Assembly (NCBI RefSeq): GCF_938028735.1
Contig: NZ_CALIMF010000011.1
Coordinates: 1 to 64,000, forward strand
DNA: 64,000 nt
Reading direction: 5' to 3'
DNA from: an uncultured Thermanaerothrix sp.
GTDB taxonomy: Bacteria; Chloroflexota; Anaerolineae; Anaerolineales; Anaerolineaceae
In this document: positions 1-64,000 of the stretch, one piece after another
Layout: the number at the start of each line of letters is the position of its first letter
How positions within the stretch are numbered: the stretch's first letter is position 1
Notes under the pieces: model-generated
What the model was told of the DNA's origin: nothing
Databases searched by the model: none
What the model saw: the letters and a program-made list of their open reading frames with translations, nothing else
Made by a program: the position numbers and the translations under genes

Positions 1-116
1 TCGGCAACCTCCACACGGAGCAGGTCGCCATCAGAAAGCCCCACCTGACGACGAATAGAGTCTGGCAGGGTAATACGCCCATTGCTTGCTATTCGTACGA
101 CCTCATTTGCGGTCAT
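1..116 (-). CDS. AbrB/MazE-type antitoxin or transition regulator, partial
   Basis: The reverse strand reads from an ATG at 114-116 and runs off the left edge, so only the first 38 codons are visible. The peptide has the SpoVT/AbrB swapped-hairpin signature: a short strand, then NGRITLPDSIRRQVGLSDGD, then LLRVEV. This fold makes dimeric DNA-binding proteins, either toxin-antitoxin antitoxins or AbrB-like regulators. A clear AACGGAGG ribosome binding site lies 5-6 bases before the ATG. The toxin partner, if there is one, would be outside the window. Family assignment rests on the motif alone. Confidence 0.75.
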   Translation of the reverse strand, partial: MTANEVVRIASNGRITLPDSIRRQVGLSDGDLLRVEVA

Positions 117-349
117 CGAGCACCTCCGTTACCCCATTGCCACCACGCCTCCAGCCCAAATGGTGCAAGTAATTACAACAGGAAATGAGGGTTTCAGGAC
201 GCCGCCGAGTTCCTGACAAAACATAGTGCTGTAAAGCTGCCACGAGGCCCCTCATCTATAAGACGGCACGTTCTCCAGGCTAAAGAGACCGGTCCAATCA
301 CTCATCGGACGCCCATCCCCGCCTCGAGCAGCGCTCTGCGGAACCCCGC

Positions 350-1804
350 TCACTCTCCCTTCAGCAATTCCTCCAGGATCTGGCGCGCTAGGGTGGGGTC
401 GGCTTTGCCGCGCATCTTCTTCATCACCTGGCCGACGAACCAGGCAATCAATGTGACCTTGCCCTTGCGGTAGGTGGCCACCTCGTTGGGGTTCTCGGTG
501 ATGACCTCGTGGCACACCGCACGAATAGCCTCGGCATCACTGACTTTGGCCAGCCCCTCAGCCTCAACAATCTCACGCGGCGAGCGCCCACTTTCCTCAA
601 CTCTTTGCAAGAGGGCCTTGGCGGTCGAAGTGTTGATGGTGCCGGCATCGGCCAGTTTGAGGATCTCCGCCAGGTAGGCCGGGGTGAGGCGCAACTCGGC
701 GGCGCTCTTGCCACTCTCGTTGAGCATGCGCAGGATATCGTTCATTAAGTAGTTGGAAACCTTCTTGGGATCGCCGCCGTAGGCCTGGACTGCCTGCTCA
801 AAGTAATCCGAAAGCGCCCGTTCGCCGGTCAAGATTTCGGCATCGTACTCCGGTAGCCCGTAGGCCTCGATGAAACGCTGGCGGCGCTCCAATGGCAGTT
901 CCACCCGCTGGGCCAGGATAGCCGCCTTCCAGGCGGCATCAATGCGCAGAGGTAGCAGATCTGGCTCTTTGAAGTAGCGGTAATCGGCCTCGGTCTCCTT
1001 CGAGCGCATCTTGCGTAGCACGCCGGCGTCCTCGTCCCATTCCAGCGTCCAGGCCTCGATAGCATGCCCGGCCTCTACCTCGCGAATTTGGCGCTCAATT
1101 TCATGCTGGATGGCATCGCGCACGTTTTCAATGGAATTGACGTTTTTGATCTCGGTCTTGGGATTAAAGTAGGTGGCGCCCTTGGGGCGGATGGAGACAT
1201 TGGCATCACAGCGCAGGTGGCCCTTCTCCATATCCGCCTCAGAGATGCCCAGCCAGCGTAGCAACTGACGCAAGCGAATCAGATACTGCGCCGCCTCATC
1301 AGCGGAGCGCAAATCCGGTCCGGTGACCATCTCCACCAACGGCACGCCGCAGCGGTTGAAGTCAATCCAGCGCCGCCCGTTGACGTTCTTCGTCTTACCC
1401 GCGTCTTCCTCGATATGCAGTTTGATGATGTTGACGCGGCGCACGTAGGCTGGGCGCTCGGGCGTAGCGGGCATGGGAACCTCCATGTAGCCGCCCGAGG
1501 CAAGTGGGCGGTCGTACTGCGAAATCTGATACCCCTTGGGCAGGTCGGGGTAAAAGTAGTTCTTGCGGTCAAAGTAAGAGACCTCATTGATCTCGGCATG
1601 CATGGCCAGGGCGAGTAGGGCAGCCTTCTCCACCGCGGCACGGTTGAGCACCGGGAGCACGCCGGGCAGGCCGGTGCACACCGGGCAGATGTTCGTGTTG
1701 GGCGGGTCATACCACGAATCCGCCTTGCAGGCGCAAAAGATTTTGGTCTGAGTATTCAGTTGGATGTGGGTCTCCAGGCCGATAATGGCCTCGTAGTCGG
1801 TCAT
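350..1804 (-). CDS. gatB: Aspartyl/glutamyl-tRNA amidotransferase subunit B
   Basis: This is the kinase/amidotransferase subunit of GatCAB. It activates and amidates Glu-tRNA(Gln) and/or Asp-tRNA(Asn) with ammonia delivered from GatA. At 484 residues it has the usual length. The N-terminus starts with the family signature GLETHIQLNTQTKIFC at about 9-24, and the zinc-binding cysteines C24, C26, C40 and C43 are present. A DFNRCGVPLVEMVT block (about 150) and an HLRCDANVSIRP block (about 205) follow. The last 140 residues form the helical GatB/YqeY tail that grips tRNA. Its ATG overlaps the stop of the upstream membrane-protein gene (ATGA at 1801-1804), implying translational coupling. It is the last gene of a gatC-gatA-X-gatB set. 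Confidence 0.97.
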   Translation of the reverse strand: MTDYEAIIGLETHIQLNTQTKIFCACKADSWYDPPNTNICPVCTGLPGVLPVLNRAAVEKAALLALAMHAEINEVSYFDRKNYFYPDLPKGYQISQYDRPLASGGYMEVPMPATPERPAYVRRVNIIKLHIEEDAGKTKNVNGRRWIDFNRCGVPLVEMVTGPDLRSADEAAQYLIRLRQLLRWLGISEADMEKGHLRCDANVSIRPKGATYFNPKTEIKNVNSIENVRDAIQHEIERQIREVEAGHAIEAWTLEWDEDAGVLRKMRSKETEADYRYFKEPDLLPLRIDAAWKAAILAQRVELPLERRQRFIEAYGLPEYDAEILTGERALSDYFEQAVQAYGGDPKKVSNYLMNDILRMLNESGKSAAELRLTPAYLAEILKLADAGTINTSTAKALLQRVEESGRSPREIVEAEGLAKVSDAEAIRAVCHEVITENPNEVATYRKGKVTLIAWFVGQVMKKMRGKADPTLARQILEELLKGE

Positions 1805-2736
1805 GCGTGCAAACCTCCGGATGCAGATGCGGGGATGTGCAAACGTCGGCGCAGCCAGTGCCCTAGCCCGGGCAAGGTCACCTCATGCCCTTGCGCGAGG
1901 CGCAGGCCGGCCCACAGCCCTACGACCGTGTAAAGAAGGGAAAAGGCCAGAGTACCAAGCACCAACAGCCCGTAGGGAACGAGGAAAAAAGGCACCCAAT
2001 GAGCGGCGGTGCTCTCGACTAGAGCCAGCAGGAATATCAACGGGAACACGGTTGCCGCTAGCATCAGGTTAAGGAAGAACAGTACCAGGTTACCAATGGC
2101 CTGATAGACGAATGATTGCAAGGCCTGAAAGCGTAATAGAGCCGAGCGCTCTTTTTGCGTCAGCCACACGATGAGCGGGATCAGCCAGCCGTAGAGGTTG
2201 ATTAGCACGCCAGCGTAGGTTAGGGCGGCCATCCACCTGGCCTCGCGCTCGGGGTGAAGCGTTGGCGCGATTTCAGAGGTAGCCTCGGTCAACAGGGCGC
2301 GCTCCAAGCGTTCGCCCAGCAGGGGGTAGCGCACATCCTGCCCGCTTAGGCACAGGATGGCGGCAATTACCCCACCCAGTGTTAGCAGCCCCCAGGCAGC
2401 AGCCAGGCTGCCAAAGAAGAAGATGTTCGCAAGCACAAACAGCCCACTGCTCACATCCTGGGAGACGAAGGCCGAAAGCAGGGACAGGAGTATCGCCCCA
2501 CCGGCATAGAGCCCACCCAACCCCACCCCTAACACGGCCAACACGATCAACTGTGCCACCTGGTAGGTGAGTGCTTGCAGGGATTGGAACGAGAGGTAAT
2601 CCCCGCGCCGCGGGTGCGCCGCCCATAGCGCCGTAGGCACAAGCAACCCCCAGCCGGGGAGCAGCACCGCCGCATGCGCCAGCGCCGCCAGCCTACGCTC
2701 GCTGTTGGTGGTGGGAGAAAGAGAGAGATGTCTCAT
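1801..2736 (-). CDS. DUF4870-like duplicated integral membrane protein
   Basis: The gene encodes 311 residues of mostly membrane helices. The protein looks duplicated: RRLAALAHAAVLLPGWG at about 14 and ARWMAALTYAGVLINLYGW at about 166 each precede a hydrophobic helix, a charged Lys/Arg turn and an F-Q-(A/S)-L-Q-(A/S) helix. That pattern resembles the DUF4870/Tic20-like small membrane family. The function is unknown. What stands out is the position, between gatA (30 bases upstream) and gatB (ATGA overlap), which makes it a passenger of the amidotransferase operon. No strong ribosome binding site precedes the ATG. The family call is from pattern only. Confidence 0.7.
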   Translation of the reverse strand: MRHLSLSPTTNSERRLAALAHAAVLLPGWGLLVPTALWAAHPRRGDYLSFQSLQALTYQVAQLIVLAVLGVGLGGLYAGGAILLSLLSAFVSQDVSSGLFVLANIFFFGSLAAAWGLLTLGGVIAAILCLSGQDVRYPLLGERLERALLTEATSEIAPTLHPEREARWMAALTYAGVLINLYGWLIPLIVWLTQKERSALLRFQALQSFVYQAIGNLVLFFLNLMLAATVFPLIFLLALVESTAAHWVPFFLVPYGLLVLGTLAFSLLYTVVGLWAGLRLAQGHEVTLPGLGHWLRRRLHIPASASGGLHA

Positions 2737-2766
2737 GGTGAGGTTCCTGAACAGGCGTCAAAAAGG

Positions 2767-4365
2767 TCACGCTACCAAGCGCTGCAGTACCTCAGGCCGC
2801 GCGCGGCGCCAGGAGGCCTCTTCAGTGGCGCGCTCAAACGCCCGCGCGATGCGCAACAGCAGCGCCTCACTGAAATCGGGACCAAGGAACTGGATGCCAA
2901 TGGGCAACCCCTCATGATCCAACCCTGCTGGGATGGAGATACCGGGGATGCCAGCGTGATTGGCCGGGACGGTGAGTTGGTCAGCGTACTGCATCAATAC
3001 CGAATCGCCATACACGGCGCCCACGGGGAACGCTGTGGTCGGCGTAGTCGGCGTAAGCAGAGCGTGCAAGCGGTATTTGCCCTGGGGATCAAACGCCTGT
3101 TCAAAATCGCGGCGGATGAGCGTGCGCACGCGTAGGGCACGTTGGTAGTACTGCGCGCTGTACTGGGCAGCACTGACATACATCCCCATTAGAATGCGCA
3201 GTTTGGGCTGCAGTCCAAACCCCTCATTGCGCGTTTTGCGGTACATCTCGTGCAGGTCCTGCACGGGTTGCGGGGTACGGTAGCCGTATTTGACGCCATC
3301 ATAGCGGTGCAGGTTCGAGGCGGCCTCCACCCGGCTAATCACAAAGTAGGCCGGAATGCCATAGCGGGTGTTGGGCATGGGCACATTCTCGACAATCTCG
3401 GCCCCTAGATCAGCCAGGATATCAGCAGCACGGCGGACCGCCGCTTCAATCTCACCGGGGATGGGCTGCTGATCATACTCGCCCCGCACCGCATCGGGGA
3501 AAGTGATGCGGAAATAATCCGGTGAAAGGCCGATGCGCAACCCTCTCACGCCCTCTTCCAGCGCCGCCAGGTAATCGGGCACGGGCAGGTTAGCAGCGGT
3601 GCTATCGTGGGGGTCTGGGCCGGCGATCACCTGAAGCATGAGCGCAGCGTCCACCACATTGCGGGCAATCGGACCAGGGCAGTCCAATGAAGAACCAAAA
3701 GCGATCAGCCCATAACGCGAGACGCGTCCATAAGTGGGCTTGACCCCTACCACGCCGCAGAAGGCCGCTGGCTGGCGAATGGAGCCGGCCGTATCGGTGC
3801 CGAGCGAGAGCGGCGCCTCGCCCGCCGCCACGCTGGCGGTGCTTCCGCCGGAAGAACCGCCCGGCACACGGTCTAGTTTCCACGGGTTGCGCGGAGTAGG
3901 GCGAAAAGCCGAGGATTCGTTGGAAGAGCCGTAGGTGAATTCATCCAGATTAACCTTGCCCAGCATGAGCGCGCCAGCAGCTTCCAAGCGGGCCACTGGC
4001 GTCGCCGTGTACGGCGCCACAAAGTTAGCCAGGATGCGCGAGCCGGCGGTGGAGGGCGTCCCCTTGACGCAGAAGATGTCCTTAACCGTGAAGGGAATGC
4101 CCGCCAGCAGGCCAACCGGCTCGCCCGCCGCCAGGCGCCGATCCACGGTTTCAGCCTGGGCACGAGCGCGCTCAGCGGTCAGGGTGATGAAGGCGTGCAC
4201 ACGCTCGGCATCCTCAGGCTGGGGCGCCCCGGGTTCAAGACTGCCGGGACGGCCATCCACCTGGGAAATGCGCTGCAAGCAAGATTCTAGAACCTCCACT
4301 GCCGAAACGCGCCGTTGGCGCAGGAGCAGACTGAGCTCATGAGCGGATAAGTCACACAGTTCCAT
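2767..4365 (-). CDS. gatA: Aspartyl/glutamyl-tRNA amidotransferase subunit A
   Basis: This is the glutamine amidase subunit of GatCAB, which releases ammonia for tRNA amidation. The amidase-signature catalytic triad is readable: K95 (in FTVKDIF), the cis-Ser S171 in PGGSSGGS, and S195 in TAGSIRQPA, with the spacing seen in characterised GatA proteins. At 532 residues it is longer than the usual 480-490. The surplus is mainly an N-terminal insert near residues 37-55 and another around DAVRGEYDQQPIPGE. The gene begins 9 bases after gatC and is followed by the DUF4870-like gene, all in one operon on the minus strand. Confidence 0.97.
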   Translation of the reverse strand: MELCDLSAHELSLLLRQRRVSAVEVLESCLQRISQVDGRPGSLEPGAPQPEDAERVHAFITLTAERARAQAETVDRRLAAGEPVGLLAGIPFTVKDIFCVKGTPSTAGSRILANFVAPYTATPVARLEAAGALMLGKVNLDEFTYGSSNESSAFRPTPRNPWKLDRVPGGSSGGSTASVAAGEAPLSLGTDTAGSIRQPAAFCGVVGVKPTYGRVSRYGLIAFGSSLDCPGPIARNVVDAALMLQVIAGPDPHDSTAANLPVPDYLAALEEGVRGLRIGLSPDYFRITFPDAVRGEYDQQPIPGEIEAAVRRAADILADLGAEIVENVPMPNTRYGIPAYFVISRVEAASNLHRYDGVKYGYRTPQPVQDLHEMYRKTRNEGFGLQPKLRILMGMYVSAAQYSAQYYQRALRVRTLIRRDFEQAFDPQGKYRLHALLTPTTPTTAFPVGAVYGDSVLMQYADQLTVPANHAGIPGISIPAGLDHEGLPIGIQFLGPDFSEALLLRIARAFERATEEASWRRARPEVLQRLVA

Positions 4366-4374
4366 GGGGCCTCA

Positions 4375-4698
4375 TCATTCCAGTGTGGTGTGGGGAATGT
4401 CCGGAACAACGACATACCCTTCCTCAACTTGCGGGGCCTGGTCAAGGATCTCCGCCACATCCGGGAAGGGCTGCCAGGCGTCCTCGCGCAACGGCGGGCA
4501 GATTTCGGGAGGATAAGGCACGCCGTGCGAAGTGATTGGCACACTGTCATCCAACGGAATGGCTTCCAGTTCATGGATGGCGCTTAATTGGCGGTTCAGT
4601 TCACGACGCAGGTATTCGGCTTGAGCCTCGTCCAGTTCCAGGGCGGCTAGGCGCACCAAATGGTCAAAGGTTTCAGGGGTAATGGTCTCAGCAGGCAT
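4375..4698 (-). CDS. gatC: Aspartyl/glutamyl-tRNA amidotransferase subunit C
   Basis: This is the small subunit that wraps around and stabilises the GatA-GatB pair. The 107-residue product begins MPAETITPETFDHLVRLAAL, the typical GatC opening helix, and continues with the L-x-R-E-L-N-R-Q-L amphipathic helix and the PLR-ED-....A polar tail. I chose the ATG at 4696-4698 because homology begins there. An in-frame ATG at 4753-4755 would add 19 atypical residues, and GGAG lies rather far (18 bases) upstream of the chosen start, so the start is uncertain. It is the first gene of the gat operon. Confidence 0.9.
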   Translation of the reverse strand: MPAETITPETFDHLVRLAALELDEAQAEYLRRELNRQLSAIHELEAIPLDDSVPITSHGVPYPPEICPPLREDAWQPFPDVAEILDQAPQVEEGYVVVPDIPHTTLE

Positions 4699-4812
4699 AG
4701 GCTTAACTCTTACTTTCTCCGTTCTCATCCACAAGGATTTTACATCCGCCCACACATGCGCAGAAAAGCCCTCCCGCCTCTTCGTCGGGTAGAAAGGGCG
4801 GTGCGGTGAGGA

Positions 4813-5226
4813 TTATGGACTCCCCTCGGTTGCGGTCGGTTCCGGTGGAGGGATCGGCGTATCTGTTGGAATGGGGGTCACGGTTGGGGTCAGAGTAGGC
4901 GTCCGGGTAATGGTTGGCGTGCGGGTCGGGGTTAGTGTAGGCGTGGCAGTAGGGATGAAATAAGGCGTGTAGGTTGGCGGAAGAGTCGAGGTTGGGCGTG
5001 GGGTGGGCATTTCTGCGCCCAGCGGCGGCGTGGGCGTCCACGTTGGGGGCAATTGGCGCAAAGTGGGAGTGCTGGTGGGGAGTTCCAGGCGTGGGGGCAA
5101 GGTGGGAGGAGGAAACGGGTTGAGAGGGGTGTAGGGATTTAAGAAGATGAACACAAAAACAAGCACCACGCCCAATGTAGCCAACAGAGCGAGGAGGGTG
5201 AGAACATTCCACAAGTCATCGCGCAT
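4813..5226 (-). CDS. Membrane-anchored Thr/Pro-rich protein of unknown function
   Basis: A short charged N-terminus is followed by one transmembrane helix at about residues 8-29. The remaining 105 residues are almost entirely Pro, Thr and Ser, with repeated TPT/TPTxTP units. Such sequences form extended stalks outside the membrane and are common in Chloroflexota. No folded domain follows the stalk, so the protein ends as a bare Pro/Thr tail. The start has a good AGGAGG site 9 bases upstream. It lies between gatC and a DMT transporter with no obvious functional link. Confidence 0.75.
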   Translation of the reverse strand: MRDDLWNVLTLLALLATLGVVLVFVFIFLNPYTPLNPFPPPTLPPRLELPTSTPTLRQLPPTWTPTPPLGAEMPTPRPTSTLPPTYTPYFIPTATPTLTPTRTPTITRTPTLTPTVTPIPTDTPIPPPEPTATEGSP

Positions 5227-5371
5227 GCGCGGGGCCTCCTCTCACCAGAGGTTGCAATCTCGCCGAGAATGGTCGGCAAGGTCAATGTCAGTATATCCAA
5301 GAATGGTGAACTGTCAAGCAAAGGCATTCGTTGGCTTGATGAGAGAGGCAATGAGCGAATGGCCACCCATT

Positions 5372-6241
5372 TTAGCCCGCCCCCAACAACAAAAGTGCTA
5401 CGCCTGCCACCACTCCCCCAGCAGCCACCACTTGGGCGCGCGTGGGCTTCTCTCCTCCCATGATCGCACTCACCCCCACCACAAAAAGCGGAGAGGTGTC
5501 GGCCAGCGCCTTGACAACAGCCGGGGCGCCTCCTTCCAGGGCAAACAGAAGCGCCAACCACTGCCCAATGACCAACGCGGCGCGCAACGCAAGCCTGCGC
5601 ACCCGTTCCGACCCCCATTCGAAAGGAGCAGGAGGCGCCAGGCGCCCCGTTACCAGTGCAATGATACCTGCCCGCACCAGGTAATACGTGGGCGGATTCG
5701 TCCAGCCCTGGGTGAAAAGAAGGCGCACCGGGTAGAGGCTCGCACCAAACAGTGCTGCCGCAGCCAGGGGGTAGAGCCAGGCTTTCATCGGCCTTGTGCC
5801 ACGCCGCAACGCTCCATTCACTTGGGGTTGGGCACGTGTCAGCGCCAGCACACTGCCAGTACACACGACCACCCCTACCACCTGCCATGACTGAAGTCCC
5901 GCTGACTGACCCGGCACCCCTAGGGCAATCAGCAGGGTGAACAGAGGCGAAAGGGCTAGGAGTGTGGTGGCAGTGACGGCATCCAGGCCCACAAAGGCCT
6001 GGAAGTAGGCATAATTGGCCATTGCATCCAATCCAATGCTCAAGACCAGCCATCCTAGCGCCTCTGGCTGCCATACCAGCCTAAAATAAAAGGGAGCCAG
6101 GGGCAGCATCATCCCAAAGATGAGGGCAAAATTAAGCCCAAAAATCTCCCGTAGTTGGGAACGGCGCAGCAGATCGCGCGCCAGCCAGTTGACCAGCGCC
6201 CCCAGTATTGCGGAAAGGAGTGCCAAAAGGAAAGCCCTCAC
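5372..6241 (-). CDS. EamA/DMT-family transporter
   Basis: This is a 289-residue membrane protein with about ten hydrophobic helices in two similar halves (about 1-135 and 150-285), the EamA layout of drug/metabolite transporters. The PTRAQVVAAGGVVAGVALLL end matches the last helix pair of the family. The substrate cannot be told from sequence. The start is a GTG at 6239-6241 with GAGG upstream. It diverges from the L,D-transpeptidase gene, and the two start codons are only 20 bases apart, so their promoters must overlap. Confidence 0.85.
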   Translation of the reverse strand: MRAFLLALLSAILGALVNWLARDLLRRSQLREIFGLNFALIFGMMLPLAPFYFRLVWQPEALGWLVLSIGLDAMANYAYFQAFVGLDAVTATTLLALSPLFTLLIALGVPGQSAGLQSWQVVGVVVCTGSVLALTRAQPQVNGALRRGTRPMKAWLYPLAAAALFGASLYPVRLLFTQGWTNPPTYYLVRAGIIALVTGRLAPPAPFEWGSERVRRLALRAALVIGQWLALLFALEGGAPAVVKALADTSPLFVVGVSAIMGGEKPTRAQVVAAGGVVAGVALLLLGAG

Positions 6242-6246
6242 GCTGG

Positions 6247-6252
6247 TATAAT
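6247..6252 (+). promoter_or_regulatory. -10 box of a probably leaderless transpeptidase transcript
   Basis: A perfect TATAAT lies 9 bases before the ATG at 6262. There is no ribosome binding site between them, so transcription would begin within 2-3 bases of the start codon. No convincing -35 hexamer is visible. Confidence 0.55.
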
Positions 6253-6261
6253 CCTCTGCAA

Positions 6262-7293
6262 ATGAGCACGCGCCTTTCGCGCCGCGAGTTTCTGCGCCTG
6301 ATGGGCCTGAGCCTGGGCGCGCTGGCCTTCCGCCCCACGGAAGGCGCGTTTCGCGATGCCACCCAAGAGGACCTGCTGCGCGTCACTGTGCGTTCGGTCA
6401 GCGTGTACAGCCAGCCCTCGGATAAAAGCCGCATCCGCTTCCAGCGCTACCGCGACGAACTGGTCAACATCTATGCCGAGGTGGAATCGGAGGCCGGGCC
6501 GGCCTATAATCCGGTATGGTATCGAGTGTGGGGAGGTTATATCCATCGCGCCAATACCCAACGCGTACGCATCCAGTATCACCCGGTGCCGTCAGAACTG
6601 CCGGCCGCCCTTGTCCTGGCCGAGGTCACCGTGCCCTATACTCAGGCCCTACGTTACACCCGTGCCCAGGGCTGGCAACCATTATATCGTCTTTACTACG
6701 AATCCACACATTGGGTGGTCGGCATTGACGAAGGACCAGATGGCAGCCCCTGGTACCGCCTCAAAGACGAATTGCTGGAGATTGAGTACCACGTCCCAGC
6801 GCTACATCTGCGCTTGCTGAAGCCAGAAGAATTTGCCCCCATCTCCCCCGACGTGCCCCCCCACCAGAAGTGGATTGAGGTCTCAATTGCACGCCAGACC
6901 CTAACCTGCTACGAGGGAGAAACACCCGTTTTCCAAACTAAAATCTCCTCTGGGTTGTTCCGTTCACCCCCTGGGCAGATTCCCTGGGAAACCCCCAAGG
7001 GGGAATTCAACATCTTCTCTAAAATGCCCTCCAAACACATGGGCGAGGGCCGCCTGACCGGCAACCCAGAGGATTACGAACTGCCGGGGGTGCCCTGGAC
7101 GTGCTTTTTCGAAGCCACCGGGGTGGCGTTCCATGGCACCTACTGGCACACTGATTTTGGCACGCCGCGCAGCCACGGCTGCATCAACATGCGCACCGCT
7201 GAAGCGCATTGGCTCTACCGTTGGACGACTCCTGTGGCCGGTCCAGAGGACATTGAGAAGATAGGCTACGGGACACGTGTTGTAGTTGTCTGA
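6262..7293 (+). CDS. Tat-exported L,D-transpeptidase (YkuD domain)
   Basis: The enzyme likely makes 3-3 cross-links in peptidoglycan or attaches proteins to it outside the cytoplasmic membrane. The N-terminus carries a twin-arginine signal (SRREFLRL at 6-13, then a hydrophobic run). The C-terminal YkuD domain (about 220-343) has the full active-site pattern: H291 in FHGTYWH, then SHGCINM with H305 and the nucleophile C307. The middle part (about 35-215) looks like two SH3-type repeats. I took the ATG at 6262 over an upstream TTG because the Tat signal begins there and a TATAAT box lies just before it. The product is 343 residues. Confidence 0.92.
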   Translation: MSTRLSRREFLRLMGLSLGALAFRPTEGAFRDATQEDLLRVTVRSVSVYSQPSDKSRIRFQRYRDELVNIYAEVESEAGPAYNPVWYRVWGGYIHRANTQRVRIQYHPVPSELPAALVLAEVTVPYTQALRYTRAQGWQPLYRLYYESTHWVVGIDEGPDGSPWYRLKDELLEIEYHVPALHLRLLKPEEFAPISPDVPPHQKWIEVSIARQTLTCYEGETPVFQTKISSGLFRSPPGQIPWETPKGEFNIFSKMPSKHMGEGRLTGNPEDYELPGVPWTCFFEATGVAFHGTYWHTDFGTPRSHGCINMRTAEAHWLYRWTTPVAGPEDIEKIGYGTRVVVV

Positions 7294-7317
7294 ACCGGCT
7301 CCAAATTCCCGCTGCCC

Positions 7318-7344
7318 TTGTCAAAAAAGCGACTATGTTATAAT
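7318..7344 (+). promoter_or_regulatory. Sigma-70-type promoter for the LysM protein
   Basis: TTGTCA (7318-7323) and TATAAT (7339-7344) are separated by 15 bases, a slightly short spacer. An AAGG ribosome binding site lies between this and the ATG at 7391. The boxes start 25 bases after the transpeptidase stop codon. Confidence 0.6.
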
Positions 7345-7390
7345 ACCCCCTGCCGCGAACCCCTACGGCATATTTTAAGGATGAAGGTCT

Positions 7391-8530
7391 ATGAGTCCAG
7401 ACGAAACGACCAAAACCAAAGTTTGCCCCATCTGTGGAGCACGCACCAGCGAGGGGGCAACCCGCTGTCTGGTGTGCGGCCACACCTTTACCCCTGAAGG
7501 AAGCAAAAAAGGCAGCCCGCTTCAGGGTCCCCGCCTTCCCGAAATTACGCTTTCTCTCCCGATTGCGTTGGGACTGATGGTCCTGCTCCTGGCCATTGGG
7601 GCGGGTACAGTCTTTGCAGCGCTGCAAAGTACAGGACGGGTGGTAGAACCCACGGCCACGCCCACCCTTACCGTGACCCCCACCATTACCCTGACCCCCA
7701 CAGCCAGCCCCACCCCCACCCTGGAGCCAACATTCACCCCGTTGCCACCGCTTGAGTACACTGTGCGTAGCGGCGATAATTGCATCACGATAGCCTATAC
7801 CTTTGGCGTCTCGGTCTCGAGTATCATCGCGCTGAACAACCTGCCAGTAGCGTGTGACAACCTGGTAGTGGGACAAAAACTGCTCATTCCCCAGCCTACC
7901 CCCACCCCCTCTCCTCAGCCAACCAACACTCTCAGCCCGGCAGAAGCCACTGAAGCCGCCTGTCAGAAACTGGATTATACGGTGACGGCCAACGACACCT
8001 TGAGCATTATCGCTGCCCGTTATAACGTTTCCATGGAGTCTATCAAAACCTACAACGGCTTGACCGGCGATATTGTGTATGAGGGGCAGGTGTTACAAAT
8101 CCCATTGTGCGCACGGCTACCTACTCCCGGCCCCACCCCAACCCCTACGCCGCCCCCGCCTTATCCGGCACCGAACCTGCTCCTGCCGGCTAACGGCGCC
8201 GTCTTTACCGCCGCCAACGATACGGTAACCCTGCAATGGGCCTCCGTAGGTACCCTGCGGGATAACGAGGCCTACGCCGTCACCATCGAGGATCTGACCG
8301 AGGGCAAAGGGCGCCGCCTGGTGGATTATGTGACCGACACCAAGTATATCGTCCCGGCGGCATTCCGCCCGGTGGATACCGTGCCGCATGTGTTGCAATG
8401 GTTCGTGGTGCCGGTACGCCAGACCGGTACCTCTATAGACGGTAAGCCCATCTACGAACAGGCCGGTGCGCCCAGTGCCTTCCGCGTGTTCGTCTGGTGG
8501 GCAACGGGCGGCATCACCCCGGCCCCGTAA
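7391..8530 (+). CDS. Zinc-ribbon, membrane-anchored double-LysM protein
   Basis: Domain order: a cytoplasmic zinc ribbon with C12, C15, C26 and C29; one transmembrane helix (about 54-77); a Thr-Pro stalk (about 86-120); LysM 1 (about 122-168, YTVRSGDNCITIAYTFGVS); a short Pro linker; LysM 2 (about 195-239, YTVTANDTLSIIAARYNVS); and a C-terminal beta-rich domain (about 260-379) that resembles a fibronectin-like fold. The LysM repeats should bind peptidoglycan or another N-acetylglucosamine polymer outside the membrane. It sits downstream of the L,D-transpeptidase, in keeping with a cell-envelope role. A strong terminator follows. Confidence 0.88.
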   Translation: MSPDETTKTKVCPICGARTSEGATRCLVCGHTFTPEGSKKGSPLQGPRLPEITLSLPIALGLMVLLLAIGAGTVFAALQSTGRVVEPTATPTLTVTPTITLTPTASPTPTLEPTFTPLPPLEYTVRSGDNCITIAYTFGVSVSSIIALNNLPVACDNLVVGQKLLIPQPTPTPSPQPTNTLSPAEATEAACQKLDYTVTANDTLSIIAARYNVSMESIKTYNGLTGDIVYEGQVLQIPLCARLPTPGPTPTPTPPPPYPAPNLLLPANGAVFTAANDTVTLQWASVGTLRDNEAYAVTIEDLTEGKGRRLVDYVTDTKYIVPAAFRPVDTVPHVLQWFVVPVRQTGTSIDGKPIYEQAGAPSAFRVFVWWATGGITPAP

Positions 8531-8555
8531 GACAAGACTTGCCGTTGCAACCCCC

Positions 8556-8591
8556 AAGGCTGCCCATGTTACGTATGGGCAGCCTTTTCTT
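8556..8591 (+). terminator. Intrinsic terminator after the LysM gene
   Basis: A 12-bp perfect stem (AAGGCTGCCCAT at 8556-8567 with ATGGGCAGCCTT at 8575-8586) has a 7-base loop and is followed by TTTTCTT. On the opposite strand the hairpin lacks a T tract. Confidence 0.85.
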
Positions 8592-8628
8592 GCGTCTTGT
8601 TAAGCGCCTCGGCGCGGTTCAAGGTCGC

Positions 8629-9600
8629 TTATCTCTCTTGCTCTTGCAAGAAGCGCACCACCATCATTGCCGCGGCAGCGCCCATGCCGGCAGAGGTAAC
8701 CACCTGACGGAAATGCGGATCCATGACCTCACCGGCGGCAAACACACCGGGCACGCTAGTGCGCATCAGCGCATCGGTCTTGATGTAACCTTGTTCGTCC
8801 AGGTCGAGTTGGCCGCGGAAGAGCGCCGTGTTGGGTTTATGCCCGATGAAGATGAAGACACCATCAACGGGTTGCTCCCACGTTTCGCCGCTTTGCACGT
8901 TTTCCAGGCGCACGGCCTCCACCGCAGCGTCTCCACGGATCTCGCGCACCACGGTATTCCAGACAAAGCGGATTTTGGGGTTTTCACGGGCACGGCGTTG
9001 TAGAATCGCCCCAGCGCGCAACTGGTCGCGGCGGTGAACAATGGTCACTTGGCGAGCGTAGCGGGTGAGGAAAAGGCCCTCTTCCAAAGCGCTATCGCCG
9101 CCACCAACTACGATCACATCTTTATCCTTGAAAAACCATCCATCGCAAGTAGCGCAGTAAGAAACACCGCGCCCAGTGAATTCGGCTTCGCCCGGCACTT
9201 CAAGGTGATTAGGGCTGGCACCGGTGGCAATAATGAGCGCGCGTGCCTGGTAGTCCTTGCCGTAGGTGCGCACGCGGAAGGGGCGCTGGGAAAGATCTAC
9301 GGCCTCGGCAGTTTCAAATTCCAGGCGCGCCCCAAAACGCTCGGCCTGTTTCTGGAACAATTCACCCAACTCCATCCCGCCCACCCCCTGGGGGAAGCCG
9401 GGGTAGTTTTCAATTGTATGTGTCAGCGCGGCTTGCCCGCCCAACTCGGTGCCAGTCAGCACTAGGGGAGACAATTCGGCCCGCGCGGCGTAGAGCGCTG
9501 CGGTTAAACCGGCGGGGCCAGCGCCGAGGATGATCACATTTTCCACGTCACTGGCTTGGGAGGATGAGGATGAAGCAACTGCACCCAGATTGATTTCCAT
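8629..9600 (-). CDS. trxB: Thioredoxin reductase
   Basis: This is an NADPH-dependent flavoprotein that reduces thioredoxin in the cytoplasm. It has the FAD-binding GAGPAG at 26-31, the redox pair CATC (C148, C151), the NADPH-binding [11 protein letters not shown] segment at about 161-171, and the C-terminal FAD motif (GVFAAGEV instead of the more common GDV). A Ser-rich N-terminal extension of about 20 residues precedes the FAD fold. The start has a good GGAGGT site. At 323 residues it is near the usual length. Confidence 0.95.
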
Positions 9601-9688
9601 GCTAACTTACCTCCATGATTTTTGGATGTTTACGCTCCAATTTGAAGATACCTTATACTTAGATGCACCAACATGGTTCAAAGTTGCT

Positions 9689-11038
9689 TCACCCCTCTAC
9701 AGCGCGATCGGTGATCTGCAACCCTTCGTCCAAGATGGCAAACCCCTCAGCCAATTGCTCCGGGGTGATGATGAGGGGCGGGATGATCAGGACAATGTTC
9801 CAATGAGTGTAAAGAAACAACCCGCGCTCAAGCAGAAAGCGACGTAAAGCAACCATCTCGGGGCTGGTGCCGTTATAAGGAGCCAGTGGTTCACGCGTCC
9901 GGCGGTTGCGCACCAGTTCAATGGCTCCAAAGAGACCAATGGAACGCACCTCGCCTACGGAGGGATGGCGATCCATCAGTTCGGCCAGCATTTCGGCCAG
10001 CGCCTCACCGGTGGCGCGGGCGCGTTCTACCAGACGCTCTTCCTTCATCACTTCAATCGTGGCAATCGCCGCTGCCAATGAGATCGGATGGCCGTTGTAA
10101 GTGAGGCCACCTTGATAGACACGCTCGTTATAATAGGCGGCAATCTCCGGCTTCATCGCCACGGCCCCTAACGGGGCATAGCCCGAGGTCAGCCCTTTGG
10201 CCATGGTCATCAGATCAGGCACCACGCCATAGTGGTCCACAGCGAACCAAGCCCCCGTGCGTCCGAAGCCGCTCATCACCTCATCACAGATGAGCAAAAT
10301 ACCGTAACGATCACACAACGCGCGCACCCCTTCCAGGTAACCCCGCGGCGGGATGAGGACGCCATTGGTGCCGGTGATCGTCTCGATCAGGATGGCCGCG
10401 ATGGTGTGTGGGCCTTCGTACTGGATAACCTCTTCGAGATGGTTGAGGTAGTCCTGGGTAAACTCAGCCTCGGGCAAGTCGGGTTGGGTGCGGTGAAAGG
10501 TGGAGCGGTAGCGGTAAGGGTCGAGGAAATGTACCACGCCAGGCATGGTTAGGGGCTCCCAAGCCAGGCGGCGCGGGTCGCCAGTGGCCGCAATAGCGCC
10601 GTAGGTGGCGCCATGGTAGGAGCGGTAACGCGCTAGGATCTTCCAGCGTCCGGTGTAACCGCGCGCCAGTTTGATGGCGTTCTCGTTGGCATCGGCCCCG
10701 CCCAGGGTGTAAAGGAACTTGGTCAGGCCGGGTGGGGTGATTTCGGCCAGCAACTTGCCCAACAACGCGCGTGGGCGGGTAGCCATATGCGGACCAGCAA
10801 AAGGCAGTTCCCGCGCCTGGCGTACCATGGCCTCGACCACGCGCTCATCCCCGTGGCCGATATTGACACACATGACCATGGAGTTGAAATCCAGGTAGCG
10901 CTTACCGTAAATATCCCAGAAATAGACCCCCTTAGCGTGGCTGATAGGGATAGGATCAACCTGCGCCTGAGCAGCCCAGGTCCAAAAGTTGTGTTCTAGG
11001 CACAGCGGCACAATTTCAGAGGCGGGAAGTTCAGACAT
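9689..11038 (-). CDS. Class III PLP-dependent aminotransferase
   Basis: This is a fold-type I, omega-amino-acid type aminotransferase of 449 residues. The cofactor residues are visible: D252 in LICDEVMSGFGRTG, the Schiff-base lysine K281 in TMAKGLTSGYAPLGAV, and the TLGGADANENAIKLAR phosphate-binding region at about 111-126. The closest named relatives by motif are taurine-pyruvate and beta-alanine/4-aminobutyrate aminotransferases. The amino donor cannot be chosen from sequence. GAGG lies 10 bases before the ATG. It lies upstream of trxB on the same strand with an 88-base gap. Confidence 0.9.
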   Translation of the reverse strand: MSELPASEIVPLCLEHNFWTWAAQAQVDPIPISHAKGVYFWDIYGKRYLDFNSMVMCVNIGHGDERVVEAMVRQARELPFAGPHMATRPRALLGKLLAEITPPGLTKFLYTLGGADANENAIKLARGYTGRWKILARYRSYHGATYGAIAATGDPRRLAWEPLTMPGVVHFLDPYRYRSTFHRTQPDLPEAEFTQDYLNHLEEVIQYEGPHTIAAILIETITGTNGVLIPPRGYLEGVRALCDRYGILLICDEVMSGFGRTGAWFAVDHYGVVPDLMTMAKGLTSGYAPLGAVAMKPEIAAYYNERVYQGGLTYNGHPISLAAAIATIEVMKEERLVERARATGEALAEMLAELMDRHPSVGEVRSIGLFGAIELVRNRRTREPLAPYNGTSPEMVALRRFLLERGLFLYTHWNIVLIIPPLIITPEQLAEGFAILDEGLQITDRAVEG

Positions 11039-11108
11039 AAAGCAGAACCTCGTGGGAGTAAACCATCAGCAAACGGCTTATTATTGGGGCTATCAAACGA
11101 GTCTTCCT

Positions 11109-11780
11109 CTAGGTGCCTTCAGCTAACTTCACCAGGCTATCACGATCCATCAACACCAGCTCGGTGCGTGTGACATCAATGATGTGGCGATCCGCCAGGT
11201 CGTAAAGTGTGCGACAGACCACCTCGCGCGTGGTGCCGATGCGCGCCGCCATGTCATCCAGAGTTAGTGTGCGTGGGAGGGTCGGACTTGCGGTGCTTTG
11301 GAAATGATCCAGAAGCAGGCGCGCCAGGCGTGCTGTTACCGGCTGAAACACCAGGCGCTCCAGTAGAACATTGGCCCGCCACATATACTGGAGCATCAAA
11401 CGCGCTAACGCCCATCCAATTCCCCCTTTGGCGAGCAACGGATCCAGGGAAGAGCGTGACCAAAGGGCGACTGTGGTGGGCTGATTGGCTTCTAAAGAGA
11501 CGGGAAGGGACAGGTCGGTCTCAAAGAAGGCTGGTCCCCAAAAAATATCGCCCCGGGCAAACGTCGTCACGATCAGAGAACGTCCCTCGGCAGAGACCTT
11601 TACGGCTTCGAGCTCCCCTTCAACAACAAGGAAGAGGTACGGCCAGTGATCACCCTGGGCTGCTAAGTACTCTTCCTTAGACAGGATACGCAGCAGAGCA
11701 TGCTGAGCCAAAAAGGCCCTCTCATATTCTGACAAAGAGTCAAAAAAAGGGTGAGACGCCAACACATCGGCGAGGCTCAT
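11109..11780 (-). CDS. Crp/Fnr-family transcriptional regulator, DNR-like
   Basis: The N-terminal cyclic-nucleotide-type beta-barrel spans about residues 5-125 and the C-terminal winged helix about 145-215. The recognition helix reads TTREVVCRTL. It keeps the Glu and Arg of the Fnr E-x-x-S-R pattern, with Cys in place of Ser. There is no N-terminal cysteine cluster, so it is not an iron-sulfur Fnr; redox, heme or NO sensing as in DNR-type members is possible. It diverges from the heme-copper-like cluster, and an Fnr/DNR-type palindrome at 13174-13187 is its likely target. Its own start appears leaderless. Confidence 0.88.
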   Translation of the reverse strand: MSLADVLASHPFFDSLSEYERAFLAQHALLRILSKEEYLAAQGDHWPYLFLVVEGELEAVKVSAEGRSLIVTTFARGDIFWGPAFFETDLSLPVSLEANQPTTVALWSRSSLDPLLAKGGIGWALARLMLQYMWRANVLLERLVFQPVTARLARLLLDHFQSTASPTLPRTLTLDDMAARIGTTREVVCRTLYDLADRHIIDVTRTELVLMDRDSLVKLAEGT

Positions 11781-11787
11781 TTGAATA

Positions 11788-11817
11788 ATTTTATCTCAGA
11801 TTTTGCGTTTAGTTAAA
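11788..11817 (-). promoter_or_regulatory. Promoter of the Crp/Fnr gene, leaderless layout
   Basis: On the minus strand, TTTAAC (11817-11812) and TAAAAT (11793-11788) are 18 bases apart. The -10 box is 7 bases from the ATG at 11780 and there is no ribosome binding site, so the transcript should start at or next to the start codon. Confidence 0.55.
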
Positions 11818-11841
11818 GCCTTTGGGAAAGGCATTGTGCTA

Positions 11842-11859
11842 TCCTTCACGTGTGAAGGA
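11842..11859. promoter_or_regulatory. 18-bp perfect palindrome before the Cys-rich lipoprotein gene
   Basis: TCCTTCAC-GT-GTGAAGGA is a perfect inverted repeat 6 bases before the ATG at 11866. Its right arm contains the GAAGGAG ribosome binding site. It could be a repressor operator, or an RNA hairpin that hides the ribosome binding site. Confidence 0.5.
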
Positions 11860-11865
11860 GGGGTT

Positions 11866-12300
11866 ATGCTGCGAAAACACGGTTTGGGGTTTCTGATGGT
11901 GATCCTGATCATGGGGCTCGGTTTGGCAGCCTGTCAATCTGAGGGTAATCCCTGCCACCGCGATACGACTTCCCCGCCCTATCTGACAGCATTACCTACC
12001 GCTGTGCTGCCGACGGCACCAACACCCGGACCTTCCCCGACCCCGATTCTGATCGAGATTAGGGGGAAGAAAATTGCAGTGGATAAGGTGGTGGAGGGAC
12101 CGCTGTGTCATGACGTCTGGCGCGGTACGGTCTATGTGACTTGCAATGTGCAGGTGAGGACCTGGGAAAAGCAACCCGATTTCCTGAAAGGATGTAGCCT
12201 CACCATCGAACCAGGAACGGTAGTCTATGTCGCAGCACACAACGATGCAGCTTATTACAACGGCTGTTCCTGCCACACCGGCGGAAATACTAATCCTTAG
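11866..12300 (+). CDS. Cys-rich lipoprotein of unknown function
   Basis: The 144-residue product starts MLRKHGLGFL and has a lipobox ending LAAC at C23, so it should be lipidated on the outer face of the membrane. A short Pro/Thr linker follows. The C-terminal part has several cysteines, ending in NGCSCHTG. A stretch reading CSLTIEPGTVVYVAA resembles the opening of right-handed beta-helix proteins, but the chain stops soon after. I chose the ATG at 11866 because the AAGGAGGGG site and lipobox fit it; upstream in-frame starts do not. It is followed 14 bases later by a membrane protein and lies beside the Crp/Fnr gene. The role is unknown; the cysteines could bind a metal or heme. Confidence 0.65.
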   Translation: MLRKHGLGFLMVILIMGLGLAACQSEGNPCHRDTTSPPYLTALPTAVLPTAPTPGPSPTPILIEIRGKKIAVDKVVEGPLCHDVWRGTVYVTCNVQVRTWEKQPDFLKGCSLTIEPGTVVYVAAHNDAAYYNGCSCHTGGNTNP

Positions 12301-12314
12301 ACAGGAGGTTGAAG

Positions 12315-13091
12315 ATGAAAAATCGTCAAACATTGGGGGGCATTCTAGCGCTGATCGCCGCCGCTATGGGAATTATCGGGCATATTGTGCTCTTCCTGCA
12401 GTGGTATCGCATCGGGATGAGCGCCGAATCGGCCGAACCCGGGTGCGAGAGCCTGCTCAAATATGTCCATCCAGCCATGGCCGATTTCGGCTTGCTGGCA
12501 GGAGCGCTGTTCGCGGTGAGCGCCTACGGTTTTTTCACCCGGCGCAACTGGGCCTTCTTCCTCACCACCCTTGGCCTGGTACTGGCGCTATTGGGGTCGT
12601 GGTTTGTCAATGTGCCCTACATGGCCGCCGGGTTGCCGCCCATCTACTTCCCGCTCTTTTGGCCTTACCTACTGTTGTATTTTCTGTTTTTGCGCCTGGT
12701 CGGTAAGATCACCTGGCGACAAACCCTGCTTGCACTCTTTACCGGCATGGCCTACATCTTCTGCTGGATGAATGGCGTTTCAAGCACTAGCCGCATTATC
12801 ACCCACGGTGATCCCATCTTTGTGTTGGTTCAGCGTCTGCATTGGGTGGCGATGCTAGGCTGGGCAGTTGTAACCATCGCCGTGATCCACAAACCCCGTG
12901 AGTGGGTGCGGGTGACCGGTTTGGTGGCAGCGACAACCGAATTGGTGGTAGGGATTCCTCTGGCTGCGGTAACGGCCCAGCAGTTGGGACGCTTCTCCCT
13001 CTTTGCCCTGGCGCCGTTGGCCAGCCTGGGCTTGCTGATTCTGTTCGCGTTGCCCAAGGCATGGGACTACTTTGTTCCTTCGAGTCAGTAA
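12315..13091 (+). CDS. Polytopic membrane protein of the heme-copper-like cluster
   Basis: This is a 258-residue protein with about seven hydrophobic helices and no motif I recognise. Several histidines sit at helix edges: GIIGHIVLF near 20, YVHPAMADFG near 50, SRIITHGDP near 160 and QRLHWVAML near 175. This leaves open heme binding but does not prove it. The start is the ATG at 12315, with AGGAGG 6 bases upstream; a TTG two codons earlier is less likely. It follows the Cys-rich lipoprotein and is closed by a terminator, so these two genes form a unit separate from the next five. Confidence 0.7.
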   Translation: MKNRQTLGGILALIAAAMGIIGHIVLFLQWYRIGMSAESAEPGCESLLKYVHPAMADFGLLAGALFAVSAYGFFTRRNWAFFLTTLGLVLALLGSWFVNVPYMAAGLPPIYFPLFWPYLLLYFLFLRLVGKITWRQTLLALFTGMAYIFCWMNGVSSTSRIITHGDPIFVLVQRLHWVAMLGWAVVTIAVIHKPREWVRVTGLVAATTELVVGIPLAAVTAQQLGRFSLFALAPLASLGLLILFALPKAWDYFVPSSQ

Positions 13092-13112
13092 CCCTGTACC
13101 GGCATAATGCCT

Positions 13113-13153
13113 GTGCCCCAAAGGCAGGGTGCCCTTGGGGCACTTATGTTTTT
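13113..13153 (+). terminator. Terminator after the lipoprotein/membrane-protein pair
   Basis: GTGCCCCAA (13113-13121) pairs with TTGGGGCAC (13135-13143). The stem encloses further partial pairing and is followed by TTATGTTTTT. It separates the first two genes of the cluster from the promoter at 13174-13218. Confidence 0.7.
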
Positions 13154-13173
13154 ACACCCCTATATGACGCTAT

Positions 13174-13218
13174 TTGACCTAAGTCAAAGATTCTAGCCGA
13201 CTTTGTGACTATTATAAC
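13174..13218 (+). promoter_or_regulatory. Fnr/DNR-type activator site and -10 region
   Basis: TTGAC-CTAA-GTCAA (13174-13187) is a perfect inverted repeat of the Fnr/DNR form. A T/A-rich -10 follows: TATTAT at 13210-13215, or TATAAC at 13213-13218. With the first, the transcript starts near 13222 and the palindrome is centred at -41.5, the class II position used by Fnr-type activators. No -35 hexamer is needed there, and none is seen. The leader to the ATG at 13270 is about 48 bases and has a GGGAG site. Confidence 0.7.
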
Positions 13219-13269
13219 AAATAGGGCTCATCGGCGCCCGAACGCTAGAGCAGATGGGAGATAACGGCA

Positions 13270-14754
13270 ATGCATGAATTTCGTAAGCGTGTAGACTATC
13301 TCTTTTCATCTACTAAAGGGCTGATCCTGCTTGCCATCGCCATGATTGCGCTGGAAACTGCCTTGTTTGGCCTGCTTTCTGGGCCGATGGCGGAATGGGG
13401 CGTACGCGATTGGGTGGTCAAAACCCTTGGTATGCGCCTTGTGCCAGCGGAACGCGAGGGACGCATCATCATTCTATATCATACGATTGCCATGGCCGTG
13501 ATCGCGATTGAGACCTATCTGATCACAGCACTAGTACGCATGGCCCCTTTTTATCGCACTGCCGTGCGTCTGCTAATCACAGTAGGTTATCTCGTAGCCA
13601 TGATTTTTGGCCTGGGGTTTGCCTACTGGGGGCATAACTGGGCCTTCCATGGCTTGTATATTGCCGGTCTAACCCTGATCTTCTTCGCCGGGGGGCTACT
13701 GTGTATCGGGTTGTGGCCATGGAACAAGGCTTATTATGTTCGCGATCCGGCCTACGCCCATACCCGTAGCGGTGTAGATTTGGAGCGGGTGGCTTTCTTT
13801 ACCACAGCGCTGACCACGGTAATCTCGGCCGTGTTCGGAGCGGTGCCAGGGGCTTATTACGGCCACGGATTTCAGACATTTTTGGCCGAGGACATCATTC
13901 GCCTGCCCGAGAAAACGGGGTTTCAGTACGCCGTTATCGGCCACCTGCACATCATGCTGGCATTGATCGCGATTATGTTGACCCTGATCATCGGGCGGTG
14001 GCTAGACTTTAAGGGGGTTTTGCACAAAATTGCCATGCCGTTGATGATCCTAGGTACCGCTGTCCTCAATTTGGGGGTCTGGGGAGTGGTCACGCCCTTG
14101 GAACCCATTGCGCACATGATCATCTACGTTGGCGCCACGCCGGCCATGTTGGCAGCGCTGATGCTGGTGATCTTTGGATGGGATCAGTTGATTCGCGAGG
14201 GTACCCGTGATATCCCCAAACCCAGTGCGGGGCAAAAATTGCGCGCCCTCTTACATGATCCCTTGCGGTTCGGGCCACTGTGGCAGATGGTGTTCATGAA
14301 TTTCACCGTCAGCGGGGTGGGCATTTTTGTGGCAGTGCGCCTGGACGAAATTTTCCGCCAATGGCCGGCGCGTGAGGAGCGTTTGATTTTGACCGGTCAC
14401 TGGCACGTGCTCTCTGCAATTATTGCCACCATTATCCTGCTCTATTATGGCGATCTTATCGGCCTGAAGGGTTGGGGGCGTCGCTTATATGGTTGGGGAA
14501 TTATCGTCTTCTCCGACCTGGCATTTGCCGCGGTCACCGTTTACGAAATGAAACGCTTGGTGATCAGCGAAGCCCACCAGCAGCCGCTGGTTAATACTGT
14601 TCTGCTGTTGGTGGATATTGGATTGGGAGGGGTGCTGGTAATCCTGGCATTGGTGCTTATCTGGCGGTTACTCGATCTATTCCGGCCGAAGGGACGCTGG
14701 ACGGTCGAAGCCCAGCAAGCAGATCCAGTGATGAAAACGGAGGTCAAAGCATGA
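13270..14754 (+). CDS. 12-helix heme-copper-oxidase-like protein lacking CuB ligands
   Basis: The 494 residues form about twelve membrane helices. Histidines suited to heme ligation fall in helices 2 (H71, LYHTIAMA), 6 (H225 and H227, GHLHIMLA) and 10 (H377 and H379, GHWHVLSA). These are the helices that carry cofactor ligands in heme-copper oxidases and NO reductases, and the helix 10 HxH matches that family. The helix 6 H-x3-E/Y pattern and the helix 7 His-His pair that hold CuB or FeB are absent. Segments after the two GHxH motifs resemble each other, as expected from the family's three-fold pseudo-symmetry. It is cotranscribed with a heme O synthase-like gene and probably Fnr/DNR-controlled. 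I infer a respiratory or NO-related hemoprotein; its activity is unknown. Confidence 0.65.
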   Translation: MHEFRKRVDYLFSSTKGLILLAIAMIALETALFGLLSGPMAEWGVRDWVVKTLGMRLVPAEREGRIIILYHTIAMAVIAIETYLITALVRMAPFYRTAVRLLITVGYLVAMIFGLGFAYWGHNWAFHGLYIAGLTLIFFAGGLLCIGLWPWNKAYYVRDPAYAHTRSGVDLERVAFFTTALTTVISAVFGAVPGAYYGHGFQTFLAEDIIRLPEKTGFQYAVIGHLHIMLALIAIMLTLIIGRWLDFKGVLHKIAMPLMILGTAVLNLGVWGVVTPLEPIAHMIIYVGATPAMLAALMLVIFGWDQLIREGTRDIPKPSAGQKLRALLHDPLRFGPLWQMVFMNFTVSGVGIFVAVRLDEIFRQWPAREERLILTGHWHVLSAIIATIILLYYGDLIGLKGWGRRLYGWGIIVFSDLAFAAVTVYEMKRLVISEAHQQPLVNTVLLLVDIGLGGVLVILALVLIWRLLDLFRPKGRWTVEAQQADPVMKTEVKA

Positions 14755-15683
14755 AGGGGAAGACATGGAGCGAGTTTTACGCATCTGGGAGATGCTGGGG
14801 CATAGCGCTGGTGCTGATGTTGGTGTTGACGGCGTGTCAGCCGGCAATGGCGGCTACACCTTTGCCGATGTACGATACCGGGGTTGACCCCAACGCTTGG
14901 GTGGTGGTACCAGCGGGATCCTTCTTATCTGGGCAATTCAACACCCCGATTAACCTCGAGCATGCTTTTGCTATCATGGTCACGGATGTCACCGTTGACC
15001 AATATGTCCGTTTTCTCAACCAGGCATTGGCCGATGGGACACTGCGCTTGCAGGGGGATCAAGTGGTGGGGTTTTATCCAGGGGATCCATTCCATGGGGC
15101 AAAACACGAGGAGGAAATCCCTGCCCAGGATTACCGGTTTGTCCCGCTCAATGACCCCGCTGCCCCTTTTGTTTATCAGGAGAACGCCTTTACGCCAAAG
15201 GCGGGGTATGCCCACCATCCGATGACCTATGTCTCCTGGTTTGGGGCATGGGGCTATTGCCATTATTACGGGTATCGCCTGCCGAGCGGACTGGAGTGGG
15301 AAAAAGCCGCGCGGGGCGAAGATGGGCGCCCATACCCCTGGGGGTGGGAACTGACGCCCGCCAACGCCAATTATTATTCCAGCGGCGATCCCTTTGAAGA
15401 TATGCGCACCGTAGGATCACGCACAACTCCGGTTGGGTTTTACAATGGCAAGACCTACGATGGTTTTGTCACTCTGGATTCCCCCAGCCCCTACGGACTT
15501 TATGATATGGCAGGTAATGTGTGGCAGTGGGTGGGCGACATCACCCAAGGCATGCATTACCGCTTCATGCGAGGCGGCTCTAAGGACAATTACCCGCCAG
15601 ACCTACGTGTGTGGGTCACCAATAACGCCACGCCTGTGTACTACGGGCCCGGTACGGGTTTTCGCTGTGTACGCGAACCCTAA
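14751..15683 (+). CDS. Formylglycine-generating-enzyme-like (SUMF1) lipoprotein
   Basis: A signal peptide ends in the lipobox LTAC (C29), so the protein is probably anchored outside the membrane. The rest (about 48-310) is a FGE-sulfatase/SUMF1 domain: VPAGSFLSGQF, TYVSWFGAWGYCHYYGYRLP, GLEWEKAARGEDGRPYPWG, GLYDMAGNVWQW, RGGS and a closing GTGFRCVR. Members either oxidise a cysteine to formylglycine or serve as non-heme-iron or binding proteins; which applies here is not clear. The ATG overlaps the stop of the 12-helix protein (ATGA), so the two are translated together, an unusual partnership. Confidence 0.85.
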   Translation: MKGKTWSEFYASGRCWGIALVLMLVLTACQPAMAATPLPMYDTGVDPNAWVVVPAGSFLSGQFNTPINLEHAFAIMVTDVTVDQYVRFLNQALADGTLRLQGDQVVGFYPGDPFHGAKHEEEIPAQDYRFVPLNDPAAPFVYQENAFTPKAGYAHHPMTYVSWFGAWGYCHYYGYRLPSGLEWEKAARGEDGRPYPWGWELTPANANYYSSGDPFEDMRTVGSRTTPVGFYNGKTYDGFVTLDSPSPYGLYDMAGNVWQWVGDITQGMHYRFMRGGSKDNYPPDLRVWVTNNATPVYYGPGTGFRCVREP

Positions 15684-15707
15684 AGCATATTGTTAGTGGA
15701 GGCAATC

Positions 15708-16574
15708 ATGCACTCATGGCGAGTGGTGATCCAACAACGCATCAGACTCTATGCATCTCTTATTAAACCGCTACAGACCGGCTTGCTTTTAGCCACTGGG
15801 TTGGCCGGGTTTATGAGTGCGCGCTGTCCGATTCTTAACTTGGGCACCTTGCTGGCCCTAACGGGCAGTCTATTCCTAGCGATCAGCGGGAGTACCGTGC
15901 TCAACATGTGGTGGGACCGCGACATTGATGCGAAAATGCGCCGCACCTGCGGGCGCCCGTTGGCAGCCGGCATCCTTTCACCCCGCGAGACGTTCATTTT
16001 GGGCACCATCCTTTCAATTCTGGGCATAGGCTGGGCAGTTAGGCTCAATGTCACCTACAGTTGGATTGTTTTTACCGGTTGGTTCTTCGATGTGGTGGTG
16101 TATACATTGTGGCTCAAACGTCGCACCTGTTGGAGTATTTTATGGGGTGGCATTGCAGGGGGGATGCCGGTGCTGGCCGGACGTGCCTTGGGCGTAGGAG
16201 CCATTGATGGGATAGGGATCCTGCTGGCACTGGCGGTCCTCTTTTGGATTCCAACGCACATCATGACCTTCTCCATGCGGCGCTTCGATGAATACCAAGC
16301 GGCCCAAATTCCGACCTTCCCGGCACGCTATGGATTCAGGACAACCCGACTGATCATCTCCATCTCCAGCCTGTTGGCAACGGCTGCCATCACATTGGCA
16401 GGGGTTTGGCTGGGCATGGAATGGGGATACCTGCGCCTGTTAATCGTCCTTTCAGCCGGGCTGCTTTGCCTGGCCTTGATTGTCATGCTTAGACCCAGCG
16501 AGCGTATCCACTTCAGCCTGTATAAATACGCTTCGCTCTACATGCTTTCTGCCATGCTCCTCCTAGCCCTTTGA
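15708..16574 (+). CDS. UbiA-family prenyltransferase, heme O synthase-like
   Basis: This is a 288-residue membrane enzyme with nine or so helices. The first Asp-rich motif reads NMWWDRDIDAKMRRT and the region after it CGRPLAAG, as in CtaB/CyoE protoheme IX farnesyltransferases. WIPTHIMTFSMRRFDEY matches the second conserved loop of that family (WTPPHF...). Heme O synthases convert heme B to heme O for heme-copper oxidases, so its place two genes after the oxidase-like protein is meaningful. I chose the ATG at 15708 for its TGGAGG site; an earlier TTG is possible. Other UbiA functions cannot be excluded, so no symbol is given. Confidence 0.8.
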   Translation: MHSWRVVIQQRIRLYASLIKPLQTGLLLATGLAGFMSARCPILNLGTLLALTGSLFLAISGSTVLNMWWDRDIDAKMRRTCGRPLAAGILSPRETFILGTILSILGIGWAVRLNVTYSWIVFTGWFFDVVVYTLWLKRRTCWSILWGGIAGGMPVLAGRALGVGAIDGIGILLALAVLFWIPTHIMTFSMRRFDEYQAAQIPTFPARYGFRTTRLIISISSLLATAAITLAGVWLGMEWGYLRLLIVLSAGLLCLALIVMLRPSERIHFSLYKYASLYMLSAMLLLAL

Positions 16575-16577
16575 CCT

Positions 16578-17183
16578 ATGCGCACAAAATTCCATTACAC
16601 CCTTCCTCTCACCCTAACAGCGCTGATCGCGGCCTGGCAGATCGCGGCAGGGCATCCCGGGAACACATCCCTGGCCATCTGGGCCTACACCTTCGGCTTT
16701 GGCGTCCTCTTAGTGGCCAGCCTGTGGTTAATCCTGATGGGGTTAGAGGTTTTAAGCCATCCTGCTGGGGTGTTAATCTCGGCGCTGATTCCCCTAAGTA
16801 TCTCGCTAGGATTAGTTACCGAATACGCCTTGGCGTTTACTTGGGTCTATCTAGGTTTTGTTCTCGTTGGCTGGCTGGGGATTGCCATAACGCGGTTCAT
16901 GAGAGTACACCCGCCTCTACGTATTGGGGCGGTGGCCTTTACCCATGGGGTAGCCGGGTTTTCCATTGTAGGTTTGCCTCTGGTAGCCCTCTGCCAAGGT
17001 CAGGCTGGGCCCTTTATTCTCGGCGTGAGCGTGGGGGGAGCGGTGATCAGTCTTAGCGGCATGCTCCTGCTTTGGCAGCGCATGGGACGGTTGTGGAGCA
17101 AATGGCGAGATCCCCTATCTGTACTCCCTTGGTCACTGTTGCTTTCAACCTTTTGCCTGGTCATCGGGCTCAATCTGCGCTAG
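16578..17183 (+). CDS. Six-helix membrane protein of the heme-copper-like cluster
   Basis: This is a 201-residue hydrophobic protein with about six helices and little loop sequence. I see no known motif. Single histidines occur in AAGHPGNTS near 26 and FTHGVAGFS near 123. It starts 3 bases after the heme O synthase-like stop, with no strong ribosome binding site, so it probably depends on upstream translation. The tight spacing argues that it belongs to the same complex or pathway as its neighbours. Its function is unknown. Confidence 0.65.
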   Translation: MRTKFHYTLPLTLTALIAAWQIAAGHPGNTSLAIWAYTFGFGVLLVASLWLILMGLEVLSHPAGVLISALIPLSISLGLVTEYALAFTWVYLGFVLVGWLGIAITRFMRVHPPLRIGAVAFTHGVAGFSIVGLPLVALCQGQAGPFILGVSVGGAVISLSGMLLLWQRMGRLWSKWRDPLSVLPWSLLLSTFCLVIGLNLR

Positions 17184-17221
17184 GGCAGATATCCTAAGGT
17201 CATTCTAGAAGGAGGATAAGC

Positions 17222-17926
17222 ATGAAAGCATTTCCCAGATGGATGCGCTATTTGCGGTTTCTGGCCATTCTCATGATGGGAATAACCGCCCTTTTCACCT
17301 TGACCAGTGGCCTGGGCACCAGTTGTGTGGCCATTAACCCAACCGGGTTTGGGCCTAATATGGCCCCGCTAGCCCGCCTTCAGTGGCTGTATATCCTGTT
17401 CGTGGTCATCACCACGCTGATCGGCCTGATGGGAATACGCGCGGTTCTTCTGCTGATCCGCGGGCGTAAAAACGCCTACTCATATACGATGACAGTGTTG
17501 ATCGCGGGCTTAGTCATTGGCGTGATTCACATGATCACCTCACGCGCCCTACGAGGGAAATCCATGCCGGTTGATGCGGTTGTTGGTGTCACTGCCCTCA
17601 CTCTCATTCTCTTTTTGCTCTTCCTCCTGCCCAGGCTACACCCTATGTTTATAAATTCAGAGGGGGAGAGTACAGGCCGTGGGGAGGATCAGATCGCCGC
17701 CTTCACCCTATGGGCCACGGGTATTTTCACATTGACCCTGCCCCACTGGATGGCCGCCACCCACACCTGGGACGGAGTAAATTGGGCTGCCACCTTCCCA
17801 ACCCTGACGCTTCTAGCGGGGGTAGGACAAATTGGGCTCGGGATTTACTGGCTGTTGAGACGGCGGCAAGTTCGTGTTCGCCTCCTTTTCCCACGCTATC
17901 AGCCTAAACCCTCCTTGCGCCACTAA
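17222..17926 (+). CDS. Membrane protein, last gene of the heme-copper-like cluster
   Basis: This 234-residue protein has about six helices and a basic C-terminus. No family is recognised. Conserved-looking features are TSGLGTSCVAINPTGFGPNM after helix 1, VIHMITSRALRGK near 100, and LPHWMAATHTWDGVNW near 180, which places histidines and tryptophans at an outer loop. The ribosome binding site AAGGAGG is strong. A terminator follows at 17949-17994, closing the unit that starts near 13222. Confidence 0.65.
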   Translation: MKAFPRWMRYLRFLAILMMGITALFTLTSGLGTSCVAINPTGFGPNMAPLARLQWLYILFVVITTLIGLMGIRAVLLLIRGRKNAYSYTMTVLIAGLVIGVIHMITSRALRGKSMPVDAVVGVTALTLILFLLFLLPRLHPMFINSEGESTGRGEDQIAAFTLWATGIFTLTLPHWMAATHTWDGVNWAATFPTLTLLAGVGQIGLGIYWLLRRRQVRVRLLFPRYQPKPSLRH

Positions 17927-17948
17927 TCCATTCCGTTGCAGAATCCCC

Positions 17949-17994
17949 CTGGCCCTGTCACCCTCTCCCGTGGCAGGGCCAGAGGCGTTTTTTT
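17949..17994 (+). terminator. Strong intrinsic terminator closing the heme-copper-like unit
   Basis: CTGGCCCTG (17949-17957) pairs with CAGGGCCAG (17974-17982), and CAC/GTG pairing extends it inside. Seven T residues follow at 17988-17994. Confidence 0.85.
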
Positions 17995-18083
17995 AGATCC
18001 CCACAACGTGTGGGTCGTGTGGGTAACCAAGGCCGCTATCGCAGTGGAGAAAACAACCCAACGGGAATTTTTCTCCACCAAAC

Positions 18084-18134
18084 TATACAAAATACTCTTT
18101 ACAAAGTTTATACAATATGCTAAACTATGTACAA
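18084..18134 (+). promoter_or_regulatory. Promoter and CarH-type operator repeats, first carH-like gene
   Basis: Four copies of a TnTACAA core occur at 18084, 18098, 18109 and 18128. Those at 18098 and 18109 are in direct 11-bp register. A promoter TTTACA (18098-18103) - 17 bases - TAAACT (18121-18126) runs through them, so a protein bound there would cover the -35 box. CarH proteins are known to bind tandem direct repeats over the -35 element and release them in light. Autoregulation by the adjacent CarH-like proteins is inferred. Confidence 0.55.
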
Positions 18135-18170
18135 CAATCCATTGGGTTGGCGCTAAAGGAGCGAGATGCA

Positions 18171-19136
18171 ATGCCCACAATACTAGAACTTTCCGACGAA
18201 CCCAAGTACACCATCAAGGCCGTAAGTGCCCAAACCGGCGTCCGTCCGGTAACGCTGCGCGCCTGGGAGCGACGGCACGATGTGCTCACCCCCCATCGCT
18301 CTGAAAATCGTTACCGCCTTTACTCTGATCGCGATGTAGCCATCTTGCGCTGGCTCAAAGATCGCACCGACAACGGCGTGAGCATCAGCGAGGCAGTGAC
18401 TGAACTACGTCAGATGATCCGCAACGGCTTGTGGCCTGAAGTTATCCCCGTCACGCCCCAAGCGCCTACTCAGCCCGCGGCGGTGGCGCCCGAGATCTAT
18501 GCCCAGCAACTTTACAAAGCCCTGATCCGACACGACGAAGCCCGCGCCAGTGAGATTCTGCGTGAAGCCATGAGCAGTTACCCTCTGCGCCCTCTGTTTG
18601 AACAGGTGCTGATCCCCTGCCTAGTCCAGATTGGGGAAGCGTGGTATCGGGGGGATATTCGCATTACCACCGAGCATTTTGCTAGCGCTTTTTTGCGTGG
18701 TAAATTACTGACCCTGTTCCAGACCTATCCGGTGCGGCGGGGTAGCCCCTTTATTCTGGTTGGCGGTGCGCCTTACGAACAACACGAACTCGGCGCGCTG
18801 ATGCTGGCCATCCTGTTGCGCAGCGAAGGGTATCGCGTGGAGTATCTGGGGCCGGATATCCCGCTGGAGGACTTGGTAGACTATGCGCGTGAAGAACGCC
18901 CGACCCTGATCATCCTGACAGCCACCTCTGAGGAATCTGCCCTGGCCATGCGCCGCCTGAAGGAGAAGTTATCCCGCCTTCGCCCAGCGCCGCTATTTGG
19001 CTATGGGGGCGCAGCCTTCCTCAATAAACCTGATCTAATCCAGCGCGTACCGGGCATTTTCCTGGGCAAAACCCTTTCAGAGGGGACAGATAAGATTCGT
19101 GACTTATTGAGCACATCCGCGCGGACCACTCGTTAG
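18171..19136 (+). CDS. CarH-like MerR-type AdoCbl photoreceptor repressor 1
   Basis: The N-terminal MerR helix-turn-helix (about 12-80, YTIKAVSAQTGVRPVTLRAWERR) is followed by a four-helix cobalamin-binding cap and a Rossmann B12 domain. The light-sensing W-x9-E-H motif of CarH is complete (W158, E168, H169). The base-on histidine is in EQHELG (H205), where CarH places its lower axial ligand. In known members the adenosylcobalamin-bound tetramer represses carotenoid genes in the dark and light breaks it apart. The ATG at 18171 has AAAGGAG 9 bases upstream; an in-frame ATG at 18117 would lie inside the promoter. A second copy follows directly. Confidence 0.9.
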   Translation: MPTILELSDEPKYTIKAVSAQTGVRPVTLRAWERRHDVLTPHRSENRYRLYSDRDVAILRWLKDRTDNGVSISEAVTELRQMIRNGLWPEVIPVTPQAPTQPAAVAPEIYAQQLYKALIRHDEARASEILREAMSSYPLRPLFEQVLIPCLVQIGEAWYRGDIRITTEHFASAFLRGKLLTLFQTYPVRRGSPFILVGGAPYEQHELGALMLAILLRSEGYRVEYLGPDIPLEDLVDYAREERPTLIILTATSEESALAMRRLKEKLSRLRPAPLFGYGGAAFLNKPDLIQRVPGIFLGKTLSEGTDKIRDLLSTSARTTR

Positions 19137-19162
19137 ACACGCCGGGCATAAGCATGCAGGCT

Positions 19163-19184
19163 TGTACAAAGTAGGTACAAGGGG
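19163..19184 (+). promoter_or_regulatory. Tandem 11-bp repeats before the second carH-like gene
   Basis: TGTACAAAGTA (19163-19173) is followed at once by GGTACAAGGGG (19174-19184), sharing a GTACAA core in 11-bp register. The core matches the repeats before the first carH-like gene. I could not place a convincing -10/-35 pair here. Confidence 0.5.
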
Positions 19185-19233
19185 TGTGTTTCATGATAAG
19201 ATTTGATTACATTTACTGTCTATAAAGGTAGAA

Positions 19234-20217
19234 TTGCGATATAAAAACCGGATGGATAAACCCGAGTTATCTCACGATCCGCACGCACCCGTCTATAACA
19301 TCAAAGCGGTCTCACGTTTGGTGGGATTGCCCTCGGTTACCCTGCGTGCGTGGGAACGTCGCTACGGCCTTCCCCGCCCCCGCCGTGGTCACCAGGGTTA
19401 TCGTCTTTATTCCGAATACGACCTTCACCTACTGCGCTGGCTCAAGCAACAAGTGGACACCGGGATCAGTATTGGGCGGGCGGTGGAGTACTGGCACGAG
19501 TTACGTTCCATGGGCCGCGATCCAGTAGCCGAGCAAACGCGCTTTTCCCCAACTGCACAGCCCATTTCTCCTAACCATTTAGCGCGCGATCTCTACGCGG
19601 CGCTGACCCACTTCGACGAAGAAGCCGCTGCCGAAGTCCTACGCCGCGCCTCGGCGCTCTACACTATTGACCAAGTGCTGACCGAAGTTGTGCAACCCAT
19701 GCTGGTAGAAATTGGTGAGGCTTGGCATCGCGGAGAGTTACCGATCGCCGTGGAGCATTTTGCTACCCAATTTTGCCTCCAGCATCTGATGAGCCTGTTG
19801 GCTGCCTCTGCACCGCCCCGCCACCCTGGGATCATTGTCGCCGCCTGCGCTCCGGGCGAGACCCACCAAATTGGTTTGCTCATGCTGGTGGTAATGTTGC
19901 GCTGGCGCGGTTGGGATGTGAAGTATTTGGGGCAAGATCTGAAACTGGAGGGCATGGCCGAGGCACTGGGGCCGCTCAAGCCGCGCCTGTTGCTCTTCTC
20001 TGCCACTCGCCCAGAAATTGCCCTCAATCTCTTGGATCTGCCCACGGCTCTCGCGGCGTTCCCCGATCCCAAGCCTTGGGTGGTGTTGGGTGGTCAAGCC
20101 TTTGAAGGCCTGCGCCTACCCAAAACGATTCCCGCTGTGTATCTGCAGGCTCCCCTCCTTGAAACAGTAACGCTGATTGAACGTTTGATGCAAGAACACA
20201 CCCCTAAAACCTCTTGA
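19234..20217 (+). CDS. CarH-like MerR-type AdoCbl photoreceptor repressor 2
   Basis: This is a paralogue of the preceding gene with the same plan. The MerR domain spans about 21-90 (YNIKAVSRLVGLPSVTLRAWERRYG), then a helical cap with W164-x9-E174-H175, then a B12-binding domain with ETHQIG and the putative axial ligand H211. All the residues expected for light-responsive adenosylcobalamin binding are therefore present. The start given is a TTG with AAAGG 5 bases upstream; the ATG at 19252 is the alternative. It is followed 9 bases later by an MFS transporter and then the carotenoid genes. Confidence 0.9.
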   Translation: MRYKNRMDKPELSHDPHAPVYNIKAVSRLVGLPSVTLRAWERRYGLPRPRRGHQGYRLYSEYDLHLLRWLKQQVDTGISIGRAVEYWHELRSMGRDPVAEQTRFSPTAQPISPNHLARDLYAALTHFDEEAAAEVLRRASALYTIDQVLTEVVQPMLVEIGEAWHRGELPIAVEHFATQFCLQHLMSLLAASAPPRHPGIIVAACAPGETHQIGLLMLVVMLRWRGWDVKYLGQDLKLEGMAEALGPLKPRLLLFSATRPEIALNLLDLPTALAAFPDPKPWVVLGGQAFEGLRLPKTIPAVYLQAPLLETVTLIERLMQEHTPKTS

Positions 20218-20226
20218 AGGTGACCT

Positions 20227-21441
20227 ATGTTACAGAACAACCGACGTCTTTTTTCAATTTTCCTGATCGTTTTTATTGATTTGCTGGGTTTTGGACTGAT
20301 TTTGCCGCTCTTACCCTATTACGCCGAAACCTTTGGCGCCACCGATTTTCAGGTGGGCCTTTTGGTGGCCATCTACGCGGCGGCACAGTTCATCGCCACT
20401 CCTATTCTGGGGCGACTTTCTGACCGCGTAGGGCGGCGACCAGTACTGCTGATTAGCATCGCCGGCAACCTAGCCGGGTTTATCATTTTGGCCCTGGCGC
20501 GCTCACTAGAAGTGCTGTTCCTGGCGCGTGTTCTGGCCGGCTTCACCGGGGGAAACATCAGCGTTGCCCAGGCCTATATCAGCGATGTCACTGATGCCCG
20601 CAGCCGGGCCCGTGGCCTGGGGCTAATTGGGGCTGCCTTTGGGCTGGGATTTATCATCGGCCCAGCTTTAGGAGGGTTCCTATCGCAGTGGGGCTTTGCG
20701 GTACCAGCGCTGAGTGCGGCTGCCCTCTCCCTGCTGAACCTCATCCTGGTAGTGGCTTGGTTGCCCGAATCTCTCACCCTGCAAGCCCGTCAGGATGCCC
20801 GCGAACGCCCGCCGCTGACATTGCAAGCCATGCTGGAGGCCCTGCGCAAGCCCTTGGTGGGGCCTTTATTGCATACTCGCTTTTTCTTTGCACTGGCATT
20901 TTCCATGTTCCAAACCATCTTCTCGCTTTACGCCCTGCGCCGCTTCAACTTGGGTGCACGTGAGACGGGCTACATTTTGGCTTATGTGGGGTTGCTTTCG
21001 GTTTTGGTCCAAGGGGTGGTGGTTGGTAAACTGACCCAACGTTTTGAGGAACGCACCCTCATTCTAATCTCTACGGCTCTAATGGCCCTCTCTTTACTGG
21101 GATGGGCATTGGCACCCAGTGTGACAGTTCTTTTGCTTATCTTGGCGCCAACGGCCCTCAGCGGGGGAGTGCTCAATACAGTCATTAATAGCGCCATCAG
21201 CAAAGTGGTTCAACCCGTTGAAGTCGGTGGCACGTTGGGGATTGCCTCCGCATTGGAAGCCCTGACGCGCATTATCGCTCCAGCCGTGGGTAGCCTCCTG
21301 CTGGCCAACCTGGGGACATGGGCACCGGGTGTATTTAGTGGCTTGCTGTTGGTGTGGCTCACCACTTACGTCTGGCGTTTTGTCTACCACGTACAACCGC
21401 TGGTGCAGCCGGCGACCGTTGGGCTGGAAAAGGTCTCTTAG
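20227..21441 (+). CDS. MFS transporter, TetA/DHA-like
   Basis: A 404-residue, 12-helix major facilitator protein. The cytoplasmic loop motif A reads GRLSDRVGRRPVLL at about 61-74. The first helix begins LIVFIDLLGFGLILPLLPYYAE, typical of the TetA-like proton/drug antiporters. The GxGxxGPxxGG pattern in helix 5 (GLGFIIGPALGG) supports an exporter. The substrate is unknown. It lies between the CarH-like regulators and the carotenoid genes, so light-dependent expression is plausible. An AAGGTG site precedes the ATG. Confidence 0.88.
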   Translation: MLQNNRRLFSIFLIVFIDLLGFGLILPLLPYYAETFGATDFQVGLLVAIYAAAQFIATPILGRLSDRVGRRPVLLISIAGNLAGFIILALARSLEVLFLARVLAGFTGGNISVAQAYISDVTDARSRARGLGLIGAAFGLGFIIGPALGGFLSQWGFAVPALSAAALSLLNLILVVAWLPESLTLQARQDARERPPLTLQAMLEALRKPLVGPLLHTRFFFALAFSMFQTIFSLYALRRFNLGARETGYILAYVGLLSVLVQGVVVGKLTQRFEERTLILISTALMALSLLGWALAPSVTVLLLILAPTALSGGVLNTVINSAISKVVQPVEVGGTLGIASALEALTRIIAPAVGSLLLANLGTWAPGVFSGLLLVWLTTYVWRFVYHVQPLVQPATVGLEKVS

Positions 21442-21465
21442 GTTGAAGCGTCTCTCGAACTAAAG

Positions 21466-21915
21466 ATGCCCGAATTTCGTACACGCTACATTGTGAAAGC
21501 GCCATTGGCGGCCGTAGCCGATTTCCACTGGCAAGAGCAGGCCTTAGCACGGCTCACCCCGCCCCCTTTGCGGTTGGAGGTGCTCATGCGCGAGCCGCTG
21601 GCCGAAGGATCACGCTTGCGGTTCCGCCTGCAATTGGGGCCTTTGACAGTTAGGTGGGAAGCCCGCCATATTGACGTGGACCCCCAACGGGGATTTACCG
21701 ATGAACAGGTGGAGGGGCCACTGTTGACTTGGCGACACCGGCACGCTTTCCTTCCTCTGGCCGATGGTCACACCCTGATCGAGGAAGAGGTAAGCTACAC
21801 CTACAAAACCGGCTGGCGCCACGCGTGGACACGGGTGGTTTTTGCCCCTCTTGGATTGCGTTTTTTGTTTGCCTACCGTCGCTGGGCGATGAAGCAGGCG
21901 TTGGAACGGAGGTGA
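21466..21915 (+). CDS. SRPBCC (START-like) domain protein
   Basis: The 149-residue product matches the polyketide cyclase/ligand-binding SRPBCC pattern. It has an initial strand RYIVKAPLAAVADFHW, a central L-x-F-x-L-x-L-G-P-L strand pair, a W-R-H-R-H-A-F strand, TLIEEEVSYTYKTGW, and a long C-terminal helix ending FAYRRWAMKQALERR. Such domains hold hydrophobic ligands. The start is 24 bases after the MFS gene and its stop is 10 bases from the next ATG, so it belongs to the carotenoid operon. A role in handling carotenoid or isoprenoid intermediates is inference. Confidence 0.75.
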   Translation: MPEFRTRYIVKAPLAAVADFHWQEQALARLTPPPLRLEVLMREPLAEGSRLRFRLQLGPLTVRWEARHIDVDPQRGFTDEQVEGPLLTWRHRHAFLPLADGHTLIEEEVSYTYKTGWRHAWTRVVFAPLGLRFLFAYRRWAMKQALERR

Positions 21916-21925
21916 GGAACAATCC

Positions 21926-23413
21926 ATGAAAGGGGGAGTAAGGCGATCCAAAGAATCGCGTACAGTTCTCATTATAGGCGCAGGAATGGGGGGGTTGACG
22001 GCAGCAGCGCTGCTCCTTAAGGCAGGCTGGCGGGTGATTGTATTAGAAGCCCAAACCTACCCTGGAGGCTGTGCGGGAACGTTTTTTCACCGCGGTTATC
22101 GCTTTGATGCTGGAGCAACATTGGCAGGCGGTTTTGATCTCACCGGTCCGCACACTCGCCTGGCCCAAACCCTGGGGCTGACCTGGCCGGTGGAAGACGT
22201 GGACCCCGCATGGGTGGTTCATCTTGACGGGCACCAGATCTACCAGTGGACAACGCGTGAAGCGTGGCGCGAGGAACGGGTGCGTTACTTCGCAAAGGAA
22301 GAGCCGTTTTGGCAAACCCAAGAACGTGTGGCCGAGGTAGCCTGGGCGATCTCTCAGCGCTATTTTCCGTGGCCACCTCTAAATCTTAGCGATTTACTTG
22401 CCCTTGCGGGCACAGTTACCCCTGCGGTTATTGGAATGGCGCCGTTGGCTTTCAGGTCGGTGGCGGATCTCTTACCCCGTTCAGCTTCCCCTCGGCTGCG
22501 TACTTTTGTCGATGCCCAGTTGCTCATCTCCGCCCAAACAACGGCGGGATTTGCCAATGCGCTGTACGGTAGCGCGGCACTCGACCTCCCGCGGCGCGGG
22601 GTACGCTATGTGCGTGGTGGAATGGGGGAGTTAGCCAAAACACTGGTAGCCTGGATTCATGCCCACGGCGGCGAGGTACACTATCGCCATCCCATTGAGG
22701 CTGTAGTGGTGCGGCGGGGGCGTGCCGTCGCGGTGGTGACGAAAGCGGGGGCGACGTTTGAAGCCGATCTTATTCTGGCCAATATGACCCCATGGTCATT
22801 GAGTCACCTGCTTAACGGGGAGATGCCAGTCAGTTTGCGCCGAGATGTACGGCGACGTTCACCCACCTGGGGGGCATTCACTCTGTATGTAGGGGTGCGC
22901 GCCGAGGCCTTGCCATCTACCGTCCCCACTCATCATCAGGTCATTCTTGATCCCAGCGCGCCGTTAGGCGAGGGTAATTCGGTGTTTATCTCTATTTCGC
23001 CGGTTGAAGATCCCACCCGCGCGCCAGCCGGTATGCGCGCGATCACACTCTCTACCCACACAGCAGTGGCGCCGTGGTGGCAACTCGACCCCGAAGCCTA
23101 CTTGCAGCGGCGGGAGGTCTATACCCAGCGCCTGTTGGAGGCCCTCGAAGCGGTTTTTCCGGGGATAAAAACGGCGCTTCACCTTTGCCTACCGGCCACC
23201 CCCCGCACCTTTGCCTTTTATACTCGCCGCTGGCAGGGCATGGTGGGAGGGTTTCCACAGACCTCACTTTGGCGAGCGCGTGGGCCGCAAACGGGTATCC
23301 CGAACCTGTGGTTGGTAGGTGATTCTGTCTTCCCCGGTCAATCTACGGCGGGAGTGATCCTGGGTGCGGCACGGGTAGTGGCACACCTGCTGGGACAACC
23401 CATCCTGGTTTAG
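21926..23413 (+). CDS. CrtI-family FAD oxidoreductase (carotenoid desaturase/isomerase-like)
   Basis: A 495-residue flavoprotein with the dinucleotide-binding [13 protein letters not shown] at 18-30 and the following acidic strand end [11 protein letters not shown]. The C-terminal FAD segment reads [22 protein letters not shown]. The set of motifs places it in the CrtI/CrtISO/CrtD amine-oxidoreductase group. It is not the ordinary phytoene desaturase, since a better crtI lies next to it. A second desaturase, a 3,4-desaturase or a cis-trans isomerase is likely. GGAGGTGAGGAAC precedes the ATG. Confidence 0.82.
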
Positions 23414-23502
23414 GCTGGAACTCGACAAACCCTTTACGCACTGCAGGCAGCACTCTAAGCCTATGCTATAGTTTAAGCAACTACATCACGGAGGTGGATG
23501 CT

Positions 23503-24996
23503 ATGTCAAAAAACGTCATTGTCATCGGATCGGGCTTTGGGGGGCTGGCAGTGGCCATCCGCTTGGCTGCGCGGGGGTTTAAGGTTACCATCCTGGAAAA
23601 GCGGGATAAACCTGGCGGGCGGGCTTATGTCTATGAATTAGATGGCTTCAAATTTGATGGCGGCCCTACCGTCATTACGGCGCCGTTTTTATTCGATGAG
23701 TTGTTCGAACTAGCCGGGCGCAAACGCGAGGACTACGTGACCTTTGTGCCGGTTAATCCGTTTTACCGTATTTTTGACGCCGAGGGGCGCTCGTTTGAAT
23801 ATAACAACCAGTCTGAGTTAATCTTTTCCCAAATTGAAAAGTGGAATCCAGCCGATAAAGAGGGGTATCGGCGCTTTCTGGAAAGCACCCGCCCTATCTT
23901 TGAGAAGGGTTTTCTGCAATTGGCCGATAAACCCTTCACCCGCCTGAGCGACATGCTCAAAGTTGCCCCGGACTTGGTGCGACTACGTGCTTACCTAAGT
24001 GTTTATACTTATGTCTCTCAATTTGTGCAAAATGATTTTCTGCGCCAGGTCTTCTCCTTCCACCCTCTCCTGATAGGAGGCAACCCATATGATTCTAGCA
24101 GTATCTACGCCATGATCCATTACCTAGAACGTGAGTGGGGTGTTTACTTCGCCATGGGCGGCACGGGGGCGCTAGTAAACGCGCTGGTGCGCCTGTTTGA
24201 AGAACTGGGCGGACAATTGGTGCTTAATGCGGAGGTGGATCAAATCTTGGTGGACGAACCGCGGCGACGGGTGCGTGGAGTACGGCTAAAGGACGGCACT
24301 ACCCAGGCGGCGGATATTGTGATTTCCAATGCCGATGTGGCGTTTACTTATCGCCATCTCATCCCCGAGGCTTACCGGCGCAAATACACCAACCGCCGTA
24401 TCGAAAAGATGCGCTACAGCATGTCGCTGTTCGTAATCTACTTTGGCACCCGACGGCGCTACTTGGATAGCCGCTTGGCGCACCATAACATCATTTTAGG
24501 CCCGCGCTACAAGGGCCTGTTGGATGACATCTTCCGTCGCAAGGTGCTGGCCGAAGATTTCTCACTCTACCTACACATGCCGACCCTCACCGATCCTTCG
24601 CTGGCTCCAGAAGGACATGAGGCCTTCTACGTCCTTTCCCCCGTGCCACATCTGGGCGGCCAGGTGGATTGGGAACGCACCGCCGAACCTTATAAAAACC
24701 GCATCCTGGAATTCCTGGAGGAAAACTACCTGCCCGGCCTGCGCGAGAACCTGGTGGTAGAGCACTATATCGACCCGCTCCACTTCCGCGATGTGCTCAA
24801 CAGTTATCTTGGCTCTGCCTTCTCAGTGGAACCGATTTTGACCCAATCGGCTTGGTTCCGGCCCCACAATCAATCCGAGGAATTCTCTAATCTCTACTTC
24901 GTAGGCGCTGGCACCCATCCTGGCGCCGGCCTACCGGGCGTGGTGTCTTCCGCGAAAGTAGTTGAAAAACTGATTCTTACCCCAGCCTCCCATTGA
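23503..24996 (+). CDS. crtI: Phytoene desaturase
   Basis: This enzyme introduces conjugated double bonds into phytoene to give lycopene-type carotenoids at the membrane. The 497-residue chain has the FAD fold [17 protein letters not shown] at 9-25, then [15 protein letters not shown] and [17 protein letters not shown], all hallmarks of bacterial CrtI. It closes with the signature [18 protein letters not shown]. The ATG at 23503 has CGGAGG 8 bases upstream; a GTG three codons earlier overlaps that site and is rejected. A TATAGT at 23467-23472 could be a -10 box but lacks a clear -35. crtB follows after 13 bases. Confidence 0.95.
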
Positions 24997-25009
24997 TTAG
25001 GATTGCACC

Positions 25010-25942
25010 ATGAGCCAGCCTCCTCCCTCTCACCCGCCTGCTCCTATGCGCTTGGCTGAAGCGTTTGCACTGACCGAAGCGGTCATCAAATCACACTCGC
25101 GGACTTTTCACTTTGCCACCGCGTTGTTGCCGCGCCAAGAGCGGCAGGCCATCCACGCTTTGTACGCCTTCTGCCGAGCCACCGACGACCTAGTGGACTC
25201 GCAATGTGCCAGCCTGGATGACCTGGAACGCTGGCGGGCGCAGGTAGCGCTGGAGCCCGAAGAACAACCTAATCCCTTGCTGTTGGCCTGGGGCGTGGTA
25301 CGCCGCACGTATGGGGTGGACCGACGTTACGAACAGGCGTTGATTGATGGGGTGGCCATGGATCTGGCTTACTGCCAATACCCCTCCTGGGAAGACCTAC
25401 GGCTGTATTGTTACCGCGTCGCCTCAACGGTGGGCCTTCTGGCCATCCCCATCATCGGTCTCGCGCCGGGTGCCACTTTTGAGCAAGCCGCCCCTTTCGC
25501 GATTGAACTAGGAATCGCGTTACAACTAACTAATATCCTACGCGATATAGGAGAAGACGCACGCCGGGGGCGGCTTTACCTACCCCAAGAAGACTTGGTG
25601 CGATTTGGCCTCCAGCGCGAGGACATCTTGAATGGCGTGTTGGATGCCCGTTTCGTTGCATTGATGCAGTTTGAGATCGCCCGTGCACGTGATTTATATC
25701 GCCGGGCGCTACCCGGAATCCGTCTTTTGCACCCGCGCGCTCGTCCCGCCGTGGGTGCCGCGGCGTTGCTGTATGCCGCCATTCTAGACGAGATCGAGCG
25801 AATCGGCTACCAAGTGCACACCCGCCGCGCCCACACCTCCACTTGGCGCAAGATTCGCCTGCTGCCTGCCATCCTCATGCAGATCCAACGTCTCCCCCCA
25901 GTGGAAACCGCGCTGCCCTCTGAGTTCACCACCTCTTTTTAA
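25010..25942 (+). CDS. crtB: Phytoene synthase
   Basis: This enzyme condenses two geranylgeranyl diphosphates to phytoene, the first committed carotenoid step. Both Asp-rich metal motifs are present: FCRATDDLVDS (D59, D60, D63) and TNILRDIGEDARRGRLYLP (about 175-193). The chain is 310 residues, near the usual length. A Pro-rich N-terminus of a dozen residues precedes the fold. It is the last gene of the carotenoid locus and is separated from the next gene by about 200 bases in which I see no gene. Confidence 0.95.
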   Translation: MSQPPPSHPPAPMRLAEAFALTEAVIKSHSRTFHFATALLPRQERQAIHALYAFCRATDDLVDSQCASLDDLERWRAQVALEPEEQPNPLLLAWGVVRRTYGVDRRYEQALIDGVAMDLAYCQYPSWEDLRLYCYRVASTVGLLAIPIIGLAPGATFEQAAPFAIELGIALQLTNILRDIGEDARRGRLYLPQEDLVRFGLQREDILNGVLDARFVALMQFEIARARDLYRRALPGIRLLHPRARPAVGAAALLYAAILDEIERIGYQVHTRRAHTSTWRKIRLLPAILMQIQRLPPVETALPSEFTTSF

Positions 25943-26140
25943 TTCACCGCAATATAACGCTCACCCGTGGAAGCATTGGGGAACGGTTGGAATGGCTTTG
26001 CCACTCTAGGGCCTCCTATTCCGCCTCGCCGGTAACGGATTACTCAAAAGCTCCACAAAGGCGAATCCTCTCCCTATCCCACAACAGAGTTTGGGGTTAT
26101 ACTTTTAGAAAATTTGTCAGACAATTAAGCGAGGTGGTTT

Positions 26141-27406
26141 ATGGGCACTGAAAAACCAATTGAATGGGTGATCAATGCGCGCGCCCGTGGTGATTTTGAT
26201 CCACAGGTGGTGCAGGCATTGATTCCGTCCGATGTGCCCTGGCGGGCACGGCGTTTTCATCGCCAATTGCCGGGTTACCGCATGAGCCCGTTGGTGGGAC
26301 TGCCTAATCTGGCTGCGCGGCTCGGTCTGGGGGGCATTTGGGTCAAGGATGAGTCGCAGCGCCTGAATCTGCGCTCGTTCAAGGTGCTCGGCGGTTCTTA
26401 CGCGATCTATCAATGGGTACGTCAACGCTTGGGCATTACCGACCGTGAACTCTCTTTCACTGAACTAACCAGCGGCGCTCTGCGCGAGCGCTTGGGGGAG
26501 ATTACCTTTGCCGCAGCAACCGATGGTAACCATGGACGGGGTGTAGCCTGGTCGGCGGCCCAAATGGGCTTTAAGGCGGTCATCTACGTGCATAAACTAA
26601 CTTCGCAGCAACGCATTCAGGCGATCGAGCAGACTGGCGCCAAGGTGGTGGTCATTGACGGCACCTACGACGATGCCGTGCACCAGGTCAATGAGGATGC
26701 CCAGCGCTATGGCTGGGTCGTCATCTCCGACACTGCCTGGGAAGGCTACGAGGATATTCCTAAGTGGGTTATGCAGGGTTACACCACCATGCTCAGCGAA
26801 GCCCAGGAGCAACTGGCTGCGCAGGGATTGAGCAAGCCCACGCATGTTTTCGTCCAGGCTGGCGTAGGCTCTTTAGCAGCGGCAACGTTGGGTTATTACG
26901 CCAACCTGTTTGGGGCCGAGCGCCCGCTTTCGGTGGTAGTGGAACCGACCAAAGCTGCTTGCCTTTATCTTTCGGCAAAAATAGGAGATGGTCAGCCGCA
27001 TAAGTTCGAGGGCGAGTTAGATACGATTATGGCCGGCTTGGCCTGCGGCGAGCCCAATCCGCTGGCTTGGCAAGTGCTGCAGCACATTGCGGATGTCTTC
27101 GCCATGTGCCCCGATTACGTGGCCGCCAAGGGCATGCGGGTCTACGGGGTTCCCCTGCGTGGCGACCCAATGATCATCTCCGGCGAATCTGGCGCGGTGA
27201 CGCTGGGAGCGCTGCTCTTCATCATGGAATACCCCGGTGCACGGGAGTTGCGCGAGTTCCTCGGCCTTGGCCCAGACTCGCAGGTACTACTGATCAACTC
27301 CGAAGGCAACACCTCCCCGGATGACTTCCGCTATGTAATGTGGGAAGGCGGCAATCCCGTGCCAGATGAGTATAAGATCTTCCGCAGTAGTGTGCCTGGG
27401 GGATAA
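26141..27406 (+). CDS. dpaL: Diaminopropionate ammonia-lyase
   Basis: This is a PLP enzyme of fold type II that turns 2,3-diaminopropionate into pyruvate and ammonia. The N-terminus reads ARRFHRQLPGYRMSPLVGLP, followed by IWVKDESQRLNLRSFKVLGG with the Schiff-base lysine K81. ATDGNHGRGVAWSAAQMG and AGVGSLAAATLGYY form the phosphate and substrate loops. The arrangement matches YgeX/DpaL more closely than threonine dehydratase. At 421 residues it is slightly longer than the E. coli enzyme. The gene has its own upstream region; TTATACTT at about 26098 could be a -10 box. Confidence 0.88.
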   Translation: MGTEKPIEWVINARARGDFDPQVVQALIPSDVPWRARRFHRQLPGYRMSPLVGLPNLAARLGLGGIWVKDESQRLNLRSFKVLGGSYAIYQWVRQRLGITDRELSFTELTSGALRERLGEITFAAATDGNHGRGVAWSAAQMGFKAVIYVHKLTSQQRIQAIEQTGAKVVVIDGTYDDAVHQVNEDAQRYGWVVISDTAWEGYEDIPKWVMQGYTTMLSEAQEQLAAQGLSKPTHVFVQAGVGSLAAATLGYYANLFGAERPLSVVVEPTKAACLYLSAKIGDGQPHKFEGELDTIMAGLACGEPNPLAWQVLQHIADVFAMCPDYVAAKGMRVYGVPLRGDPMIISGESGAVTLGALLFIMEYPGARELREFLGLGPDSQVLLINSEGNTSPDDFRYVMWEGGNPVPDEYKIFRSSVPGG

Positions 27407-27557
27407 AGTCCCCACTCACGCTGAAAATCCCCCTACCGCTCACCAATGGTCACGCTTTTCGGCTACAATTGAGATACAATGGGTAAAATTTCAGCCAGCG
27501 CTTTGCGGTGGAGAACGCGCAGCAAAAGCGATGAGAGGGCGAGCGGTATGAAGCGGG

Positions 27558-28118
27558 ATGAGCTTCGCGGTTGAACTTTACTTGGACCCGGCTACCGAGG
27601 TCATCATCCGCCAGGTGTGGGATCGGCTGGCAGATGCCTGGGTAAGTGCCTCCATGCGTGAGAGTGGCTACCGCCCCCATGTATCGCTAGGCGTTAGTGA
27701 AACGCTTGACCTTGAGGGCGCCAGCGCCGCACTCGAGGTGCTAGCCCAACAACAATCGCCTTTTACAATGACGTTTTCGAGCCTGGGCATTTTCCTCAAC
27801 GCTGAGGCGACGGTCTTTTTAGGGGTCACAGTCACGCCAGCCTTGCTCGCTTTTCATAGTGAGTTTCAGACTCGCTTCCAGCCTTACGCGCGGGGCCTGT
27901 GGGGCCACTATCGCGTGGGTGCTTGGGTGCCCCACTGCACGCTGGCTTTCGGCCTGCCTCTGACCCAAGTGCCCGCGGCGGTCGCTATTGCGCAGGAAAT
28001 GACGCTGCCTATTCAAGCCCAGGCGCTTGCCTTAGGCATCACGGCTGTTTCGCCATCCCATAGTGAACTGTTACGCCTTTTCCCCTTGGGTGGCCGGGCC
28101 ATCCTCACCGTTCCATAG
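27558..28118 (+). CDS. 2H phosphoesterase (2'-5' RNA ligase-like)
   Basis: The 186-residue protein has the two catalytic H-x-S/T motifs of the 2H family at about the right spacing: HVS at 41-43 in YRPHVSLG, and HCT at 126-128 in WVPHCTLAFG. These enzymes act on 2',3'-cyclic phosphates or RNA 2'-5' ends; the natural substrate cannot be read from sequence. The start is an ATG with a weak purine-rich site upstream. It lies between dpaL and a coiled-coil membrane protein. Confidence 0.83.
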   Translation: MSFAVELYLDPATEVIIRQVWDRLADAWVSASMRESGYRPHVSLGVSETLDLEGASAALEVLAQQQSPFTMTFSSLGIFLNAEATVFLGVTVTPALLAFHSEFQTRFQPYARGLWGHYRVGAWVPHCTLAFGLPLTQVPAAVAIAQEMTLPIQAQALALGITAVSPSHSELLRLFPLGGRAILTVP

Positions 28119-28152
28119 CCCAGGGAAGTAGATCGAGTATGGGAGGTTAACA

Positions 28153-28983
28153 ATGCGCCAAATATCTCGTCGCGCTACCGGATTAATGCTGGTCAGCACG
28201 GCCATTCTGGGCGTATTAATCAGCCTGGTTGGGGTAACAGGGGTGTGGTGGATGCGCCCGCCATTGACCCGTGCGCTGACCTCGAGCGTGGGGCTGGCAA
28301 TCGGTGCGTTGGAAACCACTTCCCAGGGGTTGACGGTGGTAGCACAGTCCTTAGACCTGGCCGATAATAGTGTTGCCCGCCTGGAAGAGGCCTTTACCAC
28401 GCTGGTCACCTCTCTGGGGGACACGGTCAAGATGTTGGATGCACTGGTAGCGCTGAGCGGACGCGGTTTGCCCATTACGGTACAGGCCGCTCAAACCTCA
28501 TTGCGGGCGGCCCAGGTCAGCGCACAGGTGCTAGAAAGCATGCTGGCTGCGGTGACCTCGATCCCTTTCTTCCCCGGCCCACCCTACAAACCGGAGACAC
28601 CTTTGCACCAAGCCCTGGGAGAAGTGGCCACCAGCCTGGATGGACTGAACGCCTCATTTGCCACCATGGAGACAAGTCTGGAACAGACGGGCAGCAACCT
28701 AGGGCGGATTGAGACCGAGATCCAACGTATGCAAGAAGATATTCAGCACATCCGCGAAAGCCTGCAGGACGCGCGGGCTGTGGTTGGGCAATACCAGGAG
28801 ACAACCGCACGCCTGCTGGAACGCCTGCGATGGCTGGAGGCAAACCTTCCCCGCTTGACCACACTGGCCGCAATTGGCTTTACCATTTTCTTGGTGTGGT
28901 TGGGGTTTAACCAAGTCGGGATATTATTGCAGGGGGTCGAGCTCCTGCGCGCCAGCTCCGCTCCCGAGAACCACAAGTTGTAA
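28153..28983 (+). CDS. Coiled-coil protein with a membrane helix at each end
   Basis: This 276-residue protein has a helix near each end of the chain that should cross the membrane (about 11-34 and 240-262). The long middle part is helical, with many Ala, Leu, Gln and Ser residues in heptad-like order (for example METSLEQTGSNLGRIETEI at about 175-195). This looks like an exported coiled-coil domain held by two membrane anchors. No family is recognised. GGAGG lies before the ATG. It is upstream of the two YlbF-family genes but separated from them by 126 bases. Confidence 0.65.
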   Translation: MRQISRRATGLMLVSTAILGVLISLVGVTGVWWMRPPLTRALTSSVGLAIGALETTSQGLTVVAQSLDLADNSVARLEEAFTTLVTSLGDTVKMLDALVALSGRGLPITVQAAQTSLRAAQVSAQVLESMLAAVTSIPFFPGPPYKPETPLHQALGEVATSLDGLNASFATMETSLEQTGSNLGRIETEIQRMQEDIQHIRESLQDARAVVGQYQETTARLLERLRWLEANLPRLTTLAAIGFTIFLVWLGFNQVGILLQGVELLRASSAPENHKL

Positions 28984-29109
28984 TGCCGAGCCATTCTCAA
29001 TGTCCCCTACAAAAAGTGACATTCCGCACTGGACAACAAGAGCAGGATCATCTAAAATTGTATTCATTCTTTAGAATAAGAAAGTCCTAGGAGTAAAGGT
29101 TCGTTGACC

Positions 29110-29505
29110 ATGGATAAAACCCCTGAAGTGATTCCCGTCAGTGATACCGTGATTCAAGCCCAGGTGCACGCTCTGGCCACATTGATCCAGGAGACAGAGG
29201 CGTATCGGGCGTTTATACAGGCTTACCAAGCGGCGGTGAACGATGCTTCGGTACAGCGTCTAGCGGCTCAAATCCGTGAACACAATCGCGCCCTACAATG
29301 GGCCGAGGGCGATTTTCTAGCGCACCAACAGGCGCTGGAAACGTTACAAGCAGAAATGAACGCCCTTCCGCTCATGCAGACCTACCGCCAGGCCGAGGCC
29401 GAGCTGGTGCGACTGTTTACCGCTGTGGATCAGGAGATTAGTGCAGCGCTGGGGTTGCCGTTCGCCCGCAACGCCCGCCGCAGTGGATGTGCATGTGGCC
29501 GCTAA
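29110..29505 (+). CDS. YlbF/YmcA (RicF/RicA)-family protein 1
   Basis: The 131-residue helical protein fits the YlbF/YmcA family, whose Bacillus members form the Ric complex that controls RNA processing and development. The core reads TEAYRAFIQAYQAAVNDASVQRL ahead of a second long helix, with QTYRQAEAELVRLFTAVDQEI near the end. The tail SGCACGR carries two cysteines (C127, C129); Ric proteins use cysteines to bind iron-sulfur clusters. ATG 29110 is preceded by AAAGG; a TTG two codons earlier is possible. A second family member follows. Confidence 0.78.
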   Translation: MDKTPEVIPVSDTVIQAQVHALATLIQETEAYRAFIQAYQAAVNDASVQRLAAQIREHNRALQWAEGDFLAHQQALETLQAEMNALPLMQTYRQAEAELVRLFTAVDQEISAALGLPFARNARRSGCACGR

Positions 29506-29531
29506 GCGCATCGGAGAGGAGAGACGAGAAA

Positions 29532-29909
29532 ATGTTAAGTCCAGAATTAACCGCTACCGCACGAGCACTTGGGGAAAGCCTACGTCAGCACCCGCTGGTG
29601 CAGGCCTATCATGAGGCTGTGGCACGCTATGAAGCCGATCACGAGGCCGTTGATCTCGAACGCCGCCTGTATACCCTTTACGCCGATCTGGTGCGCCGCC
29701 AGGAAGAGGGTGAAACCCTCGCGCGCGCCGAGGTGCAATTCTTCAACGATCTCAAACAGCGGGTTTTTCAGCACCCCAGCATCCGAGCGCGCGAAGAAGC
29801 CCTAGCCGCACTCAGGCCTTACCTCGCAACCATTGCTGACGAGTTGACCTCACGCTTGGGTGTAGATTACACGGCGGTCGTCCTCGCGGCGGGGGATGAA
29901 TCGGACTAA
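29532..29909 (+). CDS. YlbF/YmcA-family protein 2
   Basis: A 125-residue helical protein and a distant paralogue of the gene just upstream. The pattern ALGESLRQHPLVQAYHEAVARYEAD, a middle helix, and FNDLKQRVFQHPSIRAREEAL match the YlbF family. It lacks the C-terminal cysteine pair of its neighbour. The start is the ATG at 29532 after a purine-rich GGAGAGGAGAG site; the longer in-frame GTG version would overlap the preceding gene. The two could form a hetero-complex as RicA and RicF do. Confidence 0.75.
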   Translation: MLSPELTATARALGESLRQHPLVQAYHEAVARYEADHEAVDLERRLYTLYADLVRRQEEGETLARAEVQFFNDLKQRVFQHPSIRAREEALAALRPYLATIADELTSRLGVDYTAVVLAAGDESD

Positions 29910-29947
29910 CATTGCCTTGCCTAAGGAACCACGGAAAGGGTATGCTG

Positions 29948-30223
29948 ATGCTGGATGTGAAAGTCTTAGGACCGGGATGCGCTAAATGTTACGCTCTCGA
30001 GCGCGCGGCGCGAGGCGCGTTGGAGCAATTGCTCCAAGAACAGCCTAGTCTAAACGTGCGCTTTGAGCACATCGAAGACCTGTTGGCAATAGAGCAGTAT
30101 CCGGTGCTGTTCACCCCAGCTCTGGTGGTGAATGAAAAGGTGGTTTGTGCTGGACGGGTGCCGAAACGAGAAGAGATTCTCACCTGGTACCGCCAAGCAT
30201 TGGGTGTCCCAAGCGGAAACTGA
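29948..30223 (+). CDS. Small thioredoxin-like disulfide protein (TM0996 type)
   Basis: A 91-residue thioredoxin-fold protein with the redox motif CAKC at C11 and C14 right after the first strand (VKVLGPGCAKC) and the cis-Pro in LFTPALVV. These are features of the TM0996/MTH895 small redox-active disulfide family. The partner is unknown. I chose the ATG at 29948 because AAAGGG lies 7 bases upstream; an ATG two codons earlier is too close to that site. It follows the two YlbF-family genes, which may be redox-sensitive iron-sulfur proteins. Confidence 0.85.
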   Translation: MLDVKVLGPGCAKCYALERAARGALEQLLQEQPSLNVRFEHIEDLLAIEQYPVLFTPALVVNEKVVCAGRVPKREEILTWYRQALGVPSGN

Positions 30224-30224
30224 G

Positions 30225-30230
30225 TACAAT
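30225..30230 (+). promoter_or_regulatory. -10 box of a probably leaderless lipoprotein transcript
   Basis: TACAAT ends 6 bases before the GTG start at 30237. The -35 region is weak (TTGGGT at about 30200). Only AGGGG lies between them, too close to the GTG to act as a normal ribosome binding site. Confidence 0.4.
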
Positions 30231-30236
30231 AGGGGT

Positions 30237-30866
30237 GTGCGTCATTTGTTTCTGACCCTACTCTGGGTGCTTTTAGGGGTTGGGTGTACAGTTGCCACCC
30301 CCATTTCCCCCCTTGCCAGCCCGACCACCCTTCCGCCAACCCCGACGGCTATACCTTCGCCCACCTCAAGCCCTACCTTGTGGCGACCAGCCCCAACGCG
30401 AACACCCCAGTTTGCGCCACCCCCAACTGCCGGCACCTTGGAACGGGGCGATTTAATATCGGTGGTACGTGCTCTGCGCTACGCCCTGGAGGCCAATCAC
30501 CCTGAGCGGCTGAGTGACCTGATCGGCACCGAAGGAGCGGCGTTCGTACCGTTCGCCGTCGGAGCCCGGCCGCCGGGGTATAACAATAGTGAGGAGGTGG
30601 TAGCTGCCGTGACCCCTGCGTTGGCGATCCGTCGCCCCACTTGCCACGGCTACAATCCCCAGTACGGCGAGAGCCCCGCCAAAGCCTTGGTCGTCTTTGA
30701 GGATTTGGCGTTGGATTGGGAAGGGCTACACCTCAGCGGGCAAGATGCTGTAGCAAGCGGATTCGTCTTCTACCGTCGCGCCACGGGTTGGGAGCTCACC
30801 TTTATCGTCCCTTTGCCGGCGTGGGCGTGGGATGAACTGCAAGCCACCCTGCAACCCTGCCCGTGA
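30237..30866 (+). CDS. Lipoprotein with Thr-Pro stalk, unknown function
   Basis: The product (209 residues from GTG) has a lipobox LLGVGC with C17. A Pro/Thr/Ser-rich stalk of about 60 residues follows, then a folded domain of about 130 residues starting LERGDLISVVRALRYALEANH. Two cysteines in that domain (in RRPTCHGYN and at the C-terminus LQPCP) may form a disulfide. No family is recognised, though the size and layout recall NTF2-like domains. A TTG at 30246 is an alternative start. It overlaps no neighbour and ends 8 bases from the convergent dehydrogenase gene. Confidence 0.65.
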   Translation: MRHLFLTLLWVLLGVGCTVATPISPLASPTTLPPTPTAIPSPTSSPTLWRPAPTRTPQFAPPPTAGTLERGDLISVVRALRYALEANHPERLSDLIGTEGAAFVPFAVGARPPGYNNSEEVVAAVTPALAIRRPTCHGYNPQYGESPAKALVVFEDLALDWEGLHLSGQDAVASGFVFYRRATGWELTFIVPLPAWAWDELQATLQPCP

Positions 30867-30874
30867 GAGGCTGT

Positions 30875-32146
30875 TCAGGGCACGGGAATGACGCGGTAGA
30901 CGCGCATGCCTTTATCATCGGAGACATACATGGCGCCCTCGGGCCCAAAGATAACATCGGCCGGGCGGCCATAAGTTGCGGCATCCCCACAGGGCTTGCC
31001 GGGTGCTCGGAAGCCAGTCACAAACGGCTCAGCGGCAATGGGTTGCCCAGCTGCGTCCAGCAAGATGCGTTCTACCTTACAATCGCGGATATTGGCTGAA
31101 GTGGTGTTCCAGGAGCCATGGTAGGCCACATACAGGCTCTGGCGGTAAGCGGGCGGAAAGAGCGCGCCCTCACCCAGGGTCGTGCCCAGGGGGGCACTGT
31201 GGGCGGGGGCGGTGAAGCGTGCTGCAACAGCCTGAGCGCAATCAAGGCCGCTCGGTAACGCCAAGCGTTCATCGCGCACTTCTGGCCCGCTCACCGCTCC
31301 CACATCGGGTGTGTAGCAATAAGGCCAGCCGTGCCAGGCCCCACGCTGCACCGGGATGACGATTTCTTCCGGGGGCAGGTCATCACCCAGCCCATCGCTG
31401 CCGTTATGGTCAGCCCATAACACGCCGTCAGGCGTCCACAGAAAATCCACGCTGTTACGCAACCCCCACGCCCACAGTGGGTGACGCCGCGAGTCGGGGT
31501 CGGTGGCAAAAGGATTGTCGTCGGGGATGGTACCATCCGGGTTAAAGCGCAGGATGGCCGCCCGACGCGGATCCTCTTCCTCGCACACGTTACAACTGGA
31601 ACCCACACTGACATAGAGTTTTTCATCCGGGCCAAAGTGCAGGGTGCGGCTGGCATGCCCCACGGGTGGTGGAATGTTATCGGTCACCTGTTCGCGCGTT
31701 TCCAAACGCCCATCGCCATCCCCATCGCGCAGGCGCTCGATACGATCTCCCTCAGCAACATAAAGCCACCCGGCGTGCCATTCCAGACCATGGGGCAGGT
31801 ATAACCCGCTGGCAACAATCTCGGTGGCGTCGGCACGCCCATCGCCATTGCGGTCGGGCAAACGGGCGATCTGGCCGCTGTTCATCAGGCTGATGTAAAG
31901 CCAGCCATCCGGCCCAAACGCCATGAAGCGCGGGCGGGTGGGAAGACCCTCGGCGAAAATGCGGATGGCAAACCCAGGGGGCACTTGAAGACGTTGCGCC
32001 GCCTCGTCTTCAGGTGGTAAAGCCAAGCCCTTGCCAATTAGCGGGAGGTAGAGCGTGGTTCCTCCCCCGCTTTGCGCGGTGACGCTGCCGCTTAGCACCC
32101 CCCACCAGACACTCACCAAAATCCCGATCACCCACCACCGTCCCAT
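30875..32146 (-). CDS. Exported glucose/sorbosone dehydrogenase-like beta-propeller
   Basis: A 423-residue protein with a Sec signal peptide (about 1-25) and a six-bladed propeller of the GSDH/sorbosone dehydrogenase family. Typical blade motifs are FRIFAEGL-like GFAIRIFAEGL, GPDGWLYISL, RDGDGDGRLETREQV, HASRTLHFGPDEKLYVSVGSSC, GAWHGWPYC and a closing GPEGAMYVSDDKGMRVYRV. Relatives use PQQ to oxidise sugars outside the membrane, though many members have unknown substrates. No PQQ biosynthesis gene is in the window. GGAGG precedes the ATG. Confidence 0.82.
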   Translation of the reverse strand: MGRWWVIGILVSVWWGVLSGSVTAQSGGGTTLYLPLIGKGLALPPEDEAAQRLQVPPGFAIRIFAEGLPTRPRFMAFGPDGWLYISLMNSGQIARLPDRNGDGRADATEIVASGLYLPHGLEWHAGWLYVAEGDRIERLRDGDGDGRLETREQVTDNIPPPVGHASRTLHFGPDEKLYVSVGSSCNVCEEEDPRRAAILRFNPDGTIPDDNPFATDPDSRRHPLWAWGLRNSVDFLWTPDGVLWADHNGSDGLGDDLPPEEIVIPVQRGAWHGWPYCYTPDVGAVSGPEVRDERLALPSGLDCAQAVAARFTAPAHSAPLGTTLGEGALFPPAYRQSLYVAYHGSWNTTSANIRDCKVERILLDAAGQPIAAEPFVTGFRAPGKPCGDAATYGRPADVIFGPEGAMYVSDDKGMRVYRVIPVP

Positions 32147-32189
32147 GCCCTACCTCCACCGCAAACCGTCACCGACCATAAGACGCAAG

Positions 32190-32221
32190 CCCCGCTGCAC
32201 GGGGTTACGCGATTTATTATA
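32190..32221 (-). promoter_or_regulatory. -10 box and leader hairpin of the sorbosone-dehydrogenase-like gene
   Basis: On the minus strand TATAAT (32221-32216) lies about 70 bases before the ATG. The leader contains a small CCCCG-CTGCA-CGGGG hairpin at 32190-32204. The -35 region is poor. Confidence 0.35.
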
Positions 32222-32245
32222 TCCGTTTTATCTTAAAATAAGGGG

Positions 32246-33187
32246 TTAGGGTTGCGCCTGCAACATGGCCAGGCGGTCGGCCAGGTTAACCAAATCCTGC
32301 CACCCCCAATTGTGCCCGCTTTTGAGCGGGTATTCGCCGTGCAAGGCCGTGCGCCATTCCTCGGGGATGGCCTCCACGCCATAGAGGGCACCGGCCAGGG
32401 CGCCAGTGACAGCACCGGCGGTATCGGCATCTGCCCCCAAGTTGACCGCCTGGATGAGAGCTTCTTCAAAGGTATGGCTATTGAACAGGCTCCACACCGC
32501 TGTTTCCAACGTGTGACGCACCCATCCGGTGTTGCGCAGTTCTTCGCGTCGCCGTCGTGGCGCCAAGCGGATAGCATGCGCCAGCCCCGCCGGCAAGGGG
32601 GACGCCTGTACAAAAGCCGTCTCCAGGGCGGCTTCCAGGTTGGCACCGGCAACGAGTCGCGCCAGCAGCGTATTGAGAAACACGCACGCCGCCACACATT
32701 CGGCATGGCGGTGGGTGACCCGGCACTGAAGGACACTGGCTTGGCGCAGGGCCTCCAGATCGCGCCAGAAGGCCAGCGCCACCGGCCAAGAGCGCATCAA
32801 AGCCCCATTGCCTGCGCTCTCGGGGCGTTCGCGAAAAACGGCTTCGGCAGCTTCTTCCCAGGACTCGCCTGCCGCCAAGCGACTGAGCACCGCCTGCGTG
32901 TGCACGCCCACATCAGGGGGCTCACTACAATACCACTCGGCAAAGCGTTGGGCCAGGTCATCCGGATCCAGGTAGCCACGTTCCAGCAAGGTGGCCGCCA
33001 CGGCTAAGGCCAATTCGGTGTCATCGGTAAAGTGCCCGGCGGGCAGCCGCCCAGGGCGCATGGACCGAATTAGCGCACGCGGATGGGAAGCAAGCCCAAA
33101 TTCCAATGGCATGCCCAATGCATCACCCACCGCGGCGCCCACAGCGACCCCACGCCAGCGCGATCGTTCACGTCCTTCTTCGCCCAT
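32246..33187 (-). CDS. ADP-ribosylglycohydrolase family protein
   Basis: A 313-residue all-helical enzyme of the ADP-ribosylhydrolase/DraG group. The metal-binding motifs are present: GAAVGDALGMPLEFG at about 18-32, FTDDTEL at 53-59, and GADADTAGAVTGALAGA at about 258-274. Such proteins remove ADP-ribose from proteins or nucleic acids using two Mg/Mn ions. No ADP-ribosyltransferase partner is visible. AGAGG lies upstream. It is 51 bases downstream of the second glycosyltransferase and may end that operon. Confidence 0.9.
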   Translation of the reverse strand: MGEEGRERSRWRGVAVGAAVGDALGMPLEFGLASHPRALIRSMRPGRLPAGHFTDDTELALAVAATLLERGYLDPDDLAQRFAEWYCSEPPDVGVHTQAVLSRLAAGESWEEAAEAVFRERPESAGNGALMRSWPVALAFWRDLEALRQASVLQCRVTHRHAECVAACVFLNTLLARLVAGANLEAALETAFVQASPLPAGLAHAIRLAPRRRREELRNTGWVRHTLETAVWSLFNSHTFEEALIQAVNLGADADTAGAVTGALAGALYGVEAIPEEWRTALHGEYPLKSGHNWGWQDLVNLADRLAMLQAQP

Positions 33188-33238
33188 GAAAACCTCTTAA
33201 TGAGACCCATATAAATAAAGATGGGAACGAGGGTGATT

Positions 33239-34432
33239 CTAACCGGAATCGCAGAATTGAGGGAAAAATTCTTGCATCTGACGGCGCACTTGATTTACCT
33301 CAGCACGCTCGCGAATCAATGCCCGGTTGATCTCAGCGGCGTGCTGGCGCAGGTCTGGCATTTCCAGCGCCAGGACAAGGGCCTCGGCAATGCTTTGCGG
33401 GCGGCGCCAATCCACCAGCAGGCCGTTGACCCCCGGCGTCACCCATTCCCGCAGACTCTGCAGATCTCCCAGAACCGGGAAGCAGCCCCACGCCATGGCC
33501 TCCAACAGAGTATTCGGGGTTCCATCGTGCGTTGCCAGCGAGATCATCACCGGCGCCCGCGCGAAGAGATCCCACAGTTGACCCTGCGGCAAAGTGGGCA
33601 AGAGCACTACCGTCTCATCCAGGCGCAGGCGGCGCACCCACGTTTCGGCCTGGGGTTGGCCAGCCATACCTGGGCACAGGAAACGCACCTCAGGCAAGCG
33701 CTCACGCACGAGCGGAATGACCTGGAAAAACACATCGCTTAGCACGTACTGGCGGATGCCACGGGGATTGAGTACCCAGCGTGCTTCGTCACCCTCCAGA
33801 CGCGTCGCCCAGGGCTCCCCCAGCCGGGTACGCAGGGTCGGCAGGCGCTCCAGATCCAACCCGCCATTGCCCGGCACCACTAGGGACGGCTTGCCTGAAT
33901 CAAATCCCCACCAGTAGGCCAGATCACGATCCCGGCGACAATCGGTCATGAGCGCCGCCGCCCGGCGCAGGGCACGCCGGGTCAGGCGCGCCATCCAGGG
34001 AGAGCCGCGCGCGTGCAGGGTCAGGTCATTGCCCCAAATGGAGAGCACCAGCGGCGCTTCTGGAGGGGCATAAGTAGCCAGCATCCCTTCGTAGGGAATG
34101 CGCAGGGCGTGGATGACTTCCGGCTGCAAGCGGTGCACCAGTTGGCGCAGGCGCGGCGCATATACTCCCAACGTTAGTGGGCCTAGCCAGTAGCGTAGCC
34201 TTTGCAACGGTTGGCGCAAGTGTTTGCGGAAGGCGGCACGCCCCTGGCCAGTCGGTGAAACCCCGCCGGCGGCGCCAAATGCTACCGGCAGCACCTCAAA
34301 GTGCTCTACCTCGGCGGGCGCGGAGCAAGGATAAGTGGACACCAGTGTTAGGCGCCATCCCAATGGACGCAACATCCTCAGCCAAGCGCGGGTGATCGGA
34401 CTACGGCCATCGGCAATGAGCATCAGGTGCAT
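33239..34432 (-). CDS. Group 1 (GT4-type) glycosyltransferase
   Basis: A 397-residue GT-B glycosyltransferase. The N-terminal half holds HALRIPYEGMLATYAP and LSIWGNDL. The C-terminal donor-binding half has VLNPRGIRQYV, VRFLCPGMAGQP, and the E-x7-E-like region LATHDGTPNTLLEAMAWGCFPV. It is probably used in making a surface polysaccharide or glycolipid. Its start overlaps the end of the preceding glycosyltransferase by 10 bases, so the two are translated together. Confidence 0.85.
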   Translation of the reverse strand: MHLMLIADGRSPITRAWLRMLRPLGWRLTLVSTYPCSAPAEVEHFEVLPVAFGAAGGVSPTGQGRAAFRKHLRQPLQRLRYWLGPLTLGVYAPRLRQLVHRLQPEVIHALRIPYEGMLATYAPPEAPLVLSIWGNDLTLHARGSPWMARLTRRALRRAAALMTDCRRDRDLAYWWGFDSGKPSLVVPGNGGLDLERLPTLRTRLGEPWATRLEGDEARWVLNPRGIRQYVLSDVFFQVIPLVRERLPEVRFLCPGMAGQPQAETWVRRLRLDETVVLLPTLPQGQLWDLFARAPVMISLATHDGTPNTLLEAMAWGCFPVLGDLQSLREWVTPGVNGLLVDWRRPQSIAEALVLALEMPDLRQHAAEINRALIRERAEVNQVRRQMQEFFPQFCDSG

Positions 34433-35577
34433 GGCGTTCCCCTCGCCCCATGGCGGTAAGCCCAGGCTAGGTGGATGGCCCGGGCAAAGGCAGTCACCAT
34501 GGTCTCTAAGTTAATTTCTTCATTCACAACGCGGAAGGATTCGGCCCCCATCTTCCGTAACCGCTGCGGATCAGCCAGGGCCTCGGCTAGGACAGCGGTT
34601 AGCGCCGGCAGATCATCGGAGGGCACACGCCAGCCGTTGGTCGGGCGCACGAGATCTTCCTGGGTGCCATCTCCGGCAGCAACGATCACCGGCAGGGCAT
34701 GCGCCATGGCCTGCTGCACAGCCAACCCGCCTGTCCCCGGCAGGACAAAGAGATCGGCCTGCTCAAAGATCGGGCGGAGGGTCTCACCCTGTCGCGCCCC
34801 CAAAAACTCGGTCCGTGGGTACACTTCTCGAGCCAATGCCTCCAGCGCGGGGCGTGCCGGTCCCTCGCCCACGATGAGCAAGCGCGGCTGAAGCCGAGGC
34901 GGTAAGTCAGCACACGCCCGTATGAGCACATCCACTCGTTTGCGCGCCTGTAGACGTCCGACAAAGAGTACTGTCGGACGCCCATCGCGGTACTCGAGGG
35001 GGCGCGTCGGCGGCGAACCGGCCGGCCGTGGGGTGGCGGCATTAGGCGCCACAACGATGCGCGTCGGGTCAAACCCTAAAGCAGCATATTCCGCAGCACC
35101 GCGCCGACTGTAGGCAATCAGAGCGTCAAACTGCGCCAGGAAGCGCCGCCGCCAGGCACGGCGCATGTTGACCAATAAGGGTAACGCCTGGCCTTGAGGG
35201 GCGCCCAGCCCCCAGCCAATCACCACCCCACCCCGATGCCTCATCCAGCGTATCGCCATGGGGGTGCTCAAGTAACGCGGATTGGCCTCGACGATCAGGA
35301 CCTGGGGTTGCCAGTCTTCTAACCAGGCGCGCAACCCGCGCTGCCAACAGAGATACAGCGGACCGCTGAAAAGATGAACATTGCGTGCGGAAAAGAGGGT
35401 CACCCCCTCGACCTGGCGGGCGCTCTCGATGGCTTCCTGGGGGCGGGGCTGCCCGGCAAACAGGCCTAACCCACCACCACAAACCCGCGCCAAGGTAGCG
35501 AAGAACGGCGCGCGATAGGTGGGAAGCACACGTTGCTGCACACCAACCCGCCAAGGAAGGCGATTTATGTCATCCAT
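34423..35577 (-). CDS. Group 1 (GT4-type) glycosyltransferase
   Basis: A 384-residue GT-B enzyme. The sugar-nucleotide domain shows VLFVGRLQARKRVDVLIRA, LLIVGEGPARPALE, and the donor-site FVLPGTGGLAVQQAMAHALPVI. The acceptor domain begins RVLPTYRAPFFATLA. Sequence gives no acceptor. It overlaps the end of sbcC by 13 bases at its start and the next glycosyltransferase by 10 bases at its end, so it is embedded in the sbcC operon. Confidence 0.87.
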   Translation of the reverse strand: MDDINRLPWRVGVQQRVLPTYRAPFFATLARVCGGGLGLFAGQPRPQEAIESARQVEGVTLFSARNVHLFSGPLYLCWQRGLRAWLEDWQPQVLIVEANPRYLSTPMAIRWMRHRGGVVIGWGLGAPQGQALPLLVNMRRAWRRRFLAQFDALIAYSRRGAAEYAALGFDPTRIVVAPNAATPRPAGSPPTRPLEYRDGRPTVLFVGRLQARKRVDVLIRACADLPPRLQPRLLIVGEGPARPALEALAREVYPRTEFLGARQGETLRPIFEQADLFVLPGTGGLAVQQAMAHALPVIVAAGDGTQEDLVRPTNGWRVPSDDLPALTAVLAEALADPQRLRKMGAESFRVVNEEINLETMVTAFARAIHLAWAYRHGARGTPCT

Positions 35578-38129
35578 AATCGAATCTGTGATCCGCTTGG
35601 GGTTTTCTCGACCTCCAGACGCGCGGGGAAAGCATCTTTAAGTTCATCCAGATGGGTGATCACCAGGATTTTGGCAAAATCATTGCGTACAAGGGAGAGA
35701 GCTTCAACCAAGCGCTGACGGCCTTCTGCATCCTGGCTACCAAACCCCTCATCAATGACCAGCGTCTGCAAACGCGCCCCCGCCCGCATGGCCAGCACCC
35801 GCGCCAGTGCCAGGCGGATGGCAAAGTTAATGCGAAATGCCTCGCCCCCCGAGAACATCTCATAGGGCCGCGTCCCCGTCCCGTCCCGGATGATGATATC
35901 CAGGGTCTCTTTCTTCTCGCCCACCTTGGTCTTATACTCCGCCTGCGTCTCGAAGGAGACCGACATTGTGCCATTGCTGAGGCGATCGAGCAATTCATTG
36001 GCCTGGGCTTCGATCTCCGGCAGTGCCTGCTCGATGAGCAAAGCCGGTACGCCGTCCTTGCTAAACGCACGTTCAAGGGTCTTCAAACGGGCAATCATAC
36101 GCCTGACCTCATCGCGGCGCACCCGTAGATCATCCAGCCGTTTTTTGAGTTGAGAAAGCACCTGAACTTTCTGCCGGGCAGCTCCCACCTCATCCCGCAG
36201 TTGATTCTCACGCAGCTTGAGGTCGCGCACTTCGCGCTCCAATGCATCCAGGTCGGGTAACTCGGCAGCGTCGCGCCGATAACGGGCTTCGGCTTCACGA
36301 TATTGGGTTTCCAAGGCGGCTACCTCGCGTTCGCGCTCCTCGCGTTGCGCGTCCAGGTTGGCGATCTCGCGTTCCAGGCTGCTGACCTCAGCGCGCGCTT
36401 TTTCCAGGTTGCGCAATACCTCTTCGCTGGCCCGCAGAGCCTGTTCGCGCTGACGGGCGGCTTCATGCTCTGCCGGGTCATACCCCAACTCACGGCACTG
36501 GGCATCCAGAGCAGCCAGCGCCTCGCGCGCTTCAATGGCAAAACGCCCTTCCTTCAAAGCAAGGGCTACCTCGGTCAAACGCGGCGCCGCAGTGGTCTGC
36601 CAGTCCTGGATCTGGCGACGCACCAAGTCCAAACGTTCTTCTTCTTGGGCAACTTGTGCGGTGACGGCTTTAACCCGTTGTTCGACCTGATCTAACTCAC
36701 GTATTTGCACATCCAGCGCCTGTATCTCCCCGCTCAGGACCTGAAGGCGGGATTTGTTGGCGCGGAAACGGTCTCCCATGGCTTTACCCTCCTGTTGGAG
36801 GTTCTGGATCAGGCGCTGGCGCTCGGCGGGGGATAGAGGCTGGCCACACAAGGGACAGGTGGCCCCGCTCACTGCTTGTAAGGTCTCAATGCGTACTTTG
36901 ATCTCATTCATCTGCACGGTGAGCAGTTTGTTCTCGGCTTCAAGTTCGGCTTTTTCCTGGGTGTAAGCCTCTTTTTGGCGTTGCAGTGCTCCGCGCTGTG
37001 CCAAGTGCGCTTCCAGCGCATCCAGCTTCTGACGCTGGGCCGCCAAATTGGCTTCCAAAGTTGGGAGCAAAACTTGCAGGCGGCGAATCTCGCGCTCCTG
37101 CTGTTCTAGGGTTTGATATTCACTTTCCAGACGCGTTTGCTCGATAGCGATGGCCTGGCGCAAGGCCTGGCGCTGGGCTTCTAAATGGTGAAAGCGCGCG
37201 GCCAGGTTTTCCCAAGTTTCCAGGTCTTGGCGCGCCACCTGCCACGCTGCGTAAGCAGCTTCAATTTCTGCCGCTTGGGTTAAGAGACCTTGCGCCGCTT
37301 CCCACTGGGCTTTGCGTTCGGCCACCAGCGCCAAGTGGTTCTCCAGCGCCTGGCGAGCCTTTTGCCATTGTTCACGGAGCGTTTCAACCATACGTTGCTG
37401 CTCGGCTAGCGCGGCAGCCACCTTTTGCGCCGAAACCAGTACTTCCTCACGGGCACGGCGCAGGGCTTCGGCCTGCTGGAGTTGGGCTTCTAGGGCCGCC
37501 AGGGCAGCTTTGCGTTCTTTCTCTTCGGCTAATTCACGTTCGATCTCCTGAATCTGCCCCTCGATTTGTGCTCCTTCCTGCTCCGCTTCTCGCCGGCGGG
37601 CAGCAGCGGCTTCTTTAAACTCATCCCACACATCCAGCCCCAGAATGCTCATCAGAATCGCTTTGCGTTCACCGGGACTTTTGACCGTGAATTGATCCGC
37701 CTTTCCCTGGAGGAAGAAGGAGGCATTGACAAACGCCTCATAATCCATGCGCAAGAGGCGCTGAATCCGTGCCTCGGTGTCCTTGATCTTGCTTTCAGTG
37801 AGCGGCCGCCAGGTACCATCCTCAGCGCGGACAAAGAACTCCAGCAGGGTGGACTTACCGCGTAGGCGCGCACGCTGAACACGGTAAAGGTGCTCCTCGT
37901 ACTGAAAATCCAGCACCACTTCGGCGCGGTCTAACTGATCGTGGATCACATCGTCTTGACTTTTGGCGCGGGCTACACCAAACAGCGCCCAGGTGATGGC
38001 ATCCAACAGCGAGGACTTGCCGGCCCCATTATGCCCGCTAATACAGGCCATATCGAACAAGGTGAAATCCACTTCCTGAGGCTGGCGATATGATAAAAAC
38101 CCCTGCAAACGTAGACGCACCGGGATCAT
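35565..38129 (-). CDS. sbcC: SbcC/Rad50-type SMC ATPase
   Basis: This is the ATPase/coiled-coil partner of the SbcD nuclease in double-strand-end and hairpin processing. The 854-residue chain has Walker A GHNGAGKSS at 32-40, long coiled coils on both sides of the zinc hook CPLC (C425, C428), and a C-terminal ABC half with SGGEAFRINFAIRLALARVLA (signature) and LVIDEGFGSQDAEG (Walker B and D-loop). It is shorter than E. coli SbcC and closer to Rad50-like forms. The ATG overlaps the stop of the CNNM gene (ATGA), and that gene separates it from sbcD. Confidence 0.93.
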   Translation of the reverse strand: MIPVRLRLQGFLSYRQPQEVDFTLFDMACISGHNGAGKSSLLDAITWALFGVARAKSQDDVIHDQLDRAEVVLDFQYEEHLYRVQRARLRGKSTLLEFFVRAEDGTWRPLTESKIKDTEARIQRLLRMDYEAFVNASFFLQGKADQFTVKSPGERKAILMSILGLDVWDEFKEAAAARRREAEQEGAQIEGQIQEIERELAEEKERKAALAALEAQLQQAEALRRAREEVLVSAQKVAAALAEQQRMVETLREQWQKARQALENHLALVAERKAQWEAAQGLLTQAAEIEAAYAAWQVARQDLETWENLAARFHHLEAQRQALRQAIAIEQTRLESEYQTLEQQEREIRRLQVLLPTLEANLAAQRQKLDALEAHLAQRGALQRQKEAYTQEKAELEAENKLLTVQMNEIKVRIETLQAVSGATCPLCGQPLSPAERQRLIQNLQQEGKAMGDRFRANKSRLQVLSGEIQALDVQIRELDQVEQRVKAVTAQVAQEEERLDLVRRQIQDWQTTAAPRLTEVALALKEGRFAIEAREALAALDAQCRELGYDPAEHEAARQREQALRASEEVLRNLEKARAEVSSLEREIANLDAQREEREREVAALETQYREAEARYRRDAAELPDLDALEREVRDLKLRENQLRDEVGAARQKVQVLSQLKKRLDDLRVRRDEVRRMIARLKTLERAFSKDGVPALLIEQALPEIEAQANELLDRLSNGTMSVSFETQAEYKTKVGEKKETLDIIIRDGTGTRPYEMFSGGEAFRINFAIRLALARVLAMRAGARLQTLVIDEGFGSQDAEGRQRLVEALSLVRNDFAKILVITHLDELKDAFPARLEVEKTPSGSQIRLWMT

Positions 38130-39463
38130 ACTTCCCCCTGCACGGAAGGTGAAATACGCGAGACCAGCACCTTATCAATGCGTCGTCCATCCATGTCCAC
38201 CACCTCAAAACGCAGGCCGTCCCACTCCAACACCTGCCCGACAACCGGAATGACCCCCAACTGACTCAGGATAAACCCTGCCAGGGTCTGGTAACCCACC
38301 CGCTCCTCGTCGGGGAGGGTTTCCAGATCCAGAAGTTCCTTAAACTCATCAATGGGCAGTAGCCCATCCATCAGCCAGGAACCATCTTCGCGCTGCACCC
38401 ACAGAGGCTCTCCGCTCTCATCCGCCTCCCCCAGTTCACCGACAATGGCCTTAAACAGATCATAATGGGTTACCATGCCCAGCACGCCGCCATATTCGTC
38501 AATCACCAGGGCAATGGAAACCCCGGCGCTCTTAAGGGCTTCAAGGACCTTCAGCACGCTCATGCTGTCGGGAACAAAGAGCGGGGGTTGAATCCAGGGG
38601 GAAAGGTTGAAGTCTCCGCCGCGCAACGATTGGGCCAGCACATCTCGCGCTGAGATCACCCCTAGCACACTATCCAAGTCACCCTGTGCCACTGGAAAGC
38701 GAGTGTGACGGCTACGGAGCACTTGTTCGAGAATCTCCTGGGGGCTTTCCTCTAGGTCAATCCACTCGATCTCGGTGCGTGGGGTCATAATGGCATCTAC
38801 GGTGCGATCCCCTAGCCGAAACACGCCTTCCACCATACGTTGCTCGCTGCTCTCAAAAATGCCCTCCTGGGTGCCCTGTTCAATCAGCCCGCGAATATCC
38901 TCCTCAGTGAATTCCGGCTCTTTCGAAGGGTGCACTCCCAACAGACGCAATCCCACCTCGGTAGAAGCGCTCAACAGGCTGACTACGGGTGCGGTGAGTC
39001 GTGAGAGCGCCAGCATGGGCCGGGAGACCACCGTGGCGATCTGCTCCGGGTAGTAGAGGGCCAGGCGCTTGGGGATGAGTTCTCCCAGCACCAGCGAGAA
39101 GTAGGTAGTTGCCAGCACCACCAGGGCTAACGCGAGGGCCTGGCTGTAGGGTGCCAGCGCCGGCCACTGTGTCAGCCAGCGCGCCAAATCGCCGGACAGG
39201 GTGGCCCCACCCAGCGCACCCGCCAAGATACCGATCAGCGTGATCCCTACCTGAATGGTGGAGAGAAAGCGATTGGGCGATTCGGTCAGTTCCAAGGCGG
39301 TTTGCGCCCCTCTCTCCCCTTCTTCGGCTTGCTGTTGCAAACGCACCTTGCGCACGGAAACCAGAGCCATCTCCGACATCGCAAAGAAGCCATTCAGAAG
39401 GATCAGCAGAAAAATGACGAGAACTTCCAAAATACGGTTACTATCATCCATTGCGCTTGACAA
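38126..39463 (-). CDS. CNNM/CorC (hemolysin C-like) membrane protein with CBS pair
   Basis: Domain order: a DUF21 transmembrane region (about 10-190) with NGFFAMSEMALVSVRK, a tandem CBS pair (about 205-330, MTPRTEIEWIDLEESP and DEYGGVLGMVTHYDLF), and a CorC_HlyC domain at the end. Such proteins export Mg or Co ions or sense them. The start is uncertain: the TTG given has AGGAG 14 bases upstream, while ATG 39451 lacks any site. It lies between sbcD and sbcC, 20 bases after the former and overlapping the latter. Confidence 0.88.
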   Translation of the reverse strand: MSSAMDDSNRILEVLVIFLLILLNGFFAMSEMALVSVRKVRLQQQAEEGERGAQTALELTESPNRFLSTIQVGITLIGILAGALGGATLSGDLARWLTQWPALAPYSQALALALVVLATTYFSLVLGELIPKRLALYYPEQIATVVSRPMLALSRLTAPVVSLLSASTEVGLRLLGVHPSKEPEFTEEDIRGLIEQGTQEGIFESSEQRMVEGVFRLGDRTVDAIMTPRTEIEWIDLEESPQEILEQVLRSRHTRFPVAQGDLDSVLGVISARDVLAQSLRGGDFNLSPWIQPPLFVPDSMSVLKVLEALKSAGVSIALVIDEYGGVLGMVTHYDLFKAIVGELGEADESGEPLWVQREDGSWLMDGLLPIDEFKELLDLETLPDEERVGYQTLAGFILSQLGVIPVVGQVLEWDGLRFEVVDMDGRRIDKVLVSRISPSVQGEV

Positions 39464-39483
39464 TATCTAAAAATGGGCTCCTG

Positions 39484-40749
39484 CTAAATCAATTCGCCTT
39501 CCGCCTGGGCCAGCACCTGCCGCGCCAGATCTTGCAGGGCTTGAATTTCATCCGGCGGGAGTGAAAGCGACTTCCAATACACCTCCAGCAGTTCGAGCGG
39601 CGTGCGTTGCGCGATGGTTGCATCCCCGGCTAGGCGCAGGCGCATCTCTGCGCGTGGGCGACGTACCAAATGCACTTCCAGGGCGGGTTCTAGCCACTTG
39701 CGCAGCGCTGCCTCGTCAATCAGTGCCTCCCAGGCGCGCGGGTATTCCAGCACCAGGCGCACAATGGCCCCCTCGAGGGCCTGAGGTGCAGGCAAGTGCC
39801 GGCGAATGGTCTCCATCACTACGCTGGGCAGGGGCTTCTCACCCCCCTCTCTTTCCAGTTCACTTAGGTCCACTCTTTTATCCACAATTGGACGCCCCGG
39901 TAACGGGCGCCAAGTGTAACGGGTGGCTCCACGCTCCACCTCCACCAGCACAAAACCCTTTTCATCCGCGGCCTCCCCAAAATCCACGCGTTCAATCGAA
40001 CCCGCGTACACTACCGCCGGATAGCCCCCCGGATTCAGATCCTGATGCTTGTGGATGTGCCCCAAGGCCACGTAATCCACCTTGGGATGCAACAACAACC
40101 CACGCGGGATAACAAAATCGTGCCCCAGCATGATCAGCCGCTCGCCTCCGTAAACCGCCCCCTCCACCGAAGCATGCGCGGTTAGGATGAGAGGCAAGGT
40201 GGGATCCGCCCGTTCGAGCAACTGCTCTACCACCGAGATCAGCACCTCCTGCAAACGCTCGTAGATCCGTTCTGGCTGGCTACCGCTCAATTCCTCCAGG
40301 CCCATCAGCGTGGAGCGGGAAATCCAGGGGATGGCCAGCACCTGCAACGGCAAGCCCCACACATCGGCAGGCCCGAGCAAAGCCAAGCGCCCCAGCACGC
40401 GTACGTTGGGCACTTCGAGCGTCTCAAATTCTTGGAGGGTATGTGCACGTCCCAGCGCCGGCGAGATATCGTGGTTGCCCACTAGCAACAGCGTGGGAAT
40501 GCCGGCCCGTGAAAGGCGCATCATCCGCTTGCCCCACTCGCGCTGGAACGTGGGAACCGGCGTTCGATCTTTATAAGCATCGCCAGCAAACAACACCAGG
40601 TCTACCTGTTCACGAATGGCGGTCTCGACAATAGTATCCAGGGATCCCAGAAAATCCAGCACGCGGATTGGCAAGCCCGTTTGTGGGTCTTGACGCCCTC
40701 GATTGGCGATATCAATATGAGCATCGGCAAAGTGCAGGATGCGCAGCAT
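39484..40749 (-). CDS. sbcD: SbcD/Mre11-type exonuclease
   Basis: This is the metallo-phosphoesterase subunit of the SbcCD DNA-end nuclease. The 421-residue chain starts MLRILHFADAHID with metal ligands D9 and H11, then has VLFAGDAYKDR and LLVGNHD in the expected order. The C-terminal part holds the capping domain and the SbcC-binding tail. An upstream in-frame extension of 81 residues overlaps the preceding gene and has no family match; the ATG at 40747-40749 has GGGAG in the right place. It follows the C39-like peptidase gene by 13 bases. Confidence 0.93.
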   Translation of the reverse strand: MLRILHFADAHIDIANRGRQDPQTGLPIRVLDFLGSLDTIVETAIREQVDLVLFAGDAYKDRTPVPTFQREWGKRMMRLSRAGIPTLLLVGNHDISPALGRAHTLQEFETLEVPNVRVLGRLALLGPADVWGLPLQVLAIPWISRSTLMGLEELSGSQPERIYERLQEVLISVVEQLLERADPTLPLILTAHASVEGAVYGGERLIMLGHDFVIPRGLLLHPKVDYVALGHIHKHQDLNPGGYPAVVYAGSIERVDFGEAADEKGFVLVEVERGATRYTWRPLPGRPIVDKRVDLSELEREGGEKPLPSVVMETIRRHLPAPQALEGAIVRLVLEYPRAWEALIDEAALRKWLEPALEVHLVRRPRAEMRLRLAGDATIAQRTPLELLEVYWKSLSLPPDEIQALQDLARQVLAQAEGELI

Positions 40750-40762
40750 AATCTCCCTTTCC

Positions 40763-42091
40763 TCAGGGTTGAAGATGCATGGCTTGGGCCATTTCCACAG
40801 CTGGGATGAAGCCGGGGTGATATTCCAGGGCCGTGCGCACGTCTTCGGCCGCCCCTGCTGTATCCCCCAACGCCAGACGCGCCCGTGCCCGCCAGATAAA
40901 CGATTCCTCGATATACGGCTGATCTGCCGCACCGATGGTGGTGTCCGCCAGTCGGATGACATCCCAGTAACGCCCAGTATAATAGTAGGCAAAGTAAGGG
41001 CCGGTCTGGTACCACATGATGCGCCAAGGACGTTTATCCTCTGGCAGATTGGCCATCAGGGTGAAGGCCTGATCGTAGGCATGCGCCGCGCCGGCATAGT
41101 CCTGTAAGTTGACCAGGCTGGTGCCATAATTGAAAAGCGCAAAAAACTGCTCCAGACCGCTCAGGGCGCTGGCCTCATAGGAGGCAACCTGCATGGCCCG
41201 GCGGTAGGACTCCGTCACATCGGCGTAAGGACCTAAAACTGCCAGCACCTCGGCCTCTCGCTCCGGCGGGTAAACCACCAGAAACACGTAATTGAAGGAG
41301 CGCCATTGCCAGAGCAAGTCATCATACGTAACCAGATAATCGGGCGAGAAGTAGGCATCTTGGGTGATGAAACGCTGGGTAGCATCCTGATACCCGCTGA
41401 CCACGGTGTAGTGTCCCATCCAGCCCAGCCGACCGTTGTAATCGCGCAAATAGACTCCCTTTTCGATCATCACAGGGAAACCGGCTGCCACCAAACCCTT
41501 GAGTAGATCTAGTGTGCCTCCCGCCCGCACCAAAGCGCGCAGGCCGGTATATTTCTCAACATAGTCGGCCAGTTCATACGGCATGACGTTTTTATCTTTT
41601 TCAAACGGCTTGACCACCCGGCCGATGTCAGTGCGATCACCTTGCCAGCCCCAATAGGAAAGCGCTATCGCCAGGGTCGCCGGGGCACAGTAATTCCACA
41701 GCCCATGCTGATCGTAATAGCGCCCACCACTGATATACGCTTCCGGCGGCAGGGGAGTAGGGGTTGGCGTGGGCAGAACGGTGGGGGTGGCGGTGGGGTG
41801 GGAATTGACTGCCTCATCAATAGGATGTGACGGGGTTGCCGTGGGCGGCAGAGCAGTGGGACTGGAAACTAAAGGCATGGTGGGCAACGTGGATTCGGGT
41901 ACGAACACGGCTTCTTGCGGGGGTTTGAGAGCATAGCGCACCTGCACCCGCCAGGCTTCCAAGTGCCACACCACCCGCTCACGTACGCCCGGGACCATCC
42001 ATACTGTCCCCAGTCCCACACCACCTATCAGCAGAACCAGCCCTAAAAAGCGCCAGAATCTTGACACATTTTTGATTATAACACCGCTCAT
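40763..42091 (-). CDS. Membrane-anchored C39-like cysteine peptidase with TPR tail
   Basis: A 442-residue protein: one transmembrane helix (about 11-32), a Thr-Pro stalk (about 70-115), and a papain-like C39_2 domain (about 120-260). The domain has the catalytic cysteine in NYCAPATLAIALSYWG (C135), the histidine in WMGHYTVVSGY (H227) and a following Asp. A C-terminal region with TPR-type repeats follows (FNYGTSLVNLQDYAGAAHAYDQAF and SFIWRARARLALGD). It should work outside the cell. Substrates are unknown. GGGAGGGG precedes the ATG. It is the first gene of the sbcD-sbcC-glycosyltransferase operon. Confidence 0.85.
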   Translation of the reverse strand: MSGVIIKNVSRFWRFLGLVLLIGGVGLGTVWMVPGVRERVVWHLEAWRVQVRYALKPPQEAVFVPESTLPTMPLVSSPTALPPTATPSHPIDEAVNSHPTATPTVLPTPTPTPLPPEAYISGGRYYDQHGLWNYCAPATLAIALSYWGWQGDRTDIGRVVKPFEKDKNVMPYELADYVEKYTGLRALVRAGGTLDLLKGLVAAGFPVMIEKGVYLRDYNGRLGWMGHYTVVSGYQDATQRFITQDAYFSPDYLVTYDDLLWQWRSFNYVFLVVYPPEREAEVLAVLGPYADVTESYRRAMQVASYEASALSGLEQFFALFNYGTSLVNLQDYAGAAHAYDQAFTLMANLPEDKRPWRIMWYQTGPYFAYYYTGRYWDVIRLADTTIGAADQPYIEESFIWRARARLALGDTAGAAEDVRTALEYHPGFIPAVEMAQAMHLQP

Positions 42092-42154
42092 CCACCCCTC
42101 CCGAAGACCGGCTAATCAGGATAAACGTCCTGCCAACTGCCTGACACCCTGGCT

Positions 42155-42208
42155 TTGACTTGCCTACCCGCCCTGACTATACTTAATACTGCCTGAGCGG
42201 TTCAGGCA
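42155..42208 (+). promoter_or_regulatory. Consensus promoter and +1 inverted repeat for the aldehyde dehydrogenase operon
   Basis: TTGACT (42155-42160) and TATACT (42178-42183) are exactly 17 bases apart. The transcript should start near 42190, where the inverted repeat TGCCTGA-GCGGT-TCAGGCA (42190-42208) begins. That placement suits a repressor operator or an RNA hairpin at the 5' end. An AAAGGAGGG ribosome binding site follows before the ATG at 42252. Confidence 0.7.
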
Positions 42209-42251
42209 CACCCCAAATTTTCCCTGTCTCACAAAAGGAGGGCGTTAGTTT

Positions 42252-43838
42252 ATGACCGCCGAAAGCACCTTTAAGTTGACCTATGCCACGATGTTCAATC
42301 CCCCTGAAGAACTGCACACCCGCTTCGAAGATGCTCTGGCACGCGTCAAGGCCAAACTGGGGCAAGAACACGGCATGATCATTGACGGCAAAGAGGTTTT
42401 TGCCGCCAAGAAATTCGAAGACCGTAACCCCGCCAATACCGATATGGTGCTGGGAGTCTTTCAACAAGGCACGGCGGACGATGCACGGGCCGCGTTAGCG
42501 GCGGCCCGCCGCGCTTTCCCGGTTTGGAGCCGCATGGCGTGGCAAGATCGCGTCGCCCTGATTCGCAAGGCCGCCGATCTGATTGACCAGCGCATCTATG
42601 AGATCGCCGCCGTCGTCTCGCTGGAAGTAGGCAAGAACCGCATGGAAGCCCTCGGCGACGTGGCTGAGACAGCGGATCTTTTCCGCTATGCCTGTGATCG
42701 CATGGAAGCCAATAACGGCTTTATCGTCGAGATGGGACGTGACCCCCTGGTCGGGTTCGAGGCGCGCAACCTTTCAGTGCTGCGCCCCTATGGCGTGTGG
42801 CTGGTCATCAGTCCCTTTAACTTCCCCTGCGCGTTGACCGGTGGGCCTGCCGCGGCGGCACTGGTCACCGGCAACACCGTGGTGATGAAGCCCGCCAGTG
42901 ATACCCCATGGAGCGTGCGCCTGATCGCCGAGTGCTTGCGCGATGCCGGCCTGCCCGATGGGGTGATCAACTACGTCACCGGCCCCGGTAGCACGCTCGG
43001 CCAGGCTCTAATCGACAGCCCCGAGGTGGATGGCATTACCTTCACTGGCTCATACGACGTGGGTATGCACATCTACCGTTCATTTGCCCAGGGGCGCTGG
43101 CCACGCCCGACCATCCTCGAAATGGGCGGCAAGAACCCGGCCATCGTCAGCCGCCACGCCAACCTGGAAGATGCAGCAGCGGGGATTGTGCGCTCAGCCT
43201 TTGGGTTGCAGGGACAGAAATGCTCGGCCTGCTCGCGCATCTACATCGAGGCCCCGGTGTATGATCAGTTAGTCAATCGCCTAGTGGAACTGACCAACAA
43301 GTTAAGCATCGGTGACCCGACCGAGCGCAAAAACTTCCTTGGCCCGGTGATTAACCGCAAATCCTACGCTGATTACCAGGCCTTCTGCGAGGAACTGAGC
43401 CAGGTCGGCACCATTCTGACCGGCGGCAAGGTGCTCACCGAGGGTGAATATGCCAAAGGTTACTTCTGCGCCCCCACCCTGGTGGCAGATGTGCCGCTGG
43501 ATCACCGCCTGTGGAAATACGAGATGTTCCTACCCATCAGCACCATCGCGAAGGTCGAATCGCTGGAAGAGGCCATGCGTCTGGCTAATGACGTGGATTA
43601 CGGCCTCACCGCCGGTTTTTACGGCACGGAAGAAGAGGCCCAATGGTTCTTTGAGCACATCGAAGCGGGCGTGGTGTACGCCAACCGCCCGCAGGGCGCG
43701 ACCACCGGCGCCTGGCCCGGCTTCCAGCCCTTCGGCGGGTGGAAGGGTTCTGGCTCTACCGGTAAGAACGCCGGCGGTGTGCACTATCTGCAACTCTACA
43801 TGCACGAGCAATCGCGCACACTCATCCGCCGGCTCTAA
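42252..43838 (+). CDS. Aldehyde dehydrogenase, RocA-like (1-pyrroline-5-carboxylate dehydrogenase-like)
   Basis: A 528-residue NAD(P)-dependent aldehyde dehydrogenase. Catalytic residues are visible: N190 in SPFNFPCAL, E290 in LEMGGKNPAIV, and C324 in LQGQKCSACSRIY. The last motif and the N-terminal 40-residue lead resemble RocA/PruA enzymes, which oxidise glutamate semialdehyde in proline and arginine breakdown. Because its neighbours are a CoA-transferase and a hydroxyacid dehydrogenase, another semialdehyde could be the substrate. It is the first gene of the operon. Confidence 0.87.
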   Translation: MTAESTFKLTYATMFNPPEELHTRFEDALARVKAKLGQEHGMIIDGKEVFAAKKFEDRNPANTDMVLGVFQQGTADDARAALAAARRAFPVWSRMAWQDRVALIRKAADLIDQRIYEIAAVVSLEVGKNRMEALGDVAETADLFRYACDRMEANNGFIVEMGRDPLVGFEARNLSVLRPYGVWLVISPFNFPCALTGGPAAAALVTGNTVVMKPASDTPWSVRLIAECLRDAGLPDGVINYVTGPGSTLGQALIDSPEVDGITFTGSYDVGMHIYRSFAQGRWPRPTILEMGGKNPAIVSRHANLEDAAAGIVRSAFGLQGQKCSACSRIYIEAPVYDQLVNRLVELTNKLSIGDPTERKNFLGPVINRKSYADYQAFCEELSQVGTILTGGKVLTEGEYAKGYFCAPTLVADVPLDHRLWKYEMFLPISTIAKVESLEEAMRLANDVDYGLTAGFYGTEEEAQWFFEHIEAGVVYANRPQGATTGAWPGFQPFGGWKGSGSTGKNAGGVHYLQLYMHEQSRTLIRRL

Positions 43839-43849
43839 GCTAAGATCAC

Positions 43850-43879
43850 GTGGGGGCTGTCTGCGGTGACAGCCCCCAC
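43850..43879 (+). terminator. Intra-operon GC-rich hairpin
   Basis: GTGGGGGCTGTC (43850-43861) pairs perfectly with GACAGCCCCCAC (43868-43879) over a 6-base loop. No T tract follows, so it is more likely an attenuating or mRNA-stabilising hairpin between the dehydrogenase and the CoA-transferase genes than a full terminator. Confidence 0.5.
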
Positions 43880-43908
43880 CCCAACCTGCAGAAAGGACGT
43901 CCGGTCAA

Positions 43909-44823
43909 TTGGTCATGTCCCCCGACAAACGCTGTTCCCTCGCTGAAGCCATTGCCGAATTTGTACATGATGGCGATTGCGTCTATGCCGCTGGCTTTAC
44001 CCACTTGATTCCCTTTGCCGCCGCCCACGAGATAATCCGTCAGGAGCGACGCAATCTTGTCTTGGCCCGCGCCACTCCCGACCTGATTTATGAACAGATG
44101 ATTGCCGCCGGCTGCGCGCGCAAACTTATCTTTTCTTACATGGGCAACCCCGGCATCGGTTCACTGCGCATCGTGCGCGCCGAGATCGAAGCCGGGCGAC
44201 TGGAATGGGAGGAGTACTCCCACTTTGGCATGATCTCGCGCTTGCAAGCCGGCGCCGCCGGGCTGCCGTTTATGCCCATGAACCCCACCGCGGCGGGCGA
44301 CTTAGAACGGGTCAATCCTAATTATCGCCGTCTGCAAGACCCTTACACCGGGCGCGAGGTGGTCGTGGTGCCTCCCCTCAACCCGGATGTGGCCATTATT
44401 CACGTTCAGCGCGCTGACCGTCGCGGCAACGCCCACATTTGGGGCATCATTGGGGAGCAGAAAGAAGCCGCTTTTGCCGCCCGCCACGTCATCCTCACTG
44501 CCGAGGAGATTGTGGAAGAGGAAGTCATTCGCTCCGACCCCAACCGCACGCTAATCCCCGAATTTGTCGTGGACGCGGTATGTCACGTGCCCTACTGCGC
44601 CCATCCCTCCTACACCCAGGGTTACTACGACCGCGATAACGCCTTCTACTTGGCTTGGGACAAACTGAGCGAGTCGCGCGAAGCCGTGCAAGCCTGGCTG
44701 GAGGAATGGGTCTTTGGGGTCAAGGATCGCTGGGAATATTGGCACAAATTGGGTGAAGAGACCCATCACCGCTTGGCCGTGAAACCGCGTTGGTCGGCGC
44801 CGATTAACTACGGAGACTACTGA
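43909..44823 (+). CDS. Family I CoA-transferase subunit A
   Basis: A 304-residue alpha subunit of a two-subunit CoA-transferase, similar in length and pattern to glutaconate CoA-transferase A and IpdA. Visible landmarks are DGDCVYAAGFTHLIPFAAAHEI, YMGNPGIGSLRIVRAEIE, PPLNPDVAIIHVQRADRRGNAHIWG and the tail TQGYYDRDNAFYLAW. It provides part of the CoA-ester site while the catalytic Glu is on the B subunit. The TTG at 43909 is given because GAAAGGA lies about 12 bases upstream; ATG 43915 is the alternative. The next gene starts one base after the stop. Confidence 0.87.
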   Translation: MVMSPDKRCSLAEAIAEFVHDGDCVYAAGFTHLIPFAAAHEIIRQERRNLVLARATPDLIYEQMIAAGCARKLIFSYMGNPGIGSLRIVRAEIEAGRLEWEEYSHFGMISRLQAGAAGLPFMPMNPTAAGDLERVNPNYRRLQDPYTGREVVVVPPLNPDVAIIHVQRADRRGNAHIWGIIGEQKEAAFAARHVILTAEEIVEEEVIRSDPNRTLIPEFVVDAVCHVPYCAHPSYTQGYYDRDNAFYLAWDKLSESREAVQAWLEEWVFGVKDRWEYWHKLGEETHHRLAVKPRWSAPINYGDY

Positions 44824-44824
44824 G

Positions 44825-45586
44825 ATGAATACCTACACCGCCGCGGAATTGATGACAATCAATGCTGCGCGCCTCTTGCGCGACCATGATGTAGTTTTCG
44901 TAGGGGTGGGGCTGCCCAACCTGGCCTGCAACCTGGCTCAGCGCACCCACGCACCCAATCTGGTGTTAGTGTATGAAGCCGGGGTTATTGGTGCCCGCCC
45001 CTCGCGCCTGCCGCTCTCAATTGGGGATCCCACCTTGGTCAGTGGCGCCGCTTCGGTGTGCAGTATGTACGACATCTTCAGCCTCTACTTGCAACGCGGT
45101 TTGATTGACGTGGGCTTTCTTGGGGGAGCACAGATTGATCGTTTTGGCAATATCAACGCCACCGTCATCGGGGATTATTTTCACCCCAAGGTGCGCTTGC
45201 CCGGCTCGGGAGGCTCGATGGAGATCGCTGCCTGGGCCAACCGTTGTTACATTATCACCCCTCATCAGAAGCGTCGCTTCCCAGAACGGGTGGATTTCTG
45301 CACCTCGGCCGGTTTTCTGAATGGACGCGCCGAACGCCTCGCCAGCGGTGTGCGCGGCAGCGGTCCTCAGGCTGTGGTAACCGACCTGGGCATCCTGGAG
45401 CCGGATGAGAACGGTGAACTGATCCTGACCGCCCTCCACCCCGGCGTGACGGTAGAGCAGGTCCGGGCCAATACCGGGTGGCCGCTCCGGGTGGCAGCCA
45501 ACCTGCGCACCACTGACCCTCCTACCGCCGCAGAATTGCGCATCCTGCGTGAGGAACTGGATCCTCAGGGGATTTACATCCGCTGA
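44825..45586 (+). CDS. Family I CoA-transferase subunit B
   Basis: A 253-residue beta subunit. The likely catalytic glutamate is E51 in VYEAGVIGARP, the place where family I enzymes carry the Glu that forms the acyl-CoA intermediate. The Asn/Gly-rich GGAQIDRFGNINATVIGDY, the GSGGSMEIAAWA loop and the closing PPTAAELRILREELDP also match GctB/IpdB-type subunits. IpdB hydrolases lack this Glu, so a true transferase is more likely. Its ATG is within 2 bases of the A-subunit stop. Substrate unknown. Confidence 0.87.
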   Translation: MNTYTAAELMTINAARLLRDHDVVFVGVGLPNLACNLAQRTHAPNLVLVYEAGVIGARPSRLPLSIGDPTLVSGAASVCSMYDIFSLYLQRGLIDVGFLGGAQIDRFGNINATVIGDYFHPKVRLPGSGGSMEIAAWANRCYIITPHQKRRFPERVDFCTSAGFLNGRAERLASGVRGSGPQAVVTDLGILEPDENGELILTALHPGVTVEQVRANTGWPLRVAANLRTTDPPTAAELRILREELDPQGIYIR

Positions 45587-45612
45587 TCCCAGTCGAAATC
45601 TGGAGGATCTGC

Positions 45613-46635
45613 ATGGCAACAACCCCCATTCATGTGCTCATCACGGTAGCCTTCCCCGAACCTCTGGTGACGATTCTGCGTGAGATCTCGCCGCGCCTAC
45701 GCCTGAGCGTGCACCCGGCGCGTCACCCAGATGAGATTCCTCCCGAGGTGTGGGCCCAAGCGGAGATCCTCTACACCGACTCTGTCCTGCCCAGACCCGA
45801 GCAGGCTCCCCGCCTGCGTTGGGTCCAGATTCACTACGCCGGCATTGACCACCTCCTCAACGCCCCACTTCTGCAAAACCCTGCGGTGCAAATCACCACA
45901 CTGAGCGGTGCCGCCGCTTCTCAGGTAGCCGAACACGCCCTGCTGATGATGCTGGCCCTGGGGCATCACCTGCCAGAGGTGTTTAACCTGCAGCACCGCG
46001 CCGAATGGCCCGGTGACCGTTGGGAGCGCCTGGCACCGTTGGAATTGCGCGAGAGCACCGTGGGCATTGTCGGTTATGGCAGTGTGGGGCGCGAGATCGC
46101 CCGTTTGCTACGCCCGTTTGGTGTGACCCTGCTGGCAACTAAGCGCGACGTGATGCACCCGGAGGACGAAGGCTACACTCGACCGGGCTTAGGTGACCCC
46201 ACCGGTGACCTTTTCACTCGCCTCTACCCCATCCAAGCCTTGTCGTCCATGCTGCGCGGCTGCGACTTTGTGGTGATCTGCCTGCCGCTCACGCCAGCCA
46301 CGCGCGGAATCATCAACGCTGAGGCCCTGGCGGCCATGAAGCGCACCGCCTATCTGATAGATGTCAGCCGGGGCGGCGTGGTAGATAGCGCCGCCCTGCT
46401 CCAGGCCTTGCAAGAACGGCGCATCGCAGGCGCCGCACTAGATGTCTTTCCAGAAGAACCGCTACCCGCCGAGAGCCCTTTCTGGAAACTGCCCAACGTG
46501 ATTATCACCCCTCACATCGCCGGAGTCAGCCGCCACTACATGCAGCGAGCCGTGGAATTGTTTGCCGAGAACCTGCGCCGCTACCTAAGCGGTGGCGTGT
46601 TGCTCAACCGCTATCAGGGACAATGGGGTTACTAG
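45613..46635 (+). CDS. D-isomer-specific 2-hydroxyacid dehydrogenase
   Basis: A 340-residue NAD-dependent dehydrogenase of the phosphoglycerate-dehydrogenase type. It has the nucleotide-binding VGIVGYGSVGREIA (GYGSVG at 154-159) and the catalytic Arg, Glu and His at R253 (DVSRGGVVD), E282 (FPEEPLP) and H301 (ITPHIAG). It would interconvert a 2-oxo acid and a D-2-hydroxy acid. Together with the CoA-transferase this recalls 2-hydroxyglutarate-type routes, but no dehydratase is present. TGGAGGATC precedes the ATG. Confidence 0.9.
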   Translation: MATTPIHVLITVAFPEPLVTILREISPRLRLSVHPARHPDEIPPEVWAQAEILYTDSVLPRPEQAPRLRWVQIHYAGIDHLLNAPLLQNPAVQITTLSGAAASQVAEHALLMMLALGHHLPEVFNLQHRAEWPGDRWERLAPLELRESTVGIVGYGSVGREIARLLRPFGVTLLATKRDVMHPEDEGYTRPGLGDPTGDLFTRLYPIQALSSMLRGCDFVVICLPLTPATRGIINAEALAAMKRTAYLIDVSRGGVVDSAALLQALQERRIAGAALDVFPEEPLPAESPFWKLPNVIITPHIAGVSRHYMQRAVELFAENLRRYLSGGVLLNRYQGQWGY

Positions 46636-46644
46636 GGTACAACC

Positions 46645-47418
46645 TTGGTCAAGACAGCAGGAGACATTAAGGTCATCTTCTTCGATCTGGGGCACACACT
46701 CATCTTCTTTGAGGGCGACCTGAACGAAGCGCTGGCCGAGGGCACGCGGGCCATGTTGGAGACCCTCCATGCGCGCGGCTACGCCCTGGATGCGGCTGCC
46801 CTAGCCCCTCTCTTCTTACACCGGCTGCAAGAGTACTACTTCCGGCGCGACCAGAGCCTGATTGAGACTCCTACCACCACCCTCCTGCGCGAATTTCTGC
46901 GCACCTACGGCTACCCCGAACCTGCACCCGCAGACCTGACGGAGGCGCTGACAGCGTTTTATGCTCCCACAGAGGCGCGCTGGCAACCCGAGGCAGAGGC
47001 TCAACCCACTCTGGAGGCCCTGCATCAACACGGTTACCGCATGGGGCTGATCTCCAACGCTGGTGACGCTGCCGATGTCCACCGCCTTGTAGATAAGGCC
47101 AGGCTACGGCCTTATCTGGAACATATCATCATCTCGGCGGAGGTGGGCTGGCGCAAGCCCCACCCGGCCATCTTCACCCATGCCCTACATGGTTTTGGGG
47201 TCCGGGCTTCTCAAGCGGTCATGGTGGGTGACCTGCTTTGGGCAGATGTGTGGGGTGCGCAGCGGGTTGGAATGCGGGGCATCTGGCTCACCCGCCACGC
47301 CGGCTCAACGGTCCCCACCACCCTGCCTGAACCTGTCCAGCCCGATGCCGCCCTGGAACGCCTGAGTGAGCTACCCATACTGTTGGAGCACTGGCAGAAG
47401 AACAGCCCGCCTTCCTAA
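46645..47418 (+). CDS. HAD-superfamily hydrolase
   Basis: A 257-residue haloacid-dehalogenase-type phosphatase. Motif I is FFDLGHT with the nucleophile D14; the usual second Asp is replaced by Gly, a variant seen in several HAD subfamilies and sometimes linked to altered activity. ISNAG is motif II, KPHPAIF motif III and VGDLLWADVWGA motif IV. The cap domain follows motif I. The start is a TTG with AGGG overlapping the previous stop; GTG 46648 is an alternative. Its stop codon overlaps the stop of the convergent aminotransferase. Confidence 0.85.
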   Translation: MVKTAGDIKVIFFDLGHTLIFFEGDLNEALAEGTRAMLETLHARGYALDAAALAPLFLHRLQEYYFRRDQSLIETPTTTLLREFLRTYGYPEPAPADLTEALTAFYAPTEARWQPEAEAQPTLEALHQHGYRMGLISNAGDAADVHRLVDKARLRPYLEHIIISAEVGWRKPHPAIFTHALHGFGVRASQAVMVGDLLWADVWGAQRVGMRGIWLTRHAGSTVPTTLPEPVQPDAALERLSELPILLEHWQKNSPPS

Positions 47419-48506
47419 AGGGCGCGCACCACATGCTCAATGACATCTAGCGCCTGGGTAACCAAAGCCATGTCCGCCTGGCTGCCCATGTGCCCCAGCC
47501 GGAAAACCTTGCCCGCCAGTGGCCCATAAGAACCGCCCACCACCAGCCCATGCTGACGGAAGCGCGTGTCTAGCTCCGACCAAGAGATACCCTCAGGAAC
47601 GTACACCGCTGTCACGGTTGGAGAAGGCACAGCATCCGGGCGCGGTAGCAAGCGCAACCCCATAGCTCGCAAGCGTTGGCGGCAGTAAGCCGCTACCTGC
47701 TCGTGGCGGGCAAATACGTTGGTCAACCCTTCTTGCAAGAGAAGATCCGACGCGACCTTAAGGGTCGCCACGCCGTGCCAGTTGGGCGTGTAGGGGAACT
47801 CAAAACGCGCCTGAGCATGACGGAAGGGCTTCAGTGCATCGTAACCTACATAATCCACCTGCTCAATGACCTCCCACGCGGTTTCGCTCACGGCCACAAA
47901 AGCCATCATTGGCGGTGCGGAGAGCACCTTCTGCGAGCCACCCAGTGCCAAGTCAATACCCCAGGCATCCACCTCAACTGGTGTCCCCCCAATGCTGGAG
48001 ACCGCATCCACGTAAAACAGCGGCACACCGTATTTGGCCTTCAAGCGTCCTACCTCTGCCAGGGGATTGAGCGTGCCCGAAGGGGTCTCGCAGTGCACGG
48101 CAGTGATCATCTTGGGTTTGAATTCAAGGATGGCCGCCTCGATCTCTTCCCAGTTGCTCAGAGTCGCATCGTAAGGCAAGCCGAGGATCTTGACCTCAGC
48201 ACCGAGGGCTTGCGCCATCTCGGCAATACCATAGCCAAAGACGCCGGTAGCCAACGCCAACACCCGCTCCCCCGGACGCAAGGTGCTTTTGAGCGCCCCC
48301 CACAGCGCCAGCATCCCCTCGCCGGTCTGGATGACAATCCGATTGCGAGTAGCACATAACTGCTGTAGGTTCGCCTCAGTCTGGTTGTACAAGTCAAGAA
48401 ACTCGCGTTCCAGATCGCCCGAGCCGTAATCCACTTGCAGCGCAGCCAAAACCTCAGGCGGCACCCGTACCGGGCCCGGTACCATGGGGATGGGATATGT
48501 TTCCAT
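47415..48506 (-). CDS. Class V aminotransferase, alanine/serine-glyoxylate type
   Basis: A 363-residue PLP enzyme. The start MVPGPVRVPPEVLAAL, the TGEGMLALWGAL phosphate loop, the D167 in FYVDAVSSIGG and the Schiff-base lysine K193 in GGSQKVLSAPP match the alanine-glyoxylate / serine-glyoxylate aminotransferase family, which also includes hydrogenase-maturation and phosphonate relatives. The amino donor is unclear. It converges on the HAD gene with a 4-base overlap. It may provide a 2-oxo acid to the neighbouring hydroxyacid dehydrogenase. Confidence 0.88.
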   Translation of the reverse strand: METYPIPMVPGPVRVPPEVLAALQVDYGSGDLEREFLDLYNQTEANLQQLCATRNRIVIQTGEGMLALWGALKSTLRPGERVLALATGVFGYGIAEMAQALGAEVKILGLPYDATLSNWEEIEAAILEFKPKMITAVHCETPSGTLNPLAEVGRLKAKYGVPLFYVDAVSSIGGTPVEVDAWGIDLALGGSQKVLSAPPMMAFVAVSETAWEVIEQVDYVGYDALKPFRHAQARFEFPYTPNWHGVATLKVASDLLLQEGLTNVFARHEQVAAYCRQRLRAMGLRLLPRPDAVPSPTVTAVYVPEGISWSELDTRFRQHGLVVGGSYGPLAGKVFRLGHMGSQADMALVTQALDVIEHVVRAL

Positions 48507-48543
48507 CGCAGCCTCCCGGGTTGTTAATTACCAAAGATAATCA

Positions 48544-48675
48544 TTATAGCAGGATCGGGTTGTCTATGTGGGCTTCGAGGCGCAGGCGCTTGAGCGCCAA
48601 TGCACAATAAGACGGGTCTATCTCAATGCCAATGCCCTTACGACGCAAGGTGTAAGCGATGATTATTTTATTTTA
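48544..48675 (-). pseudogene. Remnant of a DNA methyltransferase C-terminus
   Basis: In one minus-strand frame between two stop codons lies a 40-residue fragment that includes RRKGIGIEIDPSYCALALKR. This is the C-terminal SAM-binding motif of N4/N6 DNA methylases (GIEIDPEYCELA-KRL). The frame has a stop (TAA at 48675-48673) just upstream, and nothing resembling the rest of a methyltransferase is seen in any frame beyond it. I read it as a decayed fragment. The fragment ends at TAA 48546-48544, 38 bases before the start of the class V aminotransferase gene. Confidence 0.65.
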
Positions 48676-48984
48676 CCATTCAACACCCCTGACCAAAGCT
48701 ACGGGCTCGCCCCGGCGCCACACCTCAAAGGGCATCCGAGCCAAATGGAACGGGCATGTGGGCGTGGCTTGTCCCATGCTCATCCAACGCATGCTGTCCA
48801 ACTCTAGGTTGGGGAGGAGGTGAGCCATGGTTGGATATGAAGAAGATACTCCATTTATGCTGTGGGCGGTTTCATCGCCCTCTACGAACGTTCATCCTCG
48901 CTCCACTGCTCGCGAGTACCCTGTTGTCCGGTACGCCAACCCCTCTGACAAGATGGCAATCCACCTCACCCAGTCCCCTAGATG
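48676..48984. other. Apparent non-coding stretch with two weak small reading frames
   Basis: No convincing gene is seen. On the minus strand a 51-codon frame (48673-48828) has no ribosome binding site. On the plus strand a 60-codon frame starting ATG 48827 has an excellent AGGAGGTGA 6-8 bases upstream, but its sequence is unlike any protein I know and it runs into the convergent gene. An overlapping frame from ATG 48838 begins with a signal-peptide-like stretch. Together with the methyltransferase remnant this looks like decaying DNA. Confidence 0.5.
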
Positions 48985-49971
48985 TCATTGTACTTCCTGC
49001 ATCGCCTGAACGAAGCGGAGCAGGAATTCGGCCTCCTCGTACTTTTCATCTGCCGGCTCGTACCAACCAAAGGTCAATTGCAGAGGCATACTGTCCTGCC
49101 CCTTACCATACACGGTCAGGCGCTTGAGGCCGGCCTCCGCGGTGATAAAGCCTAGTGGCATGACTGCATACCCTTCTATCTGACTGAAAGGGTTGTCCGG
49201 CGAACGATAGAGCCAGCCCATGAGATAGTCTGGCGTGAGTTCGAGATAATCCAGCGAACTGATAACCTGTGTTCTCAAACCTTCCACAAAAGCCCGTTCT
49301 TCCGCTTTGCTCGGGTCAAAGATGCGGATGTGGCGAAAGGCCGGGTTAGGGCGGCGCTCCCAGGGGAATTTCTGGTACAGGCGGAAGCGTCGGTTGTTAT
49401 GGCGGGTACGCCACAGGCATTCCAACAAGGTGGAGAAGAAGGCAACGGCAACAGGTTCCGCGGCAGAGAGCTCAAAACCCCAGGCTCCTTCTGCTGGCAG
49501 CACGGCAAGTGTATCCACAAAGTAAGGCGCCGGAAATAGGCGCAGTACCTCCTCGCGGCGTGCCTCGCGCAGGTGAATTATCTCCCCGCCGGGCGAAAAA
49601 GAAACACGGGCGTTGTACTCGCCCTGGCCGCTGAGACCGGCAGAGATTTGAGCTTCATATGGCTGGCCGAAGTCCACCTCCCGCCAGCGCAGCCCTATAC
49701 GCCAGCGAAGGCGATTGCCTTCCAGCATGAGTTCGCCACGCCCCCGTTCAGCCAGACGTAGGAGAAACGGGTAGGTCACCACGGCGATAACCAGCCCAGG
49801 GATGAAACCACCCAAGCAGAGCAGCGTTCCCAACCAGTTGGGCATGTCCCAGCCCATTAGCGCCGGAACGCCGACAACCAAACCGCCCCACACGCCCAGG
49901 CAAATCAAGGTGGGCAGGAGGACGGTGTACCAGCCGCTTTTGTAGGGAAGAATCAAGCGATGGGAGGACAT
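48985..49971 (-). CDS. Membrane protein of unknown function
   Basis: The 328-residue product begins MSSHRLILPYKSGWYTVLLP and has two membrane helices near the N-terminus (about 12-36 and 42-66). A mostly cytoplasmic, beta-rich region follows (ELMLEGNRLRWRIGLRWREV, reminiscent of PH-like domains), and a second folded part ends with LLRFVQAMQEV. I do not recognise the family. The ATG at 49971 is supported by AAAGGA 8 bases upstream and a promoter directly before it; a longer in-frame version adds 67 residues with no protein-like character. Confidence 0.65.
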   Translation of the reverse strand: MSSHRLILPYKSGWYTVLLPTLICLGVWGGLVVGVPALMGWDMPNWLGTLLCLGGFIPGLVIAVVTYPFLLRLAERGRGELMLEGNRLRWRIGLRWREVDFGQPYEAQISAGLSGQGEYNARVSFSPGGEIIHLREARREEVLRLFPAPYFVDTLAVLPAEGAWGFELSAAEPVAVAFFSTLLECLWRTRHNNRRFRLYQKFPWERRPNPAFRHIRIFDPSKAEERAFVEGLRTQVISSLDYLELTPDYLMGWLYRSPDNPFSQIEGYAVMPLGFITAEAGLKRLTVYGKGQDSMPLQLTFGWYEPADEKYEEAEFLLRFVQAMQEVQ

Positions 49972-49983
49972 GTGTTTAATCCT

Positions 49984-50011
49984 TTTATAGCACAAACATA
50001 AATCCGGGCAA
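49984..50011 (-). promoter_or_regulatory. Promoter of the membrane-protein gene at 48985-49971
   Basis: On the minus strand TTGCCC (50011-50006) and TATAAA (49989-49984) are 16 bases apart. The -10 overlaps the AAAGGA before the ATG at 49971, so the leader would be only about 6 bases. Confidence 0.5.
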
Positions 50012-50262
50012 AGCGGATAAACGCAAAAATTACAGAGGTGGTAAGAAAAGTTGTTCCTCTGGGTATTATGTTCTATGCCCCGAGATATTCGTCTACGTCC
50101 TCGGGGACGAGAGTCATATCGGTGGGTAATATGATCCCAACCATCCCACTTATGTCTTTGAACCTTTCTCACCTAATTCGCCACGCCTAGAGTCATGGAA
50201 TTTCCTCTTTTGAATGCCCATGTTATCCGAATTTCATCTCTGCTTAATCCGCCTATGCCATA

Positions 50263-50430
50263 ATGGAGACTGTGAAGACCCCACTTCATCGTTTTACTCA
50301 ACGCCCAACCTCACGCCACACCTATCCTCGCTTTTGGGAAAGAGCCATCCCCATCTTCCTCGTTCTGATCGGCCTCGCCATCCTGATCTTGCTAGGAGTT
50401 GGCCTGGCCGTGGTGCTGGGATGGTTGTAA
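50263..50430 (+). CDS. Small single-helix membrane protein
   Basis: A 55-residue reading frame starts METVKTPLHRF, has a basic and aromatic stretch, and ends in one long hydrophobic helix (AIPIFLVLIGLAILILLG) that runs almost to the C-terminus. The composition is that of a real small membrane protein with a cytoplasmic N-terminus. A CATAAT box (50259-50264) overlaps the ATG and lies 7 bases before an in-frame GTG at 50272, so a leaderless GTG start is possible. The next gene begins 27 bases later on the same strand. Function unknown. Confidence 0.5.
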   Translation: METVKTPLHRFTQRPTSRHTYPRFWERAIPIFLVLIGLAILILLGVGLAVVLGWL

Positions 50431-50457
50431 CCCCATCTTGTTTTATTGGAGGCCAAC

Positions 50458-51192
50458 ATGAATTTCGTCACCACTGTGTTACCGTTTCTTTCCAGCGCAG
50501 TGAGCCTGCTCTTTGCTCTGCTGGTCTTGTGGCGCTTCATGCGTAAACGAGGGCCCCATCATTTGTTATGGGGGATTGGCATGCTCTTCTACGCTATCGG
50601 TGGGTTCTGTGAGGGGTACTACGGAGCCTTTGGTTGGAACCCGCTGATCTTTCGTCTGTGGTACCTGTTTGGGGCAATGCTGGTGGCCGCCTGGTTAGGG
50701 CAGGGTACGGCTTATCTGCTGATCCGCCGCCGTGGGGTGGCCCATATGTTGATGGCAATCTTACTCATAGGCTCTATTTACGGTGCAATACGTGTCTTCA
50801 GTGCCGAACTTGACCCAGCGCTGATGTCGGGCGGGCTGCACACCGCTAGCGAGTTAAGCGGGCGCGCCATCGTCACCCCCGGCGTGCGTACGCTGACACC
50901 TTTCTTCAACCTCTACGGAACGGTATTGCTAGTGGGCGGCGCGGCCTACTCGGCCTGGCTCTTCTGGCGCAAGCGGGTGCTGCTTCATCGCACCATTGGT
51001 AACGTATTGATTGCCATCGGCGCCCTGTTGCCTGCGTTTGGCGGCACCTTCAGCCGCATGGGCATTCCTGGCGCCCTTTACATCAGCGAATTCCTCGGCG
51101 CTGTACTGCTCTTTGCGGGTTTCCTGCGGGCTACTATGCCGCTCCCGCAGTCGGCCGAAGCACCTCAGGTCTCTCAGACGGTCACGTCATAA
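50458..51192 (+). CDS. Seven-helix membrane protein of unknown function
   Basis: The product is 244 residues with about seven membrane helices. Landmarks are RKRGPHHLLWGIGMLFYAIGG between helices 1 and 2 and GYYGAFGWNPLIFRLWY before helix 3. The spacing resembles periplasm-facing sensor membrane domains but no output domain is attached. GGAGG precedes the ATG at 50458; a TTG at 50446 is less likely. It probably shares a transcript with the small protein upstream and perhaps the prenyltransferase downstream. Confidence 0.65.
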   Translation: MNFVTTVLPFLSSAVSLLFALLVLWRFMRKRGPHHLLWGIGMLFYAIGGFCEGYYGAFGWNPLIFRLWYLFGAMLVAAWLGQGTAYLLIRRRGVAHMLMAILLIGSIYGAIRVFSAELDPALMSGGLHTASELSGRAIVTPGVRTLTPFFNLYGTVLLVGGAAYSAWLFWRKRVLLHRTIGNVLIAIGALLPAFGGTFSRMGIPGALYISEFLGAVLLFAGFLRATMPLPQSAEAPQVSQTVTS

Positions 51193-51315
51193 CAGCTCAC
51201 CCATGGCACGCTTGACGCTGTGCCCGTCTCTCACGATAATAGAGGCGCACCTGCTGACAAACAGATAGCGCCAGCAAGCCCTTTGCTCAATCTTTCGATG
51301 ATGGAGAAGCACACG

Positions 51316-52215
51316 ATGACTTCATTGAAAGCTCTGCTTGGCCCTATGCGTGTTCCTTTCCTGCTACTGACCCCGGCGTGTGTACTTTTGGGGATAGGCA
51401 CGGCCTACTGGCAAACCGGCCACCTGGCCGCTTGGTGGCAAATGGCACTGGTGCTGATAGCCGCCTTGGCCGCCCATATCAGCGTCAATGCCCTCAATGA
51501 GTACGTGGATTTCAAAACCGGACTCGATCAGCGCACTCAGCGCACCCCCTTCAGTGGCGGGAGCGGCACTCTGCCACAGCAGCCAGCCCTGGCTCCGGCG
51601 GCATTGTGGATTGGTCTGATCAGCCTGCTTGGGTTGGGTCTGATCGGTGCCTATTTTGTGACCTTGCGCGGATGGACGCTGGCTTGGATCGGCCTGCTGG
51701 GCATTCTGGTCATTGTAACCTACACCCCACTGATCACACGCCTGCCAGCCCTGTGCCTGATTGCCCCAGGACTGGGCTTCGGCCCACTGATGGTCATTGG
51801 CACGCACTTGGCTCTGGGTGGCGAGCTTTCGGCCACCGTTGTGGTCGCCTCGCTGGTACCGTTCTTCCTGGTCAACAACCTGCTTCTGCTGAACCAATTC
51901 CCGGATGTGGAGGCCGATCGCAGTGTGGGGCGTCATCATTTCCCGATCGTGGTAGGACGCCAACGCAGTGCCTACATTTACGCCCTCTTTCTGGGGCTGG
52001 CGTATCTCTCCATCGTAGCGGGGGTAATCGGGGGCGTGCTCCCCACCCCCAGTCTGCTGGGCCTGCTAGCCGCCATCTTGCTGCCGCGCGTGATCCGGGG
52101 GGTGCTGCGCCATGCCAACGAACTACCCCAACTCATACCCTACCTGGGCCTGAACGTTGTCCTCAACCTGGTGACGCCGGTCCTGGTAGCGGTGGGGTTT
52201 TTCCTGGCTGGGTAA
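51316..52215 (+). CDS. UbiA-family prenyltransferase, MenA-like
   Basis: A 299-residue membrane prenyltransferase with both Asp-rich motifs: NALNEYVDFKTGLD (N-x3-D-x4-D type) and NQFPDVEADRSVGR. MenA-type proteins attach a polyprenyl chain to dihydroxynaphthoate to make menaquinone; some relatives prenylate other aromatics. The GGSGTLPQ segment after motif I is typical of the MenA branch. The ATG at 51316 has GGAG about 9 bases upstream; earlier in-frame ATGs are possible. A terminator follows at 52244-52272. Confidence 0.8.
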   Translation: MTSLKALLGPMRVPFLLLTPACVLLGIGTAYWQTGHLAAWWQMALVLIAALAAHISVNALNEYVDFKTGLDQRTQRTPFSGGSGTLPQQPALAPAALWIGLISLLGLGLIGAYFVTLRGWTLAWIGLLGILVIVTYTPLITRLPALCLIAPGLGFGPLMVIGTHLALGGELSATVVVASLVPFFLVNNLLLLNQFPDVEADRSVGRHHFPIVVGRQRSAYIYALFLGLAYLSIVAGVIGGVLPTPSLLGLLAAILLPRVIRGVLRHANELPQLIPYLGLNVVLNLVTPVLVAVGFFLAG

Positions 52216-52243
52216 CAACCCGTCTTCACCCACCCAAACATGA

Positions 52244-52272
52244 AGCCCTTGGGGCTCTAACCCCCAAGGGCT
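52244..52272 (+). terminator. Hairpin between convergent prenyltransferase and DoxX genes
   Basis: AGCCCTTGGGG (52244-52254) pairs with CCCCAAGGGCT (52262-52272), 11 bp with a 7-base loop, then CTTTCATGGTGTTTT. It may serve both converging genes. Confidence 0.65.
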
Positions 52273-52311
52273 CTTTCATGGTGTTTTAAGGCAAGCGCGT
52301 GGCCTACAACT

Positions 52312-52908
52312 TCACGGCGTCCCTGCGCCGGGCGCAGTCGTCGAGCCGCCCCCGGAAAATACCCGCCCAGGACGCCAGGGTGTGCCCAACAAGGGCAGCA
52401 ACCAGCGGTCTAGTCCCCACCATCCCGCCGTCTTCCAGGCCAGGATAAGAAAGATAGAAAGGGTGAACAAAACTGGGTTGATGCTAGCGGTGCCGGCCAT
52501 CATGAAGTTCCAGTTCATGAAAGCGCCAAAGAACGCGGCAATACCTACGAACGCACCCAAGATGAGCGCTGCCCCGACCAACAGTTCGCCAGCCACAATC
52601 AACTTGGCAAACCAGGTGTAATGTCCGCCGTCCAGCAGGGCTTGGATAAAAGCGCGGTACCAGTCAAAGGCAATGGCCGGGCGGGCCGGAGGCTCTGGAA
52701 CGGCCACGGCGCGTTCCCAAAAGCCTTTCAGCGCCGCACCGGTTTGCACCCAGGCCGGATTGCCGATTTTACCCAGCCCTGAGGTCAGCCAGGTATAGCC
52801 CACATACACCCGCACAATCAGCCATAACCACGCCCACGAAGGGCTGCCAAACAAGCGTTGAATAAACGGGGGATCGGTAATCTCAATGACCTGTCCGTGC
52901 TCAGTCAT
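52312..52908 (-). CDS. DoxX-family membrane protein
   Basis: A 198-residue membrane protein with four main helices, matching DoxX: LIVRVYVGYTWLTSGLGKIG in helix 1, HYTWFAKLIVAGELLVGAALILG, and AFFGAFMNWNFMMAGTASINP. DoxX proteins include thiosulfate:quinone oxidoreductase subunits and redox-stress factors; no partner subunit is present here. The start has a strong AGGAGG site. The C-terminus is Gly/Pro-rich. Confidence 0.85.
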   Translation of the reverse strand: MTEHGQVIEITDPPFIQRLFGSPSWAWLWLIVRVYVGYTWLTSGLGKIGNPAWVQTGAALKGFWERAVAVPEPPARPAIAFDWYRAFIQALLDGGHYTWFAKLIVAGELLVGAALILGAFVGIAAFFGAFMNWNFMMAGTASINPVLFTLSIFLILAWKTAGWWGLDRWLLPLLGTPWRPGRVFSGGGSTTAPGAGTP

Positions 52909-53010
52909 CTCATACCTCCTGGCAGGATTTTATTCATATTATCACCCAATTAGTAAAGTTATATTAAAAGCCCCAATATTTCCCTAAAATATCGCATTGG
53001 ATACGGTCAT

Positions 53011-53029
53011 AAAAAATGGGTTTTTACCC
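53011..53029 (-). terminator. Short hairpin and T tract ending the TetR gene
   Basis: On the minus strand GGGT-AAAA-ACCC followed by ATTTTTT overlaps the stop codon. The stem is only 4 bp, so efficiency is uncertain. Confidence 0.4.
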
Positions 53030-53698
53030 GTCCGTTGGGGATGGCGGCAAGGTCAGATGACCGATGCCTTCGTAGAACAAATGGTAGAACATCGCTGCCA
53101 TCTCTTCGGCGCCATAGGGCATGCCGCTTTCCAGCCACCAGGTCAGCAGAGCCAGCAACGCACCGGCAAAGTAATTCGCCAGCACATCCGCCGGCAACGC
53201 AGGCATCTGGTGAGGGCGATGGGCTTCCAAGTAGGTGAGCACTGCCTGGCAGATCATAGCGTGAATGCGTCTGGAGATCGCCGCTGTGCCCTCCCCACGC
53301 AGGATCACGCGGTACAGCGTGGCACTCGCCGCCGCGTGCTCAAACACTAGGGCAATGGCGCGCTGCAGCCAGCGCGCCGCGGCCTCAGAACCTGCCTCCA
53401 AATGCGGGGGCGCAAAGGCGCTCACTTGTGCCAGCAACTCATCTACCGTCTGCCGGATGCTATCCAGCAGCAAGGCTTCTTTATCCCGGTAATGTAAGTA
53501 AAAGGTCGCTCGCCCTAGGTTGGCGCGCTCGGTGATGTCCTCCACCCGCAAGGTCTCGTAGCCGCGCTCCAGGATCAGCGCCAGAAGTGCCTCGCGCAGT
53601 TGCTGGCGGGTACGCTGAATACGCCGATCAGCACGGCGGTCGCTGTCTTCCGTAGCCTGAAAGGCATCCCCAGGGTTAGCAAGAGGTACTCGGCTCAT
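53024..53698 (-). CDS. TetR/AcrR-family repressor
   Basis: A 224-residue regulator. The helix-turn-helix lies at about 22-70: RRIQRTRQQLREALLALILERG, then LRVEDITERANLGRATFYLHYRDKEALLL. The C-terminal helical part (about 80-215) is the ligand and dimer domain. It diverges from the efflux operon, whose promoter and a dyad lie in the 110-base gap, so it is the likely local repressor. The inducer is unknown. Confidence 0.9.
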   Translation of the reverse strand: MSRVPLANPGDAFQATEDSDRRADRRIQRTRQQLREALLALILERGYETLRVEDITERANLGRATFYLHYRDKEALLLDSIRQTVDELLAQVSAFAPPHLEAGSEAAARWLQRAIALVFEHAAASATLYRVILRGEGTAAISRRIHAMICQAVLTYLEAHRPHQMPALPADVLANYFAGALLALLTWWLESGMPYGAEEMAAMFYHLFYEGIGHLTLPPSPTDG

Positions 53699-53705
53699 GG
53701 GCTGA

Positions 53706-53733
53706 TTGACAAACCTGACTTACGGCATATAAT
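53706..53733 (+). promoter_or_regulatory. Consensus promoter of the efflux operon
   Basis: TTGACA (53706-53711) and TATAAT (53728-53733), both perfect, are 16 bases apart. Transcription would start near 53740, just inside the dyad at 53735-53770. Confidence 0.85.
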
Positions 53734-53734
53734 T

Positions 53735-53770
53735 ATAGACACTTCGTCCATAATTGGACACATTATCTAT
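53735..53770. promoter_or_regulatory. Probable TetR operator
   Basis: A 36-base imperfect dyad is centred at 53752.5. The core arms GTCCA and TGGAC (53746-53750 and 53755-53759) are perfect and the outer arms (ATAGA...TCTAT) also match, 12 of 16 positions in all. It lies across the transcription start of the efflux operon and in the leader or promoter of the TetR gene, as a shared repressor site would. Confidence 0.65.
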
Positions 53771-53808
53771 TTTATCACAGACAGACCTGTTTCTTGACAC
53801 CCAGACCC

Positions 53809-54537
53809 ATGGCGAGCCTCCTCACCTCCGCCCCTGCCTCCGCCACCCCCATCATCTCCCTGAGGGGGGTCAAGAAGGCTTATCACACTCCCGCGGGGGA
53901 TTTCTGGGCGTTGCACGGCATTGACCTTGAGGTCTATCCGGGCGAATTCGTTGGCATCATCGGCAAATCTGGGGCAGGAAAGACCACCCTGCTCAACATG
54001 ATCAGCGGGATTGACGCGCTGACAGAAGGCGAAGTGCTGGTCAACGGCGTGCGAGTGCATGACTTGGATGAAGATCGTCTGGCGCTGTGGCGCGGCCGCA
54101 CGCTGGGCGTGATCACCCAGAACTTCCTGCTCATGCCCACCCTCACCTTGCTGGAGAACGTGCTGCTCCCAATGGATTTCTGTGGCCTATGGCAGGGGCG
54201 CAAGTCGGCGGAACGCGCGCAGGAGTTGCTGCGTCAGGTAGAACTTGAGGAACACATCCACAAGTTGCCAGCGGCCATTTCCGGCGGGCAGCAGCAACGC
54301 GTGGCCATCGCTCGCGCCCTAGCCAACGATCCCCCCATCCTGCTCGCCGATGAACCCACGGGACGGCTGGATTCAGGCACGGCGGAGGGGATTCTACATA
54401 TTTTCGAGCGCCTGGTTGCCGCGGGCAAAACCATCGTGATGGTTACGCACGATCTCAGCCTGGAACGACGCTTCTCGCGCGTAGTGTGGATGGCTGATGG
54501 GCGACTAGTAGCGAATCGCCAGATCGCGTTGGGGTAA
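53809..54537 (+). CDS. ABC transporter ATP-binding protein, MacB/LolD type
   Basis: A 242-residue ATPase with Walker A GKSGAGKTT, the Q-loop VITQNFLLMPTLTLLENV, signature SGGQQQRVAIARALAND, Walker B ILLADEPTG and the H-loop VMVTHD. It belongs to the LolD/MacB branch that pairs with FtsX-like permeases. I chose the ATG at 53809; a TTG at 53794 is the alternative. Neither has a clear ribosome binding site despite a 70-base leader. A second ATPase gene follows after 12 bases. Confidence 0.9.
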   Translation: MASLLTSAPASATPIISLRGVKKAYHTPAGDFWALHGIDLEVYPGEFVGIIGKSGAGKTTLLNMISGIDALTEGEVLVNGVRVHDLDEDRLALWRGRTLGVITQNFLLMPTLTLLENVLLPMDFCGLWQGRKSAERAQELLRQVELEEHIHKLPAAISGGQQQRVAIARALANDPPILLADEPTGRLDSGTAEGILHIFERLVAAGKTIVMVTHDLSLERRFSRVVWMADGRLVANRQIALG

Positions 54538-54549
54538 GGAGGGAACGCC

Positions 54550-55623
54550 ATGCACCTGACCCAACCCGTCATCGCCCTGAGTCAACCCAGCGCCGAGGAA
54601 GCCCTCATCCACCTGAAAGAGGTGTGGAAGGTCTTCAAGATGCCTGCGGGGACATTCGAGGCGCTCAAGAACATCAATCTAAGCATCCGCAGTGGCGAAT
54701 TTGTCAGCGTGACTGGCAAATCCGGTAGCGGCAAATCCACCTTGGTGAACATGATCACCGGAATTGATCGTCCTACGCGGGGTGAGGTGCGTGTCAACGG
54801 CACGCTGCTTAACACCCTGAGCGAAGGGGCGCTCTCGGTCTGGCGCGGCCACAACCTAGGCATTGTGTTCCAGTTCTTCCAGTTATTGCCGATGCTCTCC
54901 GTGCTGGAAAACGTCATGCTGCCGATGGACTTTTGCAATCGTTACGATCCAGCCGAGCGGGAGGAACGCGCCATGGCCTTGCTGCGCCGCGTAGGGCTCG
55001 AAAAGGTGGCCCACAAGCTCCCGGCAGCGCTTTCGGGTGGGCAGCAGCAATGCGCCGCCATCGCTCGCGCCTTGGCCAACGATCCCCCCATCCTGGTGGC
55101 CGACGAACCCACCGGCAACCTAGATTCGCGCACGGCCGTCCAGATCATGGAGATTTTCACCGACCTGGTCGCCCATGGCAAAACCCTGGTCATGGTCACC
55201 CACGACCTCCGCCTGGCCCAGCAAGCCCACCGCGTATTGGTCATTTCCGATGGAGAATTGATCCACCCGGCCATTGTGGCCCGCTGGCCACACCTCAGCC
55301 ACCCTCGCATGCGCCTGCTCAACCGCCACCTACGCAGCTTGCGTCTGCCCCCCGCTACCCCCTTACCGGCCTGCCGCTGGGCAATGGTGCTGGAGGGCAG
55401 CCTGCACCCGCACCCGCGCCGCCGTTCCTTCCTAGCCCGTCTTACGCCGCTTGAGGTAGGGCAATGGCGCGCCTTCTCCCGCGCCGAGGAAGCAACCACT
55501 TACGCTGCCGGCAGCCGTGGGGCCCTAGTGCTCCTGCTGGATGAGGCCGCTTGGGAGAGCCTGCGCCGTGACGCCCCTGACCTTATTGCCACCCTGCAGA
55601 CTCGACACGGAGGCCCGGCATGA
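54550..55623 (+). CDS. ABC transporter ATP-binding protein with C-terminal extension
   Basis: The first 235 residues form a MacB/LolD-type ATPase: Walker A GKSGSGKST, Q-loop FQFFQLLPMLSVLENVML, Walker B ILVADEPTGNLDS and the H-loop VMVTHD. The signature reads LSGGQQQCAAIARALAND, with Cys where nearly all relatives have Arg. About 120 additional residues (about 240-357) after the ATPase are rich in Arg, Leu and Pro and match nothing I know. Its stop overlaps the permease start (ATGA). GGAGGGAACGCC precedes the ATG. Confidence 0.87.
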   Translation: MHLTQPVIALSQPSAEEALIHLKEVWKVFKMPAGTFEALKNINLSIRSGEFVSVTGKSGSGKSTLVNMITGIDRPTRGEVRVNGTLLNTLSEGALSVWRGHNLGIVFQFFQLLPMLSVLENVMLPMDFCNRYDPAEREERAMALLRRVGLEKVAHKLPAALSGGQQQCAAIARALANDPPILVADEPTGNLDSRTAVQIMEIFTDLVAHGKTLVMVTHDLRLAQQAHRVLVISDGELIHPAIVARWPHLSHPRMRLLNRHLRSLRLPPATPLPACRWAMVLEGSLHPHPRRRSFLARLTPLEVGQWRAFSRAEEATTYAAGSRGALVLLLDEAAWESLRRDAPDLIATLQTRHGGPA

Positions 55624-58028
55624 TACGACCCCGATGGCGCAAAGTCATCAGCGATCTCGTCGGCAATTTGGGGCGTTCGCTCCTGGTGGTGCTTTCGATT
55701 GCCGTGGGGTTATTTGCCATCGGCATCCTGATCACCAACCACCGTGTGATCGCCGAAGATATGGTCACCGGCTATCGCGCCGTCAACCCAGCCAATATCA
55801 TGCTGGTAACCACTCCCTTTGACGATGATCTGGTAGAGCGGGTCAAAAGCGTGAAAGGCGTTCGTGATGCGCTGGGAGTGCACAGGGTCAGCCTGCGCGT
55901 GCAGACCCGGCAAGGGAATTGGCTGCCGATGGACTTCAACGCCATCCCCGATATGAATACTCAGGCCATCAACCAGGTGCATCTCCTGGAGGGCGTCTGG
56001 CCACCGGACGATAAGGAAGTGGTGGTTGAGCAATCCAAATTGAGTGAAATTGGGGCTGGAATGGGCGATTGGATCACCGTGGAATTGCCCTCTGGCAAAA
56101 CGCGTCGCCTGCGCATCGTGGGCATCGTCAAGGATTTGACCTTGGGCGCTGCGGCGGGGGGTGGGGGGTTCTTCCTGGCAGCCCCTCAGGGTTATATCAC
56201 CCCGTCCACCCTGCCCTGGCTGGAACAGAGCGAAGCCTGGAACACCCTTTACGTAACGGTGGAACAGGGTGACGATGAAACTGCCATCCGCCAAGTGGCG
56301 CAAAAGGTGCGCCGCGAGGTCGAAGCCCAGGGGGTGTTTATCTTCAGTTCGGCGGTGCGGACGTCCAACAACCATCCCAACCGCATTTACGTGGACGCGG
56401 TGGTAGGGGTGCTCTTCGTCCTGGGCGCTTTGGTGGTCTTCCTGAGCGGCTTCCTGATCACGAATACACTGAACGCCCTGTTGGCACAGCAGATGGTGCA
56501 AATTGGAGTGATGAAACTGATCGGGGCGCAGCGCTGGCAGGTGGCGGGCATTTACCAGGTGCTCATTCTGATCTACGGGGTGCTGGCCTTGATCCTGGCT
56601 TTGCCCCTCTCAGCCCGTTTTTCCTACGTCCTTTTGGAGTACCTGGCCAACCGCATCAACTTGCAATTGCAAGGTTTTCGCATCGTGCCCCTGGCGATCC
56701 TTGTCCAGGTGGTGCTGGCGTTGGCCGTGCCCCAAGGAGCGGCGCTGCTGCCCATTTTGCACGGCGTGCGTGTGCGCATTCACGAGGTGATCAGCGGCAT
56801 CCGCCCCAGCGAGGCCGTTCAAACCCCTCACTGGATCGAGCGGCTGCAAAAGCGCTTCCGCGCGCTACCGCGACCGCTCCTTATCTCCCTGCGCAACACC
56901 TTCCGCCGTACCCAGCGCTTAATCCTAACCTTAATCACCCTGACCCTGGGGGGCGCGATCTTCATCGCCACCTTTAACACCCAAGCAGCTATTGAACGCT
57001 ACATCCGGCAACTTTCGCGCTACTTCCTGGCCGACGTCAACCTAACCTTTGAGGCGCCCCAACGCATCCAGCGGGTGCAGAACGACCTAGCCCAGGTACC
57101 CGGCGTAGGGCACGTCGAGGGCTGGGCCTACACCCGTGCCGACCTGATGGGTGCCGGGGATGAAGTCTTGGATACGGTGCAGTTGATCGGCGTGCCCATC
57201 GAGACCACCCTGGTCACCCCCATCCTGCGCGAAGGACGCTGGTTACAGAGCGGCGACCGCAATGTGCTGGTGGTCAATGAACGCTTCCGCGCCACCCTGC
57301 CCAACCTGCGTGTGGGGGATACCCTGCATCTGCGCATCAACGGTAGCGAGCGCGAGTGGGTGGTGGTGGGCTTTCTCCAACTGGCCGGGCAGAACCTGGG
57401 ACACCTGGCTTATGTGCCTTACCCCGAATTGAGCCGACAACTGGGACAATCGGGGCGAGGGTTGCTCTTCCGCGTGGCCGCCGATCGGTCCAACCTCTCC
57501 CTGCCTGAACAGGAGGACCTGGCACGGCAGGTAGACGCTTTTCTGAAAGCACGTGGCTACCATGTGACCGAGGCACGGGCGGGCCTTTCCGTGCTAGAAA
57601 AGACTGCTAAGGGCCTGGACGTGCTGACCAACTTCCTGCTCATCCTCTCCGGCTTGGCCGCCATCGTCGGTAGCATTGGCCTGGCCGGCACGATGAGCCT
57701 GAACGTGATGGAACGCACGCGTGAAATCGGTATCATGCGCGCCATTGGCGCTTCAGATGGTACCATTCGCACGCTGGTCATCGTTGAAGGTGTGCTGATC
57801 GGGCTGATGTCCTGGGTTTTGGCCTCACTGGCAGCCTTTCCCATCAGCCGACTGCTCTCCAACGTGATCAGCCAGGCCATTTTCAATGCGCCGGCCCTCT
57901 TTGCCTACACCCCGACCGGCTTTCTGGCTTGGCTGGGCGTTGTGCTGGTGCTGTCTGTGATTGCCAGTTTGCTGCCGGCACGTACCGCCGTACGTCTGAC
58001 CATTCGCGAGGTGCTGGCTTATGAATAA
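55620..58028 (+). CDS. FtsX/MacB-type ABC permease
   Basis: An 802-residue permease. An N-terminal helix (about 14-38) and a MacB-like exported domain (about 45-250) come first, then three helices of a first FtsX domain (about 260-400). A second exported domain (about 440-660) and a second FtsX domain (about 680-800) follow, with the final LPARTAVRLTIREVLAYE motif. This is the duplicated arrangement of many lipid, lipoprotein or peptide exporters. With the two ATPases and the HlyD-like protein it forms a tripartite-like efflux system under TetR control. Confidence 0.92.
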   Translation: MIRPRWRKVISDLVGNLGRSLLVVLSIAVGLFAIGILITNHRVIAEDMVTGYRAVNPANIMLVTTPFDDDLVERVKSVKGVRDALGVHRVSLRVQTRQGNWLPMDFNAIPDMNTQAINQVHLLEGVWPPDDKEVVVEQSKLSEIGAGMGDWITVELPSGKTRRLRIVGIVKDLTLGAAAGGGGFFLAAPQGYITPSTLPWLEQSEAWNTLYVTVEQGDDETAIRQVAQKVRREVEAQGVFIFSSAVRTSNNHPNRIYVDAVVGVLFVLGALVVFLSGFLITNTLNALLAQQMVQIGVMKLIGAQRWQVAGIYQVLILIYGVLALILALPLSARFSYVLLEYLANRINLQLQGFRIVPLAILVQVVLALAVPQGAALLPILHGVRVRIHEVISGIRPSEAVQTPHWIERLQKRFRALPRPLLISLRNTFRRTQRLILTLITLTLGGAIFIATFNTQAAIERYIRQLSRYFLADVNLTFEAPQRIQRVQNDLAQVPGVGHVEGWAYTRADLMGAGDEVLDTVQLIGVPIETTLVTPILREGRWLQSGDRNVLVVNERFRATLPNLRVGDTLHLRINGSEREWVVVGFLQLAGQNLGHLAYVPYPELSRQLGQSGRGLLFRVAADRSNLSLPEQEDLARQVDAFLKARGYHVTEARAGLSVLEKTAKGLDVLTNFLLILSGLAAIVGSIGLAGTMSLNVMERTREIGIMRAIGASDGTIRTLVIVEGVLIGLMSWVLASLAAFPISRLLSNVISQAIFNAPALFAYTPTGFLAWLGVVLVLSVIASLLPARTAVRLTIREVLAYE

Positions 58029-58049
58029 TCCCACTCTGGAGGGAGCAAA

Positions 58050-59222
58050 ATGAGCGCAAAACGTTTTTGGGGGCTTCTTTCCTTGTCCATCCTTCTGCTT
58101 AGCACTCTCAACGGATGCAACCTGACAGGCCAACCGGCATCAGCGCCGACCCCCACCACATCACCCGCCACAACAACGCCAGATTGGATCATTGCCGAGG
58201 GGCGTATCGTACCGCGCGACTCAGCCTGGTTAATTTTCCGCGTCAGCGGGCGGGTGGACGAGGTGCTGGTGCAAGAGGGACAACGCGTCCAAGCCGGTGA
58301 GGTGCTGATGCGCCTGGGGGATCGCGAGCAGGCTGAAGCCGCGCTGGCGGCAGCCGAACTGGCACGCTTGCAGGCCCAGCAGCACCTAGATGATCTCAAA
58401 CGCACAGCCGATCTGGCCGCAGCCCAGGCTCGTCAGGCCGTTGCGCAGGCCGAACAAACCCTCTTGGATGCCCAGCAGGCGCTGGACAACCTGGATACCG
58501 ATGCCTATCGTGATGAGATAGATCGCGCCTGGGAAGAGGTCACCAAGGCACAGGATGAGGTTAAGGATGCCCAGGAGGAAGTGGATAAGTACAAGAACCT
58601 GGATCCTGACAACCCCACCCGCAAGCGGGCCGAAGATCGCCTGAAAAACGCCCAGGACCGCCTGGAAAAGGCCCAGCGCGATTATGACCGCCTAAACAAC
58701 CGTTTGGAGCAGGCTCGCGCCGCAGTGGCGCAAGCCGAGGCCGCGCTAGCCGAGGCACGCCACACTTACGCACAGCGCCAGTCTGGCCCAGATCCAGATG
58801 ACCTGGCCTTGGCCGAGGCACAACTGCGCCAGGCCGAGGCTCAAGTTGCCGCGGCCCAGGCCAGCCTGGACAGCCTGGAACTCAAGGCCCCCTTTGCCGG
58901 TACGGTGGTGGAAGTGCGTGTGGCGGCGGGCGAATCGGTCATGCCTAACCAACCGGTGATCCTGCTGGCTGATCTGGACACGCTCTACGTGGAGACCACC
59001 GACCTGAGTGAGACGGACGTGGTGAACATTCGAGTGGGACAGGACGCCGACATTGTAGCCGATGCTCTGCCCGAGGTCACCCTGAAAGGTACAGTGGAGC
59101 GCATCAGTGACCAGTTCGCTACCAAGGGTGGTGATATCGTCTACACTGTACGCCTGCGCTTGAGCAACCCCGACCCGCGCCTGCGCTGGGGTATGACCGT
59201 GGAAGTACGGTTTAAGCCTTAG
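58050..59222 (+). CDS. HlyD/RND-type membrane fusion lipoprotein
   Basis: A 390-residue adaptor. The lipobox STLNGC ends at C23. A lipoyl/biotinyl half-motif (IVPRDSAWLIFRVSGRVDEVLVQEG, shown in part) is followed by a very long coiled coil (about 88-255) rich in Ala, Glu, Gln and Arg. The second lipoyl half is LELKAPFAGTVVEVRVAAGE, and a beta-barrel region ends in WGMTVEVRFKP. It should link the permease to the outside. TGGAGGG precedes the ATG, 21 bases after the permease. Confidence 0.92.
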   Translation: MSAKRFWGLLSLSILLLSTLNGCNLTGQPASAPTPTTSPATTTPDWIIAEGRIVPRDSAWLIFRVSGRVDEVLVQEGQRVQAGEVLMRLGDREQAEAALAAAELARLQAQQHLDDLKRTADLAAAQARQAVAQAEQTLLDAQQALDNLDTDAYRDEIDRAWEEVTKAQDEVKDAQEEVDKYKNLDPDNPTRKRAEDRLKNAQDRLEKAQRDYDRLNNRLEQARAAVAQAEAALAEARHTYAQRQSGPDPDDLALAEAQLRQAEAQVAAAQASLDSLELKAPFAGTVVEVRVAAGESVMPNQPVILLADLDTLYVETTDLSETDVVNIRVGQDADIVADALPEVTLKGTVERISDQFATKGGDIVYTVRLRLSNPDPRLRWGMTVEVRFKP

Positions 59223-59261
59223 GGACAGGCACTGATCATACACCGGTTTTCACTTTATCGT

Positions 59262-59297
59262 GAGAGCGCCTGTGTCGGGCACCCAGCAGGCGCTTTC
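59262..59297 (+). terminator. Terminator of the efflux operon
   Basis: AGCGCCTG (59265-59272) pairs with CAGGCGCT (59287-59294), extended to about 11 bp by flanking pairs, followed by CAACTTTTGC. The T tract is short. Confidence 0.6.
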
Positions 59298-59475
59298 AAC
59301 TTTTGCAAGATAATTTTGGTTTATCACTGATTTTTAAGAGCACAACCCGCACTGGCGCAAAAGGTGCCATGACTTGGCTGACTCAGATCGTGCTTCCATG
59401 CTATTCTGTGGTCTGGGTAAGGTATAACGAGGGGAGATCGTCACCCTGCAATTTTTATGAATTTCGTTAAAATTA

Positions 59476-59504
59476 TTGACAAAACTACCCATATTGGTTA
59501 TAAA
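59476..59504 (+). promoter_or_regulatory. Consensus promoter of the iron ABC transporter operon
   Basis: TTGACA (59476-59481) and TATAAA (59499-59504) are exactly 17 bases apart. Transcription should begin near 59511, and an ACGGAGG ribosome binding site lies before the ATG at 59552. Just upstream an inverted repeat AATTTT...AAAATT overlaps the -35 region and could be an operator. I do not see a convincing Fur box. The stretch from 59298 to 59450 holds no gene that I can see. Confidence 0.8.
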
Positions 59505-59551
59505 TCCTCCGCCATGATATTCCCCTCTCACATCAACGGAGGTTCATCGTC

Positions 59552-60577
59552 ATGATCCGGTTGTTCCAACGTCTTCTCTTCACCCTGATGACTATAACAC
59601 TGGCAGGGTGTTCCGCGTTATCCACCGCCCAGTCCACACCGAACGCCGGGCACGTGGTGGTCTATTCAGGGCGCAGTGAGAACCTGGTGGCGCCAGTCTT
59701 CGCGCAGTTCACCCAGGCCACGGGCGTTCGGGTCGAGGTGCGCTATGGCAGTACTGCAGAACTGGCGGCTACACTTCTGGAAGAAGGCCGCAGTTCCCCC
59801 GCCGATATTTTTTACGCCCAGGATCCAGGGGGATTGGGCGCGGTAACTGCCGCCGGTTTGTTGGCACCACTTCCCGATGATCTTCTCTCCCCCGTGGCGC
59901 CGCATTTCCGCGCCGAGGATGGGACATGGGTAGGTGTCTCGGGGCGGGCACGGGTGGTTGTTTACAACACCAAACGTCTGCGCCCGGAAGACCTACCTCA
60001 GGACCTACGTGGCTTCACCGATCCACGGTGGCGCGGGAAAATTGGCTGGGCACCCACTAACGCCTCGTTCCAGGCCATGGTAACGGCCATGCGCAAGATG
60101 TGGGGCGAGGACGAAACCCGTGCCTGGCTGCTGGGCATTCAGGCTAACCAGCCGGTGGTCTTCGAAGGTAATGCGCCCATCGTCGCTGCGGTGGGGAACG
60201 GCGAGATTGAGATCGGATTTGTCAATCATTATTATCTCTATCGCTTCTTGCGTGAGCAAGGGGAGACCTTCCCGGCGCGCAACTACTTTATGAACAACGG
60301 CGGGCCAGATTCCCTAATTCTGGTTTCTGGGATCGGCCGTCTGACGAGTGGGAAGAACCCCGAGAACGCCTTGAAACTGATTCGCTTTCTGCTTTCACCG
60401 GTTGCCCAGCAATACTTCGCCAGCCAAACGTATGAGTATCCGGTGATTGCCGGCGTTAACCCCGAACGGGGCTTGCCGCCGTTGGATAGTTTAACCAGCG
60501 CAGTGATCAACCTGGAACAACTGGCCGATCTCCAAGGCACACTCGATTTGCTCCATGCAACCGGTATCCTGCCCTAA
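59552..60577 (+). CDS. fbpA: Iron(III) ABC transporter substrate-binding lipoprotein
   Basis: A 341-residue periplasmic-binding protein with a lipobox LAGC at C20. The strand-helix start VVVYSGRSENLVAPVFAQF and the paired tyrosines Y227 and Y228 in FVNHYYLYR match the FbpA/FutA iron-binding group. These proteins bind ferric ions with those tyrosines and pass them to the FbpBC transporter. Two following genes encode the permease and ATPase, so the locus is a complete iron importer. Confidence 0.9.
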   Translation: MIRLFQRLLFTLMTITLAGCSALSTAQSTPNAGHVVVYSGRSENLVAPVFAQFTQATGVRVEVRYGSTAELAATLLEEGRSSPADIFYAQDPGGLGAVTAAGLLAPLPDDLLSPVAPHFRAEDGTWVGVSGRARVVVYNTKRLRPEDLPQDLRGFTDPRWRGKIGWAPTNASFQAMVTAMRKMWGEDETRAWLLGIQANQPVVFEGNAPIVAAVGNGEIEIGFVNHYYLYRFLREQGETFPARNYFMNNGGPDSLILVSGIGRLTSGKNPENALKLIRFLLSPVAQQYFASQTYEYPVIAGVNPERGLPPLDSLTSAVINLEQLADLQGTLDLLHATGILP

Positions 60578-60586
60578 GAGGAGACC

Positions 60587-62212
60587 ATGCGAATGACCAT
60601 CATCGCTGCCAAGGACCTTGTAATCCCCTTGGCTCGAGCAGGGGGACGGGCCAACTGGCTCTATCTTCCTGCCCTCCTGGTTGCTGCTGTGATGGGTTTG
60701 CCCTTGCTTTATTTGGGAGTGCGGGCGCTGAGTGCTGGGCCAGCCATTTGGACCTGGTTGGGGCGCGTTCAGACCCTGCACTTGCTACTGCGCAGCCTAG
60801 GACTAGCTTTGGCGGTGACCTTCAGTGCAATAATGCTAGCCGTTCCTCTGGCGTGGCTGGTCACCCGTAGCGATCTGATGGGGCGGCGTTTCTGGGCAAT
60901 GGTGTTGCCGTTGCCCCTAGTCATTCCCAGTTATGTCGGCGCGTATCTGTATGTGTCCCTGCTTTCGCCGCACGGAGTGATCCCTTCGCTGCTCTCAACA
61001 TGGCTACCCCTGGCCAAATGGCCTTCGATTTATGGCTTCGGTGGCGCGTGGTGGGTGCTCACGCTGATGACTTACCCTTATGTTTACATGAGCGTGCGTG
61101 CCGTGTTGTCAATGAGTGACCGGGCACTTGAAGAAGCCGCGCGCAGTCTGGGATATTCCCCCTGGGCAGTCTTCTGGCGGGTCACACTGCCCCTGCTACG
61201 ACCCGCCCTGACATCCGGTGGGTTGTTGGTCGCTCTGTACGTGTTGCGCGATTTTGGTGCCGTCTCGATGCTGCGTTATACCACGTTCACCCGCGCCATT
61301 TACCTGCACTACCAATCTTCATTTGATCGTTCGACCGCGGCCTTGCTAGCGCTGGTGTTGGTGCTGGTGACGGTTATCCTGTTAGCGGTGCAACAACGCC
61401 TTGATCGTCTCAAAGTGGCGGTCGTGGCTCACACACCCAGACCCTCTCCTCCGGTTCGCCTGGGAAAGTGGCAGGTACCAGCCCTGGTACTGGTGCTAAT
61501 CGTCGTGGGGTTAGCCTTGGCGGTGCCGGTAGGAGGGCTGATCTACTGGCTTGTGCGCGGAGTGCGGGTAGGGGAAACGCTGGGCAGCCTAGCGGTGCCT
61601 CTGCTAAACTCGGCTTTGGCGGCTGGCCTGGCCGCCTTAGTGACGGTAGTGGCGGCCTTGCCGCTCGCCATTCTCGCCGTACGGCAGGCTGGACGGTTAA
61701 GTCGCGCGTTGGTAGGATGGAGTCATCTGGGGTTTGCCGTACCGGGGGTGGTCATCGCCCTGGCATTGGTGTTTTTTGGAGCCAATTTCACACCCGCTCT
61801 GTATCAAACCTTGACGCTGTTAATTGTTGCCTACATGATCCTCTTTCTACCGCAGGCGCTGGGAGTGTTACAAGCCGCCTTGCGCCTAGTACGTCGTAAC
61901 CTGGAAGAAGCCGCTGCCAGTCTGGGACATTCACCCGGGCAGGTCTTCTGGCGGGTGACGTTGCCCTTGATCACGCCGGGCTTGACTTCTGCTGCCGGCC
62001 TGGTCTGCTTGACCACCTTAAAGGAGTTACCGGCAACCCTGCTCCTTGCGCCGCCAGGCTTCCCAACCCTGGCTACGCGGGTGTGGGGGGCAGTTTCCGA
62101 AGCCTTTTTTGCCCGTGCTGCCTGGCCGGCTTTGATCTTGGTTGGCCTATCTTCCCTCTCCATGCTTTGGTTCCATCACAACCCTTACACCAGGAACGAG
62201 CCTACGTCATGA
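60587..62212 (+). CDS. fbpB: Iron(III) ABC transporter permease
   Basis: A 541-residue permease with about twelve helices in two halves. Each half has the EAA-type loop: LEEAARSLGYSPWAVFWRVTLP at about 180 and LEEAAASLGHSPGQVFWRVTLP at about 440. The fused FbpB arrangement matches ferric and thiamine importers. It begins 9 bases after fbpA and its stop overlaps the ATPase start (ATGA at 62209-62212). AAGAGGAG is the ribosome binding site. Confidence 0.93.
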   Translation: MRMTIIAAKDLVIPLARAGGRANWLYLPALLVAAVMGLPLLYLGVRALSAGPAIWTWLGRVQTLHLLLRSLGLALAVTFSAIMLAVPLAWLVTRSDLMGRRFWAMVLPLPLVIPSYVGAYLYVSLLSPHGVIPSLLSTWLPLAKWPSIYGFGGAWWVLTLMTYPYVYMSVRAVLSMSDRALEEAARSLGYSPWAVFWRVTLPLLRPALTSGGLLVALYVLRDFGAVSMLRYTTFTRAIYLHYQSSFDRSTAALLALVLVLVTVILLAVQQRLDRLKVAVVAHTPRPSPPVRLGKWQVPALVLVLIVVGLALAVPVGGLIYWLVRGVRVGETLGSLAVPLLNSALAAGLAALVTVVAALPLAILAVRQAGRLSRALVGWSHLGFAVPGVVIALALVFFGANFTPALYQTLTLLIVAYMILFLPQALGVLQAALRLVRRNLEEAAASLGHSPGQVFWRVTLPLITPGLTSAAGLVCLTTLKELPATLLLAPPGFPTLATRVWGAVSEAFFARAAWPALILVGLSSLSMLWFHHNPYTRNEPTS

Positions 62213-63303
62213 GCCATCCCTTGCTAGAATGCCGTCACCTTTATAAATCGTATCAGGGTAAGCCCGTGGTCGCCGACCTAAGCCTGAATCTGGCGGCAGG
62301 GGAAATCCTAGCCGTGGTCGGGCCAAGCGGGTGTGGCAAGACCACCACCTTGCGTTTGATTGCCGGCTTTGAGCGTCCTGAGCGGGGCGAAATCCACATG
62401 GGGGGAAAACCGCTAGTGGCCGCTGGCGTTTTCATCCCTCCAGAAAAACGTGGTATTGGAATGGTCTTCCAGGATTATGCCCTTTTTCCCCACCTGAACG
62501 TCTATGAGAATATTGCCTTCGGGCTAAAAGGGTGGTCAAAAACCCAAGTGCAACGACGGGTCAATGAACTCCTCGCGCTGGTTGGCTTGCAGGGAATGGC
62601 GCGGCGCTTTCCGCACCAACTTTCTGGCGGTGAGCAGCAACGGGTGGCTCTGGCCCGTGCCTTGGCGCCGCAACCGCAGGTGCTGCTGCTCGATGAACCC
62701 TTTTCCAATTTGGATGCCGATTTACGTTTGAAACTGCGCGAAGAGGTGCGCACGGTGCTGAAGGGCTTGAATTTAGCGGCCTTATTCGTCACCCACGACC
62801 AGGAAGAGGCGCTCTTCATGGGAGATCGGCTGGCGGTGATGAATCAAGGACGGGTCCATCAGATTGGTACCCCCGAGGCGATCTTCGCTCGCCCGGTCAA
62901 CCGGTTCGTAGCCGAATTCATGGGGAACGCTTATTTTCTGCCTGGTCACGTGACACGGCAAGGCATTCAGACCGAACTTGGGCTGGTGCGGCAAGAGGTA
63001 CCCTATCCGCCGGGTAGCCGGGTAGATGTGGCGGTACGTGCTGATGATATCGGCCTTGACTTGCAGGGTCCGCCCAATGGTAAGGTAGTCGGACGCGTCT
63101 TCAAGGGCCTGTTGAATCTTTATCAAGTTGAACTCAGGTCAGGGTGTGTTTTACCCTCCCTCCAGCCGCATGATTATTTCCTACCACCTGGCCAGCCGGT
63201 GCACGTTTATCTCAGTGCGCAACATGAGTTGGCCTGTTTTGCCACCGAGTCGGATACCAGCGAGGTGGTAGTGGCTTTGCCGGTTATGCAAGAAGAGACA
63301 TAG
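62209..63303 (+). CDS. fbpC: Iron(III) ABC transporter ATP-binding protein
   Basis: A 364-residue ATPase with Walker [19 protein letters not shown], signature [18 protein letters not shown], Walker [12 protein letters not shown] and FVTHDQEEA, followed by a TOBE-type C-terminal domain (about 240-364) as in FbpC/PotA-like ATPases. Translation is coupled to fbpB by the ATGA overlap. An in-frame upstream extension of 42 residues overlaps fbpB and is not part of the protein. Confidence 0.93.
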
Positions 63304-63351
63304 TAACCCGCACCTCGAGGGAGGTTGATGGGTGTCTCCCGCCTAAAGGAA

Positions 63352-63380
63352 CAACGCCCCCATGATCGGGGGCGTTTGTT
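63352..63380 (+). terminator. Terminator between the iron transporter and the DUF35 gene
   Basis: ACGCCCCC (63354-63361) pairs with GGGGGCGT (63368-63375) over a 6-base loop and ends in TTTGTT. The flanking CAA/TTG adds partial pairing, so it may stop both converging genes. Confidence 0.75.
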
Positions 63381-63402
63381 AGTCGGCGGGATATCTAAAG
63401 CA

Positions 63403-63810
63403 CTACTGCGTTTCGGTCAGCACCGGCCTGAACTTATACCCATAAATGATGACCCCACGCTCCTCATCTTCGGCGCGGATTTTGCGCGTGACCATTTCTA
63501 CCGGCATGCCGATTTCCACCGGACGATCGCCCAAATCGGTCAATTGAGCGGTAACCACCGGGCCCTCTTCCAATTTAACCAGCGCCACTGTGTAGGGTGC
63601 CGTCTGCTCAAAGCCAGCCGGCGCTTCGGTCAGGGTGGTGAATGAGAACACCGTCCCCCGCCCGCTGAACGTGAACTGGGTCTTGGCCTCATTGCCACAA
63701 TAGGGGCAGACATCCCGGGGCGGGAAAATTTTCTCCTCGCAATGCGGGCACACCTCGCCCACTAGGGCATAACGTTGCTGTCGTAAGCGCCAATGTCGCG
63801 GAATTTCCAT
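63403..63810 (-). CDS. DUF35 zinc-ribbon/OB-fold protein
   Basis: A 135-residue protein with a rubredoxin-like zinc ribbon (C21, C24, C35, C38) followed by an OB-fold (about 48-130, RGTVFSFTTLTEAP...). Such DUF35 proteins form complexes with thiolases or HMG-CoA synthases, holding the acyl-CoA. Just upstream on the same strand lies the end of a gene whose C-terminal sequence fits a thiolase. GGAGAGG precedes the ATG. Confidence 0.9.
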   Translation of the reverse strand: MEIPRHWRLRQQRYALVGEVCPHCEEKIFPPRDVCPYCGNEAKTQFTFSGRGTVFSFTTLTEAPAGFEQTAPYTVALVKLEEGPVVTAQLTDLGDRPVEIGMPVEMVTRKIRAEDEERGVIIYGYKFRPVLTETQ

Positions 63811-63911
63811 GTTTACCTCTCCTTTCTGTCTTTCGCAATCAGCCTAACTTTAAGCACGCAATTCTCTCAATTTCTATCAACTTCACCATCGGTGACTCTC
63901 AAAACCTCGCA

Positions 63912-64000
63912 TCAGACCGCGTAGCGTTCCAGAACATGTGTGAACGCGCTGGAAGCCGGCCCGGCTAGGTTTTGCACCAGCGCCCGTCGTGCATGAGGCA
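63912..64000 (-). CDS. Thiolase-like protein, C-terminal end only
   Basis: The minus strand carries the last 29 codons of a gene that enters from the right edge. The tail reads ALVQNLAGPASSAFTHVLER followed by YAV and a stop. The G-G/A-P...VLER ending resembles the last strand of thiolases, and the following DUF35 gene is the usual partner of archaeal-type thiolase or HMG-CoA synthase. The identification is from context and a short tail only. Confidence 0.5.
   Translation of the reverse strand, partial: PHARRALVQNLAGPASSAFTHVLERYAV

Follow-up and report, generated by a model that had tools for sequence, protein, structure and literature searches.

At the class II CRP/FNR promoters of E. coli, the activator dyad is centred at -41.5 and there is no good -35 element. 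DNR of Pseudomonas has the box TTGATnnnnATCAA and controls nir, nor and nos. The box of NnrR from alpha-proteobacteria is ctTTGcgnnnncgCAAag (PMC1274295), and that of HcpR1 from delta-proteobacteria and cyanobacteria is wyTTGACnnnnGTCAArw, which is found before hcp and norB; in Synechocystis, a box of the HcpR1 type lies ahead of norB, whose product is an NO reductase with the heme-copper fold (PMC1274295; PMC545781). A published rule ties the recognition helix to the box: Arg at CRP position 180 goes with TGTGA, and Ser or Pro at this position with TTGAC (TTGACN4GTCAA) (PMC1274295). Here we analyse a palindrome of the latter kind that lies upstream of an operon for an oxidase-like protein. 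The palindrome is probably, on the comparisons set out below, a class II activator site of the CRP/FNR protein encoded at 11109-11780, and the same regulator would also serve a lipoprotein gene, a cupin gene and nirS.

The palindrome, its promoter and their conservation

The 14-mer TTGACCTAAGTCAA (TTGAC-CTAA-GTCAA) lies at 13174-13187 exactly as an earlier note on this DNA had described it, and direct reading of the sequence extends the arms of this perfect palindrome to 6 bp each (TTTGAC/GTCAAA). In its 16-bp form, TTTGACCTAAGTCAAA (13173-13188, forward strand), it is the putative activator box of the oxidase-like operon and the only match with no mismatches in the window (the whole 64-kb stretch of DNA that was analysed). 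The chance expectation in the window is 0.00 for the 16-mer, which appeared in none of 100 dinucleotide shuffles, and 0.07 for the 14-mer, which appeared in 6 of 100. Across the 2.62 Mb of the genome the 14-mer occurs at three sites, compared with two for a reversed control, and the two remaining copies are both inside open reading frames. The 14-mer alone is therefore not rare genome-wide, and since it is not enriched in the genome, the case for the site rests on comparison.

Downstream of the palindrome, a TGTG (13204-13207) precedes a -10 hexamer, TATTAT (13210-13215, forward strand), which begins at offset 37 from the start of the box, as in orthologous promoters. The centre of the palindrome, 13180.5, is 34.5 bp from the last base of the hexamer; taking that base as -7 puts the centre at -41.5 and the predicted start at about 13222. 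The position of about -41.5 proposed earlier is thus recovered if TATTAT is the -10, and the dyad stands at the class II distance from the predicted start, with a spacing conserved in orthologues and in dozens of Anaerolineae promoters overall. The palindrome is set apart from the gene before it by a terminator-like hairpin with a T run (13127-13145, forward strand), which fits an independent promoter.

For the comparison, the 180 bp from -200 to -20 before the oxidase-like gene were examined at 88 loci. TTTGACN4GTCAAA, allowing two mismatches, was found in 27 of these 88 orthologous regions, against about one in dinucleotide shuffles, and the distance from the start of the box to TRTG was 32 in 20 of the 27 (background 1/108). 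The element that follows the box at fixed spacing in orthologues is an extended -10, TTGTGA-TATTTT. With TRTG at offset 32, the -10 hexamer falls at offset 37, where TATTAT begins in the window, and the centre again at -41.5. One promoter plan is common to three classes, those of the oxidase gene, of the divergent regulator/lipoprotein pair and of an extra upstream gene. The box is TTTGACN4GTCAAA in the oxidase class and TGTGAN6TCACA in the extra-gene class; a reading of the palindrome as a TGTGA-type CRP box was rejected, since that class, although genuine in orthologues, precedes a gene that is missing from the window. The activator reading is weakened by the oxidase box of Thermanaerothrix daxensis, which is degenerate (ATTAACCTTAGTCAAA).

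It could be argued that the palindrome arose by chance or belongs to an ordinary sigma-70 promoter with TTGACC as its -35, and the near-control count of the 14-mer in the genome, together with its occurrence in shuffled windows, would fit such an origin. However, orthologue conservation, fixed spacing and an independent matrix ranking (see below) all speak against it, and TTGACC is separated from TATTAT by 30 bp, a gap too long for a -35, which rules out that assignment; a simple sigma-70 scan found no consensus sigma-70 promoter at the palindrome. The comparative data bring this reading, which we consider extremely improbable, close to refutation: judged from sequence conservation, the palindrome is not due to chance.

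A second dyad, TGTG-N8-CACA, overlaps the -10 in the window (13204-13219) and in the orthologous -10 regions of regulator-type and m201-type promoters, where 16 of 19 and 23 of 45 cases, respectively, preserve its CACA; TGTGACTATTATAACA at 13204 is the top-scoring site with a TGTGA matrix. This dyad would suit a site that represses, or a protein that acts as an activator from -41.5 while restricting itself through the second dyad. Oxidase-class promoters, however, retain the right half of the dyad in only 2 of 27 cases while conserving the extended -10, and -41.5 is the classical activating position, here with a good -35 missing. Repression or self-limitation is therefore an unlikely role, and simple class II activation is the preferred one.

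The neighbouring regulator

The CRP/FNR-family regulator (11109-11780, reverse strand; PF00027, PF13545) starts 1.39 kb from the palindrome. Its recognition helix, T-T-R-E-V-V-C-R, contains the E-x-x-C-R that the earlier note had pointed out at 1.4 kb, and its one cysteine, C189, lies inside this helix; the protein thus has no Fe-S cluster motif, again as had been claimed, and lacks the cysteine cluster of FNR. What had gone unmentioned is the Arg at CRP-180, which accompanies a Cys at CRP-184. R-E-x-V-C-R is kept in the regulator orthologues, and Arg-180 is present in all those examined. Among 19 orthologues, the sensor domain showed no invariant His, Cys or Met, and the regulator has no counterpart of Met68 in the sensor barrel of HcpR (PMC12750200). 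These sequences argue against a conserved protein heme ligand in the sensor domain, though they do not settle the matter, so that neither the HcpR nor the DNR mechanism of heme sensing should be taken for granted. Tandem CRP/FNR paralogues, with R-E-x-V-C-R beside P-E-V-V-C-R helices, were observed at L032/L043 (genome G018) and L031/L042 (genome G005), a natural pair for comparing box specificity.

The regulator shares an intergenic region with a divergent lipoprotein gene (11866-12300, forward strand), a probable target that is probably co-transcribed with the gene for a 258-aa membrane protein (12315-13091, forward strand); at many loci, homologues of the latter are encoded close to the oxidase-like gene. 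A second, weaker regulator box, TTTGCGTTTAGTTAAA (11802-11817, forward strand), lies in this region, centred at about -42.5 relative to a -10, TATCCT, at 11840-11845. The same architecture, with the box TTTGCYTTAAGGCAAA (TTTGM-N6-KCAAA), was present at the divergent regulator/lipoprotein promoter in 16 of 17 loci with an adjacent regulator orthologue.

A matrix was built from 14 own-promoter regulator boxes of other genomes, none of them from this genome or from T. daxensis. When all 16-mers of the 64-kb window were ranked with it, the one at 13173 came first (21.9 bits) and the one at 11802 second (15.0 bits), with the third at 7.0 bits. Boxes scoring above 25 bits were found at 17 loci, all in genomes with a regulator orthologue and none in the 25 without; most of these boxes had built the matrix, so this is a co-occurrence rather than an independent test. 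The oxidase box was likewise seen more often where a candidate regulator of either type was present (23 of 41 versus 4 of 19, p 0.013), a difference that is confounded by phylogeny and carries little weight; counting against the link, the box occurs in three or four genomes without either type (L095, L138 and L156; L135 has a weak relative only). The palindrome is very probably, given the ranking by boxes from other genomes, the docking site of the neighbouring regulator. The earlier note had linked a DNR-like regulator to a heme-copper-like unit. Its link to the neighbour is borne out by the own-promoter matrix and by the single CRP/FNR gene; the assignment to DNR does not fit Arg-180, Cys-184 and the lack of a TTGAT-N4-ATCAA box, which makes the label only loosely right.

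Besides the gene at 11109-11780, no full CRP/FNR gene was detected in the genome; at 88% completeness, a further family member may lie in the missing part. The palindrome might then be a genuine activator site whose cognate is a P-E-x-x-S-R protein (DNR/HcpR1-type) encoded outside the assembled part. At six loci (L094, L096, L114, L118, L153 and L162), a P-E-A-I/V-S-R regulator gene immediately precedes the oxidase gene, and TTGAC/TTGAT boxes lie between the two; a protein with Ser or Pro at position 180 is what the rule predicts for TTGACN4GTCAA (PMC1274295). No P-E-x-x-S-R orthologue was found in this genome (G000), however, and the CRP/FNR genes recovered from T. daxensis, the closest relative, were an R-E-V-V-C-R orthologue (69%) and one dissimilar gene with a non-matching helix, TLYTVSR. 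Furthermore, TTTGACTTAAGTCAAA serves as the own-promoter box of R-E-V-V-C-R regulators at L102 and L126. The six loci agree with the rule and would fit the replacement of one regulator by another at an old site, and a missing cognate is an improbable explanation here. Under the preferred reading, in which the neighbouring regulator binds the palindrome, a protein with Arg-180 and Cys-184 is paired with TTTGC/TTTGA boxes instead of the TGTGA box that the rule predicts; this counts against that reading, and would make the protein an apparent exception to the rule (PMC1274295). If its family breaks the correspondence between Arg-180 and a G in the box, as it appears to, this would be useful for annotating CRP/FNR regulators.

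The oxidase-like operon and other sites in the genome

The first gene of the operon (13270-14754, forward strand) encodes a 494-aa membrane protein with 12 transmembrane helices and a heme-copper-oxidase fold. It is followed on the same strand by genes conserved in the operon, for a SUMF1/FGE-domain lipoprotein (14751-15683), encoded next to the oxidase-like protein at almost every locus, a CtaB/CyoE heme o synthase (15708-16574) and two membrane proteins of 201 aa (16578-17183) and 234 aa (17222-17926). Two adjacent MerR-B12-binding (CarH-like) regulators are encoded downstream of the operon at 18117-20217, as in T. daxensis. The closest relative of the oxidase-like protein, in T. daxensis GNS-1, is 84% identical and has the same gene order. 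A sample of 301 genomes from the phylum held 12 homologues; in the genome collection, 297 relatives were confirmed, of which 80 loci were kept, and relatives were also seen on contigs labelled KSB1, Aminicenantes, Ignavibacteria and Neomarinimicrobiota. No description of the operon or of the box motif was found in the literature searched.

The 494-aa protein belongs to no sequence family: searches against Pfam, NCBIfam and PDB sequences gave no match for it, and neither it nor 12 homologues matched COX1 (PF00115). Its AlphaFold2 model (pTM 0.84), by contrast with these sequence searches, has the 12-helix subunit I fold, with VIA-align Z scores of 19-23 to oxidases and NO reductases, the best being 23.4 to 3mk7_D (cbb3 oxidase) and 21.3 to 4xyd_A (cNOR). 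Seven histidines show no variation across 80 sequences (H71, H127, H225, H227, H282, H377, H379), and histidines are placed in TM2, TM6, the start of TM8 and TM10. The three CuB histidines with their His-His pair are not found; A281-H282 replaces HH, and TM6, with H225 and H227 both invariant, carries one extra invariant histidine. Helix positions suggest that H71 and H379 would be low-spin heme ligands, H377 a high-spin ligand, and H225/H227 with H282 a copper or iron site.

The genome was searched for further boxes by pattern and by family. The exact motif TTGAC-N4-GTCAA, proposed earlier for a genome-wide check before respiratory genes, gave only the three sites noted above, two of them in open reading frames; because this was hardly above control, a corrected, looser motif was needed, and it led to nirS. 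TTTGMN6KCAAA had 29 genomic matches, against 7 for the control, and nearly all of those inspected were in coding sequence. A composite search for a box, 21-22 further bases and TANNNT returned nine matches in this genome. Three of the nine are well-formed promoters with the same spacing, before the oxidase operon, a cupin gene and nirS; the others are in coding sequence or beside an ordinary-looking -35/-10 pair. nirS encodes a 689-aa cytochrome cd1 nitrite reductase (L211:562-2631; contig C15 of G000, about 24061-26130; PF02239, E 1e-133), and its box, TTTGCGCTAGCGCAAT, is centred at -41.5 relative to a -10, TATTCT. The protein has extra cytochrome c segments and resembles the Anaerolineales-type NirS described previously (PMC8756737); a different Anaerolineae genome has nirS next to the regulator cluster. 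The cupin gene (G000:C12:91875-92195) has two regulator-type boxes upstream; it is 82% identical in T. daxensis, where both boxes are conserved. The same double-box promoter was seen in G005 and G018 before genes for an FmdE-like lipoprotein (L024:15040-16566) and a membrane protein (L024:14048-14902), likely further members of the regulon. Boxes of this genome are mostly of the TTTGCG type, and the oxidase box alone is TTGAC-N4-GTCAA; its departure from most of the others at positions 5-6 (TTTGAC rather than TTTGCG) counts against a shared regulator.

We infer the following course of binding and activation. The active regulator dimer would bind TTTGAC-CTAA-GTCAAA at -41.5, where it would cover the -35 region, an element that is poorly conserved, and contact RNA polymerase. 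Transcription would start from the TATTAT -10, and the transcript would carry the heme-copper-fold protein, the FGE lipoprotein, heme o synthase and the pair of small membrane proteins. The regulator would also act at its own divergent lipoprotein promoter, at the cupin gene and at nirS; a protein with these targets would be a regulator responding to nitrogen oxides (nitrite or NO), working like NnrR, HcpR or DNR. Given the matching sites before nirS and other genes, the oxidase-like cluster is probably part of a small regulon for nitrogen oxides in Anaerolineae.

The box and promoter architecture shared with nirS gives a testable role to an unclassified heme-copper-fold cluster with nearly 300 relatives, some beyond Chloroflexota. 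The genome should make NO via NirS. A single PF00115 protein is encoded in it, an oxidase carrying HPAVY, and at 88% completeness the genome yielded no conventional NO reductase; the cluster is therefore a direct candidate for the missing step, in which the oxidase-fold protein, as a hypothetical NO reductase, may handle the NO made by NirS. A wider proposal, which we offer tentatively and at somewhat less than even chances, is that of a new NO reductase family with a rebuilt active site (two histidines in TM6, one at the start of TM8). Controlled by an R-E-x-x-C-R regulator that reads TTTGC/TTTGA and not TGTGA, this family would take part in NirS-dependent respiration of nitrite, both in Anaerolineae and in other phyla.

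Relation to known systems

At the level of the promoter, the locus shares with the class II promoters of E. coli a dyad centred at -41.5 and the lack of a good -35, but differs in the extended -10 (TRTGN) of most relatives and in a regulator and targets that come from Anaerolineae. The oxidase-like protein has the 12-helix fold and histidine positions of the heme-copper oxidase/NO reductase superfamily (cbb3 CcoN, cNOR NorB), at about 10% identity, with one His at the CuB HH site and without the HPEVY tyrosine.

Among regulators, DNR is similar in lacking Fe-S cysteines and in having nir and a heme-copper-fold unit as targets. It differs in its recognition helix and in its box arms, the boxes here being TTTGAC/TTTGCG dyads and not TTGATnnnnATCAA, and its structure (PDB 3dkw) gave a weak sequence match to the regulator (E 8.6e-4, compared with 3.7e-8 for 3i54). 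In their letters, the boxes are closer to the NnrR and HcpR types than to the TTGAT of DNR. The core of the oxidase-operon box at 13174-13187 is an exact match to the HcpR1 consensus, TTGACnnnnGTCAA; most boxes here, however, are TTTGC, and the helix has Arg at CRP-180 in all orthologues examined where HcpR1 would have Ser or Pro. Like NnrR, the regulator is a CRP/FNR protein that lacks Fe-S cysteines; boxes similar to TTTGCG-N4-CGCAAA stand at nirS and at the cupin gene and match the NnrR boxes TTTGcgnnnncgCAAa (PMC1274295), and its targets, as for NnrR, would comprise a nitrite reductase and a heme-copper-fold enzyme. The oxidase-operon box, TTTGAC-N4-GTCAAA, fits the NnrR box in its outer TTTG/CAAA only, the host belongs to Chloroflexota, and the likeness to NnrR falls short of established orthology.
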